Shown: piece after piece, positions 1 through 64,000 of the stretch
Layout: every line of letters begins with the position of its first letter
Numbering within the stretch: position 1 is the first letter of the stretch
From: Flavobacteriaceae bacterium
GTDB taxonomy: Bacteria > Bacteroidota > Bacteroidia > Flavobacteriales > Flavobacteriaceae
Assembly: GCA_016744415.1 (NCBI GenBank)
Contig: JADGEL010000005.1
Location: forward strand, 1 to 64,000
DNA: 64,000 nucleotides
Direction: 5' to 3'
Notes under the pieces: generated by a model
What the model saw: only the letters and a program-made list of their open reading frames with translations
Told to the model about the DNA's origin: nothing
Database searches by the model: none
Position numbers and translations under genes: made by a program

Positions 1-1125
<1,125 letters not shown>

Positions 1126-1271
1126 ATAAATTTTAAATAATTTATAATGTGAATAGTCTCAAAAAAATTTGGAATGTCTTAATAAAAAAACATCCGGTCT
1201 TTTACTCAATTTACGCTGTCAATTTCAATATTTTCAATGAACTTCTTCTTTATTCTTTTTCTTAGCGGGTG

Positions 1272-1301
1272 CAAATATAAAACTAAATTTATTCCTAACA
1301 A
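1272..1301 (-). promoter_or_regulatory. rrn promoter P1 (16S-proximal)
   Basis: On the minus strand TTG (1299-1301), exactly 19 bases, then TATATTTG (1272-1279), matching the Bacteroidota sigma-ABfr consensus. It is followed by the discriminator CACCCGCTAA. The 18 bases 1262-1279 recur identically at 1505-1522. It fires toward the 16S gene about 140 nt away. Confidence 0.8.
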
Positions 1302-1387
1302 GTAAAAATAAATCTTTTTTTTATTTATTTTTACTACACCACTAAAACAAAATTTGAATGAACGCGATTAACTAATTAATCGGGGTG

Positions 1388-1417
1388 CAAATGTAATACT
1401 TTTTAATCCTTTAAAAC
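1388..1417 (-). promoter_or_regulatory. rrn promoter P2 (middle, weaker)
   Basis: On the minus strand a TACATTTG -7 box (1388-1395) followed by CACC. The -33 position carries TTTT rather than TTG. The predicted start falls in a 7-bp inverted repeat (1365-1371 / 1376-1382) instead of the CACCCGCTAA discriminator of its two neighbours. Confidence 0.6.
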
Positions 1418-1514
1418 TAAAAAAATATTAATTTTATTTGCACTTAATTGTCATCCAAAAATCCCAAAGAACTATACCAACTTACAAACTACTTATGCCC
1501 TCCGTTAGCGGGTG

Positions 1515-1544
1515 CAAATATACATGGTATTTGTAATTAAACAA
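1515..1544 (-). promoter_or_regulatory. rrn promoter P3 (distal)
   Basis: On the minus strand TTG (1542-1544), 19 bases, TATATTTG (1515-1522), then CACCCGCTAA. Box, spacing and discriminator match P1. It lies 243 bp upstream of P1. Confidence 0.8.
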
Positions 1545-2019
1545 GGGAATTTTTACTGTTTTTTTAATATATTTTATTTGTGCTTTTAACAAACTAAATA
1601 TGAACTAATTATAGCTTAAAAAAATATAAAAAAGATTTAGCTAATTTGTTTTCTTTTGGCATATAATCAAATAGAAAAGCATTTAAACTGAATTAGAGCT
1701 TCACACTATCAAATAGAACATTAAAAGAATTAGATTTTTAATGTTGATTTCAAGAAAATACACACCTATATATATTATAGGTGATTTCAAAAAAAACATT
1801 TATAAAAAATTTCAAGGCTACTTTTCTAATAAATTCTATTAACAAATTAAACAAGCTGGTCAAAATGATAATCTATCAAAATTTGAATTTCAATACATGC
1901 TGTATTTCTTATTCGAGAAAAGCAAGGTATTCAACGACTATATCTTCTATTAAAATTATCCCCGAAATAGTAAAATCAATCTTGCATTAAAAATCAACTA
2001 TAAAGTAAACTAAAACCTA
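1545..2019. other. Gene-poor spacer between rrn promoters and thrS
   Basis: Very AT-rich sequence with no convincing gene. The only notable structure is an 8-bp perfect inverted repeat (1763-1770 / 1776-1783, loop 5). A GTG-initiated open frame at 1781-1990 has low-complexity Lys/Asn/Ile composition and no recognisable family, so it is not called. Confidence 0.6.
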
Positions 2020-2050
2020 TTGCATAGCATTAAGTTTTCTAATACCTTTG
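2020..2050 (+). promoter_or_regulatory. Promoter of the thrS-infC-rpmI-rplT operon
   Basis: TTG (2020-2022), 20 bases, TACCTTTG (2043-2050). The predicted start lies about 7 nt on, leaving a 5' leader of only about a dozen bases before the thrS ATG, so there is no room for a T-box or other long leader here. Confidence 0.75.
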
Positions 2051-2069
2051 CATTCTTAATTTTATAATA

Positions 2070-4010
2070 ATGATAAAAATTACATTGCCCGATGGTTCGG
2101 TAAGAGAATTTGAAAATAGAAGCACTCCAATGGATGTTGCTGTGAGTATTAGTAGTGGTTTTGCGAGAAACGTGATTTCTGCAAAGTTCAATAACACAAC
2201 CGTTGAAACCGTTACTCCTATAACCACCGATGGTAATTTGGTTCTTTATACTTTTAATGATGACGATGGCAAGAAAGCCTTTTGGCATTCATCAGCTCAC
2301 TTATTGGCACAAGCTATTTTATTCTTCCACCCCAGTGCAAAATTGACAATTGGCCCTGCTATTGAAAATGGATTTTATTATGATTTAGATTTAGGTGCAG
2401 AAACTATTTCTGAAAAAGACTTCAAAAAAATTGAAGATAAAATGATTGAATTCGCTCGTGAAAAACATCAATTCCAATTGCGAGAAGTCTCAAAAGCAGC
2501 TGCATTAGATTTTTATAAAAAACAAAACAACGAATACAAAGTTGAGTTGATAGAAAACTTAACGGATGGAGATATTACATTTTGCGATCATGCTGATTTT
2601 ACTGATTTATGTCGTGGAGGACACGTTCCAAATACTGGAATCATTAAAGCTGTAAAAGTGATGAGTACAGCTGGTGCATATTGGAGGGGCGATGAAAACA
2701 ATACGCAATTAACACGCATCTACGGAATCTCATTCCCAAAGCAAAAGTTACTGACAGAATATCTTGAGAAATTAGAACTCGCAAAACAACGTGACCATAG
2801 AAAATTAGGAAAAGAATTAGAGTTATTTGCATTCTCAACAAGAGTTGGTCAAGGTTTACCATTGTGGCTACCAAAAGGAGCTGCTTTACGTGAGCGTTTA
2901 GAAAACTTCTTAAAAGCTGCACAGAAAAAAGCAGGATACGAATTGGTAATGACTCCACATATTGGCCAAAAAGAACTGTATGTAACTTCAGGACATTATG
3001 AAAAATATGGTGAGGACAGTTTTCAACCAATTCACACTCCAAAAGACGATGAAGAGTTTTTGTTAAAACCAATGAACTGTCCACATCACTGCGAGATTTA
3101 TCGCGTAAAGCCTTATTCATATAAAGAATTACCAAAACGATTTGCAGAATTTGGCACCGTATATAGATACGAGCAAAGCGGTGAATTACATGGTTTAACA
3201 CGTGTACGCTGTTTTACCCAAGATGATGCTCATATTTTCTGTACTCCAGATCAATTACATGATGAGTTTATGAATGTCATCGATTTAGTATTGTATGTTT
3301 TTGGGTCTCTAGGTTTCGAAGATTTTACTGCACAGATTTCATTACGTGATCCGGAGGATAAAGAAAAATATATTGGCTCTGATGAAAATTGGGAAAAAGC
3401 TGAAAACGCAATTATTCATGCGGCCAAAGAAAAAGGTTTAAAAACGGTAACTGAATATGGAGAAGCAGCTTTTTACGGCCCAAAATTAGACTTTATGGTA
3501 AAAGATGTTTTAGGTAGAAGTTGGCAGCTAGGAACAATTCAAGTAGATTATAATTTACCTGAACGCTTTGATTTACAATACAAAGGAGCTGACAATCAAA
3601 TGCACCGACCTGTGATGATTCATAGAGCACCATTTGGTTCCATGGAACGATTTATTGCTATTTTGTTAGAGAACACAGGTGGTAATTTCCCACTGTGGCT
3701 AACGCCTGAGCAAGTTATCATATTGCCTATCAGTGATAAATATCAAAAATATGCCGAAAAAGTTTCAGAAGTCTTAGAAAATTCCGAAATTCGCGCCCTC
3801 ATTGACGACCGTAGTGAGAAGACAGGTAGGAAGATTCGTGATGCTGAGATGAGCAAGATACCTTACATGATTATAGTCGGTGAAAATGAGGAAGGTAACG
3901 AAACTGTATCTGTAAGAAAACATGGAGAAGGTGACAAAGGAACCTTTACAATTAAAGACTTTATCTCTTTAATTGAAACAGAAATAAAGAGTACATTAAA
4001 ACAATTTTAG
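2070..4010 (+). CDS. thrS: Threonine--tRNA ligase
   Basis: Class II aminoacyl-tRNA synthetase charging tRNA-Thr in the cytoplasm. The 646-residue product has the full bacterial architecture: N-terminal TGS domain (about 1-62), editing domain with HSSAH (73-77) and C181/H185, catalytic core, and C-terminal anticodon-binding domain from about 545. The three zinc ligands of the active site are visible as C337 (MNCPHH), H388 (DDAHIF) and H518 (MIHRAP), equivalent to E. coli C334, H385 and H511. It is first in the translation operon; infC follows immediately in the same frame. The ATG at 2070 sits just after a good promoter and yields a proper TGS start. Confidence 0.98.
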
Positions 4011-4031
4011 TTTAATTTAAATTTTTCAGTC

Positions 4032-4592
4032 ATAGCAATACGTAGAAAAAGAGGTCCTAGAAAACCCTGGAGAGTAATTAAAGAAGATCAGCACAGAATT
4101 AATGAGCACATTAAATTTGTAGATGAAGTTCGTTTAGTTGGAGAGAATGTCGAAGTTGGTGTTTACTCACTAATTAAAGCAAAAATGATTGCTAGAGAGC
4201 TTGAACTTGATTTAGTTGAGATATCTCCAAAAGCAAAACCTCCTGTTTGTAAAGTAATTGATTACAAAAAGTTTTTATACGAACAAAAGAAGCGAGAAAA
4301 AGCATTAAAATCTAAAGCGACTAAAGTTATTGTAAAAGAAATTAGATTCGGCCCGCAAACTGATGAACATGATTACGAATTTAAAAAGAAACATGCTGTT
4401 AAGTTTTTACAAGACGGTGCTAAGTTAAAAGCATTTGTATTTTTTAAAGGACGATCTATTATTTATAAAGATCAAGGTCAAATTTTATTATTACGTCTAG
4501 CACAAGAGTTAGAAGAATATGGTAAAGTAGAACAAATGCCAAAGTTAGAGGGGAAACGAATGATTATGTATCTCTCTCCTAAGAAAAAATAA
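4032..4592 (+). CDS. infC: Translation initiation factor IF-3, AUA start
   Basis: IF-3 binds the 30S subunit, keeps it apart from 50S and rejects wrong start codons. An ATG-started frame opens only at 4185, which would delete the N-terminal domain. Upstream of it the frame continues with clear IF-3 sequence ([34 protein letters not shown]) back to an ATA at 4032. Before that come only TTT-AAT-TTA-AAT-TTT-TCA-GTC after the thrS stop, so no ATG, GTG or TTG is available. Starting at ATA gives 186 residues, a normal IF-3 length, with the linker and C-terminal domain intact. E. coli infC uses AUU and is autoregulated through it; the same logic is inferred here. Confidence 0.9.
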
Positions 4593-4663
4593 AAACCTGT
4601 CTCCTACCCCTTTCAAAAGGAAATAGAGAGATGTAAAATTAATACTGAAACAAGTTTCAGTAT
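4570..4663 (+). promoter_or_regulatory. Structured infC-rpmI spacer, candidate ribosomal-protein leader
   Basis: A perfect 10-bp hairpin (4642-4651 / 4654-4663) lies 32 nt before rpmI. An 8-bp helix can pair the end of infC (4570-4577) with 4625-4632. No U-tract follows, so it is not a terminator. In other bacteria L20 represses rpmI-rplT through RNA in this position; function here is inferred. Confidence 0.45.
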
Positions 4664-4695
4664 GAAAATATTAAGCAAGTTAAAAACGAAGAGAA

Positions 4696-4893
4696 ATGCC
4701 TAAAATGAAAACAAAATCTAGTGCCAAGAAACGCTTTAAGTTGACGGGTTCTGGAAAAATCAAAAGAAAGCATGCTTTTAAGAGTCACATTTTGACAAAA
4801 AAATCTAAAAAGCGTAAGCTAAGACTTACTCACGATGGTTTGGTACACAAATCAGACAAGAGTAACATCTTACAACAATTAACTTTGAAATAG
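4696..4893 (+). CDS. rpmI: 50S ribosomal protein bL35
   Basis: A 65-residue, strongly basic protein beginning [20 protein letters not shown], the hallmark bL35 N-terminus, with the Lys/Arg-rich middle ([15 protein letters not shown]) that contacts 23S rRNA. Its length is the family norm. It lies between infC and rplT, the usual infC-rpmI-rplT order, with structured spacers of about 100 nt on each side. Confidence 0.97.
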
Positions 4894-4915
4894 AAGTTAG
4901 GAATTAGTTTAACCA

Positions 4916-4966
4916 TATGATGGTGCTCGTATAAGAGTCTAGAATAATTTTAGAACGCCCATCATA
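4916..4966 (+). promoter_or_regulatory. Stem-loop in the rpmI-rplT spacer
   Basis: TATGATGG (4916-4923) pairs perfectly with CCATCATA (4959-4966), enclosing a smaller TCTA/TAGA helix. It ends 20 nt before rplT and has no poly-T tail. It is a candidate L20 binding or translational control site; structure is seen, role is inferred. Confidence 0.4.
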
Positions 4967-4985
4967 AAATTAAAACATTGAAATT

Positions 4986-5330
4986 ATGCCAAGATCAGTA
5001 AATTCAGTTGCTTCAAGAGCTAGAAGAAAAAAGATATTGAAGCAAGCAAAAGGTTACTTTGGAAGACGTAAAAACGTTTACACAGTAGCAAAGAATGCGG
5101 TTGAAAAAGGAATGTTATATTCTTATAGAGACCGTAAAAACAACAAAAGAAACTTCCGTGGATTGTGGATTCAACGTATTAACGCAGGAGCACGTTTACA
5201 TGGAATGTCTTATTCTCAGTTTATGGGGAAAGTTAAAGCTAATAATGTTGAATTGAACCGTAAGGTTCTTGCAGATTTAGCTATGAACCACCCAGAAGCT
5301 TTTAAGGCTGTTGTTGATAAAGTAAAATAG
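4986..5330 (+). CDS. rplT: 50S ribosomal protein bL20
   Basis: A 114-residue basic protein with the bL20 signature ([60 protein letters not shown]). It binds 23S rRNA early in 50S assembly and in several bacteria represses its own operon. Last gene of the thrS operon; a strong intrinsic terminator follows at 5357. Confidence 0.98.
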
Positions 5331-5356
5331 AGATAGTTAATACCTTGCTTATAATT

Positions 5357-5387
5357 AAAAGCCTTGAACGAAAGTTCGAGGCTTTTT
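5357..5387 (+). terminator. Intrinsic terminator of the thrS-rplT operon
   Basis: AAAAGCCTTGAAC, loop GAAA, GTTCGAGGCTTTT: a 13-bp stem with one G-T pair followed by a T-rich run. Confidence 0.85.
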
Positions 5388-5535
5388 GTTTTATATACTT
5401 CCAAGTTTACTGCTTTGTCTTTCTCGCAGATGCGGGAATCCAAAATTCAGTATAAATGGATTCCCATTTTCATGGGAAAGACAGTGAAACAAAAAACTAG
5501 CACGAACGAAAGTTCAGGTCTTTTTGTTTTATATA
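5366..5535. repeat. Duplicated terminator tail flanking a palindromic repeat unit
   Basis: The 32 bases 5366-5397 (terminator loop to TTTTATATA) recur at 5504-5535 with about three mismatches, 138 bp downstream. Between the copies lies an imperfect inverted repeat with two 26-bp arms (5416-5441 and 5458-5483). Its outer TGTCTTTC/GAAAGACA and inner GGGAATCC/GGATTCCC segments pair perfectly, with a 16-bp centre. The arms resemble REP-like intergenic palindromes. It is non-coding. Confidence 0.65.
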
Positions 5536-5571
5536 ATAATTCGAGTATTTTTAGGGCTACTAATTTTGACT

Positions 5572-6129
5572 ATGAAAAAAATAAAATTTCTGATAATTCT
5601 CCTTTTTCTTACATCTTGCAGTTTTAGCTTTATTAAAACGAACGAGCTAGAAGACGGAATGACAGATGTTCCTTTTAATAAGGATTTCTTTGATAAAAGA
5701 TATCGAGAAAAGCATGAAGTTATTAATTTAAATCAAGTGGATTTCAATGCCATTTACATTGAAAGTTATTCTATTAGTGATAACGGAATATTTGATTTAA
5801 GAAGTGGATCTAACGATTTTATTAATGGAATAAAATTTTATACTAATGGATGTGTTAGTGTTTTTGGTATTGATAAAAATAAAATTAATGACCAAAGGCT
5901 TTTAAATCCAATAGTGCATGGATTCAGAGGAATGTCATATGTGAAAAAGAAAGATACATTAATTGATTTTTATGCGCCGGCAAATTCCAGTTACCAATTT
6001 GGAAAAATAAAACACAAAGCAAGAGTTAATGGAGACACTCTATTTTTAACTGACAGATATGATATTATCGATGTTTATCTAAAAAAACAATTGACTGAAA
6101 AAAATTTAGGGTTCGAAGCTGATTGGTAA
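5572..6129 (+). CDS. Hypothetical lipoprotein
   Basis: Unrecognised 185-residue exported protein. The frame is open from 5524, but the start at 5572 (MKKIKFLIILLFLTSC) gives a clean lipoprotein signal peptide with lipobox LTSC, and the upstream part overlaps the duplicated terminator repeat. The mature part is beta-rich with a repeated ITD/NGI flavour (for example SNDFINGIKFYTNGCVSVFG). No enzymatic motif is visible. It stands alone between the thrS operon and the convergent prfA, whose stop is 4 bp away. Confidence 0.75.
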   Translation: MKKIKFLIILLFLTSCSFSFIKTNELEDGMTDVPFNKDFFDKRYREKHEVINLNQVDFNAIYIESYSISDNGIFDLRSGSNDFINGIKFYTNGCVSVFGIDKNKINDQRLLNPIVHGFRGMSYVKKKDTLIDFYAPANSSYQFGKIKHKARVNGDTLFLTDRYDIIDVYLKKQLTEKNLGFEADW

Positions 6130-6133
6130 TTAC

Positions 6134-7210
6134 TTAAAGCACCTCTCCCAATTCTTTCAATTTCTCTGTATTCTCATGCAATTTCAACTCTTCCACAATT
6201 TTGTGAATATCTCCATTAATTACATTTTGCAAATCATAAATGGTCAACCCAATTCTGTGTTCAGTAACACGACCTTGAGGATAATTATAGGTTCTAATTT
6301 TAGCAGAACGATCTCCACTTGAAACCAACGTATTTCTTTTTGCAGCGTCTGCTTCTAATTTTTTAGCCAACTCCATTTCGTAAATACGAGAACGCAATAC
6401 TTTCATGGCTTTGTCCTTATTTTTATGCTGCGATTTTTGATCTTGACATTGCGCTACAATCCCTGTAGGAACGTGCGTTAGTCTTACAGCAGAATAGGTT
6501 GTATTTACTGATTGCCCTCCAGGACCTGATGAACAGAAATAATCTACACGAATATCACTTTGTTTTAAATCAATATCAAATTCTTCAGCTTCTGGTAACA
6601 CCATTACTGTAGCAGCACTTGTATGTACTCGCCCTTGAGTTTCTGTTTGCGGCACACGTTGTACACGATGTACGCCAGACTCAAATTTTAATTCTCCATA
6701 CACATCAGGACCCGTTACACTAAATACAACTTCTTTAAATCCGCCGGCTGTACCTTCACTAATATCTTCAACTTCTGTTTTCCAACCTTTATCTGAAGCA
6801 AATTTAGTGTACATTCTATATAAATCCCCTGCAAAAATACTTGCTTCATCACCACCTGTACCTGCACGAATTTCGACAATTACATTCTTGGCATCTTCAG
6901 GATCTTTCGGGATGAGCATGAATTTAATATCGTCTTCTAACTTCGGAATAGCTTCGTTAGCTTCATCCATTTCCATCTTAGCCATTTCGGTCATTTCGGC
7001 ATCCGAACCATCCGCTATAATTTCTTTAGCTTCAGTAATATTATTAAGCAAAACTTCGTATTCCTTGATTTTCTCGACCATCGCATTTAAGTCTTTATAC
7101 TCCTTATTGAGTTTGACATAACGCTTTTGATCCATGATAATATCAGGTTGAATAATCAAATCTGACACTTCATCAAATCTTTGCTTTACTATATGTAACT
7201 TGTCTAACAT
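6134..7210 (-). CDS. prfA: Peptide chain release factor 1
   Basis: Recognises UAA/UAG in the ribosomal A site and triggers peptide release. The 358-residue protein carries the universal GGQ motif ([14 protein letters not shown] at 231-233), whose Gln is methylated by PrmC in other bacteria. The codon-reading loop has PQT at 187-189 in [15 protein letters not shown], where E. coli has PAT; this fits RF1 and not RF2 (SPF). It lies downstream of purM and the DUF3078 gene on the same strand, a gene order I recall as common in Bacteroidota. Confidence 0.97.
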
Positions 7211-7314
7211 ATTTTTTCTTTGGATTGCAAATTTACGAATTAATTATTGTTTTGTTTGCATACACTATTTGAAGAAAATTAAATTATAGCTTGTATTCTA
7301 TCAATTTTGAAAGT

Positions 7315-8328
7315 TTAAAAATCAAAAACTACCCCTACACCCAAAATTTGTTTCCATTGCACTTTTGCCCCTGAAACTTGAACCTCTTCATCATTAACCG
7401 TTTCTGTAAATTTAATGTCATTATCATATTTAAGGTGTGAGCCAAAAACAGCTCTAATATAATCATTGACTTGAAGATTAAAAACGAATTCCCAATCTAC
7501 ATCTACATTACCAAAATCATTTACATAATCAGTATAAAGGCTTAATCTATTTTTAAAGTAAACATTTTTAAATATTTCTTTTTCATAAGTGTTTGTCAGT
7601 AAAACACCCAATTCATGCCTAGACTTTTTACCTTTTGAAATTAGATTTCCATCATCATCATAAACCCCACTAGTAACCCCAAATGCTCCAGAATTTGCTA
7701 ATTCATCATTTAAAACAAAGGTAGATTTTAAAGTTAAGGGAGATAAGTAAAAGTTGAATTTCTCAACATTATGACTATAAATAGTACCTATACCAACAAA
7801 CAAATAAGCTGGTGCCATAAAGGTTGATAGCAACTTTTTATCATCTCCTTCATAGGAATTACCATTAGCAAATTGAGTTTTAAAACTAATATTTGCCGAA
7901 GAATACCAATTGGATAAAGTATCTTTTCTATATCCTATTGTTGAATAAAATTCTAATATGTCATCTGTTTTTCTGACATCTGTATCCTTTTGCATATTCA
8001 CACCAAAACGGGCAATCATCCTATTAGCCCAAACTAAATTTCCTTTTTTGTAGTTTCGTTCAAATTCAGCATTTAATAACCCTGCGATAGAATTTGTGCC
8101 ACCAGCATTCCAATTTACAAAGGCTACTTCACTAATATCAATACCTACCCTATTTTTTCTTTCCCAAAAAGCTGAGTCAATTACAATTTTATTTGGATTA
8201 TCTACCAAATCGAAAATAGAAACTTTGTATATATCATTTGTTTCAACATTCTTGACTGTAACAGAATCTATTTGGGCTGATGCTACAATACAAAAAAGAA
8301 AAAAAAGAAAAGAATATATAAATCGCAT
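7315..8328 (-). CDS. DUF3078 outer-membrane protein
   Basis: Exported beta-barrel-type protein of the DUF3078 family, function unknown. The start at 8328 (MRFIYSFLFFLFCIVASAQ) gives a signal peptide ending ASA-Q; an in-frame ATG at 8343 adds five residues and cannot be excluded. The mature part has the family signature VNWNAGGTNSIAGLLN (about residues 70-85 of the long form), alternating amphipathic strands, and ends in aromatic FDF, typical of outer-membrane barrels. It follows purM by about 20 bp, so the two are probably cotranscribed. Confidence 0.85.
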   Translation of the reverse strand: MRFIYSFLFFLFCIVASAQIDSVTVKNVETNDIYKVSIFDLVDNPNKIVIDSAFWERKNRVGIDISEVAFVNWNAGGTNSIAGLLNAEFERNYKKGNLVWANRMIARFGVNMQKDTDVRKTDDILEFYSTIGYRKDTLSNWYSSANISFKTQFANGNSYEGDDKKLLSTFMAPAYLFVGIGTIYSHNVEKFNFYLSPLTLKSTFVLNDELANSGAFGVTSGVYDDDGNLISKGKKSRHELGVLLTNTYEKEIFKNVYFKNRLSLYTDYVNDFGNVDVDWEFVFNLQVNDYIRAVFGSHLKYDNDIKFTETVNDEEVQVSGAKVQWKQILGVGVVFDF

Positions 8329-8350
8329 TGAATAAGAAAGCATCTAGTTG

Positions 8351-9529
8351 CTAGTAATTGAAAGTTCCGTATTCACTTTTTATTGTCAGTTTTTTCTTTT
8401 CCGAAGTTTCTACCCTGCCAATAATTTGAGCATTAACATTAAACGATTTTGAAATTGAAATAATATCATCGGCTATTTCTGAACTAAGATAAATTTCCAT
8501 TCTGTGACCACAATTAAACACTTGATACATTTCTTTCCAATCTGTGTTTGACTGTTTTTGAATAAGTTTGAATAACGGTGGAACAGCAAACATATTATCT
8601 TTAATAATATGCAATTTATTTACAAAATGTAAAATTTTAGTTTGTGCACCTCCACTACAATGCACCATTCCGTGGATATCATTAGAATTATATTTATCTA
8701 AAATAGCTTTTATAATTGGGGCATATGTTCTTGTAGGAGACAATACTAATTTACCAGCATCGATTGGAGAATCATCAACAGTATCTGTCAATTTCATTGC
8801 TCCAGAATATACTAGCTCTTCTGGTACTGCTGCATCAAAACTTTCAGGAAATTTATTTGCCAAATAATTATCAAACACATCATGTCTTGCAGATGTTAAT
8901 CCGTTAGACCCCATCCCTCCATTATATTCAGTTTCATAAGTTGACTGACCAAAAGATTCTAATCCTACAATTACATCACCATCTTTTATATTTGCATTAT
9001 CAATAACATCGCTACGCTTCATTCTTGCAGTAACTGTTGAGTCTACAATAATTGTTCTGACTAAATCACCCACATCAGCAGTTTCGCCTCCAGTTGAATG
9101 AATCTTAACTCCGAACTTCTTTAAATCAATAATTAATTCTTCTGTACCATTAATAATTGCAGAAATCACTTCACCTGGAATCAGGTTTTTATTTCGGCCA
9201 ATAGTTGAAGATAGCAAAATATTGTCAGTAGCTCCTACACAAATTAAGTCATCTATATTCATTATAAGAGCATCTTGAGCTATTCCTTTCCAAACAGATA
9301 CGTCTCCTGTTTCTTTCCAATACATATAGGCTAAAGAACTTTTTGTACCTGCGCCATCAGCATGCATTATCAAACAGTAATCATCATTGTTAGTTAAATA
9401 ATCTGGCACAATCTTGCAAAATGCCTGTGGAAACAAACCTTTATCAACATTTTTTATTGCAGCATGAACATCTTCTTTAGAAGCCGAAACTCCGCGTTGG
9501 CTATACCTTTTACTAATCTCTGAACTCAT
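8351..9529 (-). CDS. purM: Phosphoribosylformylglycinamidine cyclo-ligase (AIR synthase)
   Basis: ATP-dependent closure of the imidazole ring in step 5 of de novo purine synthesis (FGAM to AIR). The start at 9529 (MSSEISKRYSQRGVSASKEDVH) matches the Bacteroidota PurM N-terminus and gives 392 residues, the longer form typical of the phylum. Motifs include HADGAGTKSSLA, the GGETADVGD ATP-binding segment and MVHCSGGAQTK. An in-frame ATG at 9559 would overlap the candidate -7 box (complement at 9557-9564), which supports the shorter start. Confidence 0.95.
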   Translation of the reverse strand: MSSEISKRYSQRGVSASKEDVHAAIKNVDKGLFPQAFCKIVPDYLTNNDDYCLIMHADGAGTKSSLAYMYWKETGDVSVWKGIAQDALIMNIDDLICVGATDNILLSSTIGRNKNLIPGEVISAIINGTEELIIDLKKFGVKIHSTGGETADVGDLVRTIIVDSTVTARMKRSDVIDNANIKDGDVIVGLESFGQSTYETEYNGGMGSNGLTSARHDVFDNYLANKFPESFDAAVPEELVYSGAMKLTDTVDDSPIDAGKLVLSPTRTYAPIIKAILDKYNSNDIHGMVHCSGGAQTKILHFVNKLHIIKDNMFAVPPLFKLIQKQSNTDWKEMYQVFNCGHRMEIYLSSEIADDIISISKSFNVNAQIIGRVETSEKKKLTIKSEYGTFNY

Positions 9530-9556
9530 TGGATAGGTGTAAAAATTATTAAAGGA

Positions 9557-9564
9557 CAAATTTA
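9557..9564 (-). promoter_or_regulatory. Candidate -7 box for purM
   Basis: TAAATTTG on the minus strand, about 28 nt upstream of the chosen purM ATG. The nearest TTG is about 23 nt further upstream, longer than the consensus 19-21. Confidence 0.45.
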
Positions 9565-9612
9565 ATTGAACTTTATTAAAATCTTCTCAAAATAGAAGAT
9601 ATATTACCAACA

Positions 9613-9640
9613 AAAATGCCGAGATAAATCTCGGCATTTT
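9613..9640 (-). terminator. Intrinsic terminator hairpin
   Basis: Perfect 13-bp stem (9613-9625 / 9628-9640: AAAATGCCGAGAT and its complement) with T-rich flanks in both directions. It lies downstream of the small exported-peptide gene and upstream of purM on the minus strand. Confidence 0.75.
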
Positions 9641-9723
9641 ACATTTTAATAGGAAAAGATAAATTTAATATAAATTGAACTAATTTTAAGTTAGCACAAC
9701 CTTAACATAGCAGTTATTAAATA

Positions 9724-9897
9724 TTAATTATATTTAATCGATTTCACATTTTGATGACTTTCGTCAATTTGAGCAACATTAGTAAACTCACTTACTTCAG
9801 TTTGGTTTGTTGTCTCAATTTTTTTCGAACTCCCTTGAACTACCATCAGGGTTGTCGCTAGCATAAAAAACACTAAACTTAGAACTTGATTCTTCAT
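9724..9897 (-). CDS. Small exported peptide, hypothetical
   Basis: A 57-residue frame starting MKNQVLSLVFFMLATTLMVVQG, a convincing Sec signal peptide, followed by a short polar tail (about 35 residues) with no cysteines and no known domain. An in-frame ATG at 9918 would add seven residues. A terminator hairpin follows at 9640-9613, and a long structured leader precedes it. Small secreted peptides of this kind are common in Flavobacteria but uncharacterised. Confidence 0.5.
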   Translation of the reverse strand: MKNQVLSLVFFMLATTLMVVQGSSKKIETTNQTEVSEFTNVAQIDESHQNVKSIKYN

Positions 9898-9918
9898 AGT
9901 TTTAATTTTGCTTAACAT

Positions 9919-10099
9919 AAATTGTTAAAAATTACACAAATAACTTTTATTTTAAATACTTAAAATCGTGGAGACACAAGCATTTCAAATAAATTCTACT
10001 CGGGGTATAATAAATTGATAATTGTGGGGGACAATTGGGAAAAATTGTGCTGGGGGTAAAAAAAGTATCTGAATACTTTACTTGCACGGTACAAAGATA
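9919..10099 (-). promoter_or_regulatory. Candidate promoter and C-rich structured leader of the small exported peptide
   Basis: On the minus strand a TATCTTTG -7 box (10092-10099) starts a possible transcript whose first feature is a 7-bp hairpin with a T7 run (10062-10068 / 10073-10079, tail at 10055-10061), resembling an attenuator. C-rich blocks follow, with an ACAATT/AATTGT inverted repeat (10031-10036 / 10043-10048). No -33 TTG is visible at the right spacing, and the leader would be about 170 nt long. Confidence 0.4.
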
Positions 10100-10390
10100 C
10101 AAGGTTTATAGAGTAATAATCTAACTAATTTTTAGTTTCTAATAAATCACACACTTTTAACAATAAAAAGTAAGAGAAAATCAACAAAATGCAAATTCAA
10201 AGTTATTGATTCTATACATCTTTATTTCCCTATAAATACATCTAACAACTAATAAACACTTCTGAATTTTGACATAGTGTTTTACGAACATAGATATTAA
10301 AAGATTAAAAAATAGTGTTTCAAAAATTTAGTATATGAAAAAATAAGAGATTCATAAAAATTACTTTTTAAAATTCAAAAACAATGTTTT
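10100..10390. other. AT-rich spacer upstream of glnA
   Basis: No gene, RNA gene or repeat recognised. Composition is A/T-rich without open frames of note. Activator sites for glnA could lie here, but I cannot identify one. Confidence 0.5.
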
Positions 10391-10416
10391 GCCTTAATCA
10401 AATAAAACATTTAAAT

Positions 10417-10424
10417 TATATTTG
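10417..10424 (+). promoter_or_regulatory. Candidate glnA -7 box
   Basis: TATATTTG, 42 nt before the glnA ATG. No TTG is found at the expected -33 position (TTA lies 20 nt upstream), which would fit activator-dependent nitrogen control. Confidence 0.55.
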
Positions 10425-10466
10425 CATCGAGTTTTTAATAGTATTAATAATAAAAACAACACAACA

Positions 10467-11480
10467 ATGGCTAAAATAAAATTAGAATACATTTGGTTAG
10501 ATGGGTATTTCCCAACGCAAAATATGCGAAGCAAGACAAAAGTTGAAGAGCATGAAAACTTTAAAGGAACAATTGAAGAACTAGGAAATTGGTCTTTTGA
10601 TGGTTCGTCTACAAAACAAGCTGAAGGCGGATCATCAGACTGTGTTTTAAAACCTGTTGCAATCTACCCTGACCCTGATCGTATTAATGGCTATTTAGTA
10701 ATGAATGAAGTTTTAAATGTAGATGGCACTCCACACGTTAGTAATGGTAGAGCAACTATTGATGATGATGATAATGATTTTTGGTTTGGTTTTGAACAAG
10801 AGTATTTTATAATGGATACGGCTACGCAACTTCCTCTAGGATTCCCAATTGGCGGATATCCTGGGCCACAAGGAATGTATTACTGCTCAGTTGGTGGAAA
10901 AAATACTTTTGGAAGAGATTTAGTTGAAGAACATGCCGATTTATGTATTGATGCTGGATTAAATTTTGAAGGAATCAACCAAGAAGTTGCATCTGGACAA
11001 TGGGAATTTCAATTATTTGCTAAAGGAGCAAAACTTGCTGGAGATGAAATTTGGGTTGCACGTTATTTATTAGATCGATTGACTGAAAAATATGGTTACT
11101 ACATAGAGTACCATCCTAAACCAATTAAAGGAGATTGGAATGGTTCTGGTATGCATGCAAACTTCTCTAACACTACATTGAGAACTTGTGGAGATAAAGA
11201 TACGTACATGAAAATCTGTGAAGCGTTTAGACCCGTTGTTGATGAGCATATTGATGTTTATGGAGAGTATAATGATCAACGTTTAACAGGTTTACACGAA
11301 ACTGCAGCAATTACTGATTTTAGTTATGGCATCTCTGATAGAGGAGCATCAATTAGAATCCCAATTTTAACAGTTAACAATGACTGGAAAGGATATTTAG
11401 AAGATAGAAGGCCAGCTTCAAATGCTGACCCATATAAAATTGCTGGAAGAATTATTAAAACAGTTAAATCTGTAGAATAA
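10467..11480 (+). CDS. glnA: Glutamine synthetase, eukaryote-like type II (GSII)
   Basis: ATP-dependent condensation of glutamate and ammonia. At 337 residues, with LEYIWLDGY near the N-terminus, NWSFDGSSTKQAEGGSSD, FGFEQEYFI-type active-site strand and GDWNGSGMHANFS, it is the short GSII type of eukaryotes and some bacteria, not the roughly 470-residue GSI or roughly 725-residue GSIII. The start at 10467 (MAKIKLEYIW) is preferred because the longer frame from 10422 would begin inside the -7 box. A terminator follows at 11498. Confidence 0.93.
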   Translation: MAKIKLEYIWLDGYFPTQNMRSKTKVEEHENFKGTIEELGNWSFDGSSTKQAEGGSSDCVLKPVAIYPDPDRINGYLVMNEVLNVDGTPHVSNGRATIDDDDNDFWFGFEQEYFIMDTATQLPLGFPIGGYPGPQGMYYCSVGGKNTFGRDLVEEHADLCIDAGLNFEGINQEVASGQWEFQLFAKGAKLAGDEIWVARYLLDRLTEKYGYYIEYHPKPIKGDWNGSGMHANFSNTTLRTCGDKDTYMKICEAFRPVVDEHIDVYGEYNDQRLTGLHETAAITDFSYGISDRGASIRIPILTVNNDWKGYLEDRRPASNADPYKIAGRIIKTVKSVE

Positions 11481-11497
11481 AACTGTTCATAGTTTTA

Positions 11498-11527
11498 AAA
11501 AGAGCCTCCAATTGAAGGCTCTTTTTA
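11498..11527. terminator. Bidirectional terminator between glnA and the exchanger gene
   Basis: AAAGAGCCT ... AGGCTCTTT with an 8-nt loop, A-run before and T-run after, serving the convergent genes on both sides. Confidence 0.85.
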
Positions 11528-11536
11528 TACTTTTTT

Positions 11537-12472
11537 TCAGTAAATCATTTGAAAAATAAAAACACTATATAAGCCCAAGAGAATAATACCATCTCTCCAT
11601 CCCAATTTCATTCTAGATGGGAAAAACACCAAGATTAAAATCAAAAAGGCAAAACCTAGCATCCAAAAAATATCATTAGTTAATAATCCCTGATCACTCA
11701 CAGACAATGGGGTAATGATAGAAGTGATTCCTAGTACAGCTAGTATATTAAAGATATTTGAACCTATAAGGTTTCCCAAGGATATTGCTTTTTCTTTCTT
11801 TAAAATTGCAACAATCGATGTTGCTAATTCTGGAATACTCGTACCAACCGAAACAATCGTTACTCCTATAATTCTTGTACTAACTCCCAGATCAATTGCC
11901 AAATCTGTAGCGCCTTGAATCAACAATTCTGAACCACTCCAGAGTGCCACACCACCAATCCCCATAAATAACACATCTTTATATAAAGGTAGTTCTTCAT
12001 CATCTTCTGGCATTTCATCAATAACTGCTGCTTTTTGAAATCGCAATAAATAAATTAAAAAAGCAATTAATAAGCTAACCAAAATAATTCCTTCGTATTG
12101 TACTATTTTTCCATCAAAAGCTAAAAAAAAATACAGAATCAAAGATGAAATCATCATTACTGGCCAATCTGTTTTATAAAAACTTTTTTGAATTGTAATT
12201 GTTGATAGTATAATTGTGATTCCTAAAACCAATCCTAAATTTGCAATGTTAGATCCTATAACATTTCCTAAAGATAAGTCAGCATGTCCATTCAATGCCG
12301 CTTTTATACTCACTATTAATTCTGGAGCAGAAGTTGCAAAGGAAACCACGGTCATCCCAATCACAATTTTTGGAATCTTTAATCGTAAAGAAAAACCTAC
12401 TGCTGATTTTAACAACCAGTTACCTCCTAAAATAAGCAACACTAATCCTGTACCTATATACATATAATCCAT
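11537..12472 (-). CDS. Calcium/sodium antiporter (YrbG-type CaCA family)
   Basis: Inner-membrane cation exchanger of 311 residues, two homologous halves of about five transmembrane segments each. The duplicated alpha repeats are clear: FATSAPELIVS ... LGNVIGSNIANLGLVLG in the first half and VGTSIPELATS ... LGNLIGSNIFNILAVLG in the second, separated by an acidic loop (EMPEDDEELP). It probably exports Ca2+ in exchange for Na+ or H+. Monocistronic with its own promoter. Confidence 0.93.
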   Translation of the reverse strand: MDYMYIGTGLVLLILGGNWLLKSAVGFSLRLKIPKIVIGMTVVSFATSAPELIVSIKAALNGHADLSLGNVIGSNIANLGLVLGITIILSTITIQKSFYKTDWPVMMISSLILYFFLAFDGKIVQYEGIILVSLLIAFLIYLLRFQKAAVIDEMPEDDEELPLYKDVLFMGIGGVALWSGSELLIQGATDLAIDLGVSTRIIGVTIVSVGTSIPELATSIVAILKKEKAISLGNLIGSNIFNILAVLGITSIITPLSVSDQGLLTNDIFWMLGFAFLILILVFFPSRMKLGWRDGIILLGLYSVFIFQMIY

Positions 12473-12488
12473 TCACAAAAGTTTTGCG

Positions 12489-12520
12489 CAAATATAGTTG
12501 AATTTTTATGTGTCAATCAA
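12489..12520 (-). promoter_or_regulatory. Promoter of the Ca/Na antiporter
   Basis: On the minus strand TTG (12518-12520), 21 bases, TATATTTG (12489-12496), about 17 nt before the ATG. Confidence 0.6.
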
Positions 12521-12554
12521 AAAATAGATTCCCTTAATTTTTTGTTAAAACTAC

Positions 12555-12593
12555 TACAATAGTTGTATAACTATAAAAATAGTTATAGATTTG
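12555..12593 (+). promoter_or_regulatory. BlaI-type promoter-operator
   Basis: TTG (12563-12565), 20 bases, TAGATTTG (12586-12593). Two dyads overlap the promoter: TACAATAGTTGTA (12555-12567, covering -33) and a perfect ATAACTAT-AAAA-ATAGTTAT (12567-12586, filling the spacer). ATAGTTnTA half-sites fit a BlaI/MecI-family repressor, so the gene downstream is probably autorepressed. Confidence 0.75.
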
Positions 12594-12616
12594 CTGTGTA
12601 GAAATATTAAGTATAT

Positions 12617-12973
12617 ATGGAAAAACTTACCAACAAAGAAGAAGAAATTATGCAAGCCTTATGGCAACTAAAAAAAGGATTTGTAAAAGACGTAGTTAGT
12701 CTACTACCAAATGATCCACATTACAATACTGTTTCTACAACTATTAGAAAAATGGAAGAAAAGGGATTTGTTGAGCATATTGCTTTTGGGAAAACACATC
12801 AATATTACCCAGCAATTTCTAAAGAATCGTATCGAAAGAACTTTATGAATAAAACCATCAATAATTATTTTGAGAACTCTTATAAAAATGTGGTTTCCTT
12901 TTTTGCCAATGAAGAAAAAATAAGTGTAAAAGAGCTTAAAGAAATTATTGATCTTATAGAAAATAAAAAATAG
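12617..12973 (+). CDS. BlaI/MecI/CopY-family transcriptional repressor
   Basis: A 118-residue winged-helix repressor: MEKLTNKEEEIMQALWQLKKGFVKDV opens the DNA-binding domain, and YNTVSTTIRKMEEKGFVEH is the recognition helix region typical of Penicillinase_R proteins. The C-terminal half is the dimerisation region that is cleaved in BlaR1/BlaI systems. It sits 4 bp before the M56 sensor gene and behind an operator that overlaps its promoter. No beta-lactamase gene is nearby, so the inducer is probably not a beta-lactam here. Confidence 0.93.
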   Translation: MEKLTNKEEEIMQALWQLKKGFVKDVVSLLPNDPHYNTVSTTIRKMEEKGFVEHIAFGKTHQYYPAISKESYRKNFMNKTINNYFENSYKNVVSFFANEEKISVKELKEIIDLIENKK

Positions 12974-12977
12974 CACT

Positions 12978-14630
12978 ATGGATTATTTACTAAAAGCATC
13001 GGCAATTTTATTTATTTTCTATCTGTTTTATAAAATTGTATTGCATAGAGAAACCTTTTTTCAATCGAATCGAATATTTCTTTTGGTTGGAATTATTGCT
13101 AGTCTTATTCTACCTTTAGTTGTGATTCCTATATACGTAGAGCAAACAATATCGCCAATTCATAATTTTACAATTTCACAGGTGTCAAGCATCTCAGAAA
13201 TTCCAAAAACCATAAACTGGACTCAAATAATTAGCCTTATTTATCTTGTAGGCGTCGCTATTTTTGGCATTAAATTTTTACTATCAATAACCTCATTATG
13301 TAAATTATTAATCACAAGTAAAAAAGAAAAAATTGGAGATTTTTATTTCATAAAATTAGAAAATAATGATTCACCCTTTTCATTTTTTAATTATATCGTT
13401 TACAATCCAAAAGCATTTGAGCATCGAGAATTAGAACAGGTTTTAGTACACGAAAAAGTACATGCTTATCAATGGCATTCTTTTGATGTTTTATTTTCTC
13501 AGATAGTAACAATTTTATTTTGGTTTAATCCAATTTCATGGTTGTATAAAATAACTTTACAGCAAAATTTAGAATTTATAGCAGATGCTATTTCACAAGA
13601 AAAATCATCTTGCGAAAAAAGCTATCAACACTTACTATTAAAAAAAAGCACTGCTCCAAATCAATTTACATTAACCAATAATTTTTATAATTCATTAATC
13701 AAAAAAAGAATCATTATGTTACACAAAAACCGTTCAAAAAATACTAATCATTGGAAGTTTGCATTTATCCTTCCATTATTAACAGCCTTTATTTTTACCT
13801 TCAATACAAAAACAATTGCCCAAACAACTGTAAAAAAAGTCAATACAAAAGATAATAATAGAGGCCTCATTCTAGATGAAATTCATGAGGATATACAAAT
13901 GGGAATCATTACAAAAGATTCTAAGCAGTCTGATTTAGATAATATTAAAAAATCATTTACTACAGAAGGAGTTAAAGTTAAATTCAAAGGAATAAAACGC
14001 AACAAATCCAACGAAATTACTGCTATAAAAATTGATGTAAGCTCAAAACAGTCTAATGCAAATTTTAACACGAATTCAGATTCACCAATTAACCCAATAA
14101 AAATTTCATTCGACAACGAAGGTGGAAACATTTCAATTGGCAACGGAGAGATACATCATGGAGATGGGGATATGTTTTTCGTATCAAAGAATGGTAATCA
14201 TAAAGTACATACAAGTGGAAAAGGAAATCAAAATTTTGTTTTTGTTTCTAATGATGGTAAACATGAAGAACACGAAATTATTGAAATTAAAAGTAATGAA
14301 GATAATGTATTTGTTATAAAAAATGGTGGAGAAATTCATGAAAGTAAACATGACGGAGAGCATAAAGTCATTGACATTAAAACTCATGATGAGAACGACA
14401 AAGTTGTTTGGGTTACTGAAGATGGTAATAAAACCGTTGAAGTAATAAAAGATGAAGATGATGACATTTTATATATGATAGATGGAAAAGAAGCATCGAA
14501 AGAAGAACTGGAAAAATTAGATCCGAATATGATAGAAAAAATGGAAGTTTTAAAAGGTGATAAAGCAACTAAAAAATATGGTACTAAGGTAAAAGATGGT
14601 GTTATATTAATAACTACTAAAAAAGAATAA
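12978..14630 (+). CDS. BlaR1-like M56 metallopeptidase with periplasmic repeat domain and TonB-plug-like tail
   Basis: Membrane sensor-protease partner of the upstream repressor, 550 residues. Four hydrophobic segments (about 1-20, 34-52, 84-105, 260-277) surround an M56 zinc site: HEKVH at 158-162 and EFIAD at 199-203. After the last membrane segment comes an extracytoplasmic region (about 280-500) of beta-like repeats rich in His, Asp and Glu (HHGDGD, KHEEHE, HESKHDGEHK). The final 50 residues (YMIDGKEAS, LDPNMIEKMEVLKGDKA, KDGVILITTKK) resemble the plug segment of TonB-dependent receptors. Proteolysis of the repressor on stimulus is inferred from the BlaR1 family; the ligand is unknown. 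Confidence 0.88.
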   Translation: MDYLLKASAILFIFYLFYKIVLHRETFFQSNRIFLLVGIIASLILPLVVIPIYVEQTISPIHNFTISQVSSISEIPKTINWTQIISLIYLVGVAIFGIKFLLSITSLCKLLITSKKEKIGDFYFIKLENNDSPFSFFNYIVYNPKAFEHRELEQVLVHEKVHAYQWHSFDVLFSQIVTILFWFNPISWLYKITLQQNLEFIADAISQEKSSCEKSYQHLLLKKSTAPNQFTLTNNFYNSLIKKRIIMLHKNRSKNTNHWKFAFILPLLTAFIFTFNTKTIAQTTVKKVNTKDNNRGLILDEIHEDIQMGIITKDSKQSDLDNIKKSFTTEGVKVKFKGIKRNKSNEITAIKIDVSSKQSNANFNTNSDSPINPIKISFDNEGGNISIGNGEIHHGDGDMFFVSKNGNHKVHTSGKGNQNFVFVSNDGKHEEHEIIEIKSNEDNVFVIKNGGEIHESKHDGEHKVIDIKTHDENDKVVWVTEDGNKTVEVIKDEDDDILYMIDGKEASKEELEKLDPNMIEKMEVLKGDKATKKYGTKVKDGVILITTKKE

Positions 14631-14650
14631 TTGTTTAAACTGTTTGTTTA

Positions 14651-14690
14651 AAAGCAACCACTAAGAAAAATCTTATTGGTTGCTTTTTTT
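14651..14690 (+). terminator. Intrinsic terminator after the M56 gene
   Basis: AAAGCAACCA (14651-14660) pairs with TGGTTGCTTT (14677-14686), with an inner TAAGA/TCTTA helix, then T-rich tail. Confidence 0.85.
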
Positions 14691-14708
14691 TATTTTAAAG
14701 TATAAATT

Positions 14709-15725
14709 ATGTTTAGAAATTGCCTATTCTCAATTCTTTTCCTTTTAAGTTTTTTCTCATATTCTCAAACTATTTCTGGATTTGTTTTTGACAAAAAGAC
14801 AAGTAAATCTCTTCCGGGAGCATCTGTTTATATAGATGGAACAACACTTGGAACTACTACTAATATAAACGGATATTTTGAACTTGAAATCAATACATCC
14901 CAAAATGCTGCTTTAATTATTAGTTTCGTTGGCTACGATACACAACTATTTTCATTATCCGAATTCATCAATTTAAAAAAAATCTATTTAGAAGAAAGTA
15001 GTAATCAATTAAACGAGGTTACACTTGGCTTAGACATATGGAGTAGAGAAAAAAAAATGAGCATTTTCAAATCTGAGTTTCTTGGTAAAGAGAAATCTTC
15101 GCTAGCTTGTAAAATTTTGAACGAAAAAGATATTGTTTTAATTTATAATTCAGCATTAAATACATTAAGCGCTTATGCTGACAAACCAATTATTATAAAA
15201 AACAACTATTTAGGATATGAACTATCTTACAATATAGTTGATTTCGAAATCCAATTTATCATAAATCTCCAAGGGTTTAGACTTACCAATAAAGTCTATT
15301 ATGCCGGAACAACTTTTTTTAAAGAAATAAAAAAGAAACCGAAAAATAAAATATTACAAAATCGTAAAAAAGAGTTTCATGGGTCACTCACTCACTTTAT
15401 GCGTTCCCTAGCATCAAAACAACTATATGAAAATAAATTTCAAATATATTTTGAAAGTCTTCCAACCCATCCATATAAATATTTTGATATTACTACTGAA
15501 AATGGACAAACAAAAGTTGTGATAAACACTACCAAACTAAATATCTTATATAATAATTTTGATCAATCATCGATTGAACCTATTTCTGAAAACGAAAATG
15601 TATTCTATATTGACAACTATGGCAATCATTCTCCTCCATCAAGTATGCTATTCGGTGGTGTTTTTGGAATAAAGAGAATTTCAAATATGCTTCCAATTAA
15701 TTATAAGCCATATTCAAATCTATAA
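14709..15725 (+). CDS. Exported protein with carboxypeptidase-regulatory-like domain
   Basis: 338 residues. Signal peptide MFRNCLFSILFLLSFFSYSQ, then a CarboxypepD_reg-like beta-sandwich (about 21-100: ISGFVFDKKTSKSLPGASVYI, TTTNINGYFELEI, IISFVGYDT), the domain that precedes many TonB-dependent receptors. The remainder (100-338) is an alpha/beta region without a receptor barrel or recognisable catalytic site. Such stand-alone proteins are common in Bacteroidota cell envelopes; function unknown. Confidence 0.8.
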   Translation: MFRNCLFSILFLLSFFSYSQTISGFVFDKKTSKSLPGASVYIDGTTLGTTTNINGYFELEINTSQNAALIISFVGYDTQLFSLSEFINLKKIYLEESSNQLNEVTLGLDIWSREKKMSIFKSEFLGKEKSSLACKILNEKDIVLIYNSALNTLSAYADKPIIIKNNYLGYELSYNIVDFEIQFIINLQGFRLTNKVYYAGTTFFKEIKKKPKNKILQNRKKEFHGSLTHFMRSLASKQLYENKFQIYFESLPTHPYKYFDITTENGQTKVVINTTKLNILYNNFDQSSIEPISENENVFYIDNYGNHSPPSSMLFGGVFGIKRISNMLPINYKPYSNL

Positions 15726-15752
15726 TGGTAAAATAAATGGTTCTAGATTGAT

Positions 15753-15760
15753 TATATTTG
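15753..15760 (+). promoter_or_regulatory. -7 box directly before the 49-codon gene
   Basis: TATATTTG ends five bases before the ATG at 15765, so the mRNA should be leaderless or nearly so. No TTG at -33 spacing is visible. Confidence 0.5.
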
Positions 15761-15764
15761 TTTT

Positions 15765-15914
15765 ATGAAAAAATCAATTTTCAAAATTTTCGCAAAAATT
15801 AACAAATCATTACTTCCATCATATACAAAAAAACGATTGGATATGAGTAAAGCTAAAAAATGGCAGCTTGCTATAATTGGTTGGCGTTATTTTGTCACAA
15901 AAAATAGTTTGTGA
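15765..15914 (+). CDS. Small conserved flavobacterial protein (49 aa)
   Basis: Basic 49-residue protein MKKSIFKIFAKINKSLLPSY... ending IIGWRYFVTKNSL. I recognise the pattern (FK-A-NK-LLPSYTKK, LA-IGWRY-V) as a small protein widespread in Flavobacteriaceae and often mislabelled 'SsrA-binding protein' in databases; it lacks the SmpB fold. It has no signal peptide, and one amphipathic or weakly hydrophobic stretch near the C-terminus. Its stop codon overlaps the -33 region of the following tRNA promoter. Confidence 0.75.
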   Translation: MKKSIFKIFAKINKSLLPSYTKKRLDMSKAKKWQLAIIGWRYFVTKNSL

Positions 15915-15937
15915 TTGTATAAAAGTTACTATCTTTG
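15908..15937 (+). promoter_or_regulatory. tRNA-Arg promoter
   Basis: TTTG (15908-15911), 18 bases, TATCTTTG (15930-15937), 12 nt upstream of the tRNA 5' end. The -33 element overlaps the stop codon of the 49-codon gene. Confidence 0.65.
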
Positions 15938-15949
15938 CACCCTCAAAAT

Positions 15950-16023
15950 GGCCTCGTGGCGCAACTGAATAGCGCACTTGATTACGGCTCAAGAGGTTAT
16001 AGGTTTGAATCCTATCGAGGTCA
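15950..16023 (+). tRNA. tRNA-Arg (anticodon ACG)
   Basis: 74-nt cloverleaf: acceptor GGCCTCG/CGAGGTC (one G-T), D-stem GCGC/GCGC, anticodon stem CTTGA/TCAAG with loop TTACGGC giving anticodon ACG, T-stem ATAGG/CCTAT with loop TTTGAAT, discriminator A. CCA is not encoded. A34 would be edited to inosine by TadA to read CGN codons. Confidence 0.95.
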
Positions 16024-16034
16024 CTAATGTTTAT

Positions 16035-16063
16035 AAAGGTTTCAAGAGATTGAAGCCTTTTTT
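16035..16063 (+). terminator. Terminator of tRNA-Arg
   Basis: AAAGGTTTCAA / TTGAAGCCTTT with a 4-nt loop (one G-T pair), then T6. Confidence 0.75.
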
Positions 16064-16258
16064 ATTTTGCCATTTGCAGATTATTTTAAAATTAAAGCAC
16101 TGTATTAGTGTCAATTAATCTTTCTATCTACATAAGGTTCTTCGTTTATCATTTGCCCCCTTAAGAGTAACTTTATTAATTGATGAATAAAAAAAACTAA
16201 GACCTCTGCAATCTTTAACAAGACGATATTCCTTACGATGTTTTTTATTTAAGTAGGG

Positions 16259-16335
16259 ATGGTTCAATTTTGTAATTTTTTGAACTAAATGTACAAGTGT
16301 GTTCTTTTTACACTTCATAAATTTGACTAACTAAC
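16259..16335 (+). promoter_or_regulatory. Promoter module A, shared with 43489-43565
   Basis: About 77 bp, with only about nine mismatches to the region preceding the flavin oxidase gene (minus strand 43565-43489). Shared elements are an inverted repeat GTTCAA (16262-16267) / TTGAAC (16280-16285), a 19-bp identical block around it, and a TAAATTTG -7 box (16318-16325), 26 nt before the ATG. There is no -33 TTG, suggesting an activator. Confidence 0.75.
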
Positions 16336-16351
16336 ATAAAATCAAATTATT

Positions 16352-16897
16352 ATGAAAACAAAACTAGTATTAACAGTAATTCTAACATCTTTATTAATTT
16401 TTACAGGGTGTTCAGATAATGAGGACAATGTTCAAGATGTTCAAGATTTGGAATCGATTTCCCAAACTTATCCCCAAGAACAGCAAGAGGTCTTAGAAAC
16501 TTTTGGGGCCATTGCAGCAAGTATAACAGCCGGAGCTGGAAATGGACATGACGACCCATATATGGACGAACTTATCTCTTTTCATGCCTATGGAGCCAAG
16601 TTTACTGAATTCAATGATGGTCATGCTTATGATAGTGCGGGTAATGAAGAAAATGAACGTACGTTTTTTGGTGAAACAGTAGACCCAGGAGGAGTTGTGC
16701 AATTTGCCGCTATAGAAGGAACTTTAAAAGTTGCTGTATATTATGGGAATGTAGCTAATTTAACCTTTATCTCAGATTTTCATTTAATGATTGGTGGAAA
16801 TCTATATATAGTCAATAATCTAATTACTTTATTATTTGTTAAAACAAATGGTCAATGGAAAATGGTTCATGAACACCACTCACCATTCACACCATAG
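16352..16897 (+). CDS. NTF2-like (SnoaL-type) lipoprotein, paralogue of 41537-42046
   Basis: 181 residues with signal peptide MKTKLVLTVILTSLLIFTGC (lipobox FTGC) and a single NTF2-fold domain (about 40-178). It shares ELISFHAYGAKFTEFNDG, GNVANLTFISDFH and LLFVKTNGQWKMVHEHHSP almost word for word with the lipoprotein of the AraC/flavin-oxidase locus 25 kb away. The WKMVHEHHSP ending is typical of SnoaL-like proteins, which bind small ligands in a conical pocket. It sits alone behind the tRNA with the same promoter as its relative's operon; a role together with that operon is inferred. Confidence 0.85.
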   Translation: MKTKLVLTVILTSLLIFTGCSDNEDNVQDVQDLESISQTYPQEQQEVLETFGAIAASITAGAGNGHDDPYMDELISFHAYGAKFTEFNDGHAYDSAGNEENERTFFGETVDPGGVVQFAAIEGTLKVAVYYGNVANLTFISDFHLMIGGNLYIVNNLITLLFVKTNGQWKMVHEHHSPFTP

Positions 16898-16971
16898 AAT
16901 TAATAACGTACTATTTTACTCTAATATTACAGCCAAATGATATTTGATTTACTTTGAAAACAAATATAAGC

Positions 16972-16994
16972 GGTTTCATTTCTATCGAGGTCAC
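16972..16994 (+). repeat. Partial copy of the tRNA-Arg 3' end (att-like)
   Basis: 23 bases matching 16002-16024 (T-loop to discriminator of tRNA-Arg) at 20 of 23 positions, with 13 consecutive identical bases CTATCGAGGTCAC. The rest of a tRNA is absent. The repeats bracket the NTF2-like lipoprotein gene, about 970 bp apart. Confidence 0.65.
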
Positions 16995-17029
16995 AAAAAA
17001 AGAGATTGACAAATATCAATCTCTTTTTT
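16995..17029. terminator. Bidirectional intrinsic terminator
   Basis: AGAGATTGA / TCAATCTCT stem flanked by A6 and T6. It serves the NTF2-like gene on the plus strand and the small membrane genes on the minus strand. Confidence 0.8.
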
Positions 17030-17063
17030 ATTATATAAATAATTGTTTTGGAGTCCTAAAAAT

Positions 17064-17189
17064 TTATCCGCCAAAAATGGTTTTTAGCCCAACAACAAAT
17101 ACTGCTAGTAACGCCATTGAAATAGTTGTGATGGTAAACCATACAAAAACAAACATACTTTTATCTACCATTTTATTTGGAGCTTTCAT
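17064..17189 (-). CDS. Small single-pass membrane protein 1 (41 aa)
   Basis: 41 residues: short basic N-terminus (MKAPNKMVDKS), FVFVW, then one hydrophobic helix (about 12-35) and a KTIFGG tail. It is the same length as the gene upstream at 17338 and shares F-VFVW and the -VGLK-I-G- end, so they are tandem paralogues. I do not recognise the family. A terminator hairpin follows. Confidence 0.65.
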   Translation of the reverse strand: MKAPNKMVDKSMFVFVWFTITTISMALLAVFVVGLKTIFGG

Positions 17190-17337
17190 AAACTATCGAA
17201 TTTAAAGATTAATAAAAGTACTAGTGTCTCAAATGCTTGTTGGTTTTAATATTTGTTCTCTTTTTGAACGGAACCTTACCTTAAAAATTGCTCAATTATT
17301 TTGATTTAGGACAGTTTTAACATTTACGTAATCAAAA

Positions 17338-17463
17338 CTAAATTCCTAAAATTTGTTTAAATCCGATGATAAAAACAAAAGTTATTACTGTAGAAACAAA
17401 TGCTATACCCAACCAAACAAACACAAATAATGCTCTTTCTTTTATATTATCTACCGACTTCAT
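17338..17463 (-). CDS. Small single-pass membrane protein 2 (41 aa)
   Basis: 41 residues: MKSVDNIKERALFVFVW followed by a hydrophobic helix (about 12-35) and GFKQILGI. It is paralogous to the downstream 41-residue protein, 148 bp away on the same strand. Conservation of length, topology and FVFVW between two copies argues that both are translated. Function unknown; small membrane regulators or subunits of a membrane complex are possibilities. Confidence 0.65.
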   Translation of the reverse strand: MKSVDNIKERALFVFVWLGIAFVSTVITFVFIIGFKQILGI

Positions 17464-17560
17464 CTCTAAAATAATTTTATAGTTTTAGAAATACAAATAG
17501 AATGCCAACCAATACTAACAATTAAAATTGAAGTATTTTTTATGAAACCTTTAACAAAAA

Positions 17561-17590
17561 AAAGCCTGTTTCAAGATTGAAACAGGCTTT
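17561..17590 (-). terminator. Terminator of the M28 peptidase gene
   Basis: AAAGCCTGTTTC / GAAACAGGCTTT, 12-bp perfect stem, 6-nt loop, T-run on the minus strand. Confidence 0.85.
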
Positions 17591-17610
17591 AAATATTTTA
17601 AAAATAACTA

Positions 17611-19149
17611 TTATCTTTTTGCGGTTGGGTCCATTTTTTTGTCAACAATTAATCGACCATCTCTATTGGCAATTTCCCAAGCTGTATAAAAAACTAATTT
17701 TGCTCTTTTGGTCATCAACTCAAATTCAATTTTATCTACTGTGTCAGAAGATTTATGATAATCTGGATGTGACCCTGTTGTATAGAAAATTACAGGGATT
17801 CCGTTTTTAGCAAAATTCCAATGATCAGAACGGTAATAGATTCTCTCAGGATGATTTTCATCATTATAGGTATAATCTAAAAACATATTTGTATAAAGTT
17901 CATTTGCTCTTTCACTTATTTCATGCAACTCTGTTGATAGCTTATCAGCACCTACTAAACTAACATAATTTTCAGATTCTAATTCTCTATCATCAATACG
18001 ACCAATCATATCAATATTTAAATCAACTACTGTACTCTTTAAAGAAAATATTGGATTATTTGCATAATACGCAGAACCCAACAGTCCTTTTTCTTCACCG
18101 GTAACCATCATAAATAAAATGCTTCTTCTTGGTCCATTACCATCAGCCTTTGCTTTAATAAATGCTTCTGCAATATCCATTACTGCAACGGTACCAGAAC
18201 CATCATCATCGGCACCATTATATATTTGACCATCTTTACCAACTCCTAAATGATCGTAATGGGCAGTCAAAACTAAAATCTCATCTTTTAAATCGGTCCC
18301 TTCTAAAAATCCTAAAACATTTTCTGAAATAATATCTTTTGTATTAAACCCAACTTTAAAGCTAACTTTTCCGTGTTTAATTTTCTTAAGTGCTTTTTTA
18401 TTACCATTCTCTTTATCAGCAATTGCCTTTGTAAGTTTATCTACTGATTTTCCAAAAATCTCTTCTGCTTGAGATGGACTAATATAAAAAGCACCTGTAC
18501 TGCTCTCATCTTTGCTATTATTATCTGCTAAACCTAAAGATCCATTAGAAAAATAATTAGCAAACATTTTAAACATTTTAGCAAAATCTTCTTCTGAAGT
18601 AGTTCTAAGTATAAAAACCATTTTTGCTCCATTTTGATAAGCAAGTTTCATTGCCTTACCTCTTTCTGCTCTACTTTCATTAAGCAATAGAACTGATTTC
18701 CCATTAACATCAACACTATTAAAATCTTCTTCTGCACCAGCGCCAACAAAAACAATTTCAGTTGTAACTTCACCTACTGTCGCTAGACTTCCGTAATACA
18801 AAACTTTATCTAAATTTTTAAGTTTAGTATCACCAATTTTAATATAGATATCTCCAGGTTTAGATGATTTAAGTAGAACATTTTGATAATATGGATTTGG
18901 TCCATCCACAACAGGACCTGTCAATCCTAATTCTTCAAAGTGTGCTCTAATATAAGCTGCTGCCATTTTTTGACCTCTTTTACCAGTCTCTCTTCCTTCT
19001 AGAGCGTCAGAAGCTAAAATAGTTAAATCTTCTTTCATGTCATCAATGGTAATCGTTTCAGCATACTTCATTGCTGTTTCATTTTGCGCAGTTTGTGCAA
19101 ATGAAAATCCTGTAAGTAATACTGTAAATAAGGTAATTAATTTTTTCAT
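17611..19149 (-). CDS. Exported M28-family zinc aminopeptidase
   Basis: 512 residues from the start at 19149 (MKKLITLFTVLLTGFSFAQ, signal peptide); the frame is open further upstream, but that adds no signal-like sequence. A PA-type insert precedes the di-zinc peptidase core, whose ligands are visible in order: LTAHYDHLG (His), NGADDDGSG (Asp), TGEEKGLLGS (catalytic and ligand Glu), NIDMIGR (Asp) and DYHKSSDT (His). It probably trims peptides in the periplasm or outside the cell. Monocistronic with a strong terminator. Confidence 0.92.
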   Translation of the reverse strand: MKKLITLFTVLLTGFSFAQTAQNETAMKYAETITIDDMKEDLTILASDALEGRETGKRGQKMAAAYIRAHFEELGLTGPVVDGPNPYYQNVLLKSSKPGDIYIKIGDTKLKNLDKVLYYGSLATVGEVTTEIVFVGAGAEEDFNSVDVNGKSVLLLNESRAERGKAMKLAYQNGAKMVFILRTTSEEDFAKMFKMFANYFSNGSLGLADNNSKDESSTGAFYISPSQAEEIFGKSVDKLTKAIADKENGNKKALKKIKHGKVSFKVGFNTKDIISENVLGFLEGTDLKDEILVLTAHYDHLGVGKDGQIYNGADDDGSGTVAVMDIAEAFIKAKADGNGPRRSILFMMVTGEEKGLLGSAYYANNPIFSLKSTVVDLNIDMIGRIDDRELESENYVSLVGADKLSTELHEISERANELYTNMFLDYTYNDENHPERIYYRSDHWNFAKNGIPVIFYTTGSHPDYHKSSDTVDKIEFELMTKRAKLVFYTAWEIANRDGRLIVDKKMDPTAKR

Positions 19150-19339
19150 TTTTAGATAAAATTTATTTGAATTAAGGTTATGATTTTTAAAAATCAAACA
19201 AATTTAGATTTTTGAGTATTAAAAAAATAAAAAAAAATGTTAAAAATTTTAACATCAATTTTCTACAAAGTTATAAGGAGTGATTTTCAGAATATGTTTT
19301 AGCTTGGATTCACATTTACACGGAAAAAATAAAAATATA

Positions 19340-19382
19340 AGATTTCTCATCCCGATAGCTATCCGGACTTTCGAAATGACAG
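19340..19382. repeat. Remnant of a dispersed palindromic repeat
   Basis: TCATCCCGATAGCTATCCGGACTTTCGAAATGACAG contains a CCGATAGCTATCCGG-like palindrome (one base off perfect) followed by a GAAATGACA end resembling the GAAAGACA arm of the 5416-5483 element. It lies in the 239-bp gap between the M28 gene and clpS. Confidence 0.45.
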
Positions 19383-19388
19383 ATGTAT

Positions 19389-19664
19389 CTAAACAATTTC
19401 AGCAGATAACCCTAAGTCTAATAATTTTAAACACCTAGGTTTCAAAAAATCGTACTCGCCTGTTTTAACAGCACATTTTCCTTTTAAATGAACTAACCAT
19501 GCACATTGTTCTGCTTGAATATCTGTATGGTCACACACTAATATCAACGAGTCTATTACATGATCAAAAGTGTTTACATCATCATTGTGCAACACAATTT
19601 CGTACTTGTGAGTTTCTTGCTCTAGCACCCCAACATCTTCCTTTATTTTCTCCTTACCACTCAT
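19389..19664 (-). CDS. clpS: ATP-dependent Clp protease adaptor ClpS
   Basis: 91 residues from MSGKEKIKED, starting 2 bp after the prmA stop. It has the ClpS core: YEIVLHNDDVNTFDHVIDSLI (N-degron pocket, with the Asn-Asp-Asp motif) and EQCAWLVHLKGKCAVKTG. ClpS hands N-end-rule substrates to ClpAP/ClpCP. Further in-frame ATGs upstream overlap prmA and are less likely. Confidence 0.93.
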   Translation of the reverse strand: MSGKEKIKEDVGVLEQETHKYEIVLHNDDVNTFDHVIDSLILVCDHTDIQAEQCAWLVHLKGKCAVKTGEYDFLKPRCLKLLDLGLSAEIV

Positions 19665-19666
19665 TT

Positions 19667-20497
19667 TTAACACACACATTTTAGGGAAACCCAATTGTTT
19701 CTTTCAATAACGGACTCTATTTTTAAATCGTATTTAGAAATCTCTTTTTCAATAATCGGAATGTCTACTTTGTAAAAACCGCTTAATAATAAAATGCCTT
19801 CTTTGTTTAGACAATCGGCATAAGTTTTCATATCATTCAATAAAATATTACGATTTATATTCGCTATAACCACATCATATTTTTTGTTTTTCAATAAAGA
19901 AGCATCTCCTTCATAAACGCTGATATGTTCGCATTTATTACGCTCAACATTTTCTATTGAATTCTCATAACACCAAGTATCAATATCGATGGCGTCAATT
20001 GGCTTAGCTCCTTTCATCTCAGCAAAAATTGCTAAAATTCCGGTACCACAACCCATATCTAATGTTTTATTACCTGTTAAATCTAATCGATTTAAATGTT
20101 GCACCATCATGTGAGTAGTTTCATGATGCCCTGTGCCAAAACTCATTTTTGGTTCAATAACTATATCATATTTTAAATCTGGATCATCATGAAATGGTGC
20201 TCTAATACTCACCAAATCATCTACCTGAATCGGATTAAAATTCTTCTCCCATTCTTTGTTCCAATTAACTTGTTCAATCTCTTCAATATTATAAGATATT
20301 TTAAACTCATCATTATTCAACACAAAAATAGATTCGAGAATACCTTCATTCCATTCAGCTTTTTGAATGTAACCGATAAAGCCATTTTCGGAGTCTACAA
20401 AACTTTCAAATCCTGCATAGCCAAGTTCAGCCATTAAAATTTCTGAAGCTGGTTCTTTTGGAGTTACGGTAAAATTATAGGATATATAAACTGACAT
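19667..20497 (-). CDS. prmA: Ribosomal protein L11 methyltransferase
   Basis: 276-residue SAM-dependent methyltransferase that modifies ribosomal protein L11. N-terminal substrate-recognition domain (1-115), then the Rossmann fold with motif I LDMGCGTGILAIFAEMKGA, acidic motif IDAIDIDTWC and catalytic VIANINRNILL. Followed directly by clpS, probably cotranscribed. Confidence 0.95.
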   Translation of the reverse strand: MSVYISYNFTVTPKEPASEILMAELGYAGFESFVDSENGFIGYIQKAEWNEGILESIFVLNNDEFKISYNIEEIEQVNWNKEWEKNFNPIQVDDLVSIRAPFHDDPDLKYDIVIEPKMSFGTGHHETTHMMVQHLNRLDLTGNKTLDMGCGTGILAIFAEMKGAKPIDAIDIDTWCYENSIENVERNKCEHISVYEGDASLLKNKKYDVVIANINRNILLNDMKTYADCLNKEGILLLSGFYKVDIPIIEKEISKYDLKIESVIERNNWVSLKCVC

Positions 20498-20534
20498 TTG
20501 ACTTCTAGATTTTAAATTACAAATTTACATGATA

Positions 20535-21173
20535 TTATGACAACAGCTCTTTTTCAATAGCTATTTTTATAATACCTACACTATTCTTAGCACCAAGTTT
20601 ACTCATAATATTCATACGGTGTGTCTCTACCGTTTTTGGGCTGATAAATAGTTTTTCTGAAATTTGTTGGGTAGTTAATTCTTCAGAAATTGCAACCAAA
20701 ACATCTTTCTCTCTTCTTGTTAAATTAGGTTTTAGTCCGTTGTCAATCTTCTTTGCCGATGTTTGCATTAGCATTTTTTTATGTATGTCTTTTTGCAAAT
20801 ACAAGTCGCCAGAAAGCACTGTTTTTAAGGCATCTATTAATTCTAACTTATCTGTGTTTTTAAGTAAATAACCATGAACCCCATTTTTTAACATCCGTTT
20901 TACAAATGAAATATCATCATGACTTGTCAATGCAATTATTTTTAAATCAGCATGTTTTTTAAGTAATTGCTTACTTAAATCAATTCCGTTGACATCGGGT
21001 AAATTGATATCTAGCAACAAAACATCTGGCTTCTTTTTAGCAATTCCACTTAGCGTTTCTTCGGCATTGTTATACAAACCAACAACTTCAATTTCTTGGG
21101 TGTTTTCTAACATAGATTCGATGCCTTTTAGCACCATAACATGATCATCGGTAATTGCTATTTTAGTGGTCAT
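20535..21173 (-). CDS. LuxR/NarL-family response regulator
   Basis: 212 residues: receiver domain (1-118) with acidic pair D9/D10, phospho-acceptor D55 (LLLDINLPD), T/K switch residues (ALTSHDD, LLKNTDK), then a LuxR HTH (about 148-210: LTRREKDVLVAISEELTTQQISEKLFISPKTVETHRMNIMSKLG). The start overlaps the end of the upstream kinase gene by 11 bp, so they form one two-component operon. Confidence 0.95.
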   Translation of the reverse strand: MTTKIAITDDHVMVLKGIESMLENTQEIEVVGLYNNAEETLSGIAKKKPDVLLLDINLPDVNGIDLSKQLLKKHADLKIIALTSHDDISFVKRMLKNGVHGYLLKNTDKLELIDALKTVLSGDLYLQKDIHKKMLMQTSAKKIDNGLKPNLTRREKDVLVAISEELTTQQISEKLFISPKTVETHRMNIMSKLGAKNSVGIIKIAIEKELLS

Positions 21174-23073
21174 TTAGTTTTTGAGTATCAATTTCTATGG
21201 TATAAGATGTGCCATCTTGGTTTGAAATTAAATCCATACTTGCGTGCAAGTAATCAATTCTTGATTGGATGTTTTTTAAACCAATTCCGTCACTTTCAAT
21301 ATTATCAGAATCAAAACCTTTTCCATCATCTTCAAAAGTAATATGCATTAAATGATCTCTACAACTTATTTGTAAATTTATTTCAGAAGCCTCGGCATGG
21401 TTAATACTGTTAGTCACTAATTCTTGAATAATCCTAAAAATATTTACCTCTGATTTTTTACCAATTTTAATATGCTCCCCTAATTTTTGGAATGAAATTT
21501 TAGGGATATGAATAGCATCCATATGATTACAATATTCTTGAATGGCCTCTTCTAAATTAAAATTTTCTAAAGATTGCGGCACCAAATTATGTGATATTGC
21601 TCTTACTTGTTGACAACTATCATCAATCATTGTTATAGCTTCCTTAATTACTTTATTATTCATCTCTAACAAAGATGAAAGCTTGAATTTAATAGCCGAT
21701 AAATCTCCATTAACTCCATCGTGTAGCTCCTTTGCAATTCTGAATCTTTCTTTTTCCTCTCCTTCTATCAACGATTCTAATGTCTTAATTTGATGTTCTC
21801 TTTTTAAAGTAACTATTTCTTGATTTTTTCTTTTTTGCCGTTGTTTAAAAGTGACCCATAAAAGTAAAATTGACACTAATAAAAAGGTAGATAAACCTAT
21901 TAAATAATTAAACTGAGTTGTTGCTTTTTGAATCTCTAATTCTTGTTTCGCCAGTTCTTTGTCTTTCTTTTCAGATTCAAACTCTGTCTTTATCCAATGA
22001 ACATTTTTTGTGTTTTCCTCATTAAAAATACTATCCTTAAAAAGCACATATTTTTTATGATAAAATAATGCGTTTTTATAATCACTCCTTTTCTGATTGA
22101 GACGATACATCTCAAAATACAATTCTCTTTTTGATGTTTTATTGTCCGATTTTAAAGCTAGCCCTTCTTTTAGATATGCTTCACTCTTAGTGTAATTATC
22201 AATCTCTATATATAGCATCCCTAAACTTGATAATGTCAATGCTAAATCTGTTTTGAAATTATTTTTCTTTTGAGTTTTATATGCTTTCTCTAAATAAAGT
22301 GATGCTTTGTTATATTCTTTTTTTTCGGTATACAGCACACCAAGATTCATATTTATTAGAGAGATTCCCCATTCACTTTCTACTTCTTTATAAAAATGTA
22401 ATGCAGAAATATAATATTCTTTTGCTTTATCATAATAACCTTGATGCTTATACGCATCGCCTAGATTATTATTCACATCACCTAAAAATTCTCCTGAAGC
22501 TTCCACCTTGCTATAAAAATCAATTGCTTTTTCAAACGACTCGATTGCTTCTGGATATCTTTCAAGATCATTATATACAACGCCAATACTATTATAAACA
22601 CTCCCAGATAATCCAATATTTCCACTTTTCTCAGTTATGCCAATCGCTTTATAGAACTGAGCTAACCCTTGTTCATAATTACCCATTTGGGTATAAATAA
22701 CTCCTTTTTCATAAAAAACAAAAGCCATATTATCCACATCATTGACTGATGTTACATACTGCTGAAATTTATCTAAATTAACAAGTGATTCTTTAAAGTC
22801 TCCAGAAAGCCGATATAAAGTAGAGATCTGAAATTGACACAACGCCACTTTTCTTGTAGCATTCAAACCTTTATAAATAATTAGTGCAGAGTCTGTATGC
22901 TTTATTGCTGCTGGTAAATCATTTAATTTAAGTAGCCAACCTAATTCATAATGCGCATTCGCTTTAACAGAATCAATTTCTGAAGTTTTAACAATAGTGT
23001 AGTAACTATCAACTTGTCCAAAAAAAGAAAGTGTAAAAAGAAATAAGAAAATTGAAGTTATTTTAAGTTTCAA
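21163..23073 (-). CDS. TPR-containing sensor histidine kinase (HisKA_3)
   Basis: 636 residues. Signal peptide (MKLKITSIFLFLFTLSFFGQ), an exported array of tetratricopeptide repeats (about 30-370), one transmembrane helix (about 390-410, YLIGLSTFLLVSILLLWV), a coiled linker, HisKA_3 dimerisation domain with phospho-acceptor H451 in AKELHDGVNGDLS, and a HATPase domain (QELVTNSINHAEA, DDGKGFD, GIGLKNIQSRI). The partner regulator overlaps its 3' end. The stimulus is unknown; TPR sensors usually read protein or peptide contacts. Confidence 0.95.
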   Translation of the reverse strand: MKLKITSIFLFLFTLSFFGQVDSYYTIVKTSEIDSVKANAHYELGWLLKLNDLPAAIKHTDSALIIYKGLNATRKVALCQFQISTLYRLSGDFKESLVNLDKFQQYVTSVNDVDNMAFVFYEKGVIYTQMGNYEQGLAQFYKAIGITEKSGNIGLSGSVYNSIGVVYNDLERYPEAIESFEKAIDFYSKVEASGEFLGDVNNNLGDAYKHQGYYDKAKEYYISALHFYKEVESEWGISLINMNLGVLYTEKKEYNKASLYLEKAYKTQKKNNFKTDLALTLSSLGMLYIEIDNYTKSEAYLKEGLALKSDNKTSKRELYFEMYRLNQKRSDYKNALFYHKKYVLFKDSIFNEENTKNVHWIKTEFESEKKDKELAKQELEIQKATTQFNYLIGLSTFLLVSILLLWVTFKQRQKRKNQEIVTLKREHQIKTLESLIEGEEKERFRIAKELHDGVNGDLSAIKFKLSSLLEMNNKVIKEAITMIDDSCQQVRAISHNLVPQSLENFNLEEAIQEYCNHMDAIHIPKISFQKLGEHIKIGKKSEVNIFRIIQELVTNSINHAEASEINLQISCRDHLMHITFEDDGKGFDSDNIESDGIGLKNIQSRIDYLHASMDLISNQDGTSYTIEIDTQKLNDH

Positions 23074-23116
23074 GCTGCTGTTTTTTTGTTTAAAAATAAG
23101 GATATTTATCGAACCG

Positions 23117-23611
23117 CTATTTCTTTAAAATTCGAAAGACTTTAAATTGCTTGTTTATAGTGTCTTTAATATTGATAAAATAAACTCCGCTAGTAAAAGG
23201 ATTCATATCAATTTTAAAATCAATATTATTTGATTTATAAGAAGCTAATTGTTTACCAACTATATCAAAAAGTGCTATTTCATAATCAGAAACTGAGTCA
23301 AACTTCAGATTTACATAATCAACAGTAGGATTTGGATAAACTCTAATTCCCTCTAATTCCAAAAAATCATCAGTACCCAAAACAACTCCTATAGGAATTG
23401 GATTTAGAAACCCTTCAGATAGTTGTAAGCTACCTACTACCCTTTCTTGTATTGCGTTTTCGCCAATGCTGTATATCAACTTCAGGTTTCCAACTGCAGT
23501 AGTTACACCACCACAACTAATACTACTTTTTAATATTTCTGTTTGAGAGTACCCGAAGAATATCACAGAAATAAATAGAATGGTTAATTTCGTTTTCATA
23601 ATTAATCTCAT
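23117..23611 (-). CDS. T9SS-secreted protein with type A sorting domain
   Basis: 164 residues. Signal peptide (MKTKLTILFISVIFFGYSQ) and a C-terminal Por_Secre_tail domain (about 85-164: VYPNPTVDYVNLKF, SGVYFINIK, FKVFRILKK) directing export and surface anchoring by type IX secretion. The short middle (CGGVTTAVGNLKLIYSIGENAI) is typical of small surface proteins. The first ATG (23611) overlaps the upstream stop as ATGA, suggesting coupling; an ATG four codons on is also possible. Confidence 0.88.
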   Translation of the reverse strand: MRLIMKTKLTILFISVIFFGYSQTEILKSSISCGGVTTAVGNLKLIYSIGENAIQERVVGSLQLSEGFLNPIPIGVVLGTDDFLELEGIRVYPNPTVDYVNLKFDSVSDYEIALFDIVGKQLASYKSNNIDFKIDMNPFTSGVYFINIKDTINKQFKVFRILKK

Positions 23612-25122
23612 TTTTTATAGACTACAAAATTAAAATCGCTATCAGATAACACTCCAGAAGTATTATAGGTATTTACTGCTATATTGGTAGTATTTCTAAT
23701 TGTTTTTACAAAACCAATTGTTCCGTGTAAAGAGCTCACAACCATATACTCTGTAAAACTAGAAGGCGGATTAGCGAAAATAACTTGGTAAGTACCTGTA
23801 CTTGTTTTATTAACGGTAAAACCATCAGAAGAAGCAGATTTTATAGCTCCACTACCGCCTGTAATTAAACCATAGATATAGGCTTTCATATCTGCATCGC
23901 CAGAATCTAAAGCGTTCACTTCAATTACATCTAAATTGCCATTTAGAGTTGTGTTTCCATTTTTTAAAACTACCATTGCATCACTTCTGTTAGTTGAACT
24001 TGTACCATTACCAATTACAAACAATCTGTCTGTTGCAACATAAGAATCTACTGTGCCCATAACTTCTGTACTATTCATTCCTAACGATGTTTGTGCATAT
24101 GATTCAGTTGTATGTGCATACCCTAATGCAGATGAAAAATTACCATTAGTTAATGATCCACGACCTGTAGCTAAAGAAGCGAATCCATAAGCATAAGTTT
24201 GATGACCAAGAGCAATTGAGTTCTCTCCATGCGCATCTGTTGATTGCCCAATGGCTAAAGAATAATCGCCATATGCATCATTATCGAACCCAATGGCCAT
24301 AGATGCTACACCGTGTGATTTACTTAAAGATCCTATTGCAATTGATTCAAGTCCAATAGCATTTGATGAATTACCAAAGACCATTGATAAATATCCTTCA
24401 GCAAATGATTGAGTACCAATAACTATAGAATGATCCGCATTAGCCCAACTCCCAGCACCAATAGTTGTAGAGTAATCTCCATTAGATTGATTCCCAAAAC
24501 CCAATGATACAGAATTTGTTCCTCTTGCAATAACATCATCACCTGTAGCAAAGGAATATTGCCCAATATTTACATCATCCCAATCAGTTGAATATGAATT
24601 ACCAACTCTAAAAGCACCTTTTGTTTTATTAAAGAACATTTTTGTACCACTACCATCTAATTGGGTATCACCAAAAACAAAGCCATCAGTAGTAATATCT
24701 CCACGAATATTACTCGTTACATTATTAGTTGTTGTAAAAACGGTTTCTTCCGTTTTTTTTGCATACAAAGCATAAGGCACAGCTTTGAACATAGTAGTAC
24801 CCATATTCGTAATTCCAGAGCCTGCATTCACCTCAACTTTTAAAAATTGCTCTTTAGACCAATCTACCAAAGTAAAATCACCGCTAGTAACAACACCTTC
24901 TCCAATATTAAGAATGATAATTCCGTTAGCATCAGTTGCTACAGTATGGTTCTCTTCAAAAACATTGGTAGTGCCATCTTCTAAAATTGTGAAATAGACC
25001 GCTATTATTTGGTTTTGTATAACAGCTCCATTTTCTGAAATAACAGCCTTATAATTAACCCCTTGTTGTGCGTTTAACAACAAAGAAAATAATGCTGCTA
25101 GAATTGTGATTTTTGATTTCAT
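23608..25122 (-). CDS. Exported protein with YadA-head-like (Hep_Hag) repeats
   Basis: 504 residues. Signal peptide (MKSKITILAALFSLLLNAQ), an N-terminal domain of the kind found in Bacteroidota surface proteins (20-125), then about 11 repeats of roughly 14 residues with the pattern S-A-G-----A-G (for example SMAIGFDNDAYGDYSLAIGQ), as in trimeric adhesin heads. The C-terminal 110 residues are unlike a YadA anchor. It may bind a surface or host matrix; the four-base overlap with the T9SS protein downstream suggests they act together. Confidence 0.82.
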   Translation of the reverse strand: MKSKITILAALFSLLLNAQQGVNYKAVISENGAVIQNQIIAVYFTILEDGTTNVFEENHTVATDANGIIILNIGEGVVTSGDFTLVDWSKEQFLKVEVNAGSGITNMGTTMFKAVPYALYAKKTEETVFTTTNNVTSNIRGDITTDGFVFGDTQLDGSGTKMFFNKTKGAFRVGNSYSTDWDDVNIGQYSFATGDDVIARGTNSVSLGFGNQSNGDYSTTIGAGSWANADHSIVIGTQSFAEGYLSMVFGNSSNAIGLESIAIGSLSKSHGVASMAIGFDNDAYGDYSLAIGQSTDAHGENSIALGHQTYAYGFASLATGRGSLTNGNFSSALGYAHTTESYAQTSLGMNSTEVMGTVDSYVATDRLFVIGNGTSSTNRSDAMVVLKNGNTTLNGNLDVIEVNALDSGDADMKAYIYGLITGGSGAIKSASSDGFTVNKTSTGTYQVIFANPPSSFTEYMVVSSLHGTIGFVKTIRNTTNIAVNTYNTSGVLSDSDFNFVVYKK

Positions 25123-25179
25123 AAATTTAAAATTTGATCTTTTAAGTTAAACCCTACTTTCTTTTTCTTTATATTTTTT

Positions 25180-25641
25180 TTAGGTTGGCCCATCGGTATC
25201 ACCTTCTCCAGGCCCAACTTCTACAAACTCTATAAACAATGTTTCTACTGCAGGGTTATTTCCTAAATCTGTCAATGTAAATTTAACTTTGTAAATTCCT
25301 GGAATGTCAGTTTGAAAGGTTCTTGTGACTGTAAATGATTTTACTTCAGAGGTGTCTGGATCATTATCATTAATAAAAATTCTATCAAAAAACACAGATT
25401 CATTATCACTATTATAAACACCTATTGTTACAACTTCTAAACCAGTATCATCAGACAAATCTGCTTTTAAAGTTGCTATATCTTGATCGGTATCATAGAT
25501 ATAAAAAATGGCTTCATCATTTGGGCTTAAAACAGTAATACTGGGATTACTATCATTATCGCAAGTATTAAATAACTTACAACAACTTGCACTTACAAAC
25601 AATAAAACTACTAGGCTTACTACTACACTTATTTTTTTCAT
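25180..25641 (-). CDS. Lipoprotein with Ig-like domain
   Basis: 153 residues. Signal peptide MKKISVVVSLVVLLFVSASC with lipobox SASC, then one beta-sandwich domain (NPSITVLSPNDEAIF, YKVKFTLTDLGNN) of Ig-like/DUF4625-like character and an acidic Gly-rich tail. It lies 57 bp upstream of the Hep_Hag gene on the same strand and probably belongs to the same surface cluster. Confidence 0.78.
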   Translation of the reverse strand: MKKISVVVSLVVLLFVSASCCKLFNTCDNDSNPSITVLSPNDEAIFYIYDTDQDIATLKADLSDDTGLEVVTIGVYNSDNESVFFDRIFINDNDPDTSEVKSFTVTRTFQTDIPGIYKVKFTLTDLGNNPAVETLFIEFVEVGPGEGDTDGPT

Positions 25642-25707
25642 AATAATTAAATTTTAAAAATGAATACTATTTTAACGATTGCAAGGTAGAATGAGATATC
25701 AAAAAAA

Positions 25708-25755
25708 AACTAAGGGTATTCTCTGAATTTTAGAATTCAGAGAATACCCTTAGTT
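25708..25755 (-). terminator. Long terminator hairpin after tpiA
   Basis: 22-bp perfect stem (25708-25729 / 25734-25755) with a 4-nt loop, followed on the minus strand by a T9 run. It lies downstream of tpiA; the stem is unusually long for a terminator. Confidence 0.85.
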
Positions 25756-25819
25756 AAAAAAATAATAAAATTACAAACTCCAAAAATCAGATTTGCAATT
25801 AGGTTTTTTTTAATAAAAT

Positions 25820-26578
25820 TTAAATCGCTTTAATAATTCCAGAAAAATCTGCAGCGCTTAATGCAGCGCCCCCTATTAAACCACCATCAACATCTACTTT
25901 TGAAAATATTTCTTGAGCATTTGATGGTTTTACACTACCTCCATATAGAATTGAAACTTCTTCGGCAACATCACTTATATATCGTTCTGCTACTAACTCT
26001 CTAATAAATGCATGCATTTCTTGTGCTTGTTCTGGACTAGCAGTTTCGCCTGTTCCTATTGCCCAAACAGGTTCATATGCTAAAACAATTTTCTTCCAAT
26101 CATCAGAAGTTAAATGAAATAGCGCTTTTTTAATTTGCTCTTCAACAACCTCAAAATGATTCCCACTTTTTCTATCTTCCAATACCTCACCAAAACAAAA
26201 AATGATTTCTAAATTATTTTTTAAAGCAGTATCTACTTTTTTAGCTAAAGACTCATTTGTTTCTCCAAAATAAGCTCTTCTTTCTGAGTGTCCTAAAATT
26301 ACAACATCTACATGTACACTTTTAATCATGCTTGCAGATACTTCTCCTGTAAAAGCACCACTTTCTTCTGCACACATATTTTGTGCTGCAACCTCAATCA
26401 CAGTATCCTTTGTTCTCTTAGACACTTTTTGTAGGTTGGTAAAAGGAGGTGCAATTATTACACGAGTATTATTTAATTTAACTCCATTTAATGCTGTTTT
26501 CAATTCTTTCACCAATGACTTAGACTCACCATAAGTTTTATTCATTTTCCAGTTTCCTGCTACTATTTTTGCTCTCAT
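25820..26578 (-). CDS. tpiA: Triose-phosphate isomerase
   Basis: 252-residue TIM barrel interconverting DHAP and G3P. Catalytic Lys in GNWKMN (K11), His in ILGHSERR, Glu in AYEPVWAIGTG, and phosphate-binding YGGSVKP and GGAAL are all present. Divergent from pyrF, with a -7-like TATCTTTG upstream (complement at 26612-26619). Confidence 0.98.
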   Translation of the reverse strand: MRAKIVAGNWKMNKTYGESKSLVKELKTALNGVKLNNTRVIIAPPFTNLQKVSKRTKDTVIEVAAQNMCAEESGAFTGEVSASMIKSVHVDVVILGHSERRAYFGETNESLAKKVDTALKNNLEIIFCFGEVLEDRKSGNHFEVVEEQIKKALFHLTSDDWKKIVLAYEPVWAIGTGETASPEQAQEMHAFIRELVAERYISDVAEEVSILYGGSVKPSNAQEIFSKVDVDGGLIGGAALSAADFSGIIKAI

Positions 26579-26611
26579 TTTTTTTGTTTAAAAAGTTGTG
26601 TTTTATTTATA

Positions 26612-26647
26612 CAAAGATACGTGAAACTATTAAAATGATTACATTTG
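26612..26647. promoter_or_regulatory. Divergent tpiA / pyrF promoters
   Basis: TATCTTTG on the minus strand (26612-26619) toward tpiA and TACATTTG on the plus strand (26640-26647) toward pyrF. Neither has a clear -33 TTG. Confidence 0.5.
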
Positions 26648-26668
26648 CTAACGCATTAATCATCTAAA

Positions 26669-27487
26669 ATGACAAAACAGCAACTCATAAAACAAATCAA
26701 ACTAAAAAACTCATTTTTGTGTATTGGTTTGGATGTTGATTTAGGTAAAATCCCGAAACACTTATTACTATTAGACGATCCAATTTTTGAGTTTAATAAA
26801 CAAATTATTGATGCAACCCATCATTTAGCTGTTGCTTACAAACCTAATACTGCTTTTTACGAAGCCTATGGTATTAAAGGCTGGCAGTCATTAGAAAAGA
26901 CTATTAATTATTTGAATAAGAAGTATCCTGAAATTTTTACAATTGCTGATGCAAAACGTGGCGATATAGGAAATACCTCTAACATGTATGCCAAAGCTTT
27001 TTTTGAAGATTTAAATTTTGATTCGGTAACTGTTGCCCCATATATGGGTAGCGATTCTGTTGAACCATTTTTAGCATTTAAAGATAAATTTACGATACTA
27101 CTTGCCTTAACCTCTAACAAAGGTGGACTCGATTTTCAAGGGTTAAAAGTTGAGAATCAAGAGTTATATCAAAAGGTTTTACAAACTGCTTTGACATGGA
27201 AAAATAGCAACAATTTAATGTTTGTTATTGGCGCAACTAAAGCTGAATATTTTAAAAGTATCCGCAAGATTGTACCTAATCACTTTTTATTAGTACCTGG
27301 GGTTGGAGCTCAAGGTGGAAACCTACAAGATGTTTGCAAATTTGGAATTACTAAAGATATTGGGTTATTGGTTAATTCTTCAAGAGGAATTATCTATGCT
27401 GGAAACAATGAGGACTTTGCTCAAAAATCTCAAGAAAAAGCGTTAGAGTTACAACAAGAAATGGCTACTATTTTAGAAGCTATTTAA
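26669..27487 (+). CDS. pyrF: Orotidine 5'-phosphate decarboxylase
   Basis: Last step of UMP synthesis. The 272-residue length and sequence fit the longer group 2 (PyrF type 2) enzymes: LCIGLDVD, the catalytic [21 protein letters not shown], and the phosphate-binding [10 protein letters not shown]. The 3' end overlaps the convergent DUF5522 gene by 8 bp. Confidence 0.97.
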
Positions 27488-27647
27488 AAGAATCTGTTTT
27501 TTTATCATACCCAAATGGACAATGCACACATCCGCTTTTACAACAATGACCTCTTTTTAAATGATACTTTTCAGTAAAAACACGAAAACCTTTATCATTA
27601 TAATAAAAATCATCTGGTTCTAATTCAGGTAAATTGTTGTAATTCAT
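27480..27647 (-). CDS. DUF5522 small cysteine-containing protein
   Basis: 55 residues from [15 protein letters not shown]. The motif [18 protein letters not shown], with four cysteines, is the DUF5522 signature and suggests a metal site. Cytoplasmic, function unknown. The chosen ATG at 27647 is better than one at 27665 because the family begins near this point. Confidence 0.85.
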
Positions 27648-27660
27648 AATTGTCAAAAAT

Positions 27661-27692
27661 AACAAACGCAGCGAAATTTCGCTGCGTTTGTT
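27661..27692 (-). terminator. Palindromic terminator after the DUF4136 gene
   Basis: 32-bp perfect palindrome of AACAAACGCAGCGAAA and its complement; tail ATTTTTG on the minus strand. Confidence 0.7.
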
Positions 27693-27714
27693 ATTTATAA
27701 ATTTTTAAATTAAT

Positions 27715-28260
27715 TTATTCTTCTGCCCCAGGAGGATATTGTGCTATAATTTGTTTTACAAATTCTTTTACAATCTCGTCTTTCTTTTTAGCATTGTTCA
27801 TATTCAAAGCCCCTTTGCCAACACCTTGCCAAACCAATTCTTTTTTAGAGTTGTCTATAAAATCAATAAATAAAGTTCCTTCATCATATTGTGAAACATG
27901 AGTACCATAATTCATGCCGTAATAAGGGCCATGATAATAATATGGCTGCCAATAATATGGAGAATAAGTATTATTATGTACCGTCACTTTTTTAGTAGCT
28001 TTTGCAAAAATATTGACTACAATATCAGGTTTACTAGAAACTGTAAATCCTTTCGCTAACAATTCTTGTTCAATCGCTTTTATGATTCTTCGTTTATCCA
28101 AATCAGAAATATCAACTTTTTCAATTCCTTTTTTATAAAAAGCAAAAGTTTTGTATTGACTAAAGTTTGCTGTAGTATCATAATCTGCCTCTACTTTTAT
28201 AGTAGCACATGAAGCTAAGAAAAGTAAAGAAACGATAGGTAGTATAATTTTAAATCTCAT
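27715..28260 (-). CDS. DUF4136 lipoprotein
   Basis: 181 residues. Lipoprotein signal MRFKIILPIVSLLFLASC (lipobox LASC), then a DUF4136 domain (about 25-175: VEADYDTTANFSQYKTFAFY, IIKAIEQELLAKGF, PDIVVNIFA). A Tyr/His/Pro-rich insert (YSPYYWQPYYYHGPYYG) sits mid-domain. Envelope protein of unknown role. Confidence 0.88.
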   Translation of the reverse strand: MRFKIILPIVSLLFLASCATIKVEADYDTTANFSQYKTFAFYKKGIEKVDISDLDKRRIIKAIEQELLAKGFTVSSKPDIVVNIFAKATKKVTVHNNTYSPYYWQPYYYHGPYYGMNYGTHVSQYDEGTLFIDFIDNSKKELVWQGVGKGALNMNNAKKKDEIVKEFVKQIIAQYPPGAEE

Positions 28261-28502
28261 TTTAATCCTTTTTTTGAATAATCATAATGTTACAAAAACC
28301 ATACCAACAATAGAATTTTGACAGCTTGCATGTTTTATTTACTGATTATATATTTCGCAATAAAACAAACCTTTTCGTTTAATAAATTATCTTTTTTTCA
28401 AACAAACTAGAGCTATATCACATATCTCAATATTTGAAAGCTCCTATTGACTAATCTCGAAAAAAAAATAAGTAAATTGCACCTTCAAATCTGATACTAC
28501 TG

Positions 28503-31500
28503 ATGGAATATTCTAAGCCTTATATACCAAACAATAAAATTCGAATTGTTACCGCTGCCTCTTTATTTGATGGGCATGATGCCGCAATAAATATTATGCG
28601 CCGTATTATTCAAGCAACAGGAGTAGAGGTTATACATCTTGGGCATGATCGCAGTGTAGAAGAAGTTGTTAATACTGCTATTCAAGAAAATGTTAATGCA
28701 ATTGCACTAACCTCGTATCAAGGTGGACATAATGAGTATTTCAAGTACATGTATGATTTACTAAAAGAAAAAGGTGCATCACAAATTAAAATATTTGGAG
28801 GCGGTGGTGGTGTAATTCTTCCTCAAGAGATTAAGGAATTGATGGATTACGGAATTACTCGAATCTATTCGCCTGATGATGGTAGAGAAATGGGACTGCA
28901 AGGGATGATTAATGATATGATTCAGCAATGTGATTTTCCAACTGGTGAAGAAGTGAATTTTAGCCCCCAAGACTTGAAACAAAAAAATGATTCTCAGCTA
29001 TCAATTGCTATTTCAGCGGCTGAAAATTTTTCTAAAAAGCATTCAACATTTATTTCTGATGTTAAAAAAGAAGCAACAAAATCTAAAGTTCCAGTCTTAG
29101 GAATTACAGGAACTGGTGGTTCTGGAAAATCATCTTCTATTGATGAAATAGTTAGAAGATATTTGCAAGATTTTAAAAATAAAACAATTGCTATTGTATC
29201 TGTAGATCCATCAAAACGAAGAACTGGAGGCGCATTGCTTGGAGATAGAATTAGAATGAACTCAATAAATAATAACCGAGTTTATATGCGTTCTTTAGCA
29301 ACAAGGCAATCTAATTTAGCATTATCTAAACACATCAACGACGCCTTAAATATTTTAAAGGTTGCTGATTTTGATCTTATCATTTTAGAAACTTCAGGTA
29401 TTGGCCAAAGTGACACAGAAATATTAGACCACTCTGATGTTTCTTTATATATAATGACTCCTGAATATGGTGCTGCAACTCAATTAGAAAAAATTGACAT
29501 GATAGATTTTGCAGATATTATAGCCATTAATAAATTTGACAAACGCGGTGCAGAAGACGCATTACGTGATGTAAAAAAACAATACCAACGTAATCATAAT
29601 TTATGGGAAATTGATGTTAACTCCATGCCTGTTTACGGAACTATCGCATCACAATTCAACGACCCTGGAACAAACCAATTATATGAGTCAATTATTGATA
29701 AAATAAACACAAAAACTGAAGCCTCTTTCAACAGTTCTTTTAAAACCAATAATCACCAAAAAAGTATTAAACAAATTGTGATACCTCCAAGTAGGGTTCG
29801 CTATTTATCTGAAATTTCTGAAGACAATAAAAACTACGCTGAACATTGTATTAATGAACGTTCAATCGCCCAAAAGTTATTCGGAATATTTAAAACTATA
29901 TGTTCTGTTTTAAATATTGATTCTAAACTTGAAACTTCATTACTTACAAAAACAGGAATTAATGCTGATGAGATTATTAAACACGCCAAAGATGAAAATG
30001 ACAAGGTCTTTTTAGAATTATTAATAAAAGAATTTGATCGAATTAAAATGGATTTAAATCCTCATAATTGGGAAACAATCTATAATTGGAAAAGTGTAAA
30101 GAAAAAATATAAAGACCCCGTTTTTAGTTTTAAGGTTAGAGATAAAGAAATTAGCATTGAAACACATTCAAAATCTTTATCACATCTAGACATACCAAAA
30201 ATTTCACTTCCAAAATATGAAGCTTGGGGAGATATTTTATATTGGACTTTACAAGAAAACATTCCTGGTGAATTCCCGTATACTGGTGGAATATATCCTT
30301 TTAAACGTCAAGGAGAAGACCCAACACGTATGTTTGCTGGAGAAGGTGGCCCTGAGCGTACAAATAGAAGATTCCATTATGTTAGTCAAGATATGCCAGC
30401 TAAAAGGCTTTCTACGGCTTTTGATAGCGTAACACTATACGGAAATGACCCTGATATTCGTCCAGATATTTATGGTAAAATAGGGAATGCTGGAGTTTCT
30501 ATCTGCTGTTTAGATGATGCTAAAAAATTATACTCTGGATTTGATTTAACTGATCCGATGACATCAGTATCAATGACCATAAATGGTCCAGCACCCATGT
30601 TACTTGGTTTTTTTATGAATGCTGCAATTGATCAAGAATGTGAAAAATATATTTTTAAAAATGGATTAGATAAAGAGGTTGAAAATAAAATTAAAGCAAT
30701 CTATAAATCAAATGGTACAGAAAGACCAAAATATCAGGGTAATTTACCTAACAGAAATAATGGACTAGGTCTATTTTTATTAGGTGTAACTGGTGATTTA
30801 GTTTTACCGAAAGAGGTTTATGATAAAATAAAATTTGAAACAATTTCAAAAGTTAGAGGAACTGTACAGGCAGATATTCTTAAAGAAGACCAAGCTCAAA
30901 ACACATGTATTTTCTCTACTGAATTTGCCTTACGCTTAATGGGTGATGTTCAAGAATATTTTATTGAAAATAATATCCGTAATTTTTATTCTGTTTCGAT
31001 TTCAGGATATCATATTGCAGAAGCAGGTGCAAATCCAATTTCTCAATTGGCGTTTACTTTAGCAAATGGATTTACCTATGTTGAATATTATTTAAGTCGT
31101 GGAATGGATATCAATAAATTTGGACCAAACCTATCTTTCTTCTTTTCTAACGGAATAGACCCTGAATATGCAGTAATTGGTAGAGTAGCACGTAAAATTT
31201 GGGCAAAAGCGATGAAAAACAAATATGGTGCTAATCCAAGAGCGCAAATGTTGAAATACCATATTCAAACATCTGGCCGTAGTTTGCATGCTCAAGAAAT
31301 TGATTTTAATGATATCCGAACAAGCTTACAAGCGCTATATGCCATTTATGACAATTGTAATTCATTACACACAAATGCATATGACGAAGCAATTACAACA
31401 CCAACAGAAGAGAGTGTTAGGCGTGCAATGGCTATTCAATTAATTATAAACAAAGAATTAGGCTTAACCAAAAATGAAAATCCAATTCAAGGTGCATTTA

Positions 31501-31955
31501 TTATTGAAGAATTGACGGATTTAGTTGAAGAAGCCGTTTTATTAGAGTTTGATAGGATTACAGAACGTGGTGGTGTTCTTGGTGCAATGGAAACAATGTA
31601 TCAACGAAGCAAAATTCAAGAAGAGAGTCTGTATTATGAAACTTTGAAACATACAGGAGAATTTCCAATTGTTGGTGTCAATACCTTTTTAAGTAGTAAA
31701 GGTTCTCCAACTATTATTCCTGGAGAAGTGATTCGTGCAACAGAAAAAGAAAAACAATATCAAATAAATGTTATTGACAATTTACATCAATCACATAAAG
31801 ACGCAGCTTCAGAACAATTAAAAATTCTTCAAGAAAAAGCTATTAGAAATGAAAATATTTTTGAAGCATTAATGGAAGCAACTAAAGTTTGTTCTCTCGG
31901 ACAAATTACGAACTCCTTATTTAATGTTGGTGGGCAATACAGACGTAATATGTAA
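28503..31955 (+). CDS. icmF: Fused acyl-CoA mutase/G-protein chaperone (IcmF type)
   Basis: 1150-residue adenosylcobalamin enzyme in one chain: B12-binding domain (about 13-140; cobalt-coordinating DGHDAA, D23/H25), MeaI-like GTPase (about 195-400; P-loop GTGGSGKS 203-210, NKFDKRG), linker, and mutase TIM barrel (about 560-1150). In the substrate region it reads [19 protein letters not shown] and [16 protein letters not shown], as in isobutyryl-CoA mutase fusions and unlike the TMY of methylmalonyl-CoA mutase. It interconverts isobutyryl- and n-butyryl-CoA or similar branched acyl-CoAs; the GTPase loads and protects cobalamin. No cobalamin riboswitch is visible upstream. Confidence 0.9.
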
Positions 31956-31984
31956 GGGTAAAACATTATTAAACCAGTAAAAAA

Positions 31985-32497
31985 ATGAGACAACTTTCAG
32001 TTTTACTTTTGTTCTTTATTTCAATTACATGTACAAATAAAGTAACTGAAGAATCAACTACTACTGACTTAAATAGCATTGCAAGGAAAATAATTACTTC
32101 TTCAGAAAATTGCGCTTTAATTACTATTGATTCTTTAGGAATTGCTCAAGCAAGAGCGATGGATCCGTTTCCTCCAGACGAAAATTTTAATATATGGATG
32201 GCTACCAATCCGAAAAGCAGTAAAGTCAATCAGATAAAAAACAATCCTAAGGTTACTTTATATTATTTTGATAAGAAAAATGGTGGTTATGTTACTATTC
32301 AAGGTCATGCCAAACTTGTTAATTCTAAAGAGGTAAAAGAAAACTTGTGGAAAAAAGAATGGGAGAATTTTTACAAAAATAGAACTACAGATTATTTATT
32401 AATACAATTTATACCAATAAAACTGAATCTAATCAGTGAGAAGCATAAAATATTTGGAGATTCTACTTCTTGGAAAACTCCAGAAATTTTATTTTAA
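31985..32497 (+). CDS. Exported pyridoxamine 5'-phosphate oxidase-like protein
   Basis: 170 residues with a lipoprotein-like signal (MRQLSVLLLFFISITC) and a split-barrel PNPOx-like domain (about 30-160: CALITIDSLGIAQARAMDPFPP, FNIWMATNPKSSKVNQIKNNPKVTLYYFD). Related 'general stress' flavoproteins bind FMN or F420. Export as a lipoprotein is less usual for this fold. Follows icmF by 29 bp and may be cotranscribed. Confidence 0.8.
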   Translation: MRQLSVLLLFFISITCTNKVTEESTTTDLNSIARKIITSSENCALITIDSLGIAQARAMDPFPPDENFNIWMATNPKSSKVNQIKNNPKVTLYYFDKKNGGYVTIQGHAKLVNSKEVKENLWKKEWENFYKNRTTDYLLIQFIPIKLNLISEKHKIFGDSTSWKTPEILF

Positions 32498-32586
32498 GAA
32501 TAAATCAATTAAAAAAAATAATTGAATTCTCATGCATCTTTTTTGTAATTTGTACGTCTACTGTATGAATTTTAAATATAAACATT

Positions 32587-32688
32587 ATGAAAAATACAGA
32601 ATGTACTTGTGATTGTCAATCTTGTAAAGATGGACAATGTAAGAACTGTACATGTGATAATTGCTCATGTTCTAATTGTAATTGTTAA
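32587..32688 (+). CDS. Metallothionein-like cysteine-rich peptide (33 aa)
   Basis: 33 residues with 11 cysteines (positions 6, 8, 10, 13, 18, 21, 23, 26, 28, 31, 33), all in C-x-C or C-x-x-C spacing except one gap, plus Asp/Asn/Lys/Ser/Thr and no large hydrophobics. This is the composition of a metallothionein that folds only around Zn, Cu or Cd, though it does not match a family I can name. Intact ATG and TAA, no signal peptide. A sigma-factor gene with its own Cys-rich tail follows 55 bp later. Confidence 0.75.
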   Translation: MKNTECTCDCQSCKDGQCKNCTCDNCSCSNCNC

Positions 32689-32698
32689 TCATCAAAAT

Positions 32699-32730
32699 AG
32701 CATACAGAGATTACATAATTTCTGTATGCT
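32699..32730 (+). promoter_or_regulatory. Hairpin between the Cys-rich peptide gene and sigZ
   Basis: Perfect 10-bp stem AGCATACAGA / TCTGTATGCT with a 12-nt loop, 13 nt before the sigma-factor ATG. Not followed by a T-run, so a processing or translation-control structure is as likely as a weak terminator. Confidence 0.45.
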
Positions 32731-32743
32731 TAAATAACTACCT

Positions 32744-33283
32744 ATGACCACACAATACGTTTGGAAGTTATATGCCAAAGACATCAAATATTTTATTTTT
32801 AGCAAAGTTAAAAGCAAAAGTATATCTGATGACCTTTTACAAGAAACTTTCATTAAAATCCACACTAAAATTGACACCTTAAGAGACCATTCAAAATTAA
32901 AATCCTGGGTTTTTTCAATTGCAAGAAATACTATTTTAGATTATTTTAAATTAAATTCTAAACCTATTGAATTTCCTCCCTTTGAAACTTTTACTGAAGA
33001 AGAAATCAATTCACATTCAGAAAAAGATTGCTTATTCGCTCATATCCTAAACTTAGACAAAAAATACAGAACTCCATTGTTTTTATCAGACATCAAAGGC
33101 GTAAAACAAATCGAAATAGCAAAACAATTAAACATGCCACTTTCTACAATTAAATCTAGAGTTCAACGAGCACGAAAAAAAATTACCGAAGGCTATATGG
33201 AGTGCTGTGATTATACTTTAAATTCCGAAGGAATATTAGTGGGAGAACATAAAGAAAAAGAAGATTGTAAGATTTGCAGATAA
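32744..33283 (+). CDS. sigZ: ECF-type RNA polymerase sigma factor, SigZ-like
   Basis: 179 residues. Region 2 (about 10-75: DDLLQETFIKIHTKIDTLRDHSKLKSWVFSIARNTILDYF) and region 4 (about 105-155: YRTPLFLSDIKGVKQIEIAKQLNMPLSTIKSRVQRARKKI). It ends with a SigZ-type cysteine tail (MECCDYTLNSEGI ... DCKIC) that could sense metal or redox state. No anti-sigma gene adjoins it, consistent with self-sensing through the tail. It may control the Cys-rich peptide gene beside it. Confidence 0.88.
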   Translation: MTTQYVWKLYAKDIKYFIFSKVKSKSISDDLLQETFIKIHTKIDTLRDHSKLKSWVFSIARNTILDYFKLNSKPIEFPPFETFTEEEINSHSEKDCLFAHILNLDKKYRTPLFLSDIKGVKQIEIAKQLNMPLSTIKSRVQRARKKITEGYMECCDYTLNSEGILVGEHKEKEDCKICR

Positions 33284-33304
33284 AAACAACATCTTTTGAT
33301 TGTA

Positions 33305-34552
33305 TTATGTTTTTGTCTCTGCTGTTTTCAAAATAGTTTCATTCTCAACTTCTTTTTGCAACCATAAAGAAAGTACAATAGCCAAAAGCCCAAATAGAGA
33401 TACCATTGCAAAATTGACTTGATACCCAAACATAGATACTACATCTAAACCTAATTTTGGACCAATAATATGTGCCAAAGAAAAAGACATCGTATAAAGC
33501 GCCATATAACGTCCTTCGTTTCCACTCTTTGCTCTACTCAAAGCAAAAGTGTTTGTATATGGAAAGCCTATCATTTCACCAACCGTAATAATTAGCATAC
33601 TTATAACCAAAATACCTGCCCAAGCATTGTATAACAGCACTACAAAACTCAAAGCCATTAAAACTGAACTGTAATAAATCAATTTTGTTGCTGCAATTTT
33701 TTTCTTTTCTATCCAATTCACCATTGGCATTTCTAGAATTACAATTATCAGTCCATTTAAAAAGAACAGAAGTCCTGTATGAAATTCATTTAAACCAAAT
33801 TGTTCTGTATGATACAATGGTAAGATTGTAAATAGCTGAAAGAAAATCATCCCCATTAAAAAACAAATACTTAAAAATATCCAATAAGGTTTATCACTAT
33901 AAACAGTTGCTTTGGCATCTAATAATTCCATTTTTTTCTTTTGTTGCTCTTCTGCCGTATTTTTCTTTTCTTTTACCAAATATGTGAAAAATAGTATTGA
34001 AACAATACAAGTAATACCATCTATCCAAAACAACGTTTCGTAACCACTAGCAATAATAATGATACCCGCAACAGATGGACCAACAACAAACCCCAAGTTT
34101 ATTGCCAAACGAACAAGTGTTAGCGAACGTGTTCTATTTTCTGGTTTACTATACGTTTTTAATGACACAAACATTGCAGGCCTAAACATATCTGCAACAC
34201 TCATAATAAGTAACATTGCCATACAAAATCCAAAGAATGTCTTTACATACTGTAAGCCTATAAAAAGGAACCCTGCTATCAACAAACTCCAAACCATGAC
34301 TTTATAAAACCCTATTCTATCTGTTAGCTTACCTCCTAACCAAGAACCAATCATAGACCCTACGCCAAAAAATACCATCACCCAACCTACTTGTCCGTAG
34401 GTAAATTCTAGATCTTCTTTTAAATATTTTGATAAAAATGGTAATATCATTGTGCCCGATCTATTGATAAAAGTAACCAAGGCCAACCACCAAATATCTT
34501 TAGACAACCCTTTAAAGGAGTCTCCATACAATAATGTAATTTTTTTTAGCAT
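33305..34552 (-). CDS. Major facilitator superfamily transporter
   Basis: 415 residues, about 12 transmembrane segments. The MFS loop 2-3 signature is present (GSWLGGKLTDRIGFYKVM), and a cytoplasmic charged loop (KEKKNTAEEQQKKKMELLD) separates the halves. YtrE/MdtH-type drug or small-molecule efflux is likely, but the substrate cannot be read from sequence. Convergent with sigZ. Confidence 0.88.
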   Translation of the reverse strand: MLKKITLLYGDSFKGLSKDIWWLALVTFINRSGTMILPFLSKYLKEDLEFTYGQVGWVMVFFGVGSMIGSWLGGKLTDRIGFYKVMVWSLLIAGFLFIGLQYVKTFFGFCMAMLLIMSVADMFRPAMFVSLKTYSKPENRTRSLTLVRLAINLGFVVGPSVAGIIIIASGYETLFWIDGITCIVSILFFTYLVKEKKNTAEEQQKKKMELLDAKATVYSDKPYWIFLSICFLMGMIFFQLFTILPLYHTEQFGLNEFHTGLLFFLNGLIIVILEMPMVNWIEKKKIAATKLIYYSSVLMALSFVVLLYNAWAGILVISMLIITVGEMIGFPYTNTFALSRAKSGNEGRYMALYTMSFSLAHIIGPKLGLDVVSMFGYQVNFAMVSLFGLLAIVLSLWLQKEVENETILKTAETKT

Positions 34553-34564
34553 AGTATAAAATTA

Positions 34565-34592
34565 AAAAATCCGACTAAAAGCCGGATTTGAT
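34565..34592 (-). promoter_or_regulatory. Terminator-like hairpin upstream of the MFS gene
   Basis: On the minus strand AAATCCG / CGGATTT with a 9-nt loop and a T6 run, ending about 13 bp before the MFS ATG. With no gene upstream on this strand, it could be a leader attenuator. Confidence 0.4.
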
Positions 34593-34773
34593 TTATATTG
34601 ATATATTTTATTTAGATATAATTACAACACATACAAATAACGGCAAGTAGTTTTAATACTCGTCTTATTGACCTTTTGATATGTTGAACAATTCATCATT
34701 TAATTTTCTCTCTTTATTGAAGTTTCAAAACTACGAAATAAAAGCATACATTTGAATTAAAATTTACCCACCA

Positions 34774-35385
34774 ATGAAAAAGAGCTGCCTTCTGATTTAT
34801 TTATTGACCATTATTATTGGATGCTCAAAAGAGAAAAAGCAAACCTATGCTGATGAAGTTGAAGCCTACCAATATGAATTGAATGTTTTTTATTCTGACA
34901 AAAAAACATCTCCTTTAAAAAAGGAAGATTTAAAAAATTTTAAGCAGTTAGATTTTTTCTCTACTAACAAAAACTATAGAATAGTTGCTGCATTTGAGAG
35001 GACTCCAAACGAGCCTTCTTTTGAAATGCAAACCAGTACTGATAGGTTACCAATATACACCCAATACGGAATTGCAACTTTTAATATTGAAGGAAAAGAG
35101 TTGTCATTAAGAATATATCAAGCGCAAGAATCTGTTTTAGAACCAGATTATGATGGACATTTATTTTTGCCATTCAATGATTTAACAAACGGAAATGAAA
35201 CCTATGACGCTGGACGCTATATTGATTTAAAGATTCCTGAAACTGATACGATTGTAATTGATTTTAATAAGTCTTACAATCCTTATTGTGCATATAATGA
35301 AAGATATTCTTGCCCAATACCTCCAATAGAAAATAATTTAGATGTAGAAATTAAAGCAGGAGTTTTAGCTTTTGGCAAGCATTAG
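34774..35385 (+). CDS. DUF1684 lipoprotein
   Basis: 203 residues. Signal MKKSCLLIYLLTIIIGC with lipobox IIGC, then a DUF1684 domain (about 30-200: YRIVAAFERTPNEPSFEMQTST, YGIATFNIEG, LFLPFNDLTNGNETYDAGRYID, FNKSYNPYCAYNERYSCPIPPIENNL). The C-terminal YNPYCAYNE / CP-PP-EN motif with paired cysteines is the most conserved part. Envelope-anchored, function unknown. Confidence 0.88.
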   Translation: MKKSCLLIYLLTIIIGCSKEKKQTYADEVEAYQYELNVFYSDKKTSPLKKEDLKNFKQLDFFSTNKNYRIVAAFERTPNEPSFEMQTSTDRLPIYTQYGIATFNIEGKELSLRIYQAQESVLEPDYDGHLFLPFNDLTNGNETYDAGRYIDLKIPETDTIVIDFNKSYNPYCAYNERYSCPIPPIENNLDVEIKAGVLAFGKH

Positions 35386-35393
35386 TTTTTTTA

Positions 35394-35768
35394 TTAAGCA
35401 AAAAACTTTACCAAATACATCCCAAAAAACACAGCAAAAAAACCAACTACAAAACTTGCAATGGTATAAATTGCAAAATTCATAAAATCACCCGATTTTA
35501 ATAAGACATGATTTTCATAAGCAAAAGTTGAGAAGGTTGTAAATCCACCTGCAAAACCTGTAGCTAAAAGCAACGTGTGATTTTCAGTTAAAGCATCATT
35601 TTCAACAGCCAAGCCTAAAATAAAACCAATTAACAAACTACCGAGTATGTTGGCGAGAAAAGTCCCAAACGGAATTCCATCTGTTGGGTTATTTAATAGC
35701 TTACCTAATAAATAACGAGCTACACTACCAACGCCTCCACCAATAAAAACTAAGAATACTTGTTTCAT
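35394..35768 (-). CDS. crcB: Fluoride ion channel FluC
   Basis: 124-residue, four-helix membrane protein that works as a dual-topology dimer exporting F-. Key motifs: GGGVGSVARYLLGK, FGTFLANILGSLLIGF (pore Asn), and ATGFAGGFTTFSTFAYE with the Thr/Ser track and central Na+ site. It follows the BT_3928-like gene by 6 bp. Because it is not first in its operon, no crcB fluoride riboswitch precedes it. Confidence 0.95.
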   Translation of the reverse strand: MKQVFLVFIGGGVGSVARYLLGKLLNNPTDGIPFGTFLANILGSLLIGFILGLAVENDALTENHTLLLATGFAGGFTTFSTFAYENHVLLKSGDFMNFAIYTIASFVVGFFAVFFGMYLVKFFA

Positions 35769-35774
35769 AGATAA

Positions 35775-36776
35775 TTAAGGCTTAAAATCTTCTGCATCAA
35801 TCCAATTCCACTTTCCTGTTACGGTTCCTTTTTCTAAAGTTATAATTCCTGGGTTTGCTCTAATAATTGTTTTTAATACGGTACCATCAACAAACAGCCA
35901 ATCAAAATTAAAGCCTTGATTTTCATTCAATAATTTTAAATCATCAATATATGATGCTGACAATCCGTAAACAGTATAACCGTTTTTTACAGCTAAGTCT
36001 GTTACTTTTTTTACAGCTTCAAATCCTGTCTCTTCAGAGATATCAATATCATATGCTACTACAAATAGCACTTTTGAACTCGCTAATAAAGCATCTGTTA
36101 AATCTTCTCCGTCTTCAGTTTCTAAAAAGAAGTCATGTACTTTTGGCAAGCCATCAACTGCAATTTCATTCATCCCTTCTTGTACATTTTTATCAATTGC
36201 ATAAGGTCTAAAATCTATGATTGGTAAATGAGTAAGCACATGTGATGTGATGTATAAAAACACCAACAATGACCCTAAAGAAATCCATTTCAATAAATTT
36301 TTATTAAATAATGAGTTGATATTTTTAACCTGTCTAATCAAAAATCCTGTCAAAATAATTAATAACACATTCTTATTAAATGTTTCCCAAGGTGTCAGTT
36401 TTACAGCATCACCAAAACAACCACAATCAGTTACCTTGTCATAATAGGCAGAATACCAAGTAAGAAATAAAAATAAGAGGGTGATTAAAAACAAACTCCA
36501 AGTAGTAACCTTTGGCTTAAAACCAATCAACAGCATAACGCCTAACATGATTTCAATAATAATTAAAACGATAGAAAATGGCAATGCATAGGGAATTAAA
36601 AACTCCATATTTAAAACATCAACACTAAAATATTCTTCAAATTTGTAAGCTGACCCTAACGGATCTACCAATTTTACAAATCCCGAAAACAGGAATGTTA
36701 CTGCTACAAATAAGCGGGCTATGTGTACTAATATTTTCATTCTTGCTTTTATTTTTAAGTCAGTTATTTTACTCAT
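35775..36776 (-). CDS. BT_3928-like membrane protein: DoxX/MauE plus thioredoxin-like domain
   Basis: 333 residues. Four-helix DoxX/MauE-type membrane domain (about 13-165: ARLFVAVTFLFSGFVKLVDPLGSAYKFEEYF, YDKVTDCGCFGDAVKLTPWETF) with the DCGCFGD cysteine pair, a fifth helix, then an extracytoplasmic thioredoxin-like domain (about 200-330) lacking an obvious CxxC. It probably moves electrons or disulfides across the membrane. The start overlaps the DUF1599 stop by 8 bp (ATGAGTAA), implying coupling; M13 (36740) is an alternative. Confidence 0.85.
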   Translation of the reverse strand: MSKITDLKIKARMKILVHIARLFVAVTFLFSGFVKLVDPLGSAYKFEEYFSVDVLNMEFLIPYALPFSIVLIIIEIMLGVMLLIGFKPKVTTWSLFLITLLFLFLTWYSAYYDKVTDCGCFGDAVKLTPWETFNKNVLLIILTGFLIRQVKNINSLFNKNLLKWISLGSLLVFLYITSHVLTHLPIIDFRPYAIDKNVQEGMNEIAVDGLPKVHDFFLETEDGEDLTDALLASSKVLFVVAYDIDISEETGFEAVKKVTDLAVKNGYTVYGLSASYIDDLKLLNENQGFNFDWLFVDGTVLKTIIRANPGIITLEKGTVTGKWNWIDAEDFKP

Positions 36777-37305
36777 TCATCAAAATCAAAGCAAAAGCTG
36801 CATAATTAATCATATCTTGATAATTAGCATCTAGCCCTTCAGATACAATAGTTTTCCCTTTGTTATTTTCAATTTGCTTAACGCGTAATAATTTTTGTAA
36901 AATCAAATCATCTAAAGAACTAACACGCATATCTCTCCACGCCTCTCCATAATCATGATTTTTATTTTCCATTAAATCTTTGGTAATCTTTACATGCTTA
37001 TCATATAATTCGGTAGATTTTTCTAAATCAAAGTCTGGATATTTACCAACTCCATAATCCAGCTGAATCAACGCCATGATACAATAATTTATAATTCCAA
37101 TAAATTCTGATGCTTCTCCCTCATCAACTTTTCTTACTTCATTTTCTTGTAACTGACGAATTCGCTGTGCTTTTATAAAAATTTGGTCGGTTAAAGATGG
37201 TAATCTCAATATCCTCCATGAACTTCCATAATCTTTCATTTTATTGACAAACAACGAGCGACATTTTTCAATAACAGCATCGTATTGTTTTGAGGTAATC
37301 TGCAT
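36769..37305 (-). CDS. DUF1599 (nucleotide-modification-associated) protein
   Basis: 178 residues made of two homologous halves with matching motifs, KMKDYGSSWRILRLPSLTDQI (about 22-42) and KNHDYGEAWRDMRVSSLDDLI (about 114-134), each followed by an FIGIINYC / YQDMINYA helix. DUF1599 (Nmad1) is linked bioinformatically to modified-nucleotide metabolism, but no such genes are nearby and its role here is unknown. Confidence 0.88.
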   Translation of the reverse strand: MQITSKQYDAVIEKCRSLFVNKMKDYGSSWRILRLPSLTDQIFIKAQRIRQLQENEVRKVDEGEASEFIGIINYCIMALIQLDYGVGKYPDFDLEKSTELYDKHVKITKDLMENKNHDYGEAWRDMRVSSLDDLILQKLLRVKQIENNKGKTIVSEGLDANYQDMINYAAFALILMNE

Positions 37306-37369
37306 ATAAACTATTTATTTTGCGTAAATTTCGGATAAATTTAACGAATTAAAAAATTTAGTTTTTCTT

Positions 37370-37951
37370 ATGCAAAAAATAGCTGTTTTCTGTGGTGCGA
37401 GTATCGGATTTAATACTGTTTACAAAGATGATGCTGAACGCGTTGGTGCTTATTTTGCACAACAAAACATTGGTTTGGTATATGGTGGTGGCAAAATTGG
37501 AATGATGGGAGCACTTGCCGATGAACTACTAAAAAAAGGTGGGGAAGTTATCGGAATCATTCCGCATTTACTAGTTCATGAAGAAGTAGTACATTCTGAT
37601 TTATCACAATTAATTACTACGAAAACCATGAGCAAGCGTAAAGTAAAAATTAGCAAATTGGTTGATGGCTATATCGCTTTGGCAGGTGGGTTTGGAACCC
37701 TTGACGAAATTTTTGAAGCCCTAACTCTTGGTCAATTAGGAATTGAAAACAAACCTATTGGTTTATTAAATACAGCTGGATTTTTCAATCCATTATTAGC
37801 GCAATTAGATGTTATGGTAAAAGAAGGCTTTCTAAAACAAGTAAATAAAGATATGGTGTTGGTTAGTGAAACTATTGAAGATTTAATTGCGCAAATGAAT
37901 AAGTATACAGCTCCAAAAATTTCTAAAGTAGTAAATACTACTGTGAAGTAA
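37370..37951 (+). CDS. LOG-family nucleotide 5'-monophosphate phosphoribohydrolase (TIGR00730)
   Basis: 193-residue Rossmann-like protein. FCGASIG, YGGGKIGMMGALADELLKKGGEVIGIIP, SKRKVKISKLVDGYIALAGGFGTLDEIFE (variant of the PGGxGTxxE motif with the catalytic Arg/Glu) identify the LOG family, which releases free bases from nucleotide monophosphates and makes cytokinins in plants and pathogens. It precedes nudK by 44 bp. Confidence 0.93.
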   Translation: MQKIAVFCGASIGFNTVYKDDAERVGAYFAQQNIGLVYGGGKIGMMGALADELLKKGGEVIGIIPHLLVHEEVVHSDLSQLITTKTMSKRKVKISKLVDGYIALAGGFGTLDEIFEALTLGQLGIENKPIGLLNTAGFFNPLLAQLDVMVKEGFLKQVNKDMVLVSETIEDLIAQMNKYTAPKISKVVNTTVK

Positions 37952-37995
37952 AATTACATTCCTATTAATCAAGCATCTTTATACGCTGTCTTTTA

Positions 37996-38574
37996 ATGAA
38001 CAACAAAGTAAGAAATATTCGTACACAACTATTATCTGATAATTGGTATACTTTAAACAAAATTTCATTTGAATATTTAAATGATAATGACGTTTGGGAA
38101 ATGCAACATCGCGAATCATATGACCGCGGCAATGGTGCTGCAGTTTTACTTTACAACCCAACTAAAAAAACAGTTATTTTAACCCGACAGTTTCGAATGC
38201 CTACCTATGTTAATGGTAATGACGATGGAATGTCAATAGAAGTTTGTGCTGGTTTATTAGATGGCGATGACCCTGAAACTTGTGTGATAAAAGAAGCCGA
38301 AGAAGAATCTGGTTACAGAGTTACAAAGGTTAAAAAAGTGCTAGAAGCCTATATGTCTCCCGGTGCTGTAACAGAAATTGTTTCAATGTTTGTTGCAGAA
38401 TATAATGATAATATGAAAGTAAGCGATGGCGGTGGTTTGGAATCTGAGCACGAGAATATTGAAGTGCTAGAAGTTACTTTTCTCGAAGCAATAAAAATGG
38501 TTGAAACTGGAGAGATTTCAGATGGAAAAACTATTATGTTGTTGCAATATGCACAAATCAACAAATTGATTTAA
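37996..38574 (+). CDS. nudK: GDP-mannose pyrophosphatase NudK (Nudix)
   Basis: 192 residues. The Nudix box GLLDGDDPETCVIKEAEEESGY (variant KEAEEE of REUxEE, about residues 86-107) lies within a NudK-type frame: ILTRQFRMPTYVNGN, MSPGAVTEIVSMFVAEY. It hydrolyses GDP-mannose to GMP and mannose-1-phosphate; manC in this window makes the same substrate. Confidence 0.9.
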   Translation: MNNKVRNIRTQLLSDNWYTLNKISFEYLNDNDVWEMQHRESYDRGNGAAVLLYNPTKKTVILTRQFRMPTYVNGNDDGMSIEVCAGLLDGDDPETCVIKEAEEESGYRVTKVKKVLEAYMSPGAVTEIVSMFVAEYNDNMKVSDGGGLESEHENIEVLEVTFLEAIKMVETGEISDGKTIMLLQYAQINKLI

Positions 38575-38720
38575 AACACCTTGAGAGTCTCAATAATTCT
38601 TAAATCAAAAAAAACATTAATTAGCATTTCAACAAAAAATTGATCTAATTAATAAATATTCCGAAAACGATTTCATCAAAAAAAGAAGTTTAATTTTTAC
38701 AAACATATTTATTAAAATAG

Positions 38721-38728
38721 TATTTTTG
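38721..38728 (+). promoter_or_regulatory. -7 box of the pdhA-pdhC operon
   Basis: TATTTTTG, 25 nt before the pdhA ATG; -33 is a poor match (TTTTT). The 146 bp between nudK and this box carry no other recognised feature. Confidence 0.55.
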
Positions 38729-38753
38729 CATACTTAAAAATAGTTAGATATTT

Positions 38754-39749
38754 ATGAAGCCTATAACTAAAGAAACCTATGTAAATTGGTATAAGGACAT
38801 GCTATTCTGGAGAAAGTTTGAAGACAAACTTGCTGCAGTTTACATTCAACAAAAAGTAAGAGGATTTTTACATTTATACAATGGTCAAGAAGCCGTTTTA
38901 GCGGGCGCATTGCATGCAATGGAATTAGGCAAAGATAAAATGATTACTGCGTATCGTAACCACGTACAACCAATTGGTATGGGGGTTGACCCAAAAGCAA
39001 TATTTGCCGAATTGTATGGAAAGGTTACTGGAACCTCAAAGGGTATGGGAGGATCTATGCACATTTTTTCTAAAGAAAAAGGGTTTTACGGTGGTCACGG
39101 AATTGTTGGTGGCCAAATTCCTTTAGGAGCTGGTATTGCATTTGCTGATAAATATTTTGAACGCGATGGTGTTACCTTAACTTATTTTGGCGATGGAGCT
39201 GCAAGACAAGGGACATTACACGAAACATTTAACATGGCAATGTTATGGAAATTACCTGTAGTTTTTATTGTAGAAAACAATGGATATGCCATGGGAACAT
39301 CTGTAGAAAGAACTGCAAATCACTCTGATATTTGGAAATTAGGTTTGGGTTATAAAATGCCTTCAGGTCCAGTTGACGGAATGAATCCTGTTGCTGTTGC
39401 CGAAGCAATGGACGAAGCTATTTCTAGAGCTAGACGTGGTGATGGGCCAACTTTCTTAGAGATAAGAACATATAGATACAGAGGGCACTCGATGTCTGAT
39501 GCGCAGCATTATAGAACCAAAGATGAAGTTGCCGAATATAAAAAATTAGATCCTATTACTCAGGTTTTGGATGTAATCAAAGAAAAAAAATATTTATCGC
39601 AAGATGAAATTGATGTCATCGATAAAGGTGTAAAAGAGAAAGTTCTGGAATGCGTCAAGTTTGCCGAAGATTCTCCATATCCAGAAAAACAACAATTGTA
39701 TGATATGGTTTATGAACAGGAGGATTACCCATTCGTAAAACACCGATGA
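38754..39749 (+). CDS. pdhA: Pyruvate dehydrogenase E1 component, alpha subunit
   Basis: 331 residues. TPP-binding motif GDGAARQGTLHETFNMAMLWKLPVVFIVENN (GDG...NN), active-site YRGHSMSDAQHYRTKDEV with the regulated Ser loop, and RTANH. It decarboxylates pyruvate and reductively acetylates the E2 lipoyl groups together with the beta subunit, which is not in this window. Followed 104 bp later by pdhC. Confidence 0.95.
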   Translation: MKPITKETYVNWYKDMLFWRKFEDKLAAVYIQQKVRGFLHLYNGQEAVLAGALHAMELGKDKMITAYRNHVQPIGMGVDPKAIFAELYGKVTGTSKGMGGSMHIFSKEKGFYGGHGIVGGQIPLGAGIAFADKYFERDGVTLTYFGDGAARQGTLHETFNMAMLWKLPVVFIVENNGYAMGTSVERTANHSDIWKLGLGYKMPSGPVDGMNPVAVAEAMDEAISRARRGDGPTFLEIRTYRYRGHSMSDAQHYRTKDEVAEYKKLDPITQVLDVIKEKKYLSQDEIDVIDKGVKEKVLECVKFAEDSPYPEKQQLYDMVYEQEDYPFVKHR

Positions 39750-39853
39750 TAAAATAAGTAACAAAATACAAGTGTTCCAAACACCAATTAAATAGACACC
39801 TTCTATTGAAAATTGAAAATTGGAATTTATTTAATTTAAAAAATTAAATTTTT

Positions 39854-41458
39854 ATGGCTCAAATTATAACAATGCCCAAATTAAGTGATACAATGACGGA
39901 AGGAGTTGTAGCTAGTTGGTTGAAAAAGGTAGGAGATAAAATTGAAGAAGGAGATATTCTTGCCGAAATTGAAACAGACAAAGCTACAATGGAATTTGAA
40001 GCTTTTGATGAAGGCACACTTTTATATATTGGCTTACAAGAAGGCGATACTGCTCCTGTTGATTCTCTATTGGCAATCATAGGTGAAGAAGGAGAAGATT
40101 ATTCAGCATTGTTAGCTGAGGGTAAAGCCACTCCAAAAGAAGAAACCGCAAAAGAAGAAAAGTCAGAATCAAAAGAAACTGCTGAAGATACTACTACTGA
40201 AACAAATTCAGTTGAGATTCCTGAAGGGGTTGTTGTGGTTACTATGCCTCGTTTGAGTGATACTATGACCGAAGGTACAGTTGCCTCTTGGCTAAAAAAG
40301 ATTGGTGATAAAGTTGATGAAGGTGATATTCTAGCAGAGATTGAAACAGATAAAGCTACAATGGAGTTTGAATCTTTTAATGAAGGTACCTTATTATATA
40401 TTGGATTGAATGAAGGAGATACCGCTGCAGTAGATTCTCTATTAGCAATTATTGGTGATGCCGGAACAAATGTTGACGACATCGTTAAAAACTTTAAAGT
40501 TGTAGGTAGTACAGATAAAAAAGAAGAATCCCCAAAGCAAGTTGAGCAAAAAATTACGCCTGTAAAAGTTGAAGCATCTTCTATACCAACGGCAAAATCA
40601 TCTGACGAAAGAGTGATTGCATCTCCTTTAGCTAAAAAATTAGCCGAAGAAAAAGGAATTAATTTATCGCAAATACAAGGAACTGGAGATCATGGCAGAA
40701 TCATAAAGCGTGATGTTGAAAATTATACATCTACTACTGCTGGAGTAGCTGTTGTGCAATTTGCACCAAGTGGAGTTGAAAATTTTGAGGAAATTAAAAA
40801 CTCACAAATGCGTAAAGCAATTGCAAAGGCTTTAACAACTTCTAAATTCTCTGCACCTCATTATTATTTAGCTGTAGAATTTGACATGGACAATGCGATT
40901 GCATTTAGAACACAATTCAATTCTATACCTGACACAAAAATCTCATTCAACGACATCATTGTAAAAGCAACAGCAAAAGCATTGAAACAACACCCTCAAG
41001 TAAATTCTCAATGGTTTAATGATAAAATGGTGTTAAACCACCATGTACATGTTGGAGTTGCAGTTGCTGTTGATGACGGTTTAGTTGTGCCAGTTGTAAA
41101 ATTTGCAGATGAGCAAAGCTTACCACAAATTGGTGCTGCTGTAAAAGATTATGCAGGAAGAGCTAGAACTAAAAAATTGACTCCAGAAGAAATGCAAGGA
41201 AGCACTTTTACCATTTCAAACTTAGGCATGTTTGGTATTGATTATTTTACTTCGATTATCAATCAACCAAATTCTGCTATTTTATCTGTTGGAGCAATTG
41301 TACAAAAACCAGTTGTGAAAAACGGTGAAATAGTTGTAGGAAATACTATGAAACTTACTTTAGCTTGTGACCATAGAACAGTTGATGGCGCTACAGGTTC
41401 TTTATTCTTACAGACATTAAAAGGATTTATTGAAAACCCTGTAACGATGTTAGTTTAA
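39854..41458 (+). CDS. pdhC: Pyruvate dehydrogenase E2, dihydrolipoamide acetyltransferase
   Basis: 534 residues in canonical order: two lipoyl domains (about 1-78 and 128-205, each with ETDKATMEFE carrying the lipoylated Lys), Ala/Glu/Lys-rich linkers, E1/E3-binding domain (about 250-288: ASPLAKKLAEEKGINLSQIQGTGDHGRI), and the catalytic domain ending in the active-site ACDHRTVDGATG (His-Asp). It moves acetyl groups from E1 to CoA. The lipoyl domains are near-duplicates at DNA level as well. Confidence 0.96.
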   Translation: MAQIITMPKLSDTMTEGVVASWLKKVGDKIEEGDILAEIETDKATMEFEAFDEGTLLYIGLQEGDTAPVDSLLAIIGEEGEDYSALLAEGKATPKEETAKEEKSESKETAEDTTTETNSVEIPEGVVVVTMPRLSDTMTEGTVASWLKKIGDKVDEGDILAEIETDKATMEFESFNEGTLLYIGLNEGDTAAVDSLLAIIGDAGTNVDDIVKNFKVVGSTDKKEESPKQVEQKITPVKVEASSIPTAKSSDERVIASPLAKKLAEEKGINLSQIQGTGDHGRIIKRDVENYTSTTAGVAVVQFAPSGVENFEEIKNSQMRKAIAKALTTSKFSAPHYYLAVEFDMDNAIAFRTQFNSIPDTKISFNDIIVKATAKALKQHPQVNSQWFNDKMVLNHHVHVGVAVAVDDGLVVPVVKFADEQSLPQIGAAVKDYAGRARTKKLTPEEMQGSTFTISNLGMFGIDYFTSIINQPNSAILSVGAIVQKPVVKNGEIVVGNTMKLTLACDHRTVDGATGSLFLQTLKGFIENPVTMLV

Positions 41459-41480
41459 TTAGAATTACTTTAATAAATAT

Positions 41481-41514
41481 AAAATCCCATCAGCAATAAA
41501 GTTGATGGGATTTT
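41481..41514. terminator. Bidirectional terminator after pdhC
   Basis: AAAATCCCATCA (41481-41492) and TGATGGGATTTT (41503-41514), 12-bp perfect stem between convergent genes. Confidence 0.85.
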
Positions 41515-41536
41515 ATATTTATTAACTTATTCTCTA

Positions 41537-42046
41537 TTATCCTTTCTTTAAAGGAGAGTGATGCTCGTGAACCATTTTCCATCCAGTATCTGTCTTTACA
41601 AATAACAACGTAATTTGATCATTTACAATTACTAAATCTTCCCCAAATTTTAAATGAAAATCTGAGTGAAAGGTTAGATTGGCTACATCACCATATACTG
41701 CAATTTGTAAATCTTTTGCATCAAATTTTACCACTTCGGTTACAGCACCAAAAACATTACGTTCATGAGCTTCATTTGCTTCACTTCCGTTACGAGGCTC
41801 ACCACTTTTAAATTCGGTAAATTTTGGACTATAAGCATGAAAAGCAATGAGTTTATCTAAATCTCCGTCTTTAATACTTTGAGCAATTTCTCCAAAGGTT
41901 TGCATTACTTCCTGTTTTGCTTCGGGAAATTCATCATTTACCAAATCAATTTTTACTTCTTTACTTTCTGATTGTTTTTTTGCTTTTTCACATGCTCCAC
42001 TAAAAATTAGTAAAACTAATACGAACAGAATTTTTAAATCTTTCAT
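41537..42046 (-). CDS. NTF2-like (SnoaL-type) lipoprotein, paralogue of 16352-16897
   Basis: 169 residues. Signal MKDLKILFVLVLLIFSGAC (lipobox SGAC), polar linker, NTF2-fold domain (about 40-165: QEVMQTFGEIAQSIKDGDLDKLIAFHAYSPKFTEF, VFGAVTEVVKFDAKDLQIAVYGDVANLTFHSDFH, LLFVKTDTGWKMVHEHHSP). Last gene of a three-gene series after the flavin oxidase. The paralogue at 16352 shares the C-terminal third almost completely and the oxidase's promoter. A ligand-binding or helper role in the envelope is inferred. Confidence 0.87.
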   Translation of the reverse strand: MKDLKILFVLVLLIFSGACEKAKKQSESKEVKIDLVNDEFPEAKQEVMQTFGEIAQSIKDGDLDKLIAFHAYSPKFTEFKSGEPRNGSEANEAHERNVFGAVTEVVKFDAKDLQIAVYGDVANLTFHSDFHLKFGEDLVIVNDQITLLFVKTDTGWKMVHEHHSPLKKG

Positions 42047-42080
42047 TTTTATTATAATTTTAGTTATTGTTTCTTATTAA

Positions 42081-43472
42081 TTAAGATTTCGGCTTTATAT
42101 TCTGATTCACTCTAAAGAAATTAGTAGGGTCGTATTTTGCTTTAATTTGAGTTAATCTCTCATAATTATGCTTATAGCTAGCCATCACTCGTTCCTGTCC
42201 TTCATCCATCATAAAATTAGAATAAGCTCCTCCTGAAGAATATGGGTGCAATGCATTGTAATAGTCTTTACACCATGTTGTAATTTTATCAGCATTAGAC
42301 GGGTTTGGATCTACACCAACTATAACACCAGCATAATTTGCATCGCGATATGCCCAAGGAGTTTCTTCTGCTCCAACTCTACTTGCCACACCACTAATAG
42401 GATACAAGTGCATTTGAGATAATGGTGTTGGAATTTTAGATCCAAATTTTAAATGTTGAGCTCTAATTTCTGGGCCTAATTCATTAAAGAAATCCGCTCT
42501 CCAATACCATTGCATTCCTGGGGGCATTAAGCCATCAAATAAGGTTTGAATTGCTGGATAAGGCATTTCGCCCACATGTTCAAATACAGGTTCTAGATCT
42601 CTAACTGGTTTAAATAACTTTTCAAACTTATCTGAGTCGCCTGTATAACACCAAACGATTCCGCAATATTGATTTCCATGTAAAAAATCTGGAAACGGTG
42701 GCCCTGGAATTATCATAGTCGCAATAAAACCATTTAAATCATCCTCGGCATTTATTAAAAACTCATGGTACCATTCCATAATTTCCTCAGTTCTTTCTAT
42801 AGGAAATAATGTTGGCCCGCCAATAACAGTTTTTACAGGATGAGCTTGAAATTTAAATGAAGTTACAATTCCGAAATTTCCACCTCCACCTCTTATAGCC
42901 CAAAACAAATCTGAATACTGTTCTTTATCTACAGTTACAAAAGAACCATCTGCCAAAACCATATCAGCCTCTAATAAATTGTCAATTGTCAACCCATACT
43001 TACGAGATAAATGACCAACTCCACCACCAAGTGTTAAACCACCTACTCCGGTAGTTGAGATAATTCCTGCAGGAACCGCTAACCCAAATGGATGAGTAGC
43101 ATGATCCACTTCTCCCCACAGATTTCCACCACCTACTCTTACTGTATTATCTGAAGTGTTAACACGAATAAATTTTAATCCAGATAAATCTATAACCATT
43201 CCGTCATCACAAAGCCCGAGACCACCTCCGTTATGACCTCCTCCTCTAACTGCAACAAGTAAATTATTCTCTCGTCCGAAATTAACAGCATTCATAACAT
43301 CAGCTACATCAACACACATTACAAACATTCCTGGATATTTGTTAATCATCCCGTTATACACTTTTCGTGTTTCATTAAAGTCTGCATCTTGGGGCATTAC
43401 AATGTTCCCTCTTAAACTTGAAGCAAATTCTTTAAGACTTGAAGCTTCTAAATTCTTTACTAGTTTTGACAT
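42081..43472 (-). CDS. FAD-binding oxidoreductase, berberine-bridge/6-HDNO type
   Basis: 463 residues of the VAO/PCMH flavoprotein family: FAD domain (about 25-205) with AVRGGGHNGGG, where H80 is the expected covalent 8-alpha link, and TLGGGVGHLSRKYGLTIDN; substrate domain; and a BBE tail (about 405-455: NALHPYSSGGAYSNFM, YDPTNFFRVNQNI). In bicovalent relatives a Cys sits in the aGiC-x-x-G loop; here it is Ile138 (PAGIISTTGVGG), so a single covalent bond, as in 6-hydroxynicotine oxidases, is expected. No signal peptide. Lies between its likely regulator and an NTF2-like lipoprotein; substrate unknown. Confidence 0.92.
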   Translation of the reverse strand: MSKLVKNLEASSLKEFASSLRGNIVMPQDADFNETRKVYNGMINKYPGMFVMCVDVADVMNAVNFGRENNLLVAVRGGGHNGGGLGLCDDGMVIDLSGLKFIRVNTSDNTVRVGGGNLWGEVDHATHPFGLAVPAGIISTTGVGGLTLGGGVGHLSRKYGLTIDNLLEADMVLADGSFVTVDKEQYSDLFWAIRGGGGNFGIVTSFKFQAHPVKTVIGGPTLFPIERTEEIMEWYHEFLINAEDDLNGFIATMIIPGPPFPDFLHGNQYCGIVWCYTGDSDKFEKLFKPVRDLEPVFEHVGEMPYPAIQTLFDGLMPPGMQWYWRADFFNELGPEIRAQHLKFGSKIPTPLSQMHLYPISGVASRVGAEETPWAYRDANYAGVIVGVDPNPSNADKITTWCKDYYNALHPYSSGGAYSNFMMDEGQERVMASYKHNYERLTQIKAKYDPTNFFRVNQNIKPKS

Positions 43473-43488
43473 AAAATTATAGTTTTAG

Positions 43489-43565
43489 GTTAGTTAGCCA
43501 AATTTAGGAAGTAAAAAAAGAGCACTCTTATACATTTAGTTCAAAAAATAACAATATTGAACCAT
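43489..43565 (-). promoter_or_regulatory. Promoter module B, shared with 16259-16335
   Basis: Read on the minus strand it matches 16259-16335 at all but about nine of 77 positions, including ATTTTTTGAACTAAATGTA, the GTTCAA/TTGAAC inverted repeat and a TAAATTTG -7 box (43499-43506). The box is 26 nt before the oxidase ATG. It lies between the regulator gene and the oxidase gene. Confidence 0.78.
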
Positions 43566-43589
43566 TATAGAATATAACAAATAAAATAC

Positions 43590-44696
43590 TTAATAAATAT
43601 GTTGCTGTGTATATTTTGAAGGTAAAATTCCAAATTTTTCATAAAAGCATTTTGTAAAATATGCTGGACTGTTAAAACCTACTTCAAAAGCAATCTCTGA
43701 TACATTTCCAAGTCTATCATGAAATAAGTTTAAGGATTTATTTAGCTTAATGTCTTTTATAAAATTATTTGGAGACTTATCAGTTAATCGTTTTAATTTC
43801 CTATACAATTGAGATTTACTAAGTCCTAATTCTTGACTTAAAGTTTCAACCTTTATATTAGGAGAACTCCATATACCTTCAACATGATTCATCAACTTGG
43901 TAATAAACTTCTCCTCTTTTGGAGTTAAGGTTCTAATTAAACGATCATCTAACTTAAGGTTTCTATTCTCAATTATAAACGAATGGTGTACATCGTTAGA
44001 AATTACTATCTCACTTTTTACTATTTCACACATTCTTGTAACAAGTGATATTGTTTCTTCAAACAGTCCCTTTTTAGAAGTTACAGGTGTTCCTGTTCCA
44101 ATACCAATATTTAGTACTCTGTTCTTTTTATCAAATTTAGGTGTAACAAAATTAATATTAGATCTTAACTTCAATGCAGTAAAAACAGCGTTAGATACTG
44201 TCTCAAAAGATACCAAATAAGAGCAATCATCTTGCTTTACAACTGTGCCTTCAAACTTCTTTAAGGTTTTCAACACACTTCGATGAAACTTTTGAGTAAA
44301 AATACTTAATTGATTTGCCTCTGCCCTATTAAAAAAGTTATTCGTCTCAATAAGCATAATTGCCCTAAAAGCTGAATCATCAATAATATTTAATTCGGAT
44401 TTCGATGTGTTTTTAGGATCTTTAATACGCCCCAAAAAAGAGGCTACCAAATTTTCATCAACTTCGATTATACTATGAGGAAACTCACCATGCGCATGAT
44501 CGTGCATTTTTTGTATAGCTTCCTTATTTGGTGCTTCAATTAAACAAAATGCTGTATGTCTTTTGTCATCACACCAATAAGTCCTCCCTTTACATCCAAA
44601 TAAATGTTCAACTTCCATATCTACTTTATGCATTTCGGCTACATGTTCAGCAGATATTTCTTTGGGGATATCGTGGCGATCCATAAAAAGTGGCAT
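43590..44696 (-). CDS. DUF4242 / cyclase-like / AraC-HTH fusion regulator
   Basis: 368 residues with three parts. 1-90 is a DUF4242 domain (MPLFMDRHDIPKEISAEHVAEMHKVDMEVEHLFGCKGRTYWCDD, HAHGEFPHSIIEVDE) with His/Cys clusters; homologues are proposed nickel-binding proteins. About 105-240 resembles a degenerate class III nucleotide-cyclase fold (LKKFEGTVVKQDDCSYLVSFETVSNAVFTALKLR, LNIGIGTGTPV, LFEETISLVTRMCEIVKS) without the usual metal Asp pair. About 262-368 is an AraC HTH (VETLSQELGLSKSQLYRKLKRLTDKSPNNFI, SEIAFEVGFNSPAYFTKCFYEKFGILPSKYTQQ). It probably activates the oxidase promoter 25 bp downstream and its copy at 16259. Confidence 0.85.
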   Translation of the reverse strand: MPLFMDRHDIPKEISAEHVAEMHKVDMEVEHLFGCKGRTYWCDDKRHTAFCLIEAPNKEAIQKMHDHAHGEFPHSIIEVDENLVASFLGRIKDPKNTSKSELNIIDDSAFRAIMLIETNNFFNRAEANQLSIFTQKFHRSVLKTLKKFEGTVVKQDDCSYLVSFETVSNAVFTALKLRSNINFVTPKFDKKNRVLNIGIGTGTPVTSKKGLFEETISLVTRMCEIVKSEIVISNDVHHSFIIENRNLKLDDRLIRTLTPKEEKFITKLMNHVEGIWSSPNIKVETLSQELGLSKSQLYRKLKRLTDKSPNNFIKDIKLNKSLNLFHDRLGNVSEIAFEVGFNSPAYFTKCFYEKFGILPSKYTQQHIY

Positions 44697-44782
44697 AGGT
44701 AATAATTTTATTGCAATATAGTAAATTTAGGTCATTTTTACAATAATGAATTAATTCACAGACAGTTGTACATTACCCAATA

Positions 44783-44812
44783 AAAAAGCCTCAACTTTCG
44801 TTGAGGCTTTTA
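44783..44812 (-). terminator. Terminator of rpmE2
   Basis: AAAAGCCTCAAC / GTTGAGGCTTTT with a TTTC loop and T/A runs on both sides. Confidence 0.88.
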
Positions 44813-44830
44813 AATATTATTAAACTAATA

Positions 44831-45082
44831 TTACTTTTTAAACTTAGCATATTTAGTTTTGAACTTATCAATACGTCCTGCAGTATCAATTAATTTTTTC
44901 TTACCTGTGTAGAATGGATGTGATGTTCTAGAAATCTCTAACTTCACTAATGGATATTCAACACCATCAACTTCTAAAATTTCTTTAGAGTCTGCTGTTG
45001 AACGCGTTAAAAATACATCATTGTTAGACATATCTTTGAATGCCATCATTCTGTAATTTTCTGGGTGTATACCTTTTTTCAT
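44831..45082 (-). CDS. rpmE2: 50S ribosomal protein bL31, type B (zinc-independent)
   Basis: 83 residues from [19 protein letters not shown]. It has the type B signature (long middle loop, [27 protein letters not shown]) and lacks the CxxC zinc ribbon of type A. An in-frame ATG at 45103 would add seven residues not seen in the family. Confidence 0.96.
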
Positions 45083-45132
45083 TTTTAGAATATTTATTAC
45101 CACGCTTTTTGACGTAGCTATTTTTGAGTGTG

Positions 45133-45161
45133 CAAATTTAAGACTATTTTTGACATTTCAA
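45133..45161 (-). promoter_or_regulatory. rpmE2 promoter
   Basis: On the minus strand TTG (45159-45161), 18 bases, TAAATTTG (45133-45140). No Zur-box-like palindrome was recognised, although type B L31 is zinc-regulated in some bacteria. Confidence 0.6.
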
Positions 45162-45215
45162 ATAATATATTCGCTTTATTTGTAGAATCAAATCTTGTTT
45201 ATAAAAATCAATCAA

Positions 45216-46259
45216 ATGCTAATTAGAAAAAGCCTCCTCTTCATTTTTGTTTCATTACTTTTTATTTCTTGTGATGACAATTACAAGTTTAAATTAACCA
45301 CTCCAAAAAAGTTAAAAATCACACAAGAATTAACAATTTCATTTGCTGATAAAAATAACAATCCAATAGATTCTGTTCAAATTTCTATTGATGGTAAATC
45401 AATAAAATCTGATAAAAATTTTAACGCAACGATTGATATTAATAGCTATAAATTGGGAAGGCATACCATTTCTGCGCTTGTGTTTTACACCAAAAAAACA
45501 AAAAAACTGAGTAATACTGTTATCTTTTTAGCAGATAAAGAGCCAGATATTTACACCTATAAAATTATTAACACTTACCCTCATGATAAAAATGCCTACA
45601 CACAAGGTTTAGAATTTCACAATGGTTTTTTATATGAAAGTACGGGTAAAAACGGAAAATCATCATTACGTAAAGTTGAGCTTAAAACAGGGAAAGTGTT
45701 ACAGCAAATAGATTTAGACAATCAATATTTTGGTGAAGGCATGACTAGATTTGGAAATAAAATTTTTATACTGACTTGGCAAAAAGGAATTGGCCTCATT
45801 TATAATTTTGAAACCTTTGAACAACAAGGAACCTTTAAATATAAAAACAGTATTCAAGGTTGGGGATTGACAAATGATGGTGAGCACTTAATAAAAACGG
45901 ATGGAACTGAACGCATTTGGTTTTTGAATTCTGAAACTCAAACAGAAGAAAGTTTTATTGAAGCATATACCAACAAACGAAAAGTAGAAAACCTAAATGA
46001 GTTAGAATATGTTGACGAAAAAATTTATGCAAATATCTATCAGCAAAACTCCATCATAATCATCAACCCTAAAAATGGAAAAGTTGAGGGTGTAGCCAAT
46101 TTAAATGGCTTAAAAGAAGAAATGGAGAAGACTCAAAAGTTAGTACCACAAGAAGAGGTTCTAAATGGTATTGCCTATGACAAAGAAAACAAAAGACTAT
46201 ATGTAACAGGTAAAAACTGGAGCAAACTCTTTGAAATAGAATTGATAAAAAAAGAGTAA
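45216..46259 (+). CDS. Glutaminyl-peptide cyclotransferase (beta-propeller type), lipoprotein
   Basis: 347 residues from MLIRKSLLFIFVSLLFISC (lipobox FISC). An N-terminal Ig-like stretch (about 25-110) is followed by the plant/bacterial Glu_cyclase_2 five-bladed propeller (about 115-347: YPHDKNAYTQGLEFHNGFLYESTGKNGKSSLRKVEL, QYFGEGMTRFGNKIFILTW, LNELEYVDEKIYANIYQQN, LNGIAYDKENKRLYVTGKNW). It turns N-terminal glutamine into pyroglutamate on exported proteins, a common modification of T9SS and outer-membrane proteins in Bacteroidota. Confidence 0.9.
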   Translation: MLIRKSLLFIFVSLLFISCDDNYKFKLTTPKKLKITQELTISFADKNNNPIDSVQISIDGKSIKSDKNFNATIDINSYKLGRHTISALVFYTKKTKKLSNTVIFLADKEPDIYTYKIINTYPHDKNAYTQGLEFHNGFLYESTGKNGKSSLRKVELKTGKVLQQIDLDNQYFGEGMTRFGNKIFILTWQKGIGLIYNFETFEQQGTFKYKNSIQGWGLTNDGEHLIKTDGTERIWFLNSETQTEESFIEAYTNKRKVENLNELEYVDEKIYANIYQQNSIIIINPKNGKVEGVANLNGLKEEMEKTQKLVPQEEVLNGIAYDKENKRLYVTGKNWSKLFEIELIKKE

Positions 46260-46309
46260 AACAATAATCACCTCTAATAATTGTTATATTTTTATACCAA
46301 ATGAATTTT

Positions 46310-47830
46310 ATGAAGAATTATTGGCTTTTACTCCCACTTATTTTTATTGTTATCTTATCTTCTTGTCGCGATGATTTCGATACAATCCCTAGTAATGGCG
46401 AACTTGCTTTTTCAAAAGACACTGTTTACTTAGATACTGTTTTTACAAATATTGGCTCGAGCACATACAGTCTAAAAGTATATAATAAAAGTAGTAAAGA
46501 TATTAACATTCCGAATATTGGATTAGAACAAGGAGAGCAATCTAATTACCGTTTAAATGTAGATGGAATTCCTGGAAAAACATTTCAAAATATTGAGATT
46601 TTAGCCAAAGACAGTCTCTACATTTTTATAGAAACTACTATTGATATTACACAAGAAACCGATCCGCTATATACTGATAAAATTTTATTTGATAACGGAA
46701 TCAACCAGCAAGATGTTGATTTGGTGACCTTGGTACAAGATGCTTATTTTTTATTTCCATCCAGAGATTCAGAAGGTATTATTGCGACTATCCCTATTGG
46801 AGTTGATGGCAATGGGGGCAGCATAGAAATTCAAGGCTTTTATCTAGATGACGACACTACTTTTACAGATGAAAAACCTTATGTTATTTATGGATATTGT
46901 GCTGTGCCAGAGGGAAAAACTTTGACAATTGAAGCTGGAGCAAAAGTTCATTTTCATGCCAATTCTGGCTTGATAGTTGACAAAGGTGCAACCCTAAATA
47001 TTGATGGAGAATTAGACAATCAAGTTGTATTAGAAGGCGATAGATTAGAACCTAGTTTTAGTGATATTCCTGGACAATGGGGTGCAGTTTGGTTACGTGC
47101 TGGAAGCAAAGATCACAACATCAATTTTACTACCATAAAAAATGCTAGTGTCGGAATTATCTTGGATTCTATCGGTAGTAATTCAATACCAACGCTGACT
47201 ATTAAAAATTCTCAGTTATACAATTTTGCCAACTATGGAATTCTAGGTAGAGAAACGAATATATTAGGAGAAAATTTGGTTATAAACAATGCTGGATTTT
47301 CATCCTTAGCGTGTACAATTGGTGGCACATATAACTTCACCCATTCTACATTTGCTAATTATTGGAACAACAGCTTAAGACAATTTCCAACTGTACTAAT
47401 CAACAATTTTTTTACTTACATTGATAACGGTTCTGAAGTTGTAGAAACTAGAGACTTAGTAGCGGCCAATTTTACCAATTGCATGGTTTATGGCAGTAAT
47501 AATATTGAGTTGATTGTTGACAAAGTAGATGGTTCCCTTTTCAATTATAACTTTAAAAACAACCTCATCCGTTTTGATGATTTCAATAATAATTTTGATG
47601 GTATACCTGAATATGATTTTGATGACCTAGCACATTATCAAAATAATATTTTTAACGAAGATCCTAATTTTAAAGAACCTTTTGAAAATGATTTAATCAT
47701 TGGCGAGGAATCCGCAGGAAATAATATGGCAGATGACTCTGCTGCAACTCAAGTGCCATTAGATATTTTAGGAGCTAATAGAGTTTCTATGCCAGATATT
47801 GGTGCATATCAGCACATTATTTTTGAGTAA
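46310..47830 (+). CDS. Lipoprotein with predicted parallel beta-helix
   Basis: 506 residues from MKNYWLLLPLIFIVILSSC (lipobox LSSC). The first part (about 25-160) is an Ig-like region (LDTVFTNIGSSTYSLKVYNKSSKDINIPNI); the second (about 200-470) has short repeated strands typical of right-handed beta-helices (KTLTIEAGAKVHFHANSGLIVDKGATLNIDG, NSQLYNFANYGILG), ending MPDIGAYQH. Such lipoproteins are common in Flavobacteria, possibly glycan-related. Function unknown. Confidence 0.82.
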   Translation: MKNYWLLLPLIFIVILSSCRDDFDTIPSNGELAFSKDTVYLDTVFTNIGSSTYSLKVYNKSSKDINIPNIGLEQGEQSNYRLNVDGIPGKTFQNIEILAKDSLYIFIETTIDITQETDPLYTDKILFDNGINQQDVDLVTLVQDAYFLFPSRDSEGIIATIPIGVDGNGGSIEIQGFYLDDDTTFTDEKPYVIYGYCAVPEGKTLTIEAGAKVHFHANSGLIVDKGATLNIDGELDNQVVLEGDRLEPSFSDIPGQWGAVWLRAGSKDHNINFTTIKNASVGIILDSIGSNSIPTLTIKNSQLYNFANYGILGRETNILGENLVINNAGFSSLACTIGGTYNFTHSTFANYWNNSLRQFPTVLINNFFTYIDNGSEVVETRDLVAANFTNCMVYGSNNIELIVDKVDGSLFNYNFKNNLIRFDDFNNNFDGIPEYDFDDLAHYQNNIFNEDPNFKEPFENDLIIGEESAGNNMADDSAATQVPLDILGANRVSMPDIGAYQHIIFE

Positions 47831-47845
47831 AACTACACAAATATT

Positions 47846-48526
47846 ATGAAAAATATAATTGTTACTGGAGCAAGTCGCGGAATTGGTTTTGAATTGATTC
47901 AACTCTTTGCTAAAAACAAATGCAATGTATTAGCAATATCACGAAATACTGAACCAATCGAAAACTTGAAAAACCAAAATATCACCGCACTTTCTGTTGA
48001 TTTATCTTTAGAAGCAGACTTTAATAAAGTAACCGATTTTATTAAATCTAATTGGGAAAAAGTAGATATTCTAATTAATAATGCTGGAAAATTAGCCAAC
48101 AAACCATTTTTAAAAACTTCTATTCAAGATTTTTTAGACGTTTATAAAGTGAATGTTTTTGCTGTAGCGGAACTGACTCGTTTAATGATTCCATTCTTTA
48201 ACAAAGAAAGTCATGTTGTTACTATAAGTAGTATGGGAGGTATTCAAGGAAGTGTAAAATTTCCGGGGTTATCTGCATACAGTTCATCAAAAGGCGCCGT
48301 AATTACTCTATCAGAATTATTAGCTGAAGAATATAAAGAAAGCGGAATTTCTTTTAATGTATTAGCGTTAGGAGCAGTACAAACTGAAATGTTAGCAGAA
48401 GCTTTTCCAGATTATAAGGCTCCAACATCTGCTTTAGAGATGGCTGAGTATATTTATAATTTTTCATTAACAGGAAATAAATTCTATAACGGTAAAGTGT
48501 TGCAAGTTTCTTCTAGTACTCCTTAG
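47846..48526 (+). CDS. SDR-family oxidoreductase
   Basis: 226-residue classical short-chain dehydrogenase/reductase: NAD(P) motif VTGASRGIGFE, NNAG, catalytic Ser in ISSMGG, and YSSSK (Tyr-x-x-x-Lys). Immediately downstream of the beta-helix lipoprotein gene (15 bp). Substrate not assignable. Confidence 0.92.
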   Translation: MKNIIVTGASRGIGFELIQLFAKNKCNVLAISRNTEPIENLKNQNITALSVDLSLEADFNKVTDFIKSNWEKVDILINNAGKLANKPFLKTSIQDFLDVYKVNVFAVAELTRLMIPFFNKESHVVTISSMGGIQGSVKFPGLSAYSSSKGAVITLSELLAEEYKESGISFNVLALGAVQTEMLAEAFPDYKAPTSALEMAEYIYNFSLTGNKFYNGKVLQVSSSTP

Positions 48527-48532
48527 TAAAAG

Positions 48533-49504
48533 TTATTTCACCATTCTAACTGAATTTATATTACCTCCATAGTCATATTCTTTCACTGGGTTATTTGGAT
48601 CAACTACCCACTCACCATCTACAATAAATTTATAATGATGTTTACCTCCAGATAATTTAACTGTATATTCCCAACCTGTCTCTGTCTTTATCATTCTATA
48701 TTCATCTTCAGACCAATTATTAAACCTGCCAGATAAAATTACTTTTTGAGCATCTAAGTTTCCTTTTAACAAAAAGGTCTCCTTTGATTTTATATCAATA
48801 ATAGAATTATAGCCTTCATATTCATTCATTCTTTTGTCCAAATTTTTAGGGTCATGTATCCATTGACCATCAACTATAAATTTGTATTCATATTCTCCAG
48901 GTTTAATATTTAATGATAATTCCCAACCTGTTTTTGTCTTAAACATTTCAAATGCTTTATCATCCCATAAATTAAACGTACCACTCAACACCACTTTATC
49001 TGCATCTTTAAATCCATTAAGTGTAAAAGTTAGGTTTCCTTCTTTATCTGGATATGCTGTAAACATTCTTAAATTATAAACTTCTAAATCATACCAACCT
49101 TCTTTTACAGGAACACTATTTAACTCATCTTTAGAAGGTTCTGCCCAATATATATTATTGATTACAAACTTAAATTCCCAAGTAAATTTATCATTAAACT
49201 CTTTTATTTCTTTTCTAAGTTCATACTTATTTTCATCTACTTTAGTCATCCTCCAACTCTTCTTAGACCAATTATTAAATTCACCAGCAACCAATACTTC
49301 ATCTATATCAATATCTCGAAAATCTTTTTTATACCCATTAAGATTTGTTACAAGATTGTAGTCTCTTGTGTCAAATGTAAAAACTACTTCATCGCCATCA
49401 ATTTTATAGCCTTGAATAGCATCATTTTGAGCATATCCAATTATTGCTACAAAAAGGATCAAAAAATAACTAATATGTATATTCTTAATTTTCATACTAT
49501 TCAT
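48533..49504 (-). CDS. Exported protein of three tandem glycogen-binding-like (E-set/CBM48) domains
   Basis: 323 residues. Signal peptide (MKIKNIHISYFLILFVAIIGYAQ) and three repeats: VLVAGEFNNWSKKSWRM ... KFVINNIYWAEP (about 50-130), KVVLSGTFNLWDDKAFEM ... KFIVDGQWIHDP (about 160-235) and KVILSGRFNNWSEDEYRM ... KFIVDGEWVVDP (about 245-320). Each looks like an AMPK-type or isoamylase N-terminal domain (FNNW ... YKFIVDG-W--DP), which bind alpha-glucans, yet there is no catalytic domain. The first ATG overlaps the upstream protease stop by 8 bp. Confidence 0.87.
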   Translation of the reverse strand: MNSMKIKNIHISYFLILFVAIIGYAQNDAIQGYKIDGDEVVFTFDTRDYNLVTNLNGYKKDFRDIDIDEVLVAGEFNNWSKKSWRMTKVDENKYELRKEIKEFNDKFTWEFKFVINNIYWAEPSKDELNSVPVKEGWYDLEVYNLRMFTAYPDKEGNLTFTLNGFKDADKVVLSGTFNLWDDKAFEMFKTKTGWELSLNIKPGEYEYKFIVDGQWIHDPKNLDKRMNEYEGYNSIIDIKSKETFLLKGNLDAQKVILSGRFNNWSEDEYRMIKTETGWEYTVKLSGGKHHYKFIVDGEWVVDPNNPVKEYDYGGNINSVRMVK

Positions 49505-50444
49505 TAGGGTAATCTACAAAGTATAATTTTTCTTTTTTATAGTTGATAATAGTTCTTTTCTGGCGTAAAAATTCATAGCCTAAAACGCCGTGTAAAAATA
49601 CACCATATGCATCATGCATTCCGTCAAAGTTAATAAGAACTGTATTCATGGGCATCAATGAAAAAGATTTTTTTATACTTACATTATTTAACTTCCCAAC
49701 CAAAACCTCAACCTTTCTATTACTTGCGCCCACTACAAACATCCTTCTAAACCCTGTAAAGTATTGTAATACTTTTTTATTTACATTTTTATTAAGTTGA
49801 TTGAGCTCTGCTCCGCTATCTAGTCCTAACTTCACTTTCTTATCTCCAATTGTTCCACTTAAAACAATTGTATGTTTTCGTAATTTAAAATCAATACTAT
49901 CACCAATTTTTTCAAGAAGCTCACGCTTATCTAATCTATTTCCATATCTATCTACTTTAAATAAGGTAATTTGATTTAAATACAAATCAATAAAAACTTC
50001 ATAGTTTTTTAAAATATTGAAGCCAATAATTCCAAGTAATCTAAAATTTTTGCTTTTCTCTATATGAGACAAATCAATAATATCTGAGTTAACATTTTTA
50101 ACAATTAAATTTTGTAATTGAAAAGTATCAACTTTTTTTCTAGCTATATTATCAATGCTTCCATTAACTCCTGATACATTTGATTTTTTTTTTCGATTTG
50201 ATTTAACAGGAAAATGTACGCTGTTTAATACTAATTTTTCTGAGCCAGTGTCAATAATAAAGTTTCCGTTTTTTCCGAGAAGTTCACCTTCAACAACAAT
50301 TAAATGACCAACTAATTTAAAGGGAATACGAGTAGTGTTTTCATTTAAAATTTCGGCTTTCAAAACAATATTATCTTTTCCACTTGCCATTGCGTTGCTA
50401 AATGCAAAAACACATAAAATAATATTAAAATAAGTTTTGGTCAT
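49497..50444 (-). CDS. Exported retropepsin-like aspartyl protease
   Basis: 315 residues with signal peptide (MTKTYFNIILCVFAFSNAMA). Two half-domains, each with an Asp motif: FIIDTGSEKLVLN (DTGS at 65-68) and LGLDSGAELNQL (DSGA at 209-212), each followed by a hydrophobic flap-closing strand (LLGIIGFNIL; HGVLGYEFL). The single-chain pseudo-dimer arrangement is that of PF13650-type proteases. Coupled to the glucan-binding-like gene downstream. Confidence 0.88.
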   Translation of the reverse strand: MTKTYFNIILCVFAFSNAMASGKDNIVLKAEILNENTTRIPFKLVGHLIVVEGELLGKNGNFIIDTGSEKLVLNSVHFPVKSNRKKKSNVSGVNGSIDNIARKKVDTFQLQNLIVKNVNSDIIDLSHIEKSKNFRLLGIIGFNILKNYEVFIDLYLNQITLFKVDRYGNRLDKRELLEKIGDSIDFKLRKHTIVLSGTIGDKKVKLGLDSGAELNQLNKNVNKKVLQYFTGFRRMFVVGASNRKVEVLVGKLNNVSIKKSFSLMPMNTVLINFDGMHDAYGVFLHGVLGYEFLRQKRTIINYKKEKLYFVDYPNE

Positions 50445-50517
50445 ATAATAATATGACGACTCTTAATATTATATGTTACAGTTATAAATAATAAAGCAAT
50501 GTTAATATTAAAAATAT

Positions 50518-50525
50518 TACTTTTG
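50518..50525 (+). promoter_or_regulatory. -7 box just before the SprT-like gene
   Basis: TACTTTTG ends four bases before the ATG, suggesting a leaderless transcript; no -33 TTG at 19-21 spacing. Confidence 0.45.
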
Positions 50526-50529
50526 TTAA

Positions 50530-51126
50530 ATGCACAAAACTCTAACTAATTACCTTCCTGAAGCATCGATAGATTTGGTAATTGAGTTACTTAATAAGTA
50601 TCCTCATCACCTTAAAATTGTCAATAAACGCCAAACAAAGCATGGTGATTTTAGATTAACAAAAAACAAAAAATATCAAATCACAGTTAACAACAATTTA
50701 AATCCATATCAATTTTTATTGACTTTGATTCATGAGATCGCTCATTTGGTTACACATCTAAATCATAAACGTGTGCAACCACATGGAAAGGAATGGAAAC
50801 AAAATTTTCAACATTTAATGTTACCATTTGTAAATCCCACAATATTTCCTAATGATATTTTACCACATCTTGCTAATTATTTAAAAAATCCTAAAGCAAG
50901 TACAGATAGTGATGTTCAATTAGCACTAGCTATGAAAAGGTACAGCGAGCCATCAGATAATAGTTTTATCTTTGAAATTCCATTTGGTGCAAATTTCCTC
51001 TTTAAAAATCGTATCTTTCGGCGAGGAAATAAACGACGTACAAGGTATGAGTGCCTCGAAATAGATTCAAAAAAACTTTACCTCTTCAACCAAAACGCTG
51101 AAGTTAAATTGGTAATTACCATATAA
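50530..51126 (+). CDS. SprT-like zinc metalloprotease
   Basis: 198 residues. HExxH at 68-72 (TLIHEIAHLVTH) followed by a His about 15 residues on (PHGKEWKQNF), and a C-terminal basic region (KNRIFRRGNKRRTRYECLE) resembling the DNA-binding tail of SprT/Spartan proteins. In eukaryotes Spartan cleaves DNA-protein crosslinks; bacterial members are little studied. Cotranscribed with manC (4 bp gap). Confidence 0.88.
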   Translation: MHKTLTNYLPEASIDLVIELLNKYPHHLKIVNKRQTKHGDFRLTKNKKYQITVNNNLNPYQFLLTLIHEIAHLVTHLNHKRVQPHGKEWKQNFQHLMLPFVNPTIFPNDILPHLANYLKNPKASTDSDVQLALAMKRYSEPSDNSFIFEIPFGANFLFKNRIFRRGNKRRTRYECLEIDSKKLYLFNQNAEVKLVITI

Positions 51127-51130
51127 AAAT

Positions 51131-52207
51131 ATGAACAATAATTATTACGCAGTTATTATGGCTGGTGGAGTCGGTTCTCGATTCTGGCCAATGAGTACCC
51201 AAGAAAACCCCAAACAGTTTCACGATATGCTTGGAGCCGGTAGATCTTTAATTCAAAAAACATTTGATCGATTATCAACTACAATTCCAAGTAAAAACAT
51301 CTTAATATCTACTAACAAAAGATATGAATATTTGGTTTTAGAACAACTACCAAAGGTTACTAAAAATCAACTTTTATTAGAACCTAGTATGCGCAATACA
51401 GCACCTTGTGTTTTATATGCCGCTTTAAAAATTTATGCTTTGAATCCGGAAGCTGTTATGATAATTGCTCCTAGCGATCATTGGATTGATGATGAAGCAA
51501 CTTTTGCAACTAACATAGAAGAAGCATTTGATTTTTGTAGTACAAATGACGTTTTAATGACCTTGGGGATTCAACCAGATTCGCCAAACACAGGCTATGG
51601 CTATATCCAATTTGACAACAACAATTCATCTATTAAAAAAGTAAAGCAGTTTACCGAAAAACCAAATTTGGAAACAGCAAAAACTTTTATTGATAGCGGT
51701 GAATATCTTTGGAATGCAGGCATTTTTATTTGGAGCGCAAAAAGCATTATCGAGAATTTCAAAATACAATTACCAGAAATGTATACCCTTTTTAGTAAAG
51801 GAAATGATGATTACAATACTGCAAATGAGAATACCTTCATTGATCAATTCTATGGTGATTCTGAAAATATTTCCATCGATTTTGGTATTATGGAAAAAGC
51901 TACCAATGTTTATACTTTACCTGTAGATTTTGGCTGGAATGATCTTGGAACATGGGGATCGTTATACAACAAGCTACCAAAAGATGAACAACAGAATGCT
52001 GCGGTAGGTGGTGAAGTTATTTTTAGAGATTCTACCAACAATATGGTACGTACACAAAGTGGAAAACGAGTTGTTATTCAAGGATTAAGTGATTTTATAA
52101 TTGTAGAAAAAGAAGATGTATTACTAATATGTCCTAAAAAAAATGAGCAAGACATCAAACAAATTACTGCTCAGGTGAAAATAGATTTTGGTGATAATTT
52201 TGTATAA
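51131..52207 (+). CDS. manC: Mannose-1-phosphate guanylyltransferase
   Basis: 358 residues. Nucleotidyltransferase signature GGVGSRFWPMSTQENPKQF, APSDHWI, the FTEKP loop and NAGIFIWSA, ending with a short left-handed beta-helix segment, so it is the monofunctional GMP form without a PMI domain. It makes GDP-mannose for envelope polysaccharide. Followed 12 bp later by the DUF389 gene. Confidence 0.95.
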   Translation: MNNNYYAVIMAGGVGSRFWPMSTQENPKQFHDMLGAGRSLIQKTFDRLSTTIPSKNILISTNKRYEYLVLEQLPKVTKNQLLLEPSMRNTAPCVLYAALKIYALNPEAVMIIAPSDHWIDDEATFATNIEEAFDFCSTNDVLMTLGIQPDSPNTGYGYIQFDNNNSSIKKVKQFTEKPNLETAKTFIDSGEYLWNAGIFIWSAKSIIENFKIQLPEMYTLFSKGNDDYNTANENTFIDQFYGDSENISIDFGIMEKATNVYTLPVDFGWNDLGTWGSLYNKLPKDEQQNAAVGGEVIFRDSTNNMVRTQSGKRVVIQGLSDFIIVEKEDVLLICPKKNEQDIKQITAQVKIDFGDNFV

Positions 52208-52219
52208 AAATTAAAAAGT

Positions 52220-53644
52220 ATGGAAGTAAACTCAGACCATCAATCTTCAGAAAAAGAAACTACTGAACAAGACAATTCAGAAAAATTCAGCAGTATTTGG
52301 AAAGATTTTAAACTTATTATGACTGGTATCATGGAAATTAGATCTGATACCGATAAAAAAGGGACCATACAAGATATAAAAGATGGTATTTCCATGAAGG
52401 GTCATACTGCATGGGTATTAATTTTCTCAATTTTAATAGCCTCTATTGGTTTAAATATTAGTTCGCCCGCAGTTGTTATTGGTGCCATGTTAATTTCTCC
52501 ATTAATGGGGCCAATACTAGGAGTAGGCTTATCAATTGCTATCAATGATATTGACACATTAAGACGTTCTTTTGTAAATCTTGGTGTAATGATTGGGTTG
52601 AGTGTTTTAACCTCTTTTATTTTCTTTAAAATTCCAATATTTCAAGATATTACACCTGAAATTAAAGCAAGAACAGCACCAGATGTTCGTGATGTTTTTA
52701 TAGCAATAGCAGGTGGTTTAGCTTTAATAATGGCTTTGAGCAGAAGGTCTAAACAAACTAACACTATTGCTGGCGTTGCAATAGCAACAGCCTTAATGCC
52801 TCCTTTATGCGTTGCAGGTTACGGATTGGCCGTTTGGGAATTTGATTACTTTTTTGGTGCGATGTTTCTATTTACAATCAATACTATTTTTATTGCGCTA
52901 GCTACTTTTCTAATTGTTAAATTTTTGCGCTTTCCAATGGTTAAATATATTAATTCAGCAAAAAGAAAACGTATCTCACAATTAGCTTCAATAGTTGCAA
53001 TTTTAATTTTTTCATTTAGTGTATATGAGTTTACTAAACTATACCAAGAAGGTCATTTTAAAAATAATGCAAAACATTTAATTGCTGATATGAAAAAAAG
53101 CGGAATTCATATTTTTGAAGTTGAAAAAGGAAATGTAGATTATAAAACAAAAACAATAAAACTAATTTTATATGGAAATACCGTTCAAGAAGAAAAGATT
53201 AATTTTTGGAAGAATAAATTAGGAGAATATGATTTGCTTGATGCTAACCTCATTGTTGAGCAAAGTACAAGTACTGATATAGAAAATAAAGTACAAGAAT
53301 TAACAGAACTATATTCGCAAAATCAAGAAATAATTTCTTCTAGAGATTTGAAAATTGAAGAACGAGGAAGAAAGATTAAGGAATTAGAAAATGAACTACA
53401 CAAATATTATCGCGTTCCGTTTACAAAAATTAGTGCTGAGGCTAGAGCTAATTACTCTGGCCTAAGAACATTGAGTTATGGTAATGTGATGACTACAAAT
53501 TTCAAGAGCACAGATACTATTTCTGTTTTTGGGGCAACTTGGTATGATTCTATCCCCAACACAAAACAACAAGAAGAAAAATTGAGAATCTGGTTAAAAA
53601 TAAGATTAGAATTAGATTCTGTAAGGGTCATTAACAATAAATAA
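52220..53644 (+). CDS. DUF389 membrane protein
   Basis: 474 residues. About six transmembrane segments (roughly 60-260) with the DUF389 signature GAMLISPLMGPILGVGLSIAINDIDTLRRS and ATALMPPLCVAGYGLA, then a periplasmic or cytoplasmic region with a coiled coil (about 360-400: ELYSQNQEIISSRDLKIEERGRKIKELENELHKYY). Function unknown; proposed small-molecule transport. Confidence 0.9.
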   Translation: MEVNSDHQSSEKETTEQDNSEKFSSIWKDFKLIMTGIMEIRSDTDKKGTIQDIKDGISMKGHTAWVLIFSILIASIGLNISSPAVVIGAMLISPLMGPILGVGLSIAINDIDTLRRSFVNLGVMIGLSVLTSFIFFKIPIFQDITPEIKARTAPDVRDVFIAIAGGLALIMALSRRSKQTNTIAGVAIATALMPPLCVAGYGLAVWEFDYFFGAMFLFTINTIFIALATFLIVKFLRFPMVKYINSAKRKRISQLASIVAILIFSFSVYEFTKLYQEGHFKNNAKHLIADMKKSGIHIFEVEKGNVDYKTKTIKLILYGNTVQEEKINFWKNKLGEYDLLDANLIVEQSTSTDIENKVQELTELYSQNQEIISSRDLKIEERGRKIKELENELHKYYRVPFTKISAEARANYSGLRTLSYGNVMTTNFKSTDTISVFGATWYDSIPNTKQQEEKLRIWLKIRLELDSVRVINNK

Positions 53645-53660
53645 ATCAAATAGAGCTTCT

Positions 53661-53697
53661 AAAAAATCCATCAAAATTAATTTTCTGATGGATTTTT
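53661..53697. terminator. Bidirectional terminator
   Basis: AAAAATCCATCA / TGATGGATTTTT stem between the convergent DUF389 and thioredoxin-family genes. Confidence 0.8.
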
Positions 53698-53702
53698 AAT
53701 TT

Positions 53703-54320
53703 CTATTTTAATAAAGACAACATATCATCAACAATCGCATTTCCTTTATCTTTATTATACCACTTTTGGATTTCTTCCTTAAACTCGGGGGTTAATTTTC
53801 CGTGCTTATTTTTATATTCTAATGCTATTTGAGTTAATTTATTTGGTCTTGAACCATAAGAATTTAAGACTTCTTTTGTAGTATCATCAATCATAATTAG
53901 TTTGGGTATTGATTTGTTCCCGTCCGTTAAAAAATCATCCATTAATGCTAAGTTCTCATCTCTTAACACTATTTTTAAATTAATATTATCATTCAAGATT
54001 GCCATTTTATTTAATACTGGCAACATATGTGCAGCATCACCACACCAACTTTCAGTCAATACTAACCATGTTATTTTTTTATCATATTTATGAATTCTAC
54101 TTTTTGCATCCTCTGATATTTTTAATGTTTTATCCCAGCGTTTGAATCTTCTTTGATTCAACATAGTATAATTAACTAATGCTTCTGATTCATATTTACC
54201 AGTGGTAGAACCATTAGTAACCAAGGTATTCATCAAACTGATAAACTCACCATAACTTTGTCCATTTTCTAAGCTTCTCTCAATTCTTTGAGCCTCTCTA
54301 TTTTCAACTGTAACTTTCAT
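53703..54320 (-). CDS. Thioredoxin-family protein with single active-site cysteine
   Basis: 205 residues, thioredoxin fold in the C-terminal two thirds. The active-site segment is LTESWCGDAAHMLPVL (about 92-107): WCGD replaces WCGPC, so the resolving cysteine is absent. IPKLIMID supplies the usual cis-Pro strand. No signal peptide. A role in monothiol exchange or as a chaperone is likelier than disulfide reduction. Confidence 0.85.
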   Translation of the reverse strand: MKVTVENREAQRIERSLENGQSYGEFISLMNTLVTNGSTTGKYESEALVNYTMLNQRRFKRWDKTLKISEDAKSRIHKYDKKITWLVLTESWCGDAAHMLPVLNKMAILNDNINLKIVLRDENLALMDDFLTDGNKSIPKLIMIDDTTKEVLNSYGSRPNKLTQIALEYKNKHGKLTPEFKEEIQKWYNKDKGNAIVDDMLSLLK

Positions 54321-54463
54321 AAGTAAATAATTTCTAGTACTAAGACGCTTAAATTATTTAAAACTTACTCCCAAAAATTCTAGGCACCTTTGAAGTAGAA
54401 AAATTATTAAAAATAGAATAGAACCTTTAATTTATTCCTTTATTAAAATATAGAAGAAAAAAA

Positions 54464-55204
54464 TTAATCAATCAGATTATTTACAAATTCAATTTCTTTT
54501 AAATCAAACTCTTTTATTGTTTCGTTTTCAAGTTCAACTTGCAGTTTACCTTGTAAAGACACCCCTACAATTTTCCCCATAAAACTTCTAGAACCACTTT
54601 TAAACATAGATGGTTTATTAAACTTATAAAGATGCTTAATGTACAGAGCGTCTATTAACTGATAATTTTTTGTATATAGTATTTCAACATATTTTTTCAT
54701 AGACTCAACCAAATCTTGAAGAACTGTTTCCAAATCAAAAGAAGTATTTGAAATCAATTTCATAGAAGTAGCATTTGGCAAATTCTCAAATTCAAGTTGA
54801 TTTACATTTAACCCAACACCAATTATCGAATAATTTATTTGTGTCTTTTTGACGGAATTCTCTATCAAAACACCACATATTTTTTGATGCGCTGACAGAA
54901 TGTCGTTAGGCCACTTAACACTAATATTAACAGATAATAAATCAGATAAAACCTTATGAATTGATAATGAAATTATCTTACTTATATAAAATTGCCGGTC
55001 AATTTTCAAATCACCAAAATAAACTAATACACTAAATGTTAGATTTTTACCGTTCTCAGACTGCCAACTTGTATGCATTTGCCCACGCCCTTTTGTTTGC
55101 TCTTCAGCAATAACAACCGTGAAATTTTCTAAGGTGTTTTGCTGACACATTTCTTTTAAAAAAGTGTTGGTAGATTCGGTGGCATCAACTTTGACAATAT
55201 GCAT
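54464..55204 (-). CDS. birA: Biotin--[acetyl-CoA-carboxylase] ligase
   Basis: 246 residues, catalytic and C-terminal SH3-like domains only; the N-terminal HTH of E. coli BirA is missing, so it is a ligase without repressor function. Motifs: ESTNTFLKEM, the biotinyl-AMP loop GRGQMHTSWQSENGKNLTFSVL (about 37-58), and SVKWPNDILS. Divergent from rsfS. Confidence 0.93.
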   Translation of the reverse strand: MHIVKVDATESTNTFLKEMCQQNTLENFTVVIAEEQTKGRGQMHTSWQSENGKNLTFSVLVYFGDLKIDRQFYISKIISLSIHKVLSDLLSVNISVKWPNDILSAHQKICGVLIENSVKKTQINYSIIGVGLNVNQLEFENLPNATSMKLISNTSFDLETVLQDLVESMKKYVEILYTKNYQLIDALYIKHLYKFNKPSMFKSGSRSFMGKIVGVSLQGKLQVELENETIKEFDLKEIEFVNNLID

Positions 55205-55259
55205 AAAAAGATTATATTACAATCGTTATTTTTATATGTATTTTAACATAAAAAAAGAA

Positions 55260-55267
55260 TAACTTTG
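55260..55267 (+). promoter_or_regulatory. -7 box of the rsfS-ftsH operon
   Basis: TAACTTTG, 22 nt before the rsfS ATG; -33 element not clear. Confidence 0.5.
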
Positions 55268-55289
55268 CAGCAAAATTAAACATTTTTTA

Positions 55290-55655
55290 ATGACAAAAAA
55301 AAACGTAAGCGTAGACGAATTAATAACTGTAATAATTAAAGGAATTGAAGAGGTAAAAGGTCAAGATATTCAGTTGTTTGATTTGCGAGAAATTGAAAAT
55401 ACCGTTACAGACTACTTTATAATTTGCACAGGAAATTCTAACACACAAGTAAATGCCATTTCTAGTTCAGTCCAAAAATTAGTAAGTAAAGACCTCAAAG
55501 ATAAGCCTTGGCATATTGAAGGAGAAGCTAATGCCGAATGGGTTTTGATGGATTATGTAAATGTAGTTGTACACATTTTTCAGAAAAGCACTCGTGAGTT
55601 TTATGATATTGAAAGCCTATGGGGCGATGCAAAAATAACTGTAATCACAGCCTAA
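55290..55655 (+). CDS. rsfS: Ribosomal silencing factor RsfS
   Basis: 121 residues. Family signature DIQLFDLREIENTVTDYFIICTGNSNTQVNAI and KPWHIEGEANAEWVLMDYVNVVVHIF...REFYDIESLWGDA. It binds uL14 and blocks 30S-50S joining when nutrients run low. First gene of a long colinear series leading into ftsH. Confidence 0.97.
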   Translation: MTKKNVSVDELITVIIKGIEEVKGQDIQLFDLREIENTVTDYFIICTGNSNTQVNAISSSVQKLVSKDLKDKPWHIEGEANAEWVLMDYVNVVVHIFQKSTREFYDIESLWGDAKITVITA

Positions 55656-55688
55656 TTAACCGACTAACCATCCTCTTAAAATATATAG

Positions 55689-57755
55689 ATGAGTAACAAG
55701 AAACCAAATAAAAACACCAAAGAACCAATAAATAAAATGCCAAAATTCAATTCATATTGGATTTACGGAATTGTGCTTGCACTATTTATTGGGTTTCAAT
55801 TAATGAAAGGGGCTAGTAATATTTCAAATGAATTATCAGAAAATGATTTCAATACCATGCTTTCTGATAATGAAATTGATAAAATCGCAATTATTAATAA
55901 GGATGTTGCCTATATTACTTTAAAAGCAGATGCGCTTACGAAAGAAAAATATAAAGACGTCAACAAACCTTCATTATTAAAAGATGCAAATGCACCACAT
56001 TACACCTATGATTTTGGAGATTTACAAAATTTTGAGAATTATTTGACTTCTCAAAAATCTGAGTTAAGCTTAGACTTTGATAGAAAGAATGATACCAAGC
56101 CAAATATTTTAGGTGAGTTATTAGGGTGGTTACCATTTATACTACTAATTGGACTTTGGATATTTTTTATGCGTCGTATGTCTGGTGGAGCCGGAGGTGG
56201 CGGCGGTGCTGGTCAAATTTTTAATATTGGTAAATCAAAAGCAAAATTATTTGATAAAGATCAAAAAGTAAAAACTACATTTAAAGATGTTGCAGGTTTA
56301 GAAGGAGCAAAAGAAGAAGTGCAAGAAATTGTTGACTTTTTAAAAAATCCAAAAAAATACACGTCACTTGGTGGTAAAATTCCGAAAGGAGCGTTACTAG
56401 TTGGCCCTCCAGGAACAGGAAAAACTTTATTAGCGAAAGCAGTAGCTGGTGAAGCTGACGTGCCTTTCTTCTCATTATCTGGTTCTGATTTTGTTGAAAT
56501 GTTTGTAGGTGTTGGCGCATCGCGTGTGCGTGATTTATTTAAACAAGCTGCACAAAAATCACCTTCAATTATTTTTATTGATGAGATTGATGCTATAGGT
56601 AGAGCCCGTGGAAAAAACAATATGACTGGTGGTAATGACGAACGTGAAAACACCCTAAATCAGTTATTAACTGAGATGGATGGTTTTGGCACAGACACCA
56701 ACGTAATTGTTGTTGCAGCTACCAATAGAGCTGATGTCTTAGACAAAGCTTTGATGCGTGCTGGTAGATTTGACCGACAAATTTATGTTGACTTACCAGA
56801 TTTGAATGAGCGCAAAGAAATTTTTGAGGTGCATATGAAACCTTTAAAATTAGGTAAAGATGTTGATTTAGATTTCTTATCTCAACAGACTCCAGGATTT
56901 TCTGGAGCTGATATTGCAAACCTATGTAATGAAGCTGCTTTAATTGCTGCTAGAGTTAATAAAAAAGCAGTACATCATCAAGATTTCTTAGATGCAGTTG
57001 ATAGGATTGTTGGCGGGTTAGAAAAGAAAAATAAAATCATGACGGTAACTGAAAAGAAAACAATTGCCTATCACGAAGCTGGACATGCTACTGCAAGTTG
57101 GTTTTTAGAACACGCTGCACCTCTTGTAAAAGTGACTATTGTACCTAGGGGACAATCTCTTGGTGCCGCTTGGTATTTACCTGAAGAGCGTCAAATTGTA
57201 CGCACGGAACAAATGTTAGATGAAATGTGCGCAACTCTTGCAGGTAGAGCTGCTGAAAAAATTATCTTTAATAAAATATCAACTGGAGCACTGAATGATT
57301 TAGAAAAAATCACACGTCAAGCAAGAGCAATGGTGACTGTTTATGGGTTAAATGAAAGGATTGGGAATATTACTTATTATGATTCTTCAGGTCAAAATGA
57401 GTATGGGTTTACAAAACCTTATAGTGAAGAAACAGCCAAAATAATTGATACAGAAATTTCAAAAATTATAGAAGAGCAATACCAACGTGCTATTAACATT
57501 CTAAATAAGCACAAAGATAAATTGGTAGAATTGGCAAATATTTTATTAGAAAAAGAAGTTATTTTTAAAGGCAATTTGGAAACCATTTTTGGAAAACGTC
57601 CTTTTGTAGTTGAAGCAAAAGTTAAAAATAAAAAGGCAACTTCGAAGAAAATAGAGAATGAGCATGAGCCAAAAGACAATATAGGAGAAACTGTAGAAAA
57701 AGAAATTGAAACAAAAGCTGAGACTGAAATAGAATCAACTGATGAAAATAAATAA
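55689..57755 (+). CDS. ftsH: ATP-dependent zinc metalloprotease FtsH
   Basis: 688 residues. N-terminal membrane helix (about 22-40), periplasmic domain (45-140), second helix (about 142-160), AAA+ module with Walker A GPPGTGKT (239-246), Walker [12 protein letters not shown] and SRH, then the M41 protease with HEAGH (462-466), and an acidic Glu/Lys-rich tail. It degrades damaged and short-lived membrane proteins. A Gly-rich linker ([12 protein letters not shown]) follows the second membrane helix. The usual flavobacterial neighbours rsfS, LUD and cdsA flank it. Confidence 0.98.
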
Positions 57756-57791
57756 AATTTTATATATTCGTTAAATCAACCCTAGCTAGTA

Positions 57792-58379
57792 ATGAAATTT
57801 TTAAAAAAATTATTTGAAAGTTTTGAAGAAAAACAACAAGAAAAGGTTAAAGATGAACCTGTGGCGTTATCGTTAGACGATTCTTTTGTACATCATTTTA
57901 TAAAATTGGGAGGTAAGTTTTTGTATTGTCAAAACAACAAAGATGTTACGAAAAACTTAAACCATATTTTAGAGGAAAATGATTGGGGTACTATCTCTAC
58001 TAAAAATGCTGACCTAAAACCTTTTATCAGCACTTTGAAAGTGAAAATAAAAGATGAATTCAATAATGAATTACCATTTTTTACAAGTTGCGAGTTTTTA
58101 ATTGCTGAAAATGGAAGCCTTTTATTTTCATCAAATCAAATAGAGGATAAAAAATTAGCTACCTTTTCAAATAACTTTATTGTCTTTGCAACTACAAGTC
58201 AAATTGTTAAGAGTAAAGATGAAAGCTTAACAGGAATCAAAGTTAAATATGGCGTTGACTTACCTACAAACATAAGCCCAATTAAAAACTACAATCCAAA
58301 TACCACCGAAGATAATTTTCTAAATTACGGCACAAACAATTCTAAAAACTTATATTTGCTTTTATTAGAAAATTTATAG
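57792..58379 (+). CDS. LUD-domain protein
   Basis: 195 residues, LUD/LutC-like fold (about 60-195: FFTSCEFLIAENGSLLFSSNQIEDKKLATFSNNFIVFATTSQIVKS). LutC relatives take part in lactate use, but neither lutA nor lutB is present here, and this gene sits directly before cdsA (1 bp gap). Role unknown. Confidence 0.82.
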   Translation: MKFLKKLFESFEEKQQEKVKDEPVALSLDDSFVHHFIKLGGKFLYCQNNKDVTKNLNHILEENDWGTISTKNADLKPFISTLKVKIKDEFNNELPFFTSCEFLIAENGSLLFSSNQIEDKKLATFSNNFIVFATTSQIVKSKDESLTGIKVKYGVDLPTNISPIKNYNPNTTEDNFLNYGTNNSKNLYLLLLENL

Positions 58380-58380
58380 A

Positions 58381-59193
58381 ATGAGTAATTTTTTATCGCG
58401 TTTAATTTCTGGAAGCATCTATTTAGGTGTTTTAATTTTCTCGATTCTTTACAGTAAAATTACTTTTTTAAGCCTCTTTTTTATCGTGATGCTCTTTTGC
58501 TTATATGAATTTACCAAAATGATTCAGCTTAAAAGCATATTTCCATATATCATCGGAATCCAAGCTTTTATTTTCGGGAACATTTTAAATGTTGAAGATG
58601 TCCCCTCGAGAACCATTTTTATTTATGTAGGGGTTTCCCTTTTCCTAACAGTATTTTGCTCATTTGCTTGGATATTATTAGCAAAAAAAGAAGAGATTGT
58701 AAGCCATTTAGGAAAGATATTTTTATCAATAGTATATATAGTCATCCCTTTTGTTTTAATGGCGCAAATACCTTTTTTACACAATGATTTTAATTATGCT
58801 AAAACTGTTATTTTAGGAGTTTTCATTTTAATCTGGACAAATGATACTTTTGCATATCTAGTTGGTAAAAATTTTGGACGTATTAAATTATTTAAAATAA
58901 TATCACCCAATAAAACCGTTGAAGGATTTATAGGTGGTATGGTTTTTTGCTTTGTGGCAAGTTATTTTATAGCACACTATTTTACAGAGCTTTCTCTAAT
59001 ACAATGGCTAGTTATTGCCTTGTTGGTGAGTGTTTTTGGAGTTCTGGGAGATTTGATAGAATCAATGTTTAAAAGGCAAGCGGGCATTAAAGATAGTAGT
59101 AATTTAATTCCAGGTCATGGAGGTTTCTTAGATAGATTTGATAGTGTTATATTTGCAGCTCCATTCATATTTATTTATTTACAAATTGTATAG
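58381..59193 (+). CDS. cdsA: Phosphatidate cytidylyltransferase
   Basis: 270-residue integral membrane enzyme making CDP-diacylglycerol from phosphatidate and CTP. About eight hydrophobic segments and the CdsA signature SMFKRQAGIKDSSNLIPGHGGFLDRFDS near the C-terminus, with the metal-binding Asp residues, plus WTNDTFAYLVGKNFG. Followed by psd, the enzyme two steps on. Confidence 0.96.
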   Translation: MSNFLSRLISGSIYLGVLIFSILYSKITFLSLFFIVMLFCLYEFTKMIQLKSIFPYIIGIQAFIFGNILNVEDVPSRTIFIYVGVSLFLTVFCSFAWILLAKKEEIVSHLGKIFLSIVYIVIPFVLMAQIPFLHNDFNYAKTVILGVFILIWTNDTFAYLVGKNFGRIKLFKIISPNKTVEGFIGGMVFCFVASYFIAHYFTELSLIQWLVIALLVSVFGVLGDLIESMFKRQAGIKDSSNLIPGHGGFLDRFDSVIFAAPFIFIYLQIV

Positions 59194-59259
59194 AGTGATT
59201 TTCATTAGTTCAAAAAAGCTCCTTTAATCACTACAAAAAAGAATCAAATTTAGAAGAAC

Positions 59260-59910
59260 ATGTTTCATAAAGAAGGGTATAAAATTATTTTAATTGCCTC
59301 AATCATCTTATTAATTGCCGTTATAACAATTGACAAATTTATTGAAATTGAATGGATAAGACTTTCTACCTCAACTATATTTCTAATCCTTTTTGTATTA
59401 GTTTTACAATTTTTTAGAAATCCTAAAAGAAACACCTCTCTTAATGAGCATCATATCATTGCTCCTGTTGATGGCAAAGTAGTAGTGATAGAAGAAGTTT
59501 TTGAACCTGAATTTTTTAAGGATAAAAGATTACAACTTTCTATTTTTATGTCGCCGTTAAATGTACATGTTACCCGATATCCAATTAGTGGTAATATTAT
59601 CTTTAGCAAATACCACCCAGGTAAATACCTTGTAGCATGGCACCCCAAATCATCAACAGAAAATGAAAGAACAACTGTGGTGGTTGAAAACAAAACTGTT
59701 GGAAAAATATTATACCGTCAAATTGCTGGCGCTGCTGCAAGACGCATTGTAAACTATGCTAAAAAAGGTGGTGTAGTTGAACAAGGATCTGATGCAGGCT
59801 TTATCAAGTTTGGATCTAGAGTTGATGTTTTTTTGCCTTTAAACACTAAAATTGATGTTGTGTTAAACCAAAAGGTTAGAGGTGGTGAACAAATAATTGC
59901 CAACATATAA
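59260..59910 (+). CDS. psd: Phosphatidylserine decarboxylase (short, type A/archaeal-like)
   Basis: 216 residues. Two N-terminal membrane segments, PVDGKVVVIEE, FMSPLNVHVTRYP, and the self-cleavage site FGSR near residue 190 (AGFIKFGSRVDVFLP): cleavage between Gly and Ser makes the pyruvoyl group. It produces phosphatidylethanolamine, the main phospholipid. Clustered with cdsA. Confidence 0.94.
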   Translation: MFHKEGYKIILIASIILLIAVITIDKFIEIEWIRLSTSTIFLILFVLVLQFFRNPKRNTSLNEHHIIAPVDGKVVVIEEVFEPEFFKDKRLQLSIFMSPLNVHVTRYPISGNIIFSKYHPGKYLVAWHPKSSTENERTTVVVENKTVGKILYRQIAGAAARRIVNYAKKGGVVEQGSDAGFIKFGSRVDVFLPLNTKIDVVLNQKVRGGEQIIANI

Positions 59911-59939
59911 TTTCTTTTTTATAACTTTGAAATAGTTAA

Positions 59940-60215
59940 ATGAAGAAAGACTTAAATACAAAATTCGACGAGGCATTAAAAACAGCTAATGAAACGGATA
60001 TTAAATTACCTCCGGACATAATGCTCCATTTTTATGCCCATTTTAAACAAGCTACAAGAGGCAATAAATATCGAAGAAAATTAGAAGAAGGTGAAGAACC
60101 CCTAAGAAATGCCTTTAAACAACATGCTTGGTATCAATTGAATCACTTAACAGAAGAAGAAGCCAAAAAAGGGTATATAAAACTAGTAAACAAATATCTA
60201 AAACCTAATAAATGA
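59940..60215 (+). CDS. Acyl-CoA-binding protein
   Basis: 91 residues, four-helix ACBP fold with LNTKFDEALKTANE, LPPDIMLHFYAHFKQATRGNK and AFKQHAWYQLNHLTEEEAKKGYIKLV. These proteins carry long-chain acyl-CoA and are mostly eukaryotic. Position after cdsA and psd fits lipid synthesis. Overlaps the next start by 4 bp (ATGA). Confidence 0.92.
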   Translation: MKKDLNTKFDEALKTANETDIKLPPDIMLHFYAHFKQATRGNKYRRKLEEGEEPLRNAFKQHAWYQLNHLTEEEAKKGYIKLVNKYLKPNK

Positions 60216-60826
60216 AAAACATACATATTCTACTCTTATTATTTACAATTAGCATCATATCTATTTCTTGTAAAAAAGAACAAAAGAAAGTTGATGAAAT
60301 TATTGAAGCTACAAAAGATTATACCATTGACAATTCCTCAATAAAAATAAACTGGGTTGCTTTTAAAACCACAGATAAAGTTCCTGTAAAAGGGTTATTT
60401 AAAAATGTTGAGCTAAACAAAACTTCAGGTACATCAGCAATTGATTTTTTAAATGATTTAGAATTTTCAGTTCCAGTTAGCAGTATTTTTACTGATAATA
60501 AAGAACGTGATGGCAAACTTCAAAAATTCTTTTTTGGAGTAATGGATAATACTGAGCTTTTATCTGGATCTATTTCAATTACCAATGCTAATGATGGGGT
60601 TATCCATTTAAATATGAACGGAATTACACATGATTTACCTATTAAGTATGATAGTAACAATAATGGAACTGCTATTAAAGGAAAATTGAATTTAGATAAT
60701 TGGAATGGTCAAGATGCTATTGAAAGTTTAAATAAAGCTTGTTTCGATTTACACACAGGCGATGACGGAATTAGTAAAACCTGGAATACTGTTCAAATAC
60801 ACATAAGCTTTTCTGAGTTAAAATAA
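60212..60826 (+). CDS. YceI-family lipoprotein
   Basis: 204 residues. Signal MKNIHILLLLFTISIISISC (lipobox SISC), then a YceI lipocalin-like domain (about 28-203: YTIDNSSIKINWVAFKTTDKVPVKGLFKN, FFGVMDNTELLSGSISI, LNMNGITHDLPI). YceI proteins bind isoprenoids or amphiphiles in the periplasm. Last gene of the rsfS-ftsH series, followed by a strong terminator. Confidence 0.9.
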   Translation: MKNIHILLLLFTISIISISCKKEQKKVDEIIEATKDYTIDNSSIKINWVAFKTTDKVPVKGLFKNVELNKTSGTSAIDFLNDLEFSVPVSSIFTDNKERDGKLQKFFFGVMDNTELLSGSISITNANDGVIHLNMNGITHDLPIKYDSNNNGTAIKGKLNLDNWNGQDAIESLNKACFDLHTGDDGISKTWNTVQIHISFSELK

Positions 60827-60842
60827 TTTATAGAGCTTCTTT

Positions 60843-60883
60843 AAAAAACAAATGCCCTCAAAATTTGAGGGCATTTGTTTTTT
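60843..60883. terminator. Long bidirectional terminator
   Basis: 20-base arms AAAAAACAAATGCCCTCAAA (60843-60862) and complement (60864-60883), perfectly paired, between convergent genes. Confidence 0.88.
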
Positions 60884-60900
60884 AAAATAGTCAACTAGTT

Positions 60901-62838
60901 TTAATAATCTAGGTGAGTTATATAACTCAATTTTGCTTTTAATATAGCATAGTTCTCTTTGTGATTTTCAATATTATTCATCACATTTTTAAGTAATGGG
61001 TTTTTCGAATCAGTATTTGAAAAGAAGCTCATGTTATTTTCTAACTGCTGAATTTCTCGTGCTAATTCATCTATCTTTTTTCTTAAAAATATCTGTTCTG
61101 TGTCTAATTTACGTAAATTCTTTTGAGCAAGTAAACCTTCCATTTGACTTTCAAATTTCATCATTTCTTTTTCTTCGTTACTCACAGAAAGTTGAGAAAA
61201 AAGCTTATCTAATGTTTTTGAAAACTTACCTTCAATATGTCTTAAATTAAAAGGAATACTACCCAATGCTTTCCAATCATCCATGTATTTCTTAACCGTT
61301 TCTATGGTTACTTTTTCAATTGTAGCAACTTCCTCTTTCATCTTGTTAAGAAACTCTTTCTTTGCCTTAACCGCTTCTTGATCTTCTTTTGAACCTTGAT
61401 TTTTAAAAGTATGGAATCTATCAAAATAATGATTACATGCTGCTTTAAATTCACCCCATATTTTATCAGAATTTTTTCTTGGTACATGACCAATTTTTTT
61501 CCAATCTGATTGAATCTTTTTCATCAACTCTGTTGTAGCATCCCAATCTTCACTATCTTTATTAAGGTTTGCTAACTCGATAAGTTTTAACTTTTTGGTC
61601 AAGTTTTCTTGCTGCTCTCCTTTTATATTTTTGTAGAAAGCATTTTTATCATGGTTAAAACTTTTAGTTGCTTCTTTAAATTTTCCCCAAATTTTATCAC
61701 TCTCTGATCTTGGAACATTTCCAGCTTTAAAAAATTGTTGACGTAAGTCTTCAATTTCTTTAATACTCTTTTGCCAATCACTATGTTTCAAATTCCCTTT
61801 GGAATCAATATTTTTTATCTGCTCAATAATTTCATTTTTCTTAGCAATATTCTCTTGATATTTCTCCTTAAGCCCTTTGTAATAATCATGCCTTTTATCA
61901 TGAATTTTTTTTGTAGCAGCACTAAACTTTTTCCAAACATCTTCACGCTGTTCTTTTGCAACAGGACCAACATCTTCCTTCCACATCTTATGGATTACTT
62001 GCAATTGTTTAAAAGAGTAATTGATATCATTGCTTTCTGATAACGCCTCAACCCGCTCAATTAATTTTAGTTTTTCTTCTAAGTTATGCTTAAAATCTAA
62101 ATCTCTAAAATCATTGCTTAAATGTAAAAGGTCATAAAAACGCTCAACGTGATGATGAAATGTTCTCCATGTTCCGTTGTATTTTTCTCTTGCAACAGGA
62201 CCAATTTTCCTCCAACGCTCTTGAATATCCCTAAACTTATTATACATCGTTTTAGGCTCTGCATCCTCAATCAAATCTTTTAATTGCTCAATTAAAATAA
62301 ATCGCAATTCTAAATTACCGTTAAGTTTAGATTCTAAATCTTTGTAATATTTTGTACGCTTATCACGATACTCTTTACTTAATTCATTGAATTTTATCTT
62401 AGATGGATTGGAATAACTAAAATCGATACTTTCACCACCATCAGCTAAAAATGCTGCTTTTTTATTAGCTAATATTTTTGAAAATTGCAAATTAAAAGAA
62501 TCTTTAATCGCATTAAAATGGTTGTTTATTTTTTGAACAGGAAGTTCCTTTATATGCTTTTCAAATTTCAAAACTAAATCTTCAAGTCCCATTTTAGAAT
62601 ACTCAGGAAGTGACTCTTTAGCAGTTTCTTGATGCTCTTCTTCATCATCTAACTTCTCTGAAGCTTGGGCAATATCATCATCAATTTGATTTACAACTTC
62701 TTCTTCTGTTGTATCTTTCAGGTTGACTAAAGCAACAGTTACCTCTTCTTTGTTTGTTGGTTCAGAATTGTTTTCTGATTCGGTTGATTGTACATCTTCA
62801 CTTTCTTCTGGAAGATTATTATTTTTTTCGTCTAACAT
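60901..62838 (-). CDS. DUF349 coiled-coil protein
   Basis: 645 residues. Acidic N-terminus (about 1-80, Glu-rich), then repeated DUF349 helical units of about 75 residues, each with a W-x-x-I-G-x-V/P-R or K-x-W pattern (ERWRKIGPVAREKYNGTWRTF, KMWKEDVGPVAKEQREDVWKKF, SDWKKIGHVPRKNSDKIWGEF), ending in a coiled coil. DUF349 proteins are conserved in Bacteroidota with no known activity. Confidence 0.92.
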   Translation of the reverse strand: MLDEKNNNLPEESEDVQSTESENNSEPTNKEEVTVALVNLKDTTEEEVVNQIDDDIAQASEKLDDEEEHQETAKESLPEYSKMGLEDLVLKFEKHIKELPVQKINNHFNAIKDSFNLQFSKILANKKAAFLADGGESIDFSYSNPSKIKFNELSKEYRDKRTKYYKDLESKLNGNLELRFILIEQLKDLIEDAEPKTMYNKFRDIQERWRKIGPVAREKYNGTWRTFHHHVERFYDLLHLSNDFRDLDFKHNLEEKLKLIERVEALSESNDINYSFKQLQVIHKMWKEDVGPVAKEQREDVWKKFSAATKKIHDKRHDYYKGLKEKYQENIAKKNEIIEQIKNIDSKGNLKHSDWQKSIKEIEDLRQQFFKAGNVPRSESDKIWGKFKEATKSFNHDKNAFYKNIKGEQQENLTKKLKLIELANLNKDSEDWDATTELMKKIQSDWKKIGHVPRKNSDKIWGEFKAACNHYFDRFHTFKNQGSKEDQEAVKAKKEFLNKMKEEVATIEKVTIETVKKYMDDWKALGSIPFNLRHIEGKFSKTLDKLFSQLSVSNEEKEMMKFESQMEGLLAQKNLRKLDTEQIFLRKKIDELAREIQQLENNMSFFSNTDSKNPLLKNVMNNIENHKENYAILKAKLSYITHLDY

Positions 62839-62996
62839 TTTTTGTAATGTTTAAAGGTCCAATATTCACTAAGTCTAAAAATTGATATTAACTTACAGTT
62901 CAATCAAGCTTTATACTATTAGATACAAACTTAAGCAAAAAGTTGCGTACAATCTGTGGTATAAACTGAAATAAAGATTTATTTTGAATTCTTTAA

Positions 62997-63743
62997 CTAA
63001 GAGTTCCAAATCTCCCAAGATTTTTCGGCTTGCAATTCTAACATCTCCAATCCATTTTTTGTGATTGCCCCTCTTTCATTTCCTTTTTTAAGAAAAGTGG
63101 TTTCTGACGGATTGTAAATCAAGTCGTATAAAAAGTGTTGATCCGATAAAAATTGATATGGGATCTCAGGGTAATTTTCTATGTTAGGATGTGTGCCTAA
63201 CGGCGTACAATTTATAATGAGTTGATGATTTTCTATTACTTCTTTTGACAAGTCAGCATAAGAAATGGCTTGTTCAGATTTTACTCTTGACACAAGTTGA
63301 TATCCAATATCTAATTTATCTAGCACAAAAGCAATTGCTTTTGATGCACCACCTGTTCCTAAAACCAATGCATTTTTATGATTCTGTTTTAACAAAGGAG
63401 ACAAAGAGTGTTCGAATCCATAAATATCAGTGTTATAACCAATCAATTCATTTTTATCTGTCACTTTAATTGTATTTACAGCTCCAATTTTTTGAGCATC
63501 AGCATCAATTTCTGATAAATAACACATTATTGATTGCTTGTAAGGAATGGTCACATTAAAGCCTTTGAATTCTTCTTCTTTTTGATAAATCAAAAAAGGA
63601 AATTCTGAAATTTCTGGAATATCAAAATTACGGTAAGTAAGGTTTGACAATTTTAAAACCTCAAACTTTTTTAAAAAATATACTTTAGAAAAAGAATAGG
63701 AAATATTTTTGCCCACTAATCCTAATTTTGTTCTTTCACTCAT
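62997..63743 (-). CDS. aroE: Shikimate dehydrogenase
   Basis: 248 residues. Shikimate-binding GLVGKNISYSFSKVYF and FNVTIPYKQSI (catalytic Lys), NADP-binding LVLGTGGASKAIAFVLDKL, and INCTPLGTHPN. It reduces 3-dehydroshikimate in aromatic amino-acid synthesis. Separated by 1 bp from the DUF368 gene upstream, so the two form an operon. Confidence 0.95.
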   Translation of the reverse strand: MSERTKLGLVGKNISYSFSKVYFLKKFEVLKLSNLTYRNFDIPEISEFPFLIYQKEEEFKGFNVTIPYKQSIMCYLSEIDADAQKIGAVNTIKVTDKNELIGYNTDIYGFEHSLSPLLKQNHKNALVLGTGGASKAIAFVLDKLDIGYQLVSRVKSEQAISYADLSKEVIENHQLIINCTPLGTHPNIENYPEIPYQFLSDQHFLYDLIYNPSETTFLKKGNERGAITKNGLEMLELQAEKSWEIWNS

Positions 63744-63744
63744 A

Positions 63745-64000
63745 CTAACTTGTTTTTGTTCTTTTTGAATATTGATCTAAAACTAATAATAAACCAACAC
63801 CTAATAAAATAAAAATTACAGCAATCCAAGTTTCTTGCATGGTTACATCAGGTAAATAACGTTGGTAATTTTCAATAACTTCATCTCCGTTAAAATCGTA
63901 CAATAACTTTCCGTTCTCTGTTTTATAAATTTCTCTTTTCCAAGGCCAAACAATTCCAAGTGACCCCATAATAAATCCGATAATAACAGCAGTAACTATT
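63745..64000 (-). CDS. DUF368 membrane protein, C-terminal part (truncated by window edge)
   Basis: The frame stays open to base 64000, so the ATG at 63969 is internal. The visible 85 residues are IVTAVIIGFIMGSLGIVWPWKR (end of a membrane helix and the DUF368 G-S-L-WPWK motif), a soluble loop (about 40 residues), and a final membrane helix (WIAVIFILLGVGLLLVL) with a basic tail. DUF368 proteins have been linked to undecaprenyl-phosphate (C55-P) recycling across the membrane. Confidence 0.85.
   Translation of the reverse strand, partial: IVTAVIIGFIMGSLGIVWPWKREIYKTENGKLLYDFNGDEVIENYQRYLPDVTMQETWIAVIFILLGVGLLLVLDQYSKRTKTS

Follow-up and report, generated by a model that had tools for sequence, protein, structure and literature searches.

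Regulators of the AraC type are mostly activators. In flavobacteria, promoters carry a -7 box, and the available parts of the papers that describe it give its consensus as TAnnTTTG at -12 to -5 (PMC9723704, PMC6847099). A further relevant protein is SCO4226, for which the available part of its description lists His3, His12, His23, Glu38, Asp43, Ser46 and His76 as ligands of the nickel sites Ni-1 to Ni-3 (PMC4186839). The locus discussed here lies in a window of 64,000 nucleotides, by which we mean the whole stretch of DNA that was analysed. Judged by its relatives, the genome belongs to the Flavobacteriaceae. The kind of control, AraC-type, is a known one, but the sensor architecture and the target set are new. 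We found no described system of this composition in open-licence PMC papers, which is consistent with what an earlier note on this DNA had stated.

A block of 77 bp occurs twice in the window, at 43565-43489 on the minus strand and at 16259-16335 on the plus strand, and in a direct alignment the two copies mismatch at 9 of 77 positions. Elsewhere in the window, the best ungapped matches are 41/77 to the first copy and 40/77 to the second. The upstream flanks are identical at 3-8 of 20 positions in each of five 20-nt steps. Downstream, the step that starts at the end of the block gives 13/20, and later steps give 7, 7 and 9 of 20 and then 6/17. The claim of the earlier note that two near-identical promoters lie 27 kb apart in unrelated flanks is thus borne out. 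So are the features that it ascribed to both: the -7 box TAAATTTG (43499-43506, minus strand; 16318-16325, plus strand, at the same spacing as in the first copy), a distance of 26 nt from the box to the ATG, and the lack of a TTG at -33, since none lies between operator and box in either copy. The predicted starts, near 43494(-) and 16330(+), are 22 nt before the ATG in both. The exact dyad GTTCAA-N12-TTGAAC is present at two places in the 3,133,816 bases of the genome, and these are the two reported copies; allowing one mismatch adds 13 places, a number close to the 12 of a backward control. We read the shared block as a real regulatory element.

Pfam matches confirm the identities that had been proposed for the genes around it. 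The first copy precedes, on the minus strand, a FAD-linked BBE-type oxidase of 463 aa (42081-43472; FAD_binding_4 and BBE) and LP1, an SnoaL_3/NTF2-like lipoprotein of 169 aa (41537-42046). The second precedes LP2, an SnoaL_3 lipoprotein of 181 aa on the plus strand (16352-16897), which is a paralogue of LP1 with 46% identity. LP2-type lipoproteins also occur in other surroundings. Two of them (L165 and L168, in G313 and G070) stand directly behind hybrid kinase-AraC regulators of 915 and 958 aa, and that of G070 is a two-domain fused form.

The adjacent regulator, which we call REG, is an AraC-type fusion protein of 368 aa encoded at 43590-44696 on the minus strand. It has three domains: a DUF4242/SCO4226-like domain (residues 4-79), a class III cyclase-fold domain (about 108-250) and an AraC-type HTH (about 257-365). 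The first matches PF14026 with 65.6 bits (curated cut-off 28.5) as well as PDB 4oi3, and the last matches HTH_18 with 61.5 bits (cut-off 33.6), HTH_AraC with 49 bits (cut-off 26.6) and AraC-type PDB entries. The cyclase fold in the middle comes from a PDB profile match and, among the folds listed, from structure comparison by VIA-align; because the VIA-align rows mostly cover residues 81-273, the assignments of DUF4242 and HTH rest on sequence profiles. No histidine kinase or receiver domain was matched in Pfam up to E 1.

Positions 117 and 158, according to an alignment to 3mr7, are what we take to be the metal-binding aspartate positions of class III cyclases. In the alignment of 51 proteins, position 117 is E in 28, and position 158 is N in 21 and D in 14. 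Since the aspartates are not kept, the domain is probably non-catalytic, and the idea of REG as a catalytic cyclase is unsupported. Nickel sensing is unsupported as well: of the Ni-1 to Ni-3 ligands named in the available part of the SCO4226 paper, only His23 and Asp43 are kept (in 51/51 aligned proteins), and REG carries L, K, R, R and I at positions 3, 12, 38, 46 and 76. At these five positions the aligned residues shown for the other proteins deviate from the ligands too.

The relationship between REG and the block can be followed across species. At least 80 loci with relatives of REG were collected from 84,980 species genomes. Among the matches listed, the REG gene is full-length in 78 of 80 loci, and in 73 of these 78 the same 35-bp site, with the consensus TGATTCAAAATTGTAATTTTTTGAATTAAATGTAG, lies within 240 nt after REG. 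In the window this putative operator occupies 43530-43564 on the minus strand in the oxidase promoter (half-sites 43563-43551 and 43542-43530) and 16260-16294 on the plus strand in the LP2 promoter (half-sites 16261-16273 and 16282-16294). Four of the five remaining loci among the matches listed have the site farther downstream. Three of them (L064, L092 and L106) have two regulator genes in direct tandem, of which the second has diverged (28-31% identity to REG), and the operator sits after this second gene (21.1 in L064, 9.6 and 15.1 in L092, 20.6 in L106); in L084 it is found 285 nt after REG (21.1). L058 (= G007:C89), an orthologue from the same genus with 76-78% identity, has no operator within the 239 nt that remain on its contig. 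At a locus of G005 (L049, 6214-7334) REG is split into two adjacent ORFs, one with the DUF4242 part and one with the cyclase fold and HTH, and both the operator and the oxidase are retained. Two regulators without the DUF4242 domain, of about 250-260 aa (L047 and L048, in G021 and G018), have genes for pyruvate dehydrogenase, a peptidase and a short-chain dehydrogenase as neighbours, with no match of 9 or more to the position weight matrix (PWM) of the operator.

The conserved footprint includes the core promoter. Among the matches listed, TAnnTTT(G/A) stands exactly 23 nt past the site in 59 of 73 loci, and the strict TAnnTTTG does so in 25 of 73. When the matches listed were thinned to 35 loci with under 75% REG identity, the two half-sites held 0.87 and 1.02 bits per base and the box 1.01. 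The spacer held 0.15 and the outside 0.08-0.18, with a null of 0.06. Such a profile bears on the suggestion that the 77-bp similarity reflects a mere recent duplication, or a housekeeping promoter that has been conserved, and carries no information on co-regulation. We consider this very improbable. The two copies do share 18 of 23 bases in a spacer that is otherwise hardly conserved. The 99th percentile for pairs among 77 other sites is 15 (the maximum, with near-identical strains included, is 23), and the spacer of one other species shares 17 with the LP2 copy. That both copies have a recent common origin is likely, and so is a recent promoter duplication. But the half-sites and the box are kept, while their surroundings drift, across loci whose REG is down to 46% identical to the one here; full-length copies in the genome number only two; and a duplication would have brought a working operator along with it.

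How specific is the site? A PWM made from other species' loci scores 24.9 for the oxidase operator and 26.9 for the LP2 operator, and the next-best chance match in the window scores 9.8. For searches of whole genomes we used R1, a sequence-only model made from 54 of the 73 sites, with near copies thinned out and none taken from this genome. Over the whole 3.13-Mb genome its best match is the LP2 copy, at 16259 (45 bits, E 2.9e-11), followed by the oxidase copy at 43499 (41 bits, E 5.5e-10). There is no third full-length site in the 3.13 Mb; the next match has 18.2 bits and covers model positions 11-61 only. A motif scattered in front of unrelated genes, which the earlier note had seen as the danger to its proposal, is not what the full-length matches in this genome show, and a regulon of two promoters is predicted.

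In 60 genomes (this one and its relatives), sites of at least 24 bits are found in G000 (two), G012, G037, G005, G010, G003 and G014, and a partial match in G032. All of the sites at this level adjoin REG except the LP2 copy; on the G003 contig it is only the C-terminal part of REG, and in G005 the split one. In 299 genomes of the family, R1 gave 42 sites in 39 genomes at E <= 1e-4. A REG-like protein is encoded in 37 of these 39 genomes vs 76 of all 299 (Fisher p 1.3e-23), and 37 of the 42 sites adjoin REG on the same strand, 30 downstream and 7 upstream of it. The other five are the LP2 copy, one site each in G149 and G032, which lie inside ORFs and were taken as false, one in G247:C13 upstream of an ORF of 461 aa, and one in G076. 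The last precedes genes for a stand-alone DUF4242 protein and a cupin-like protein at 1.08 Mb, and the sole REG found in that genome is at 2.16 Mb; G076 is thus, to judge from these predicted positions, a second, independent case of an operator distant from REG, as at 16259 here. G068 and G281 have the operator in front of a DUF4242-REG gene pair, an arrangement that suggests autoregulation of REG in these two genomes. Counting against the link between operator and REG, R1 finds nothing at E <= 1e-4 in 39 of the 76 genomes that encode a REG-like protein, the REG-like set extending up to E 1e-15 and including distant paralogues and forms without DUF4242. The count of sites adjoining REG is partly circular, because the training sites of R1 were themselves neighbours of REG. 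Out-of-sample support comes from the two sites of this genome, from the G076 site and from the rarity of sites in genomes without REG.

The earlier note had attributed both promoters to the AraC-type protein encoded next to one of them, and the association of REG with the operator, together with the fact that the only two full-length R1 sites of the genome are these two, supports the attribution. We give a probability of roughly 0.82 to the link between REG and the operator and to joint control of both promoters, as far as sequence comparison can speak to it. Might the LP2 copy nevertheless be bound by another protein, for instance a hybrid two-component AraC regulator? LP2-type lipoproteins do lie directly behind AraC-type HTH genes in G313, G070, G060 and G084. 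But no PWM match of 9 or more is found in the stretches analysed around those four, except one of 10.5 in G084 that is away from its lipoproteins, and a model built on the REG operators of other species scores the LP2 copy highest in the whole genome. We would be surprised if a different protein were the answer.

If REG controls LP2 from a distance, the surroundings of LP2 hint at how this may have come about. LP2 and its operator lie within a 970-bp insert that is bracketed by copies of the 3' end of a tRNA-Arg gene. On the left is tRNA-Arg(acg) itself (15950-16024, plus strand, found by ARAGORN), and on the right its 3' end recurs (16972-16997, plus strand, 26 nt, 85%). With a limit of three mismatches, 3'-end copies are found in G018 and G037, at 211 and 86 bp. 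By eye, and below that limit, a copy resembling the right-hand one follows after 133 bp in G007, and a weaker one after 112 bp in G012. No second copy downstream was seen in G002, G005, G010, G001, G009, G006, G004 or G015. Relatives carry at this place either shorter inserts, of about 112 and 133 bp, or none. The LP2 stretch has the look of an insertion at a tRNA 3' end that is specific to this lineage. Alternatively, a duplicated tRNA may have decayed; G016 and G037 carry two such tRNAs.

The dyad noticed at the outset is literally present in both copies; as the element that is recognized, a tandem direct repeat with a period of 21 bp is preferable, and we hold it to be probable. Column profiles correlate at 0.76 over 14 columns at a shift of 21, and at no more than 0.18 at other shifts from 14 to 27. 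An inverted reading of the core also correlates, at 0.75 over 9 columns, and within single sites bases match at 0.65 over 9 columns in the inverted vs 0.58 over 13 in the direct arrangement; both rates are near the expectation from column frequencies (0.64 and 0.56). Only the direct repeat accounts for the near-invariant outer bases G2/G23 and T12/T33. Nor does a dyad explain G003 and G081, where GGTCTAAA stands in each half-site in the same orientation. In the six sites listed with a right half of the GGTC or GATC type, direct vs inverted matches are 7/13 vs 2/9 (L114), 5/13 vs 3/9 (L121), 11/13 vs 6/9 (G081), 9/13 vs 5/9 (G014), 8/13 vs 6/9 (G026) and 10/13 vs 6/9 (G003). We regard the dyad as possible but doubtful. 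As to the protein side, six regulators with the helix SKSK(L/F)YRT (G014, G026, G003, G081, G068 and G281) have right half-sites that begin with GGTC or GGAY, and SKSQ-type helices are mostly paired with GAAY half-sites among 18 rows; L114, L136 and L067 are exceptions, being SKSQ-type with GGTC or GGAT half-sites. An unbiased mutual-information scan of protein against site did not favour the HTH, which made up 32% of the top 200 pairs; co-variation was uninformative overall.

We can now suggest how the system may work. The shared block would consist of an operator and a core promoter for REG. Two HTH units, probably those of a dimer joined via the cyclase-fold domain, would bind the tandem direct repeat, whose half-site is about GAAYTAAAWGT with a 21-bp period, at about -70 to -36 (predicted half-sites at about -69 to -57 and -48 to -36). 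With the proximal half-site centred near -42, REG would be placed beside RNA polymerase at TAnnTTTG, an arrangement like that of class II activation. Contact of a ligand or metal with the DUF4242/cyclase-fold sensor would shift the transcription of both units, oxidase-LP1 and LP2, together, most likely upward. We infer binding, dimerisation, co-expression and activation rather than repression.

From the position of the operator by itself, either sign of control could be read. With the same operator and the same regulator, REG could be mainly a repressor, or a dual regulator, that blocks the promoter until its ligand arrives, and an operator in front of the DUF4242-REG pair in G068 and G281 would suit negative as well as positive autoregulation. 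This is unlikely: besides the general habit of AraC-type proteins, the operator lies entirely upstream of the -7 box with the centre of its proximal half-site near -42, an arrangement more usual for activators. The missing -33 element tells us little. It is indeed absent from both copies, and its absence appears to be general in the operator set, where at most 9 of 73 sites among the matches listed have a TTG that begins 18 to 26 nt ahead of the box. As a sign of dependence on an activator it is weak, because in F. johnsoniae the -33 motif is little evident across promoters, according to the available part of PMC6847099. The oxidase leader showed no RNA structure beyond chance (z 1.02), and a Sigma-70-type scan of 41400-44800, with a model ill-suited to this phylum, stayed at chance level.

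Which genes does REG govern? First genes past the operator were tallied for the 67 of 73 operator loci that have a called downstream ORF, with Pfam run on one representative each. Among the matches listed they are a truncated globin in 23, the oxidase in 18, a DUF4242 protein in 12 and a cupin in 11, with one nitrilase, one cupin-like protein (by eye, without a Pfam match) and one other. A homologue of the oxidase is present in the flank of 52 of 80 REG loci among the matches listed, and some of the 28 without one have little flanking DNA left. The lipoprotein adjoins REG in this genome and in G003, G081, G085, G160 (interrupted there) and G210, and it lies within 10 kb of a REG-like gene in 11 of 49 lipoprotein-bearing genomes. 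The usual partners are thus oxidase, truncated globin, stand-alone DUF4242 and cupins, and the lipoprotein is an occasional one. The earlier note had joined oxidase and lipoproteins into one response and had looked to related genomes for the trio. As a predicted local version this stands, and REG, oxidase and lipoprotein do occur together in G003, G081, G160 and G210; across species, the set is that of the usual partners. In this genome PF14026 finds REG only, with no stand-alone DUF4242 protein elsewhere, and a PF01152 search finds no truncated globin, so that the target set here seems to consist of just the oxidase, LP1 and LP2.

A broader suggestion can be made, tentatively. The system may be a widespread module of Flavobacteriaceae in which a sensor made of DUF4242 and a degenerate cyclase, fused to an AraC domain, responds to a small ligand by turning on, via a fixed operator, a flavin oxidase-globin-DUF4242-cupin response, and new members are recruited by operator-bearing cassettes at a tRNA 3' end, as LP2 would have been. 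Whatever the case, a type of regulator that combines DUF4242, a cyclase fold and AraC, and whose function we found described nowhere, gains a predicted DNA site and a short list of targets, conserved in many Flavobacteriaceae. Both the signal of DUF4242 sensor proteins and the substrate of the BBE-type oxidase thereby become approachable via one reporter. It may be, too, that an insert at a tRNA gene added a member to the regulon here.

Several known systems resemble this one in part. Like the AraC/XylS activators AraC, SoxS, MarA and Rns, REG has a C-terminal AraC-type HTH; unlike them, it has a sensor of DUF4242 and a cyclase fold and would work with the -7 box of Bacteroidota as core promoter. 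Its putative site upstream of the core promoter has two parts with a period of 21 bp and may be read as a tandem repeat like theirs, though on 9 columns an inverted reading of the core does about equally well. In position, the predicted half-site at about -48 to -36 would fit a class II activator-dependent promoter. The hybrid two-component AraC regulators of Bacteroidota share the AraC HTH, and in G313 and G070 similar lipoproteins follow their genes, but REG has no Pfam match to a kinase or receiver. With the class III cyclases Ma1120, Cya2 and CyaB, REG shares the fold and differs at the aspartate-aligned positions 117 and 158. Its N-terminal domain is like SCO4226 of Streptomyces coelicolor, as far as the available part of PMC4186839 describes that protein, but in REG this domain is fused to a regulator.
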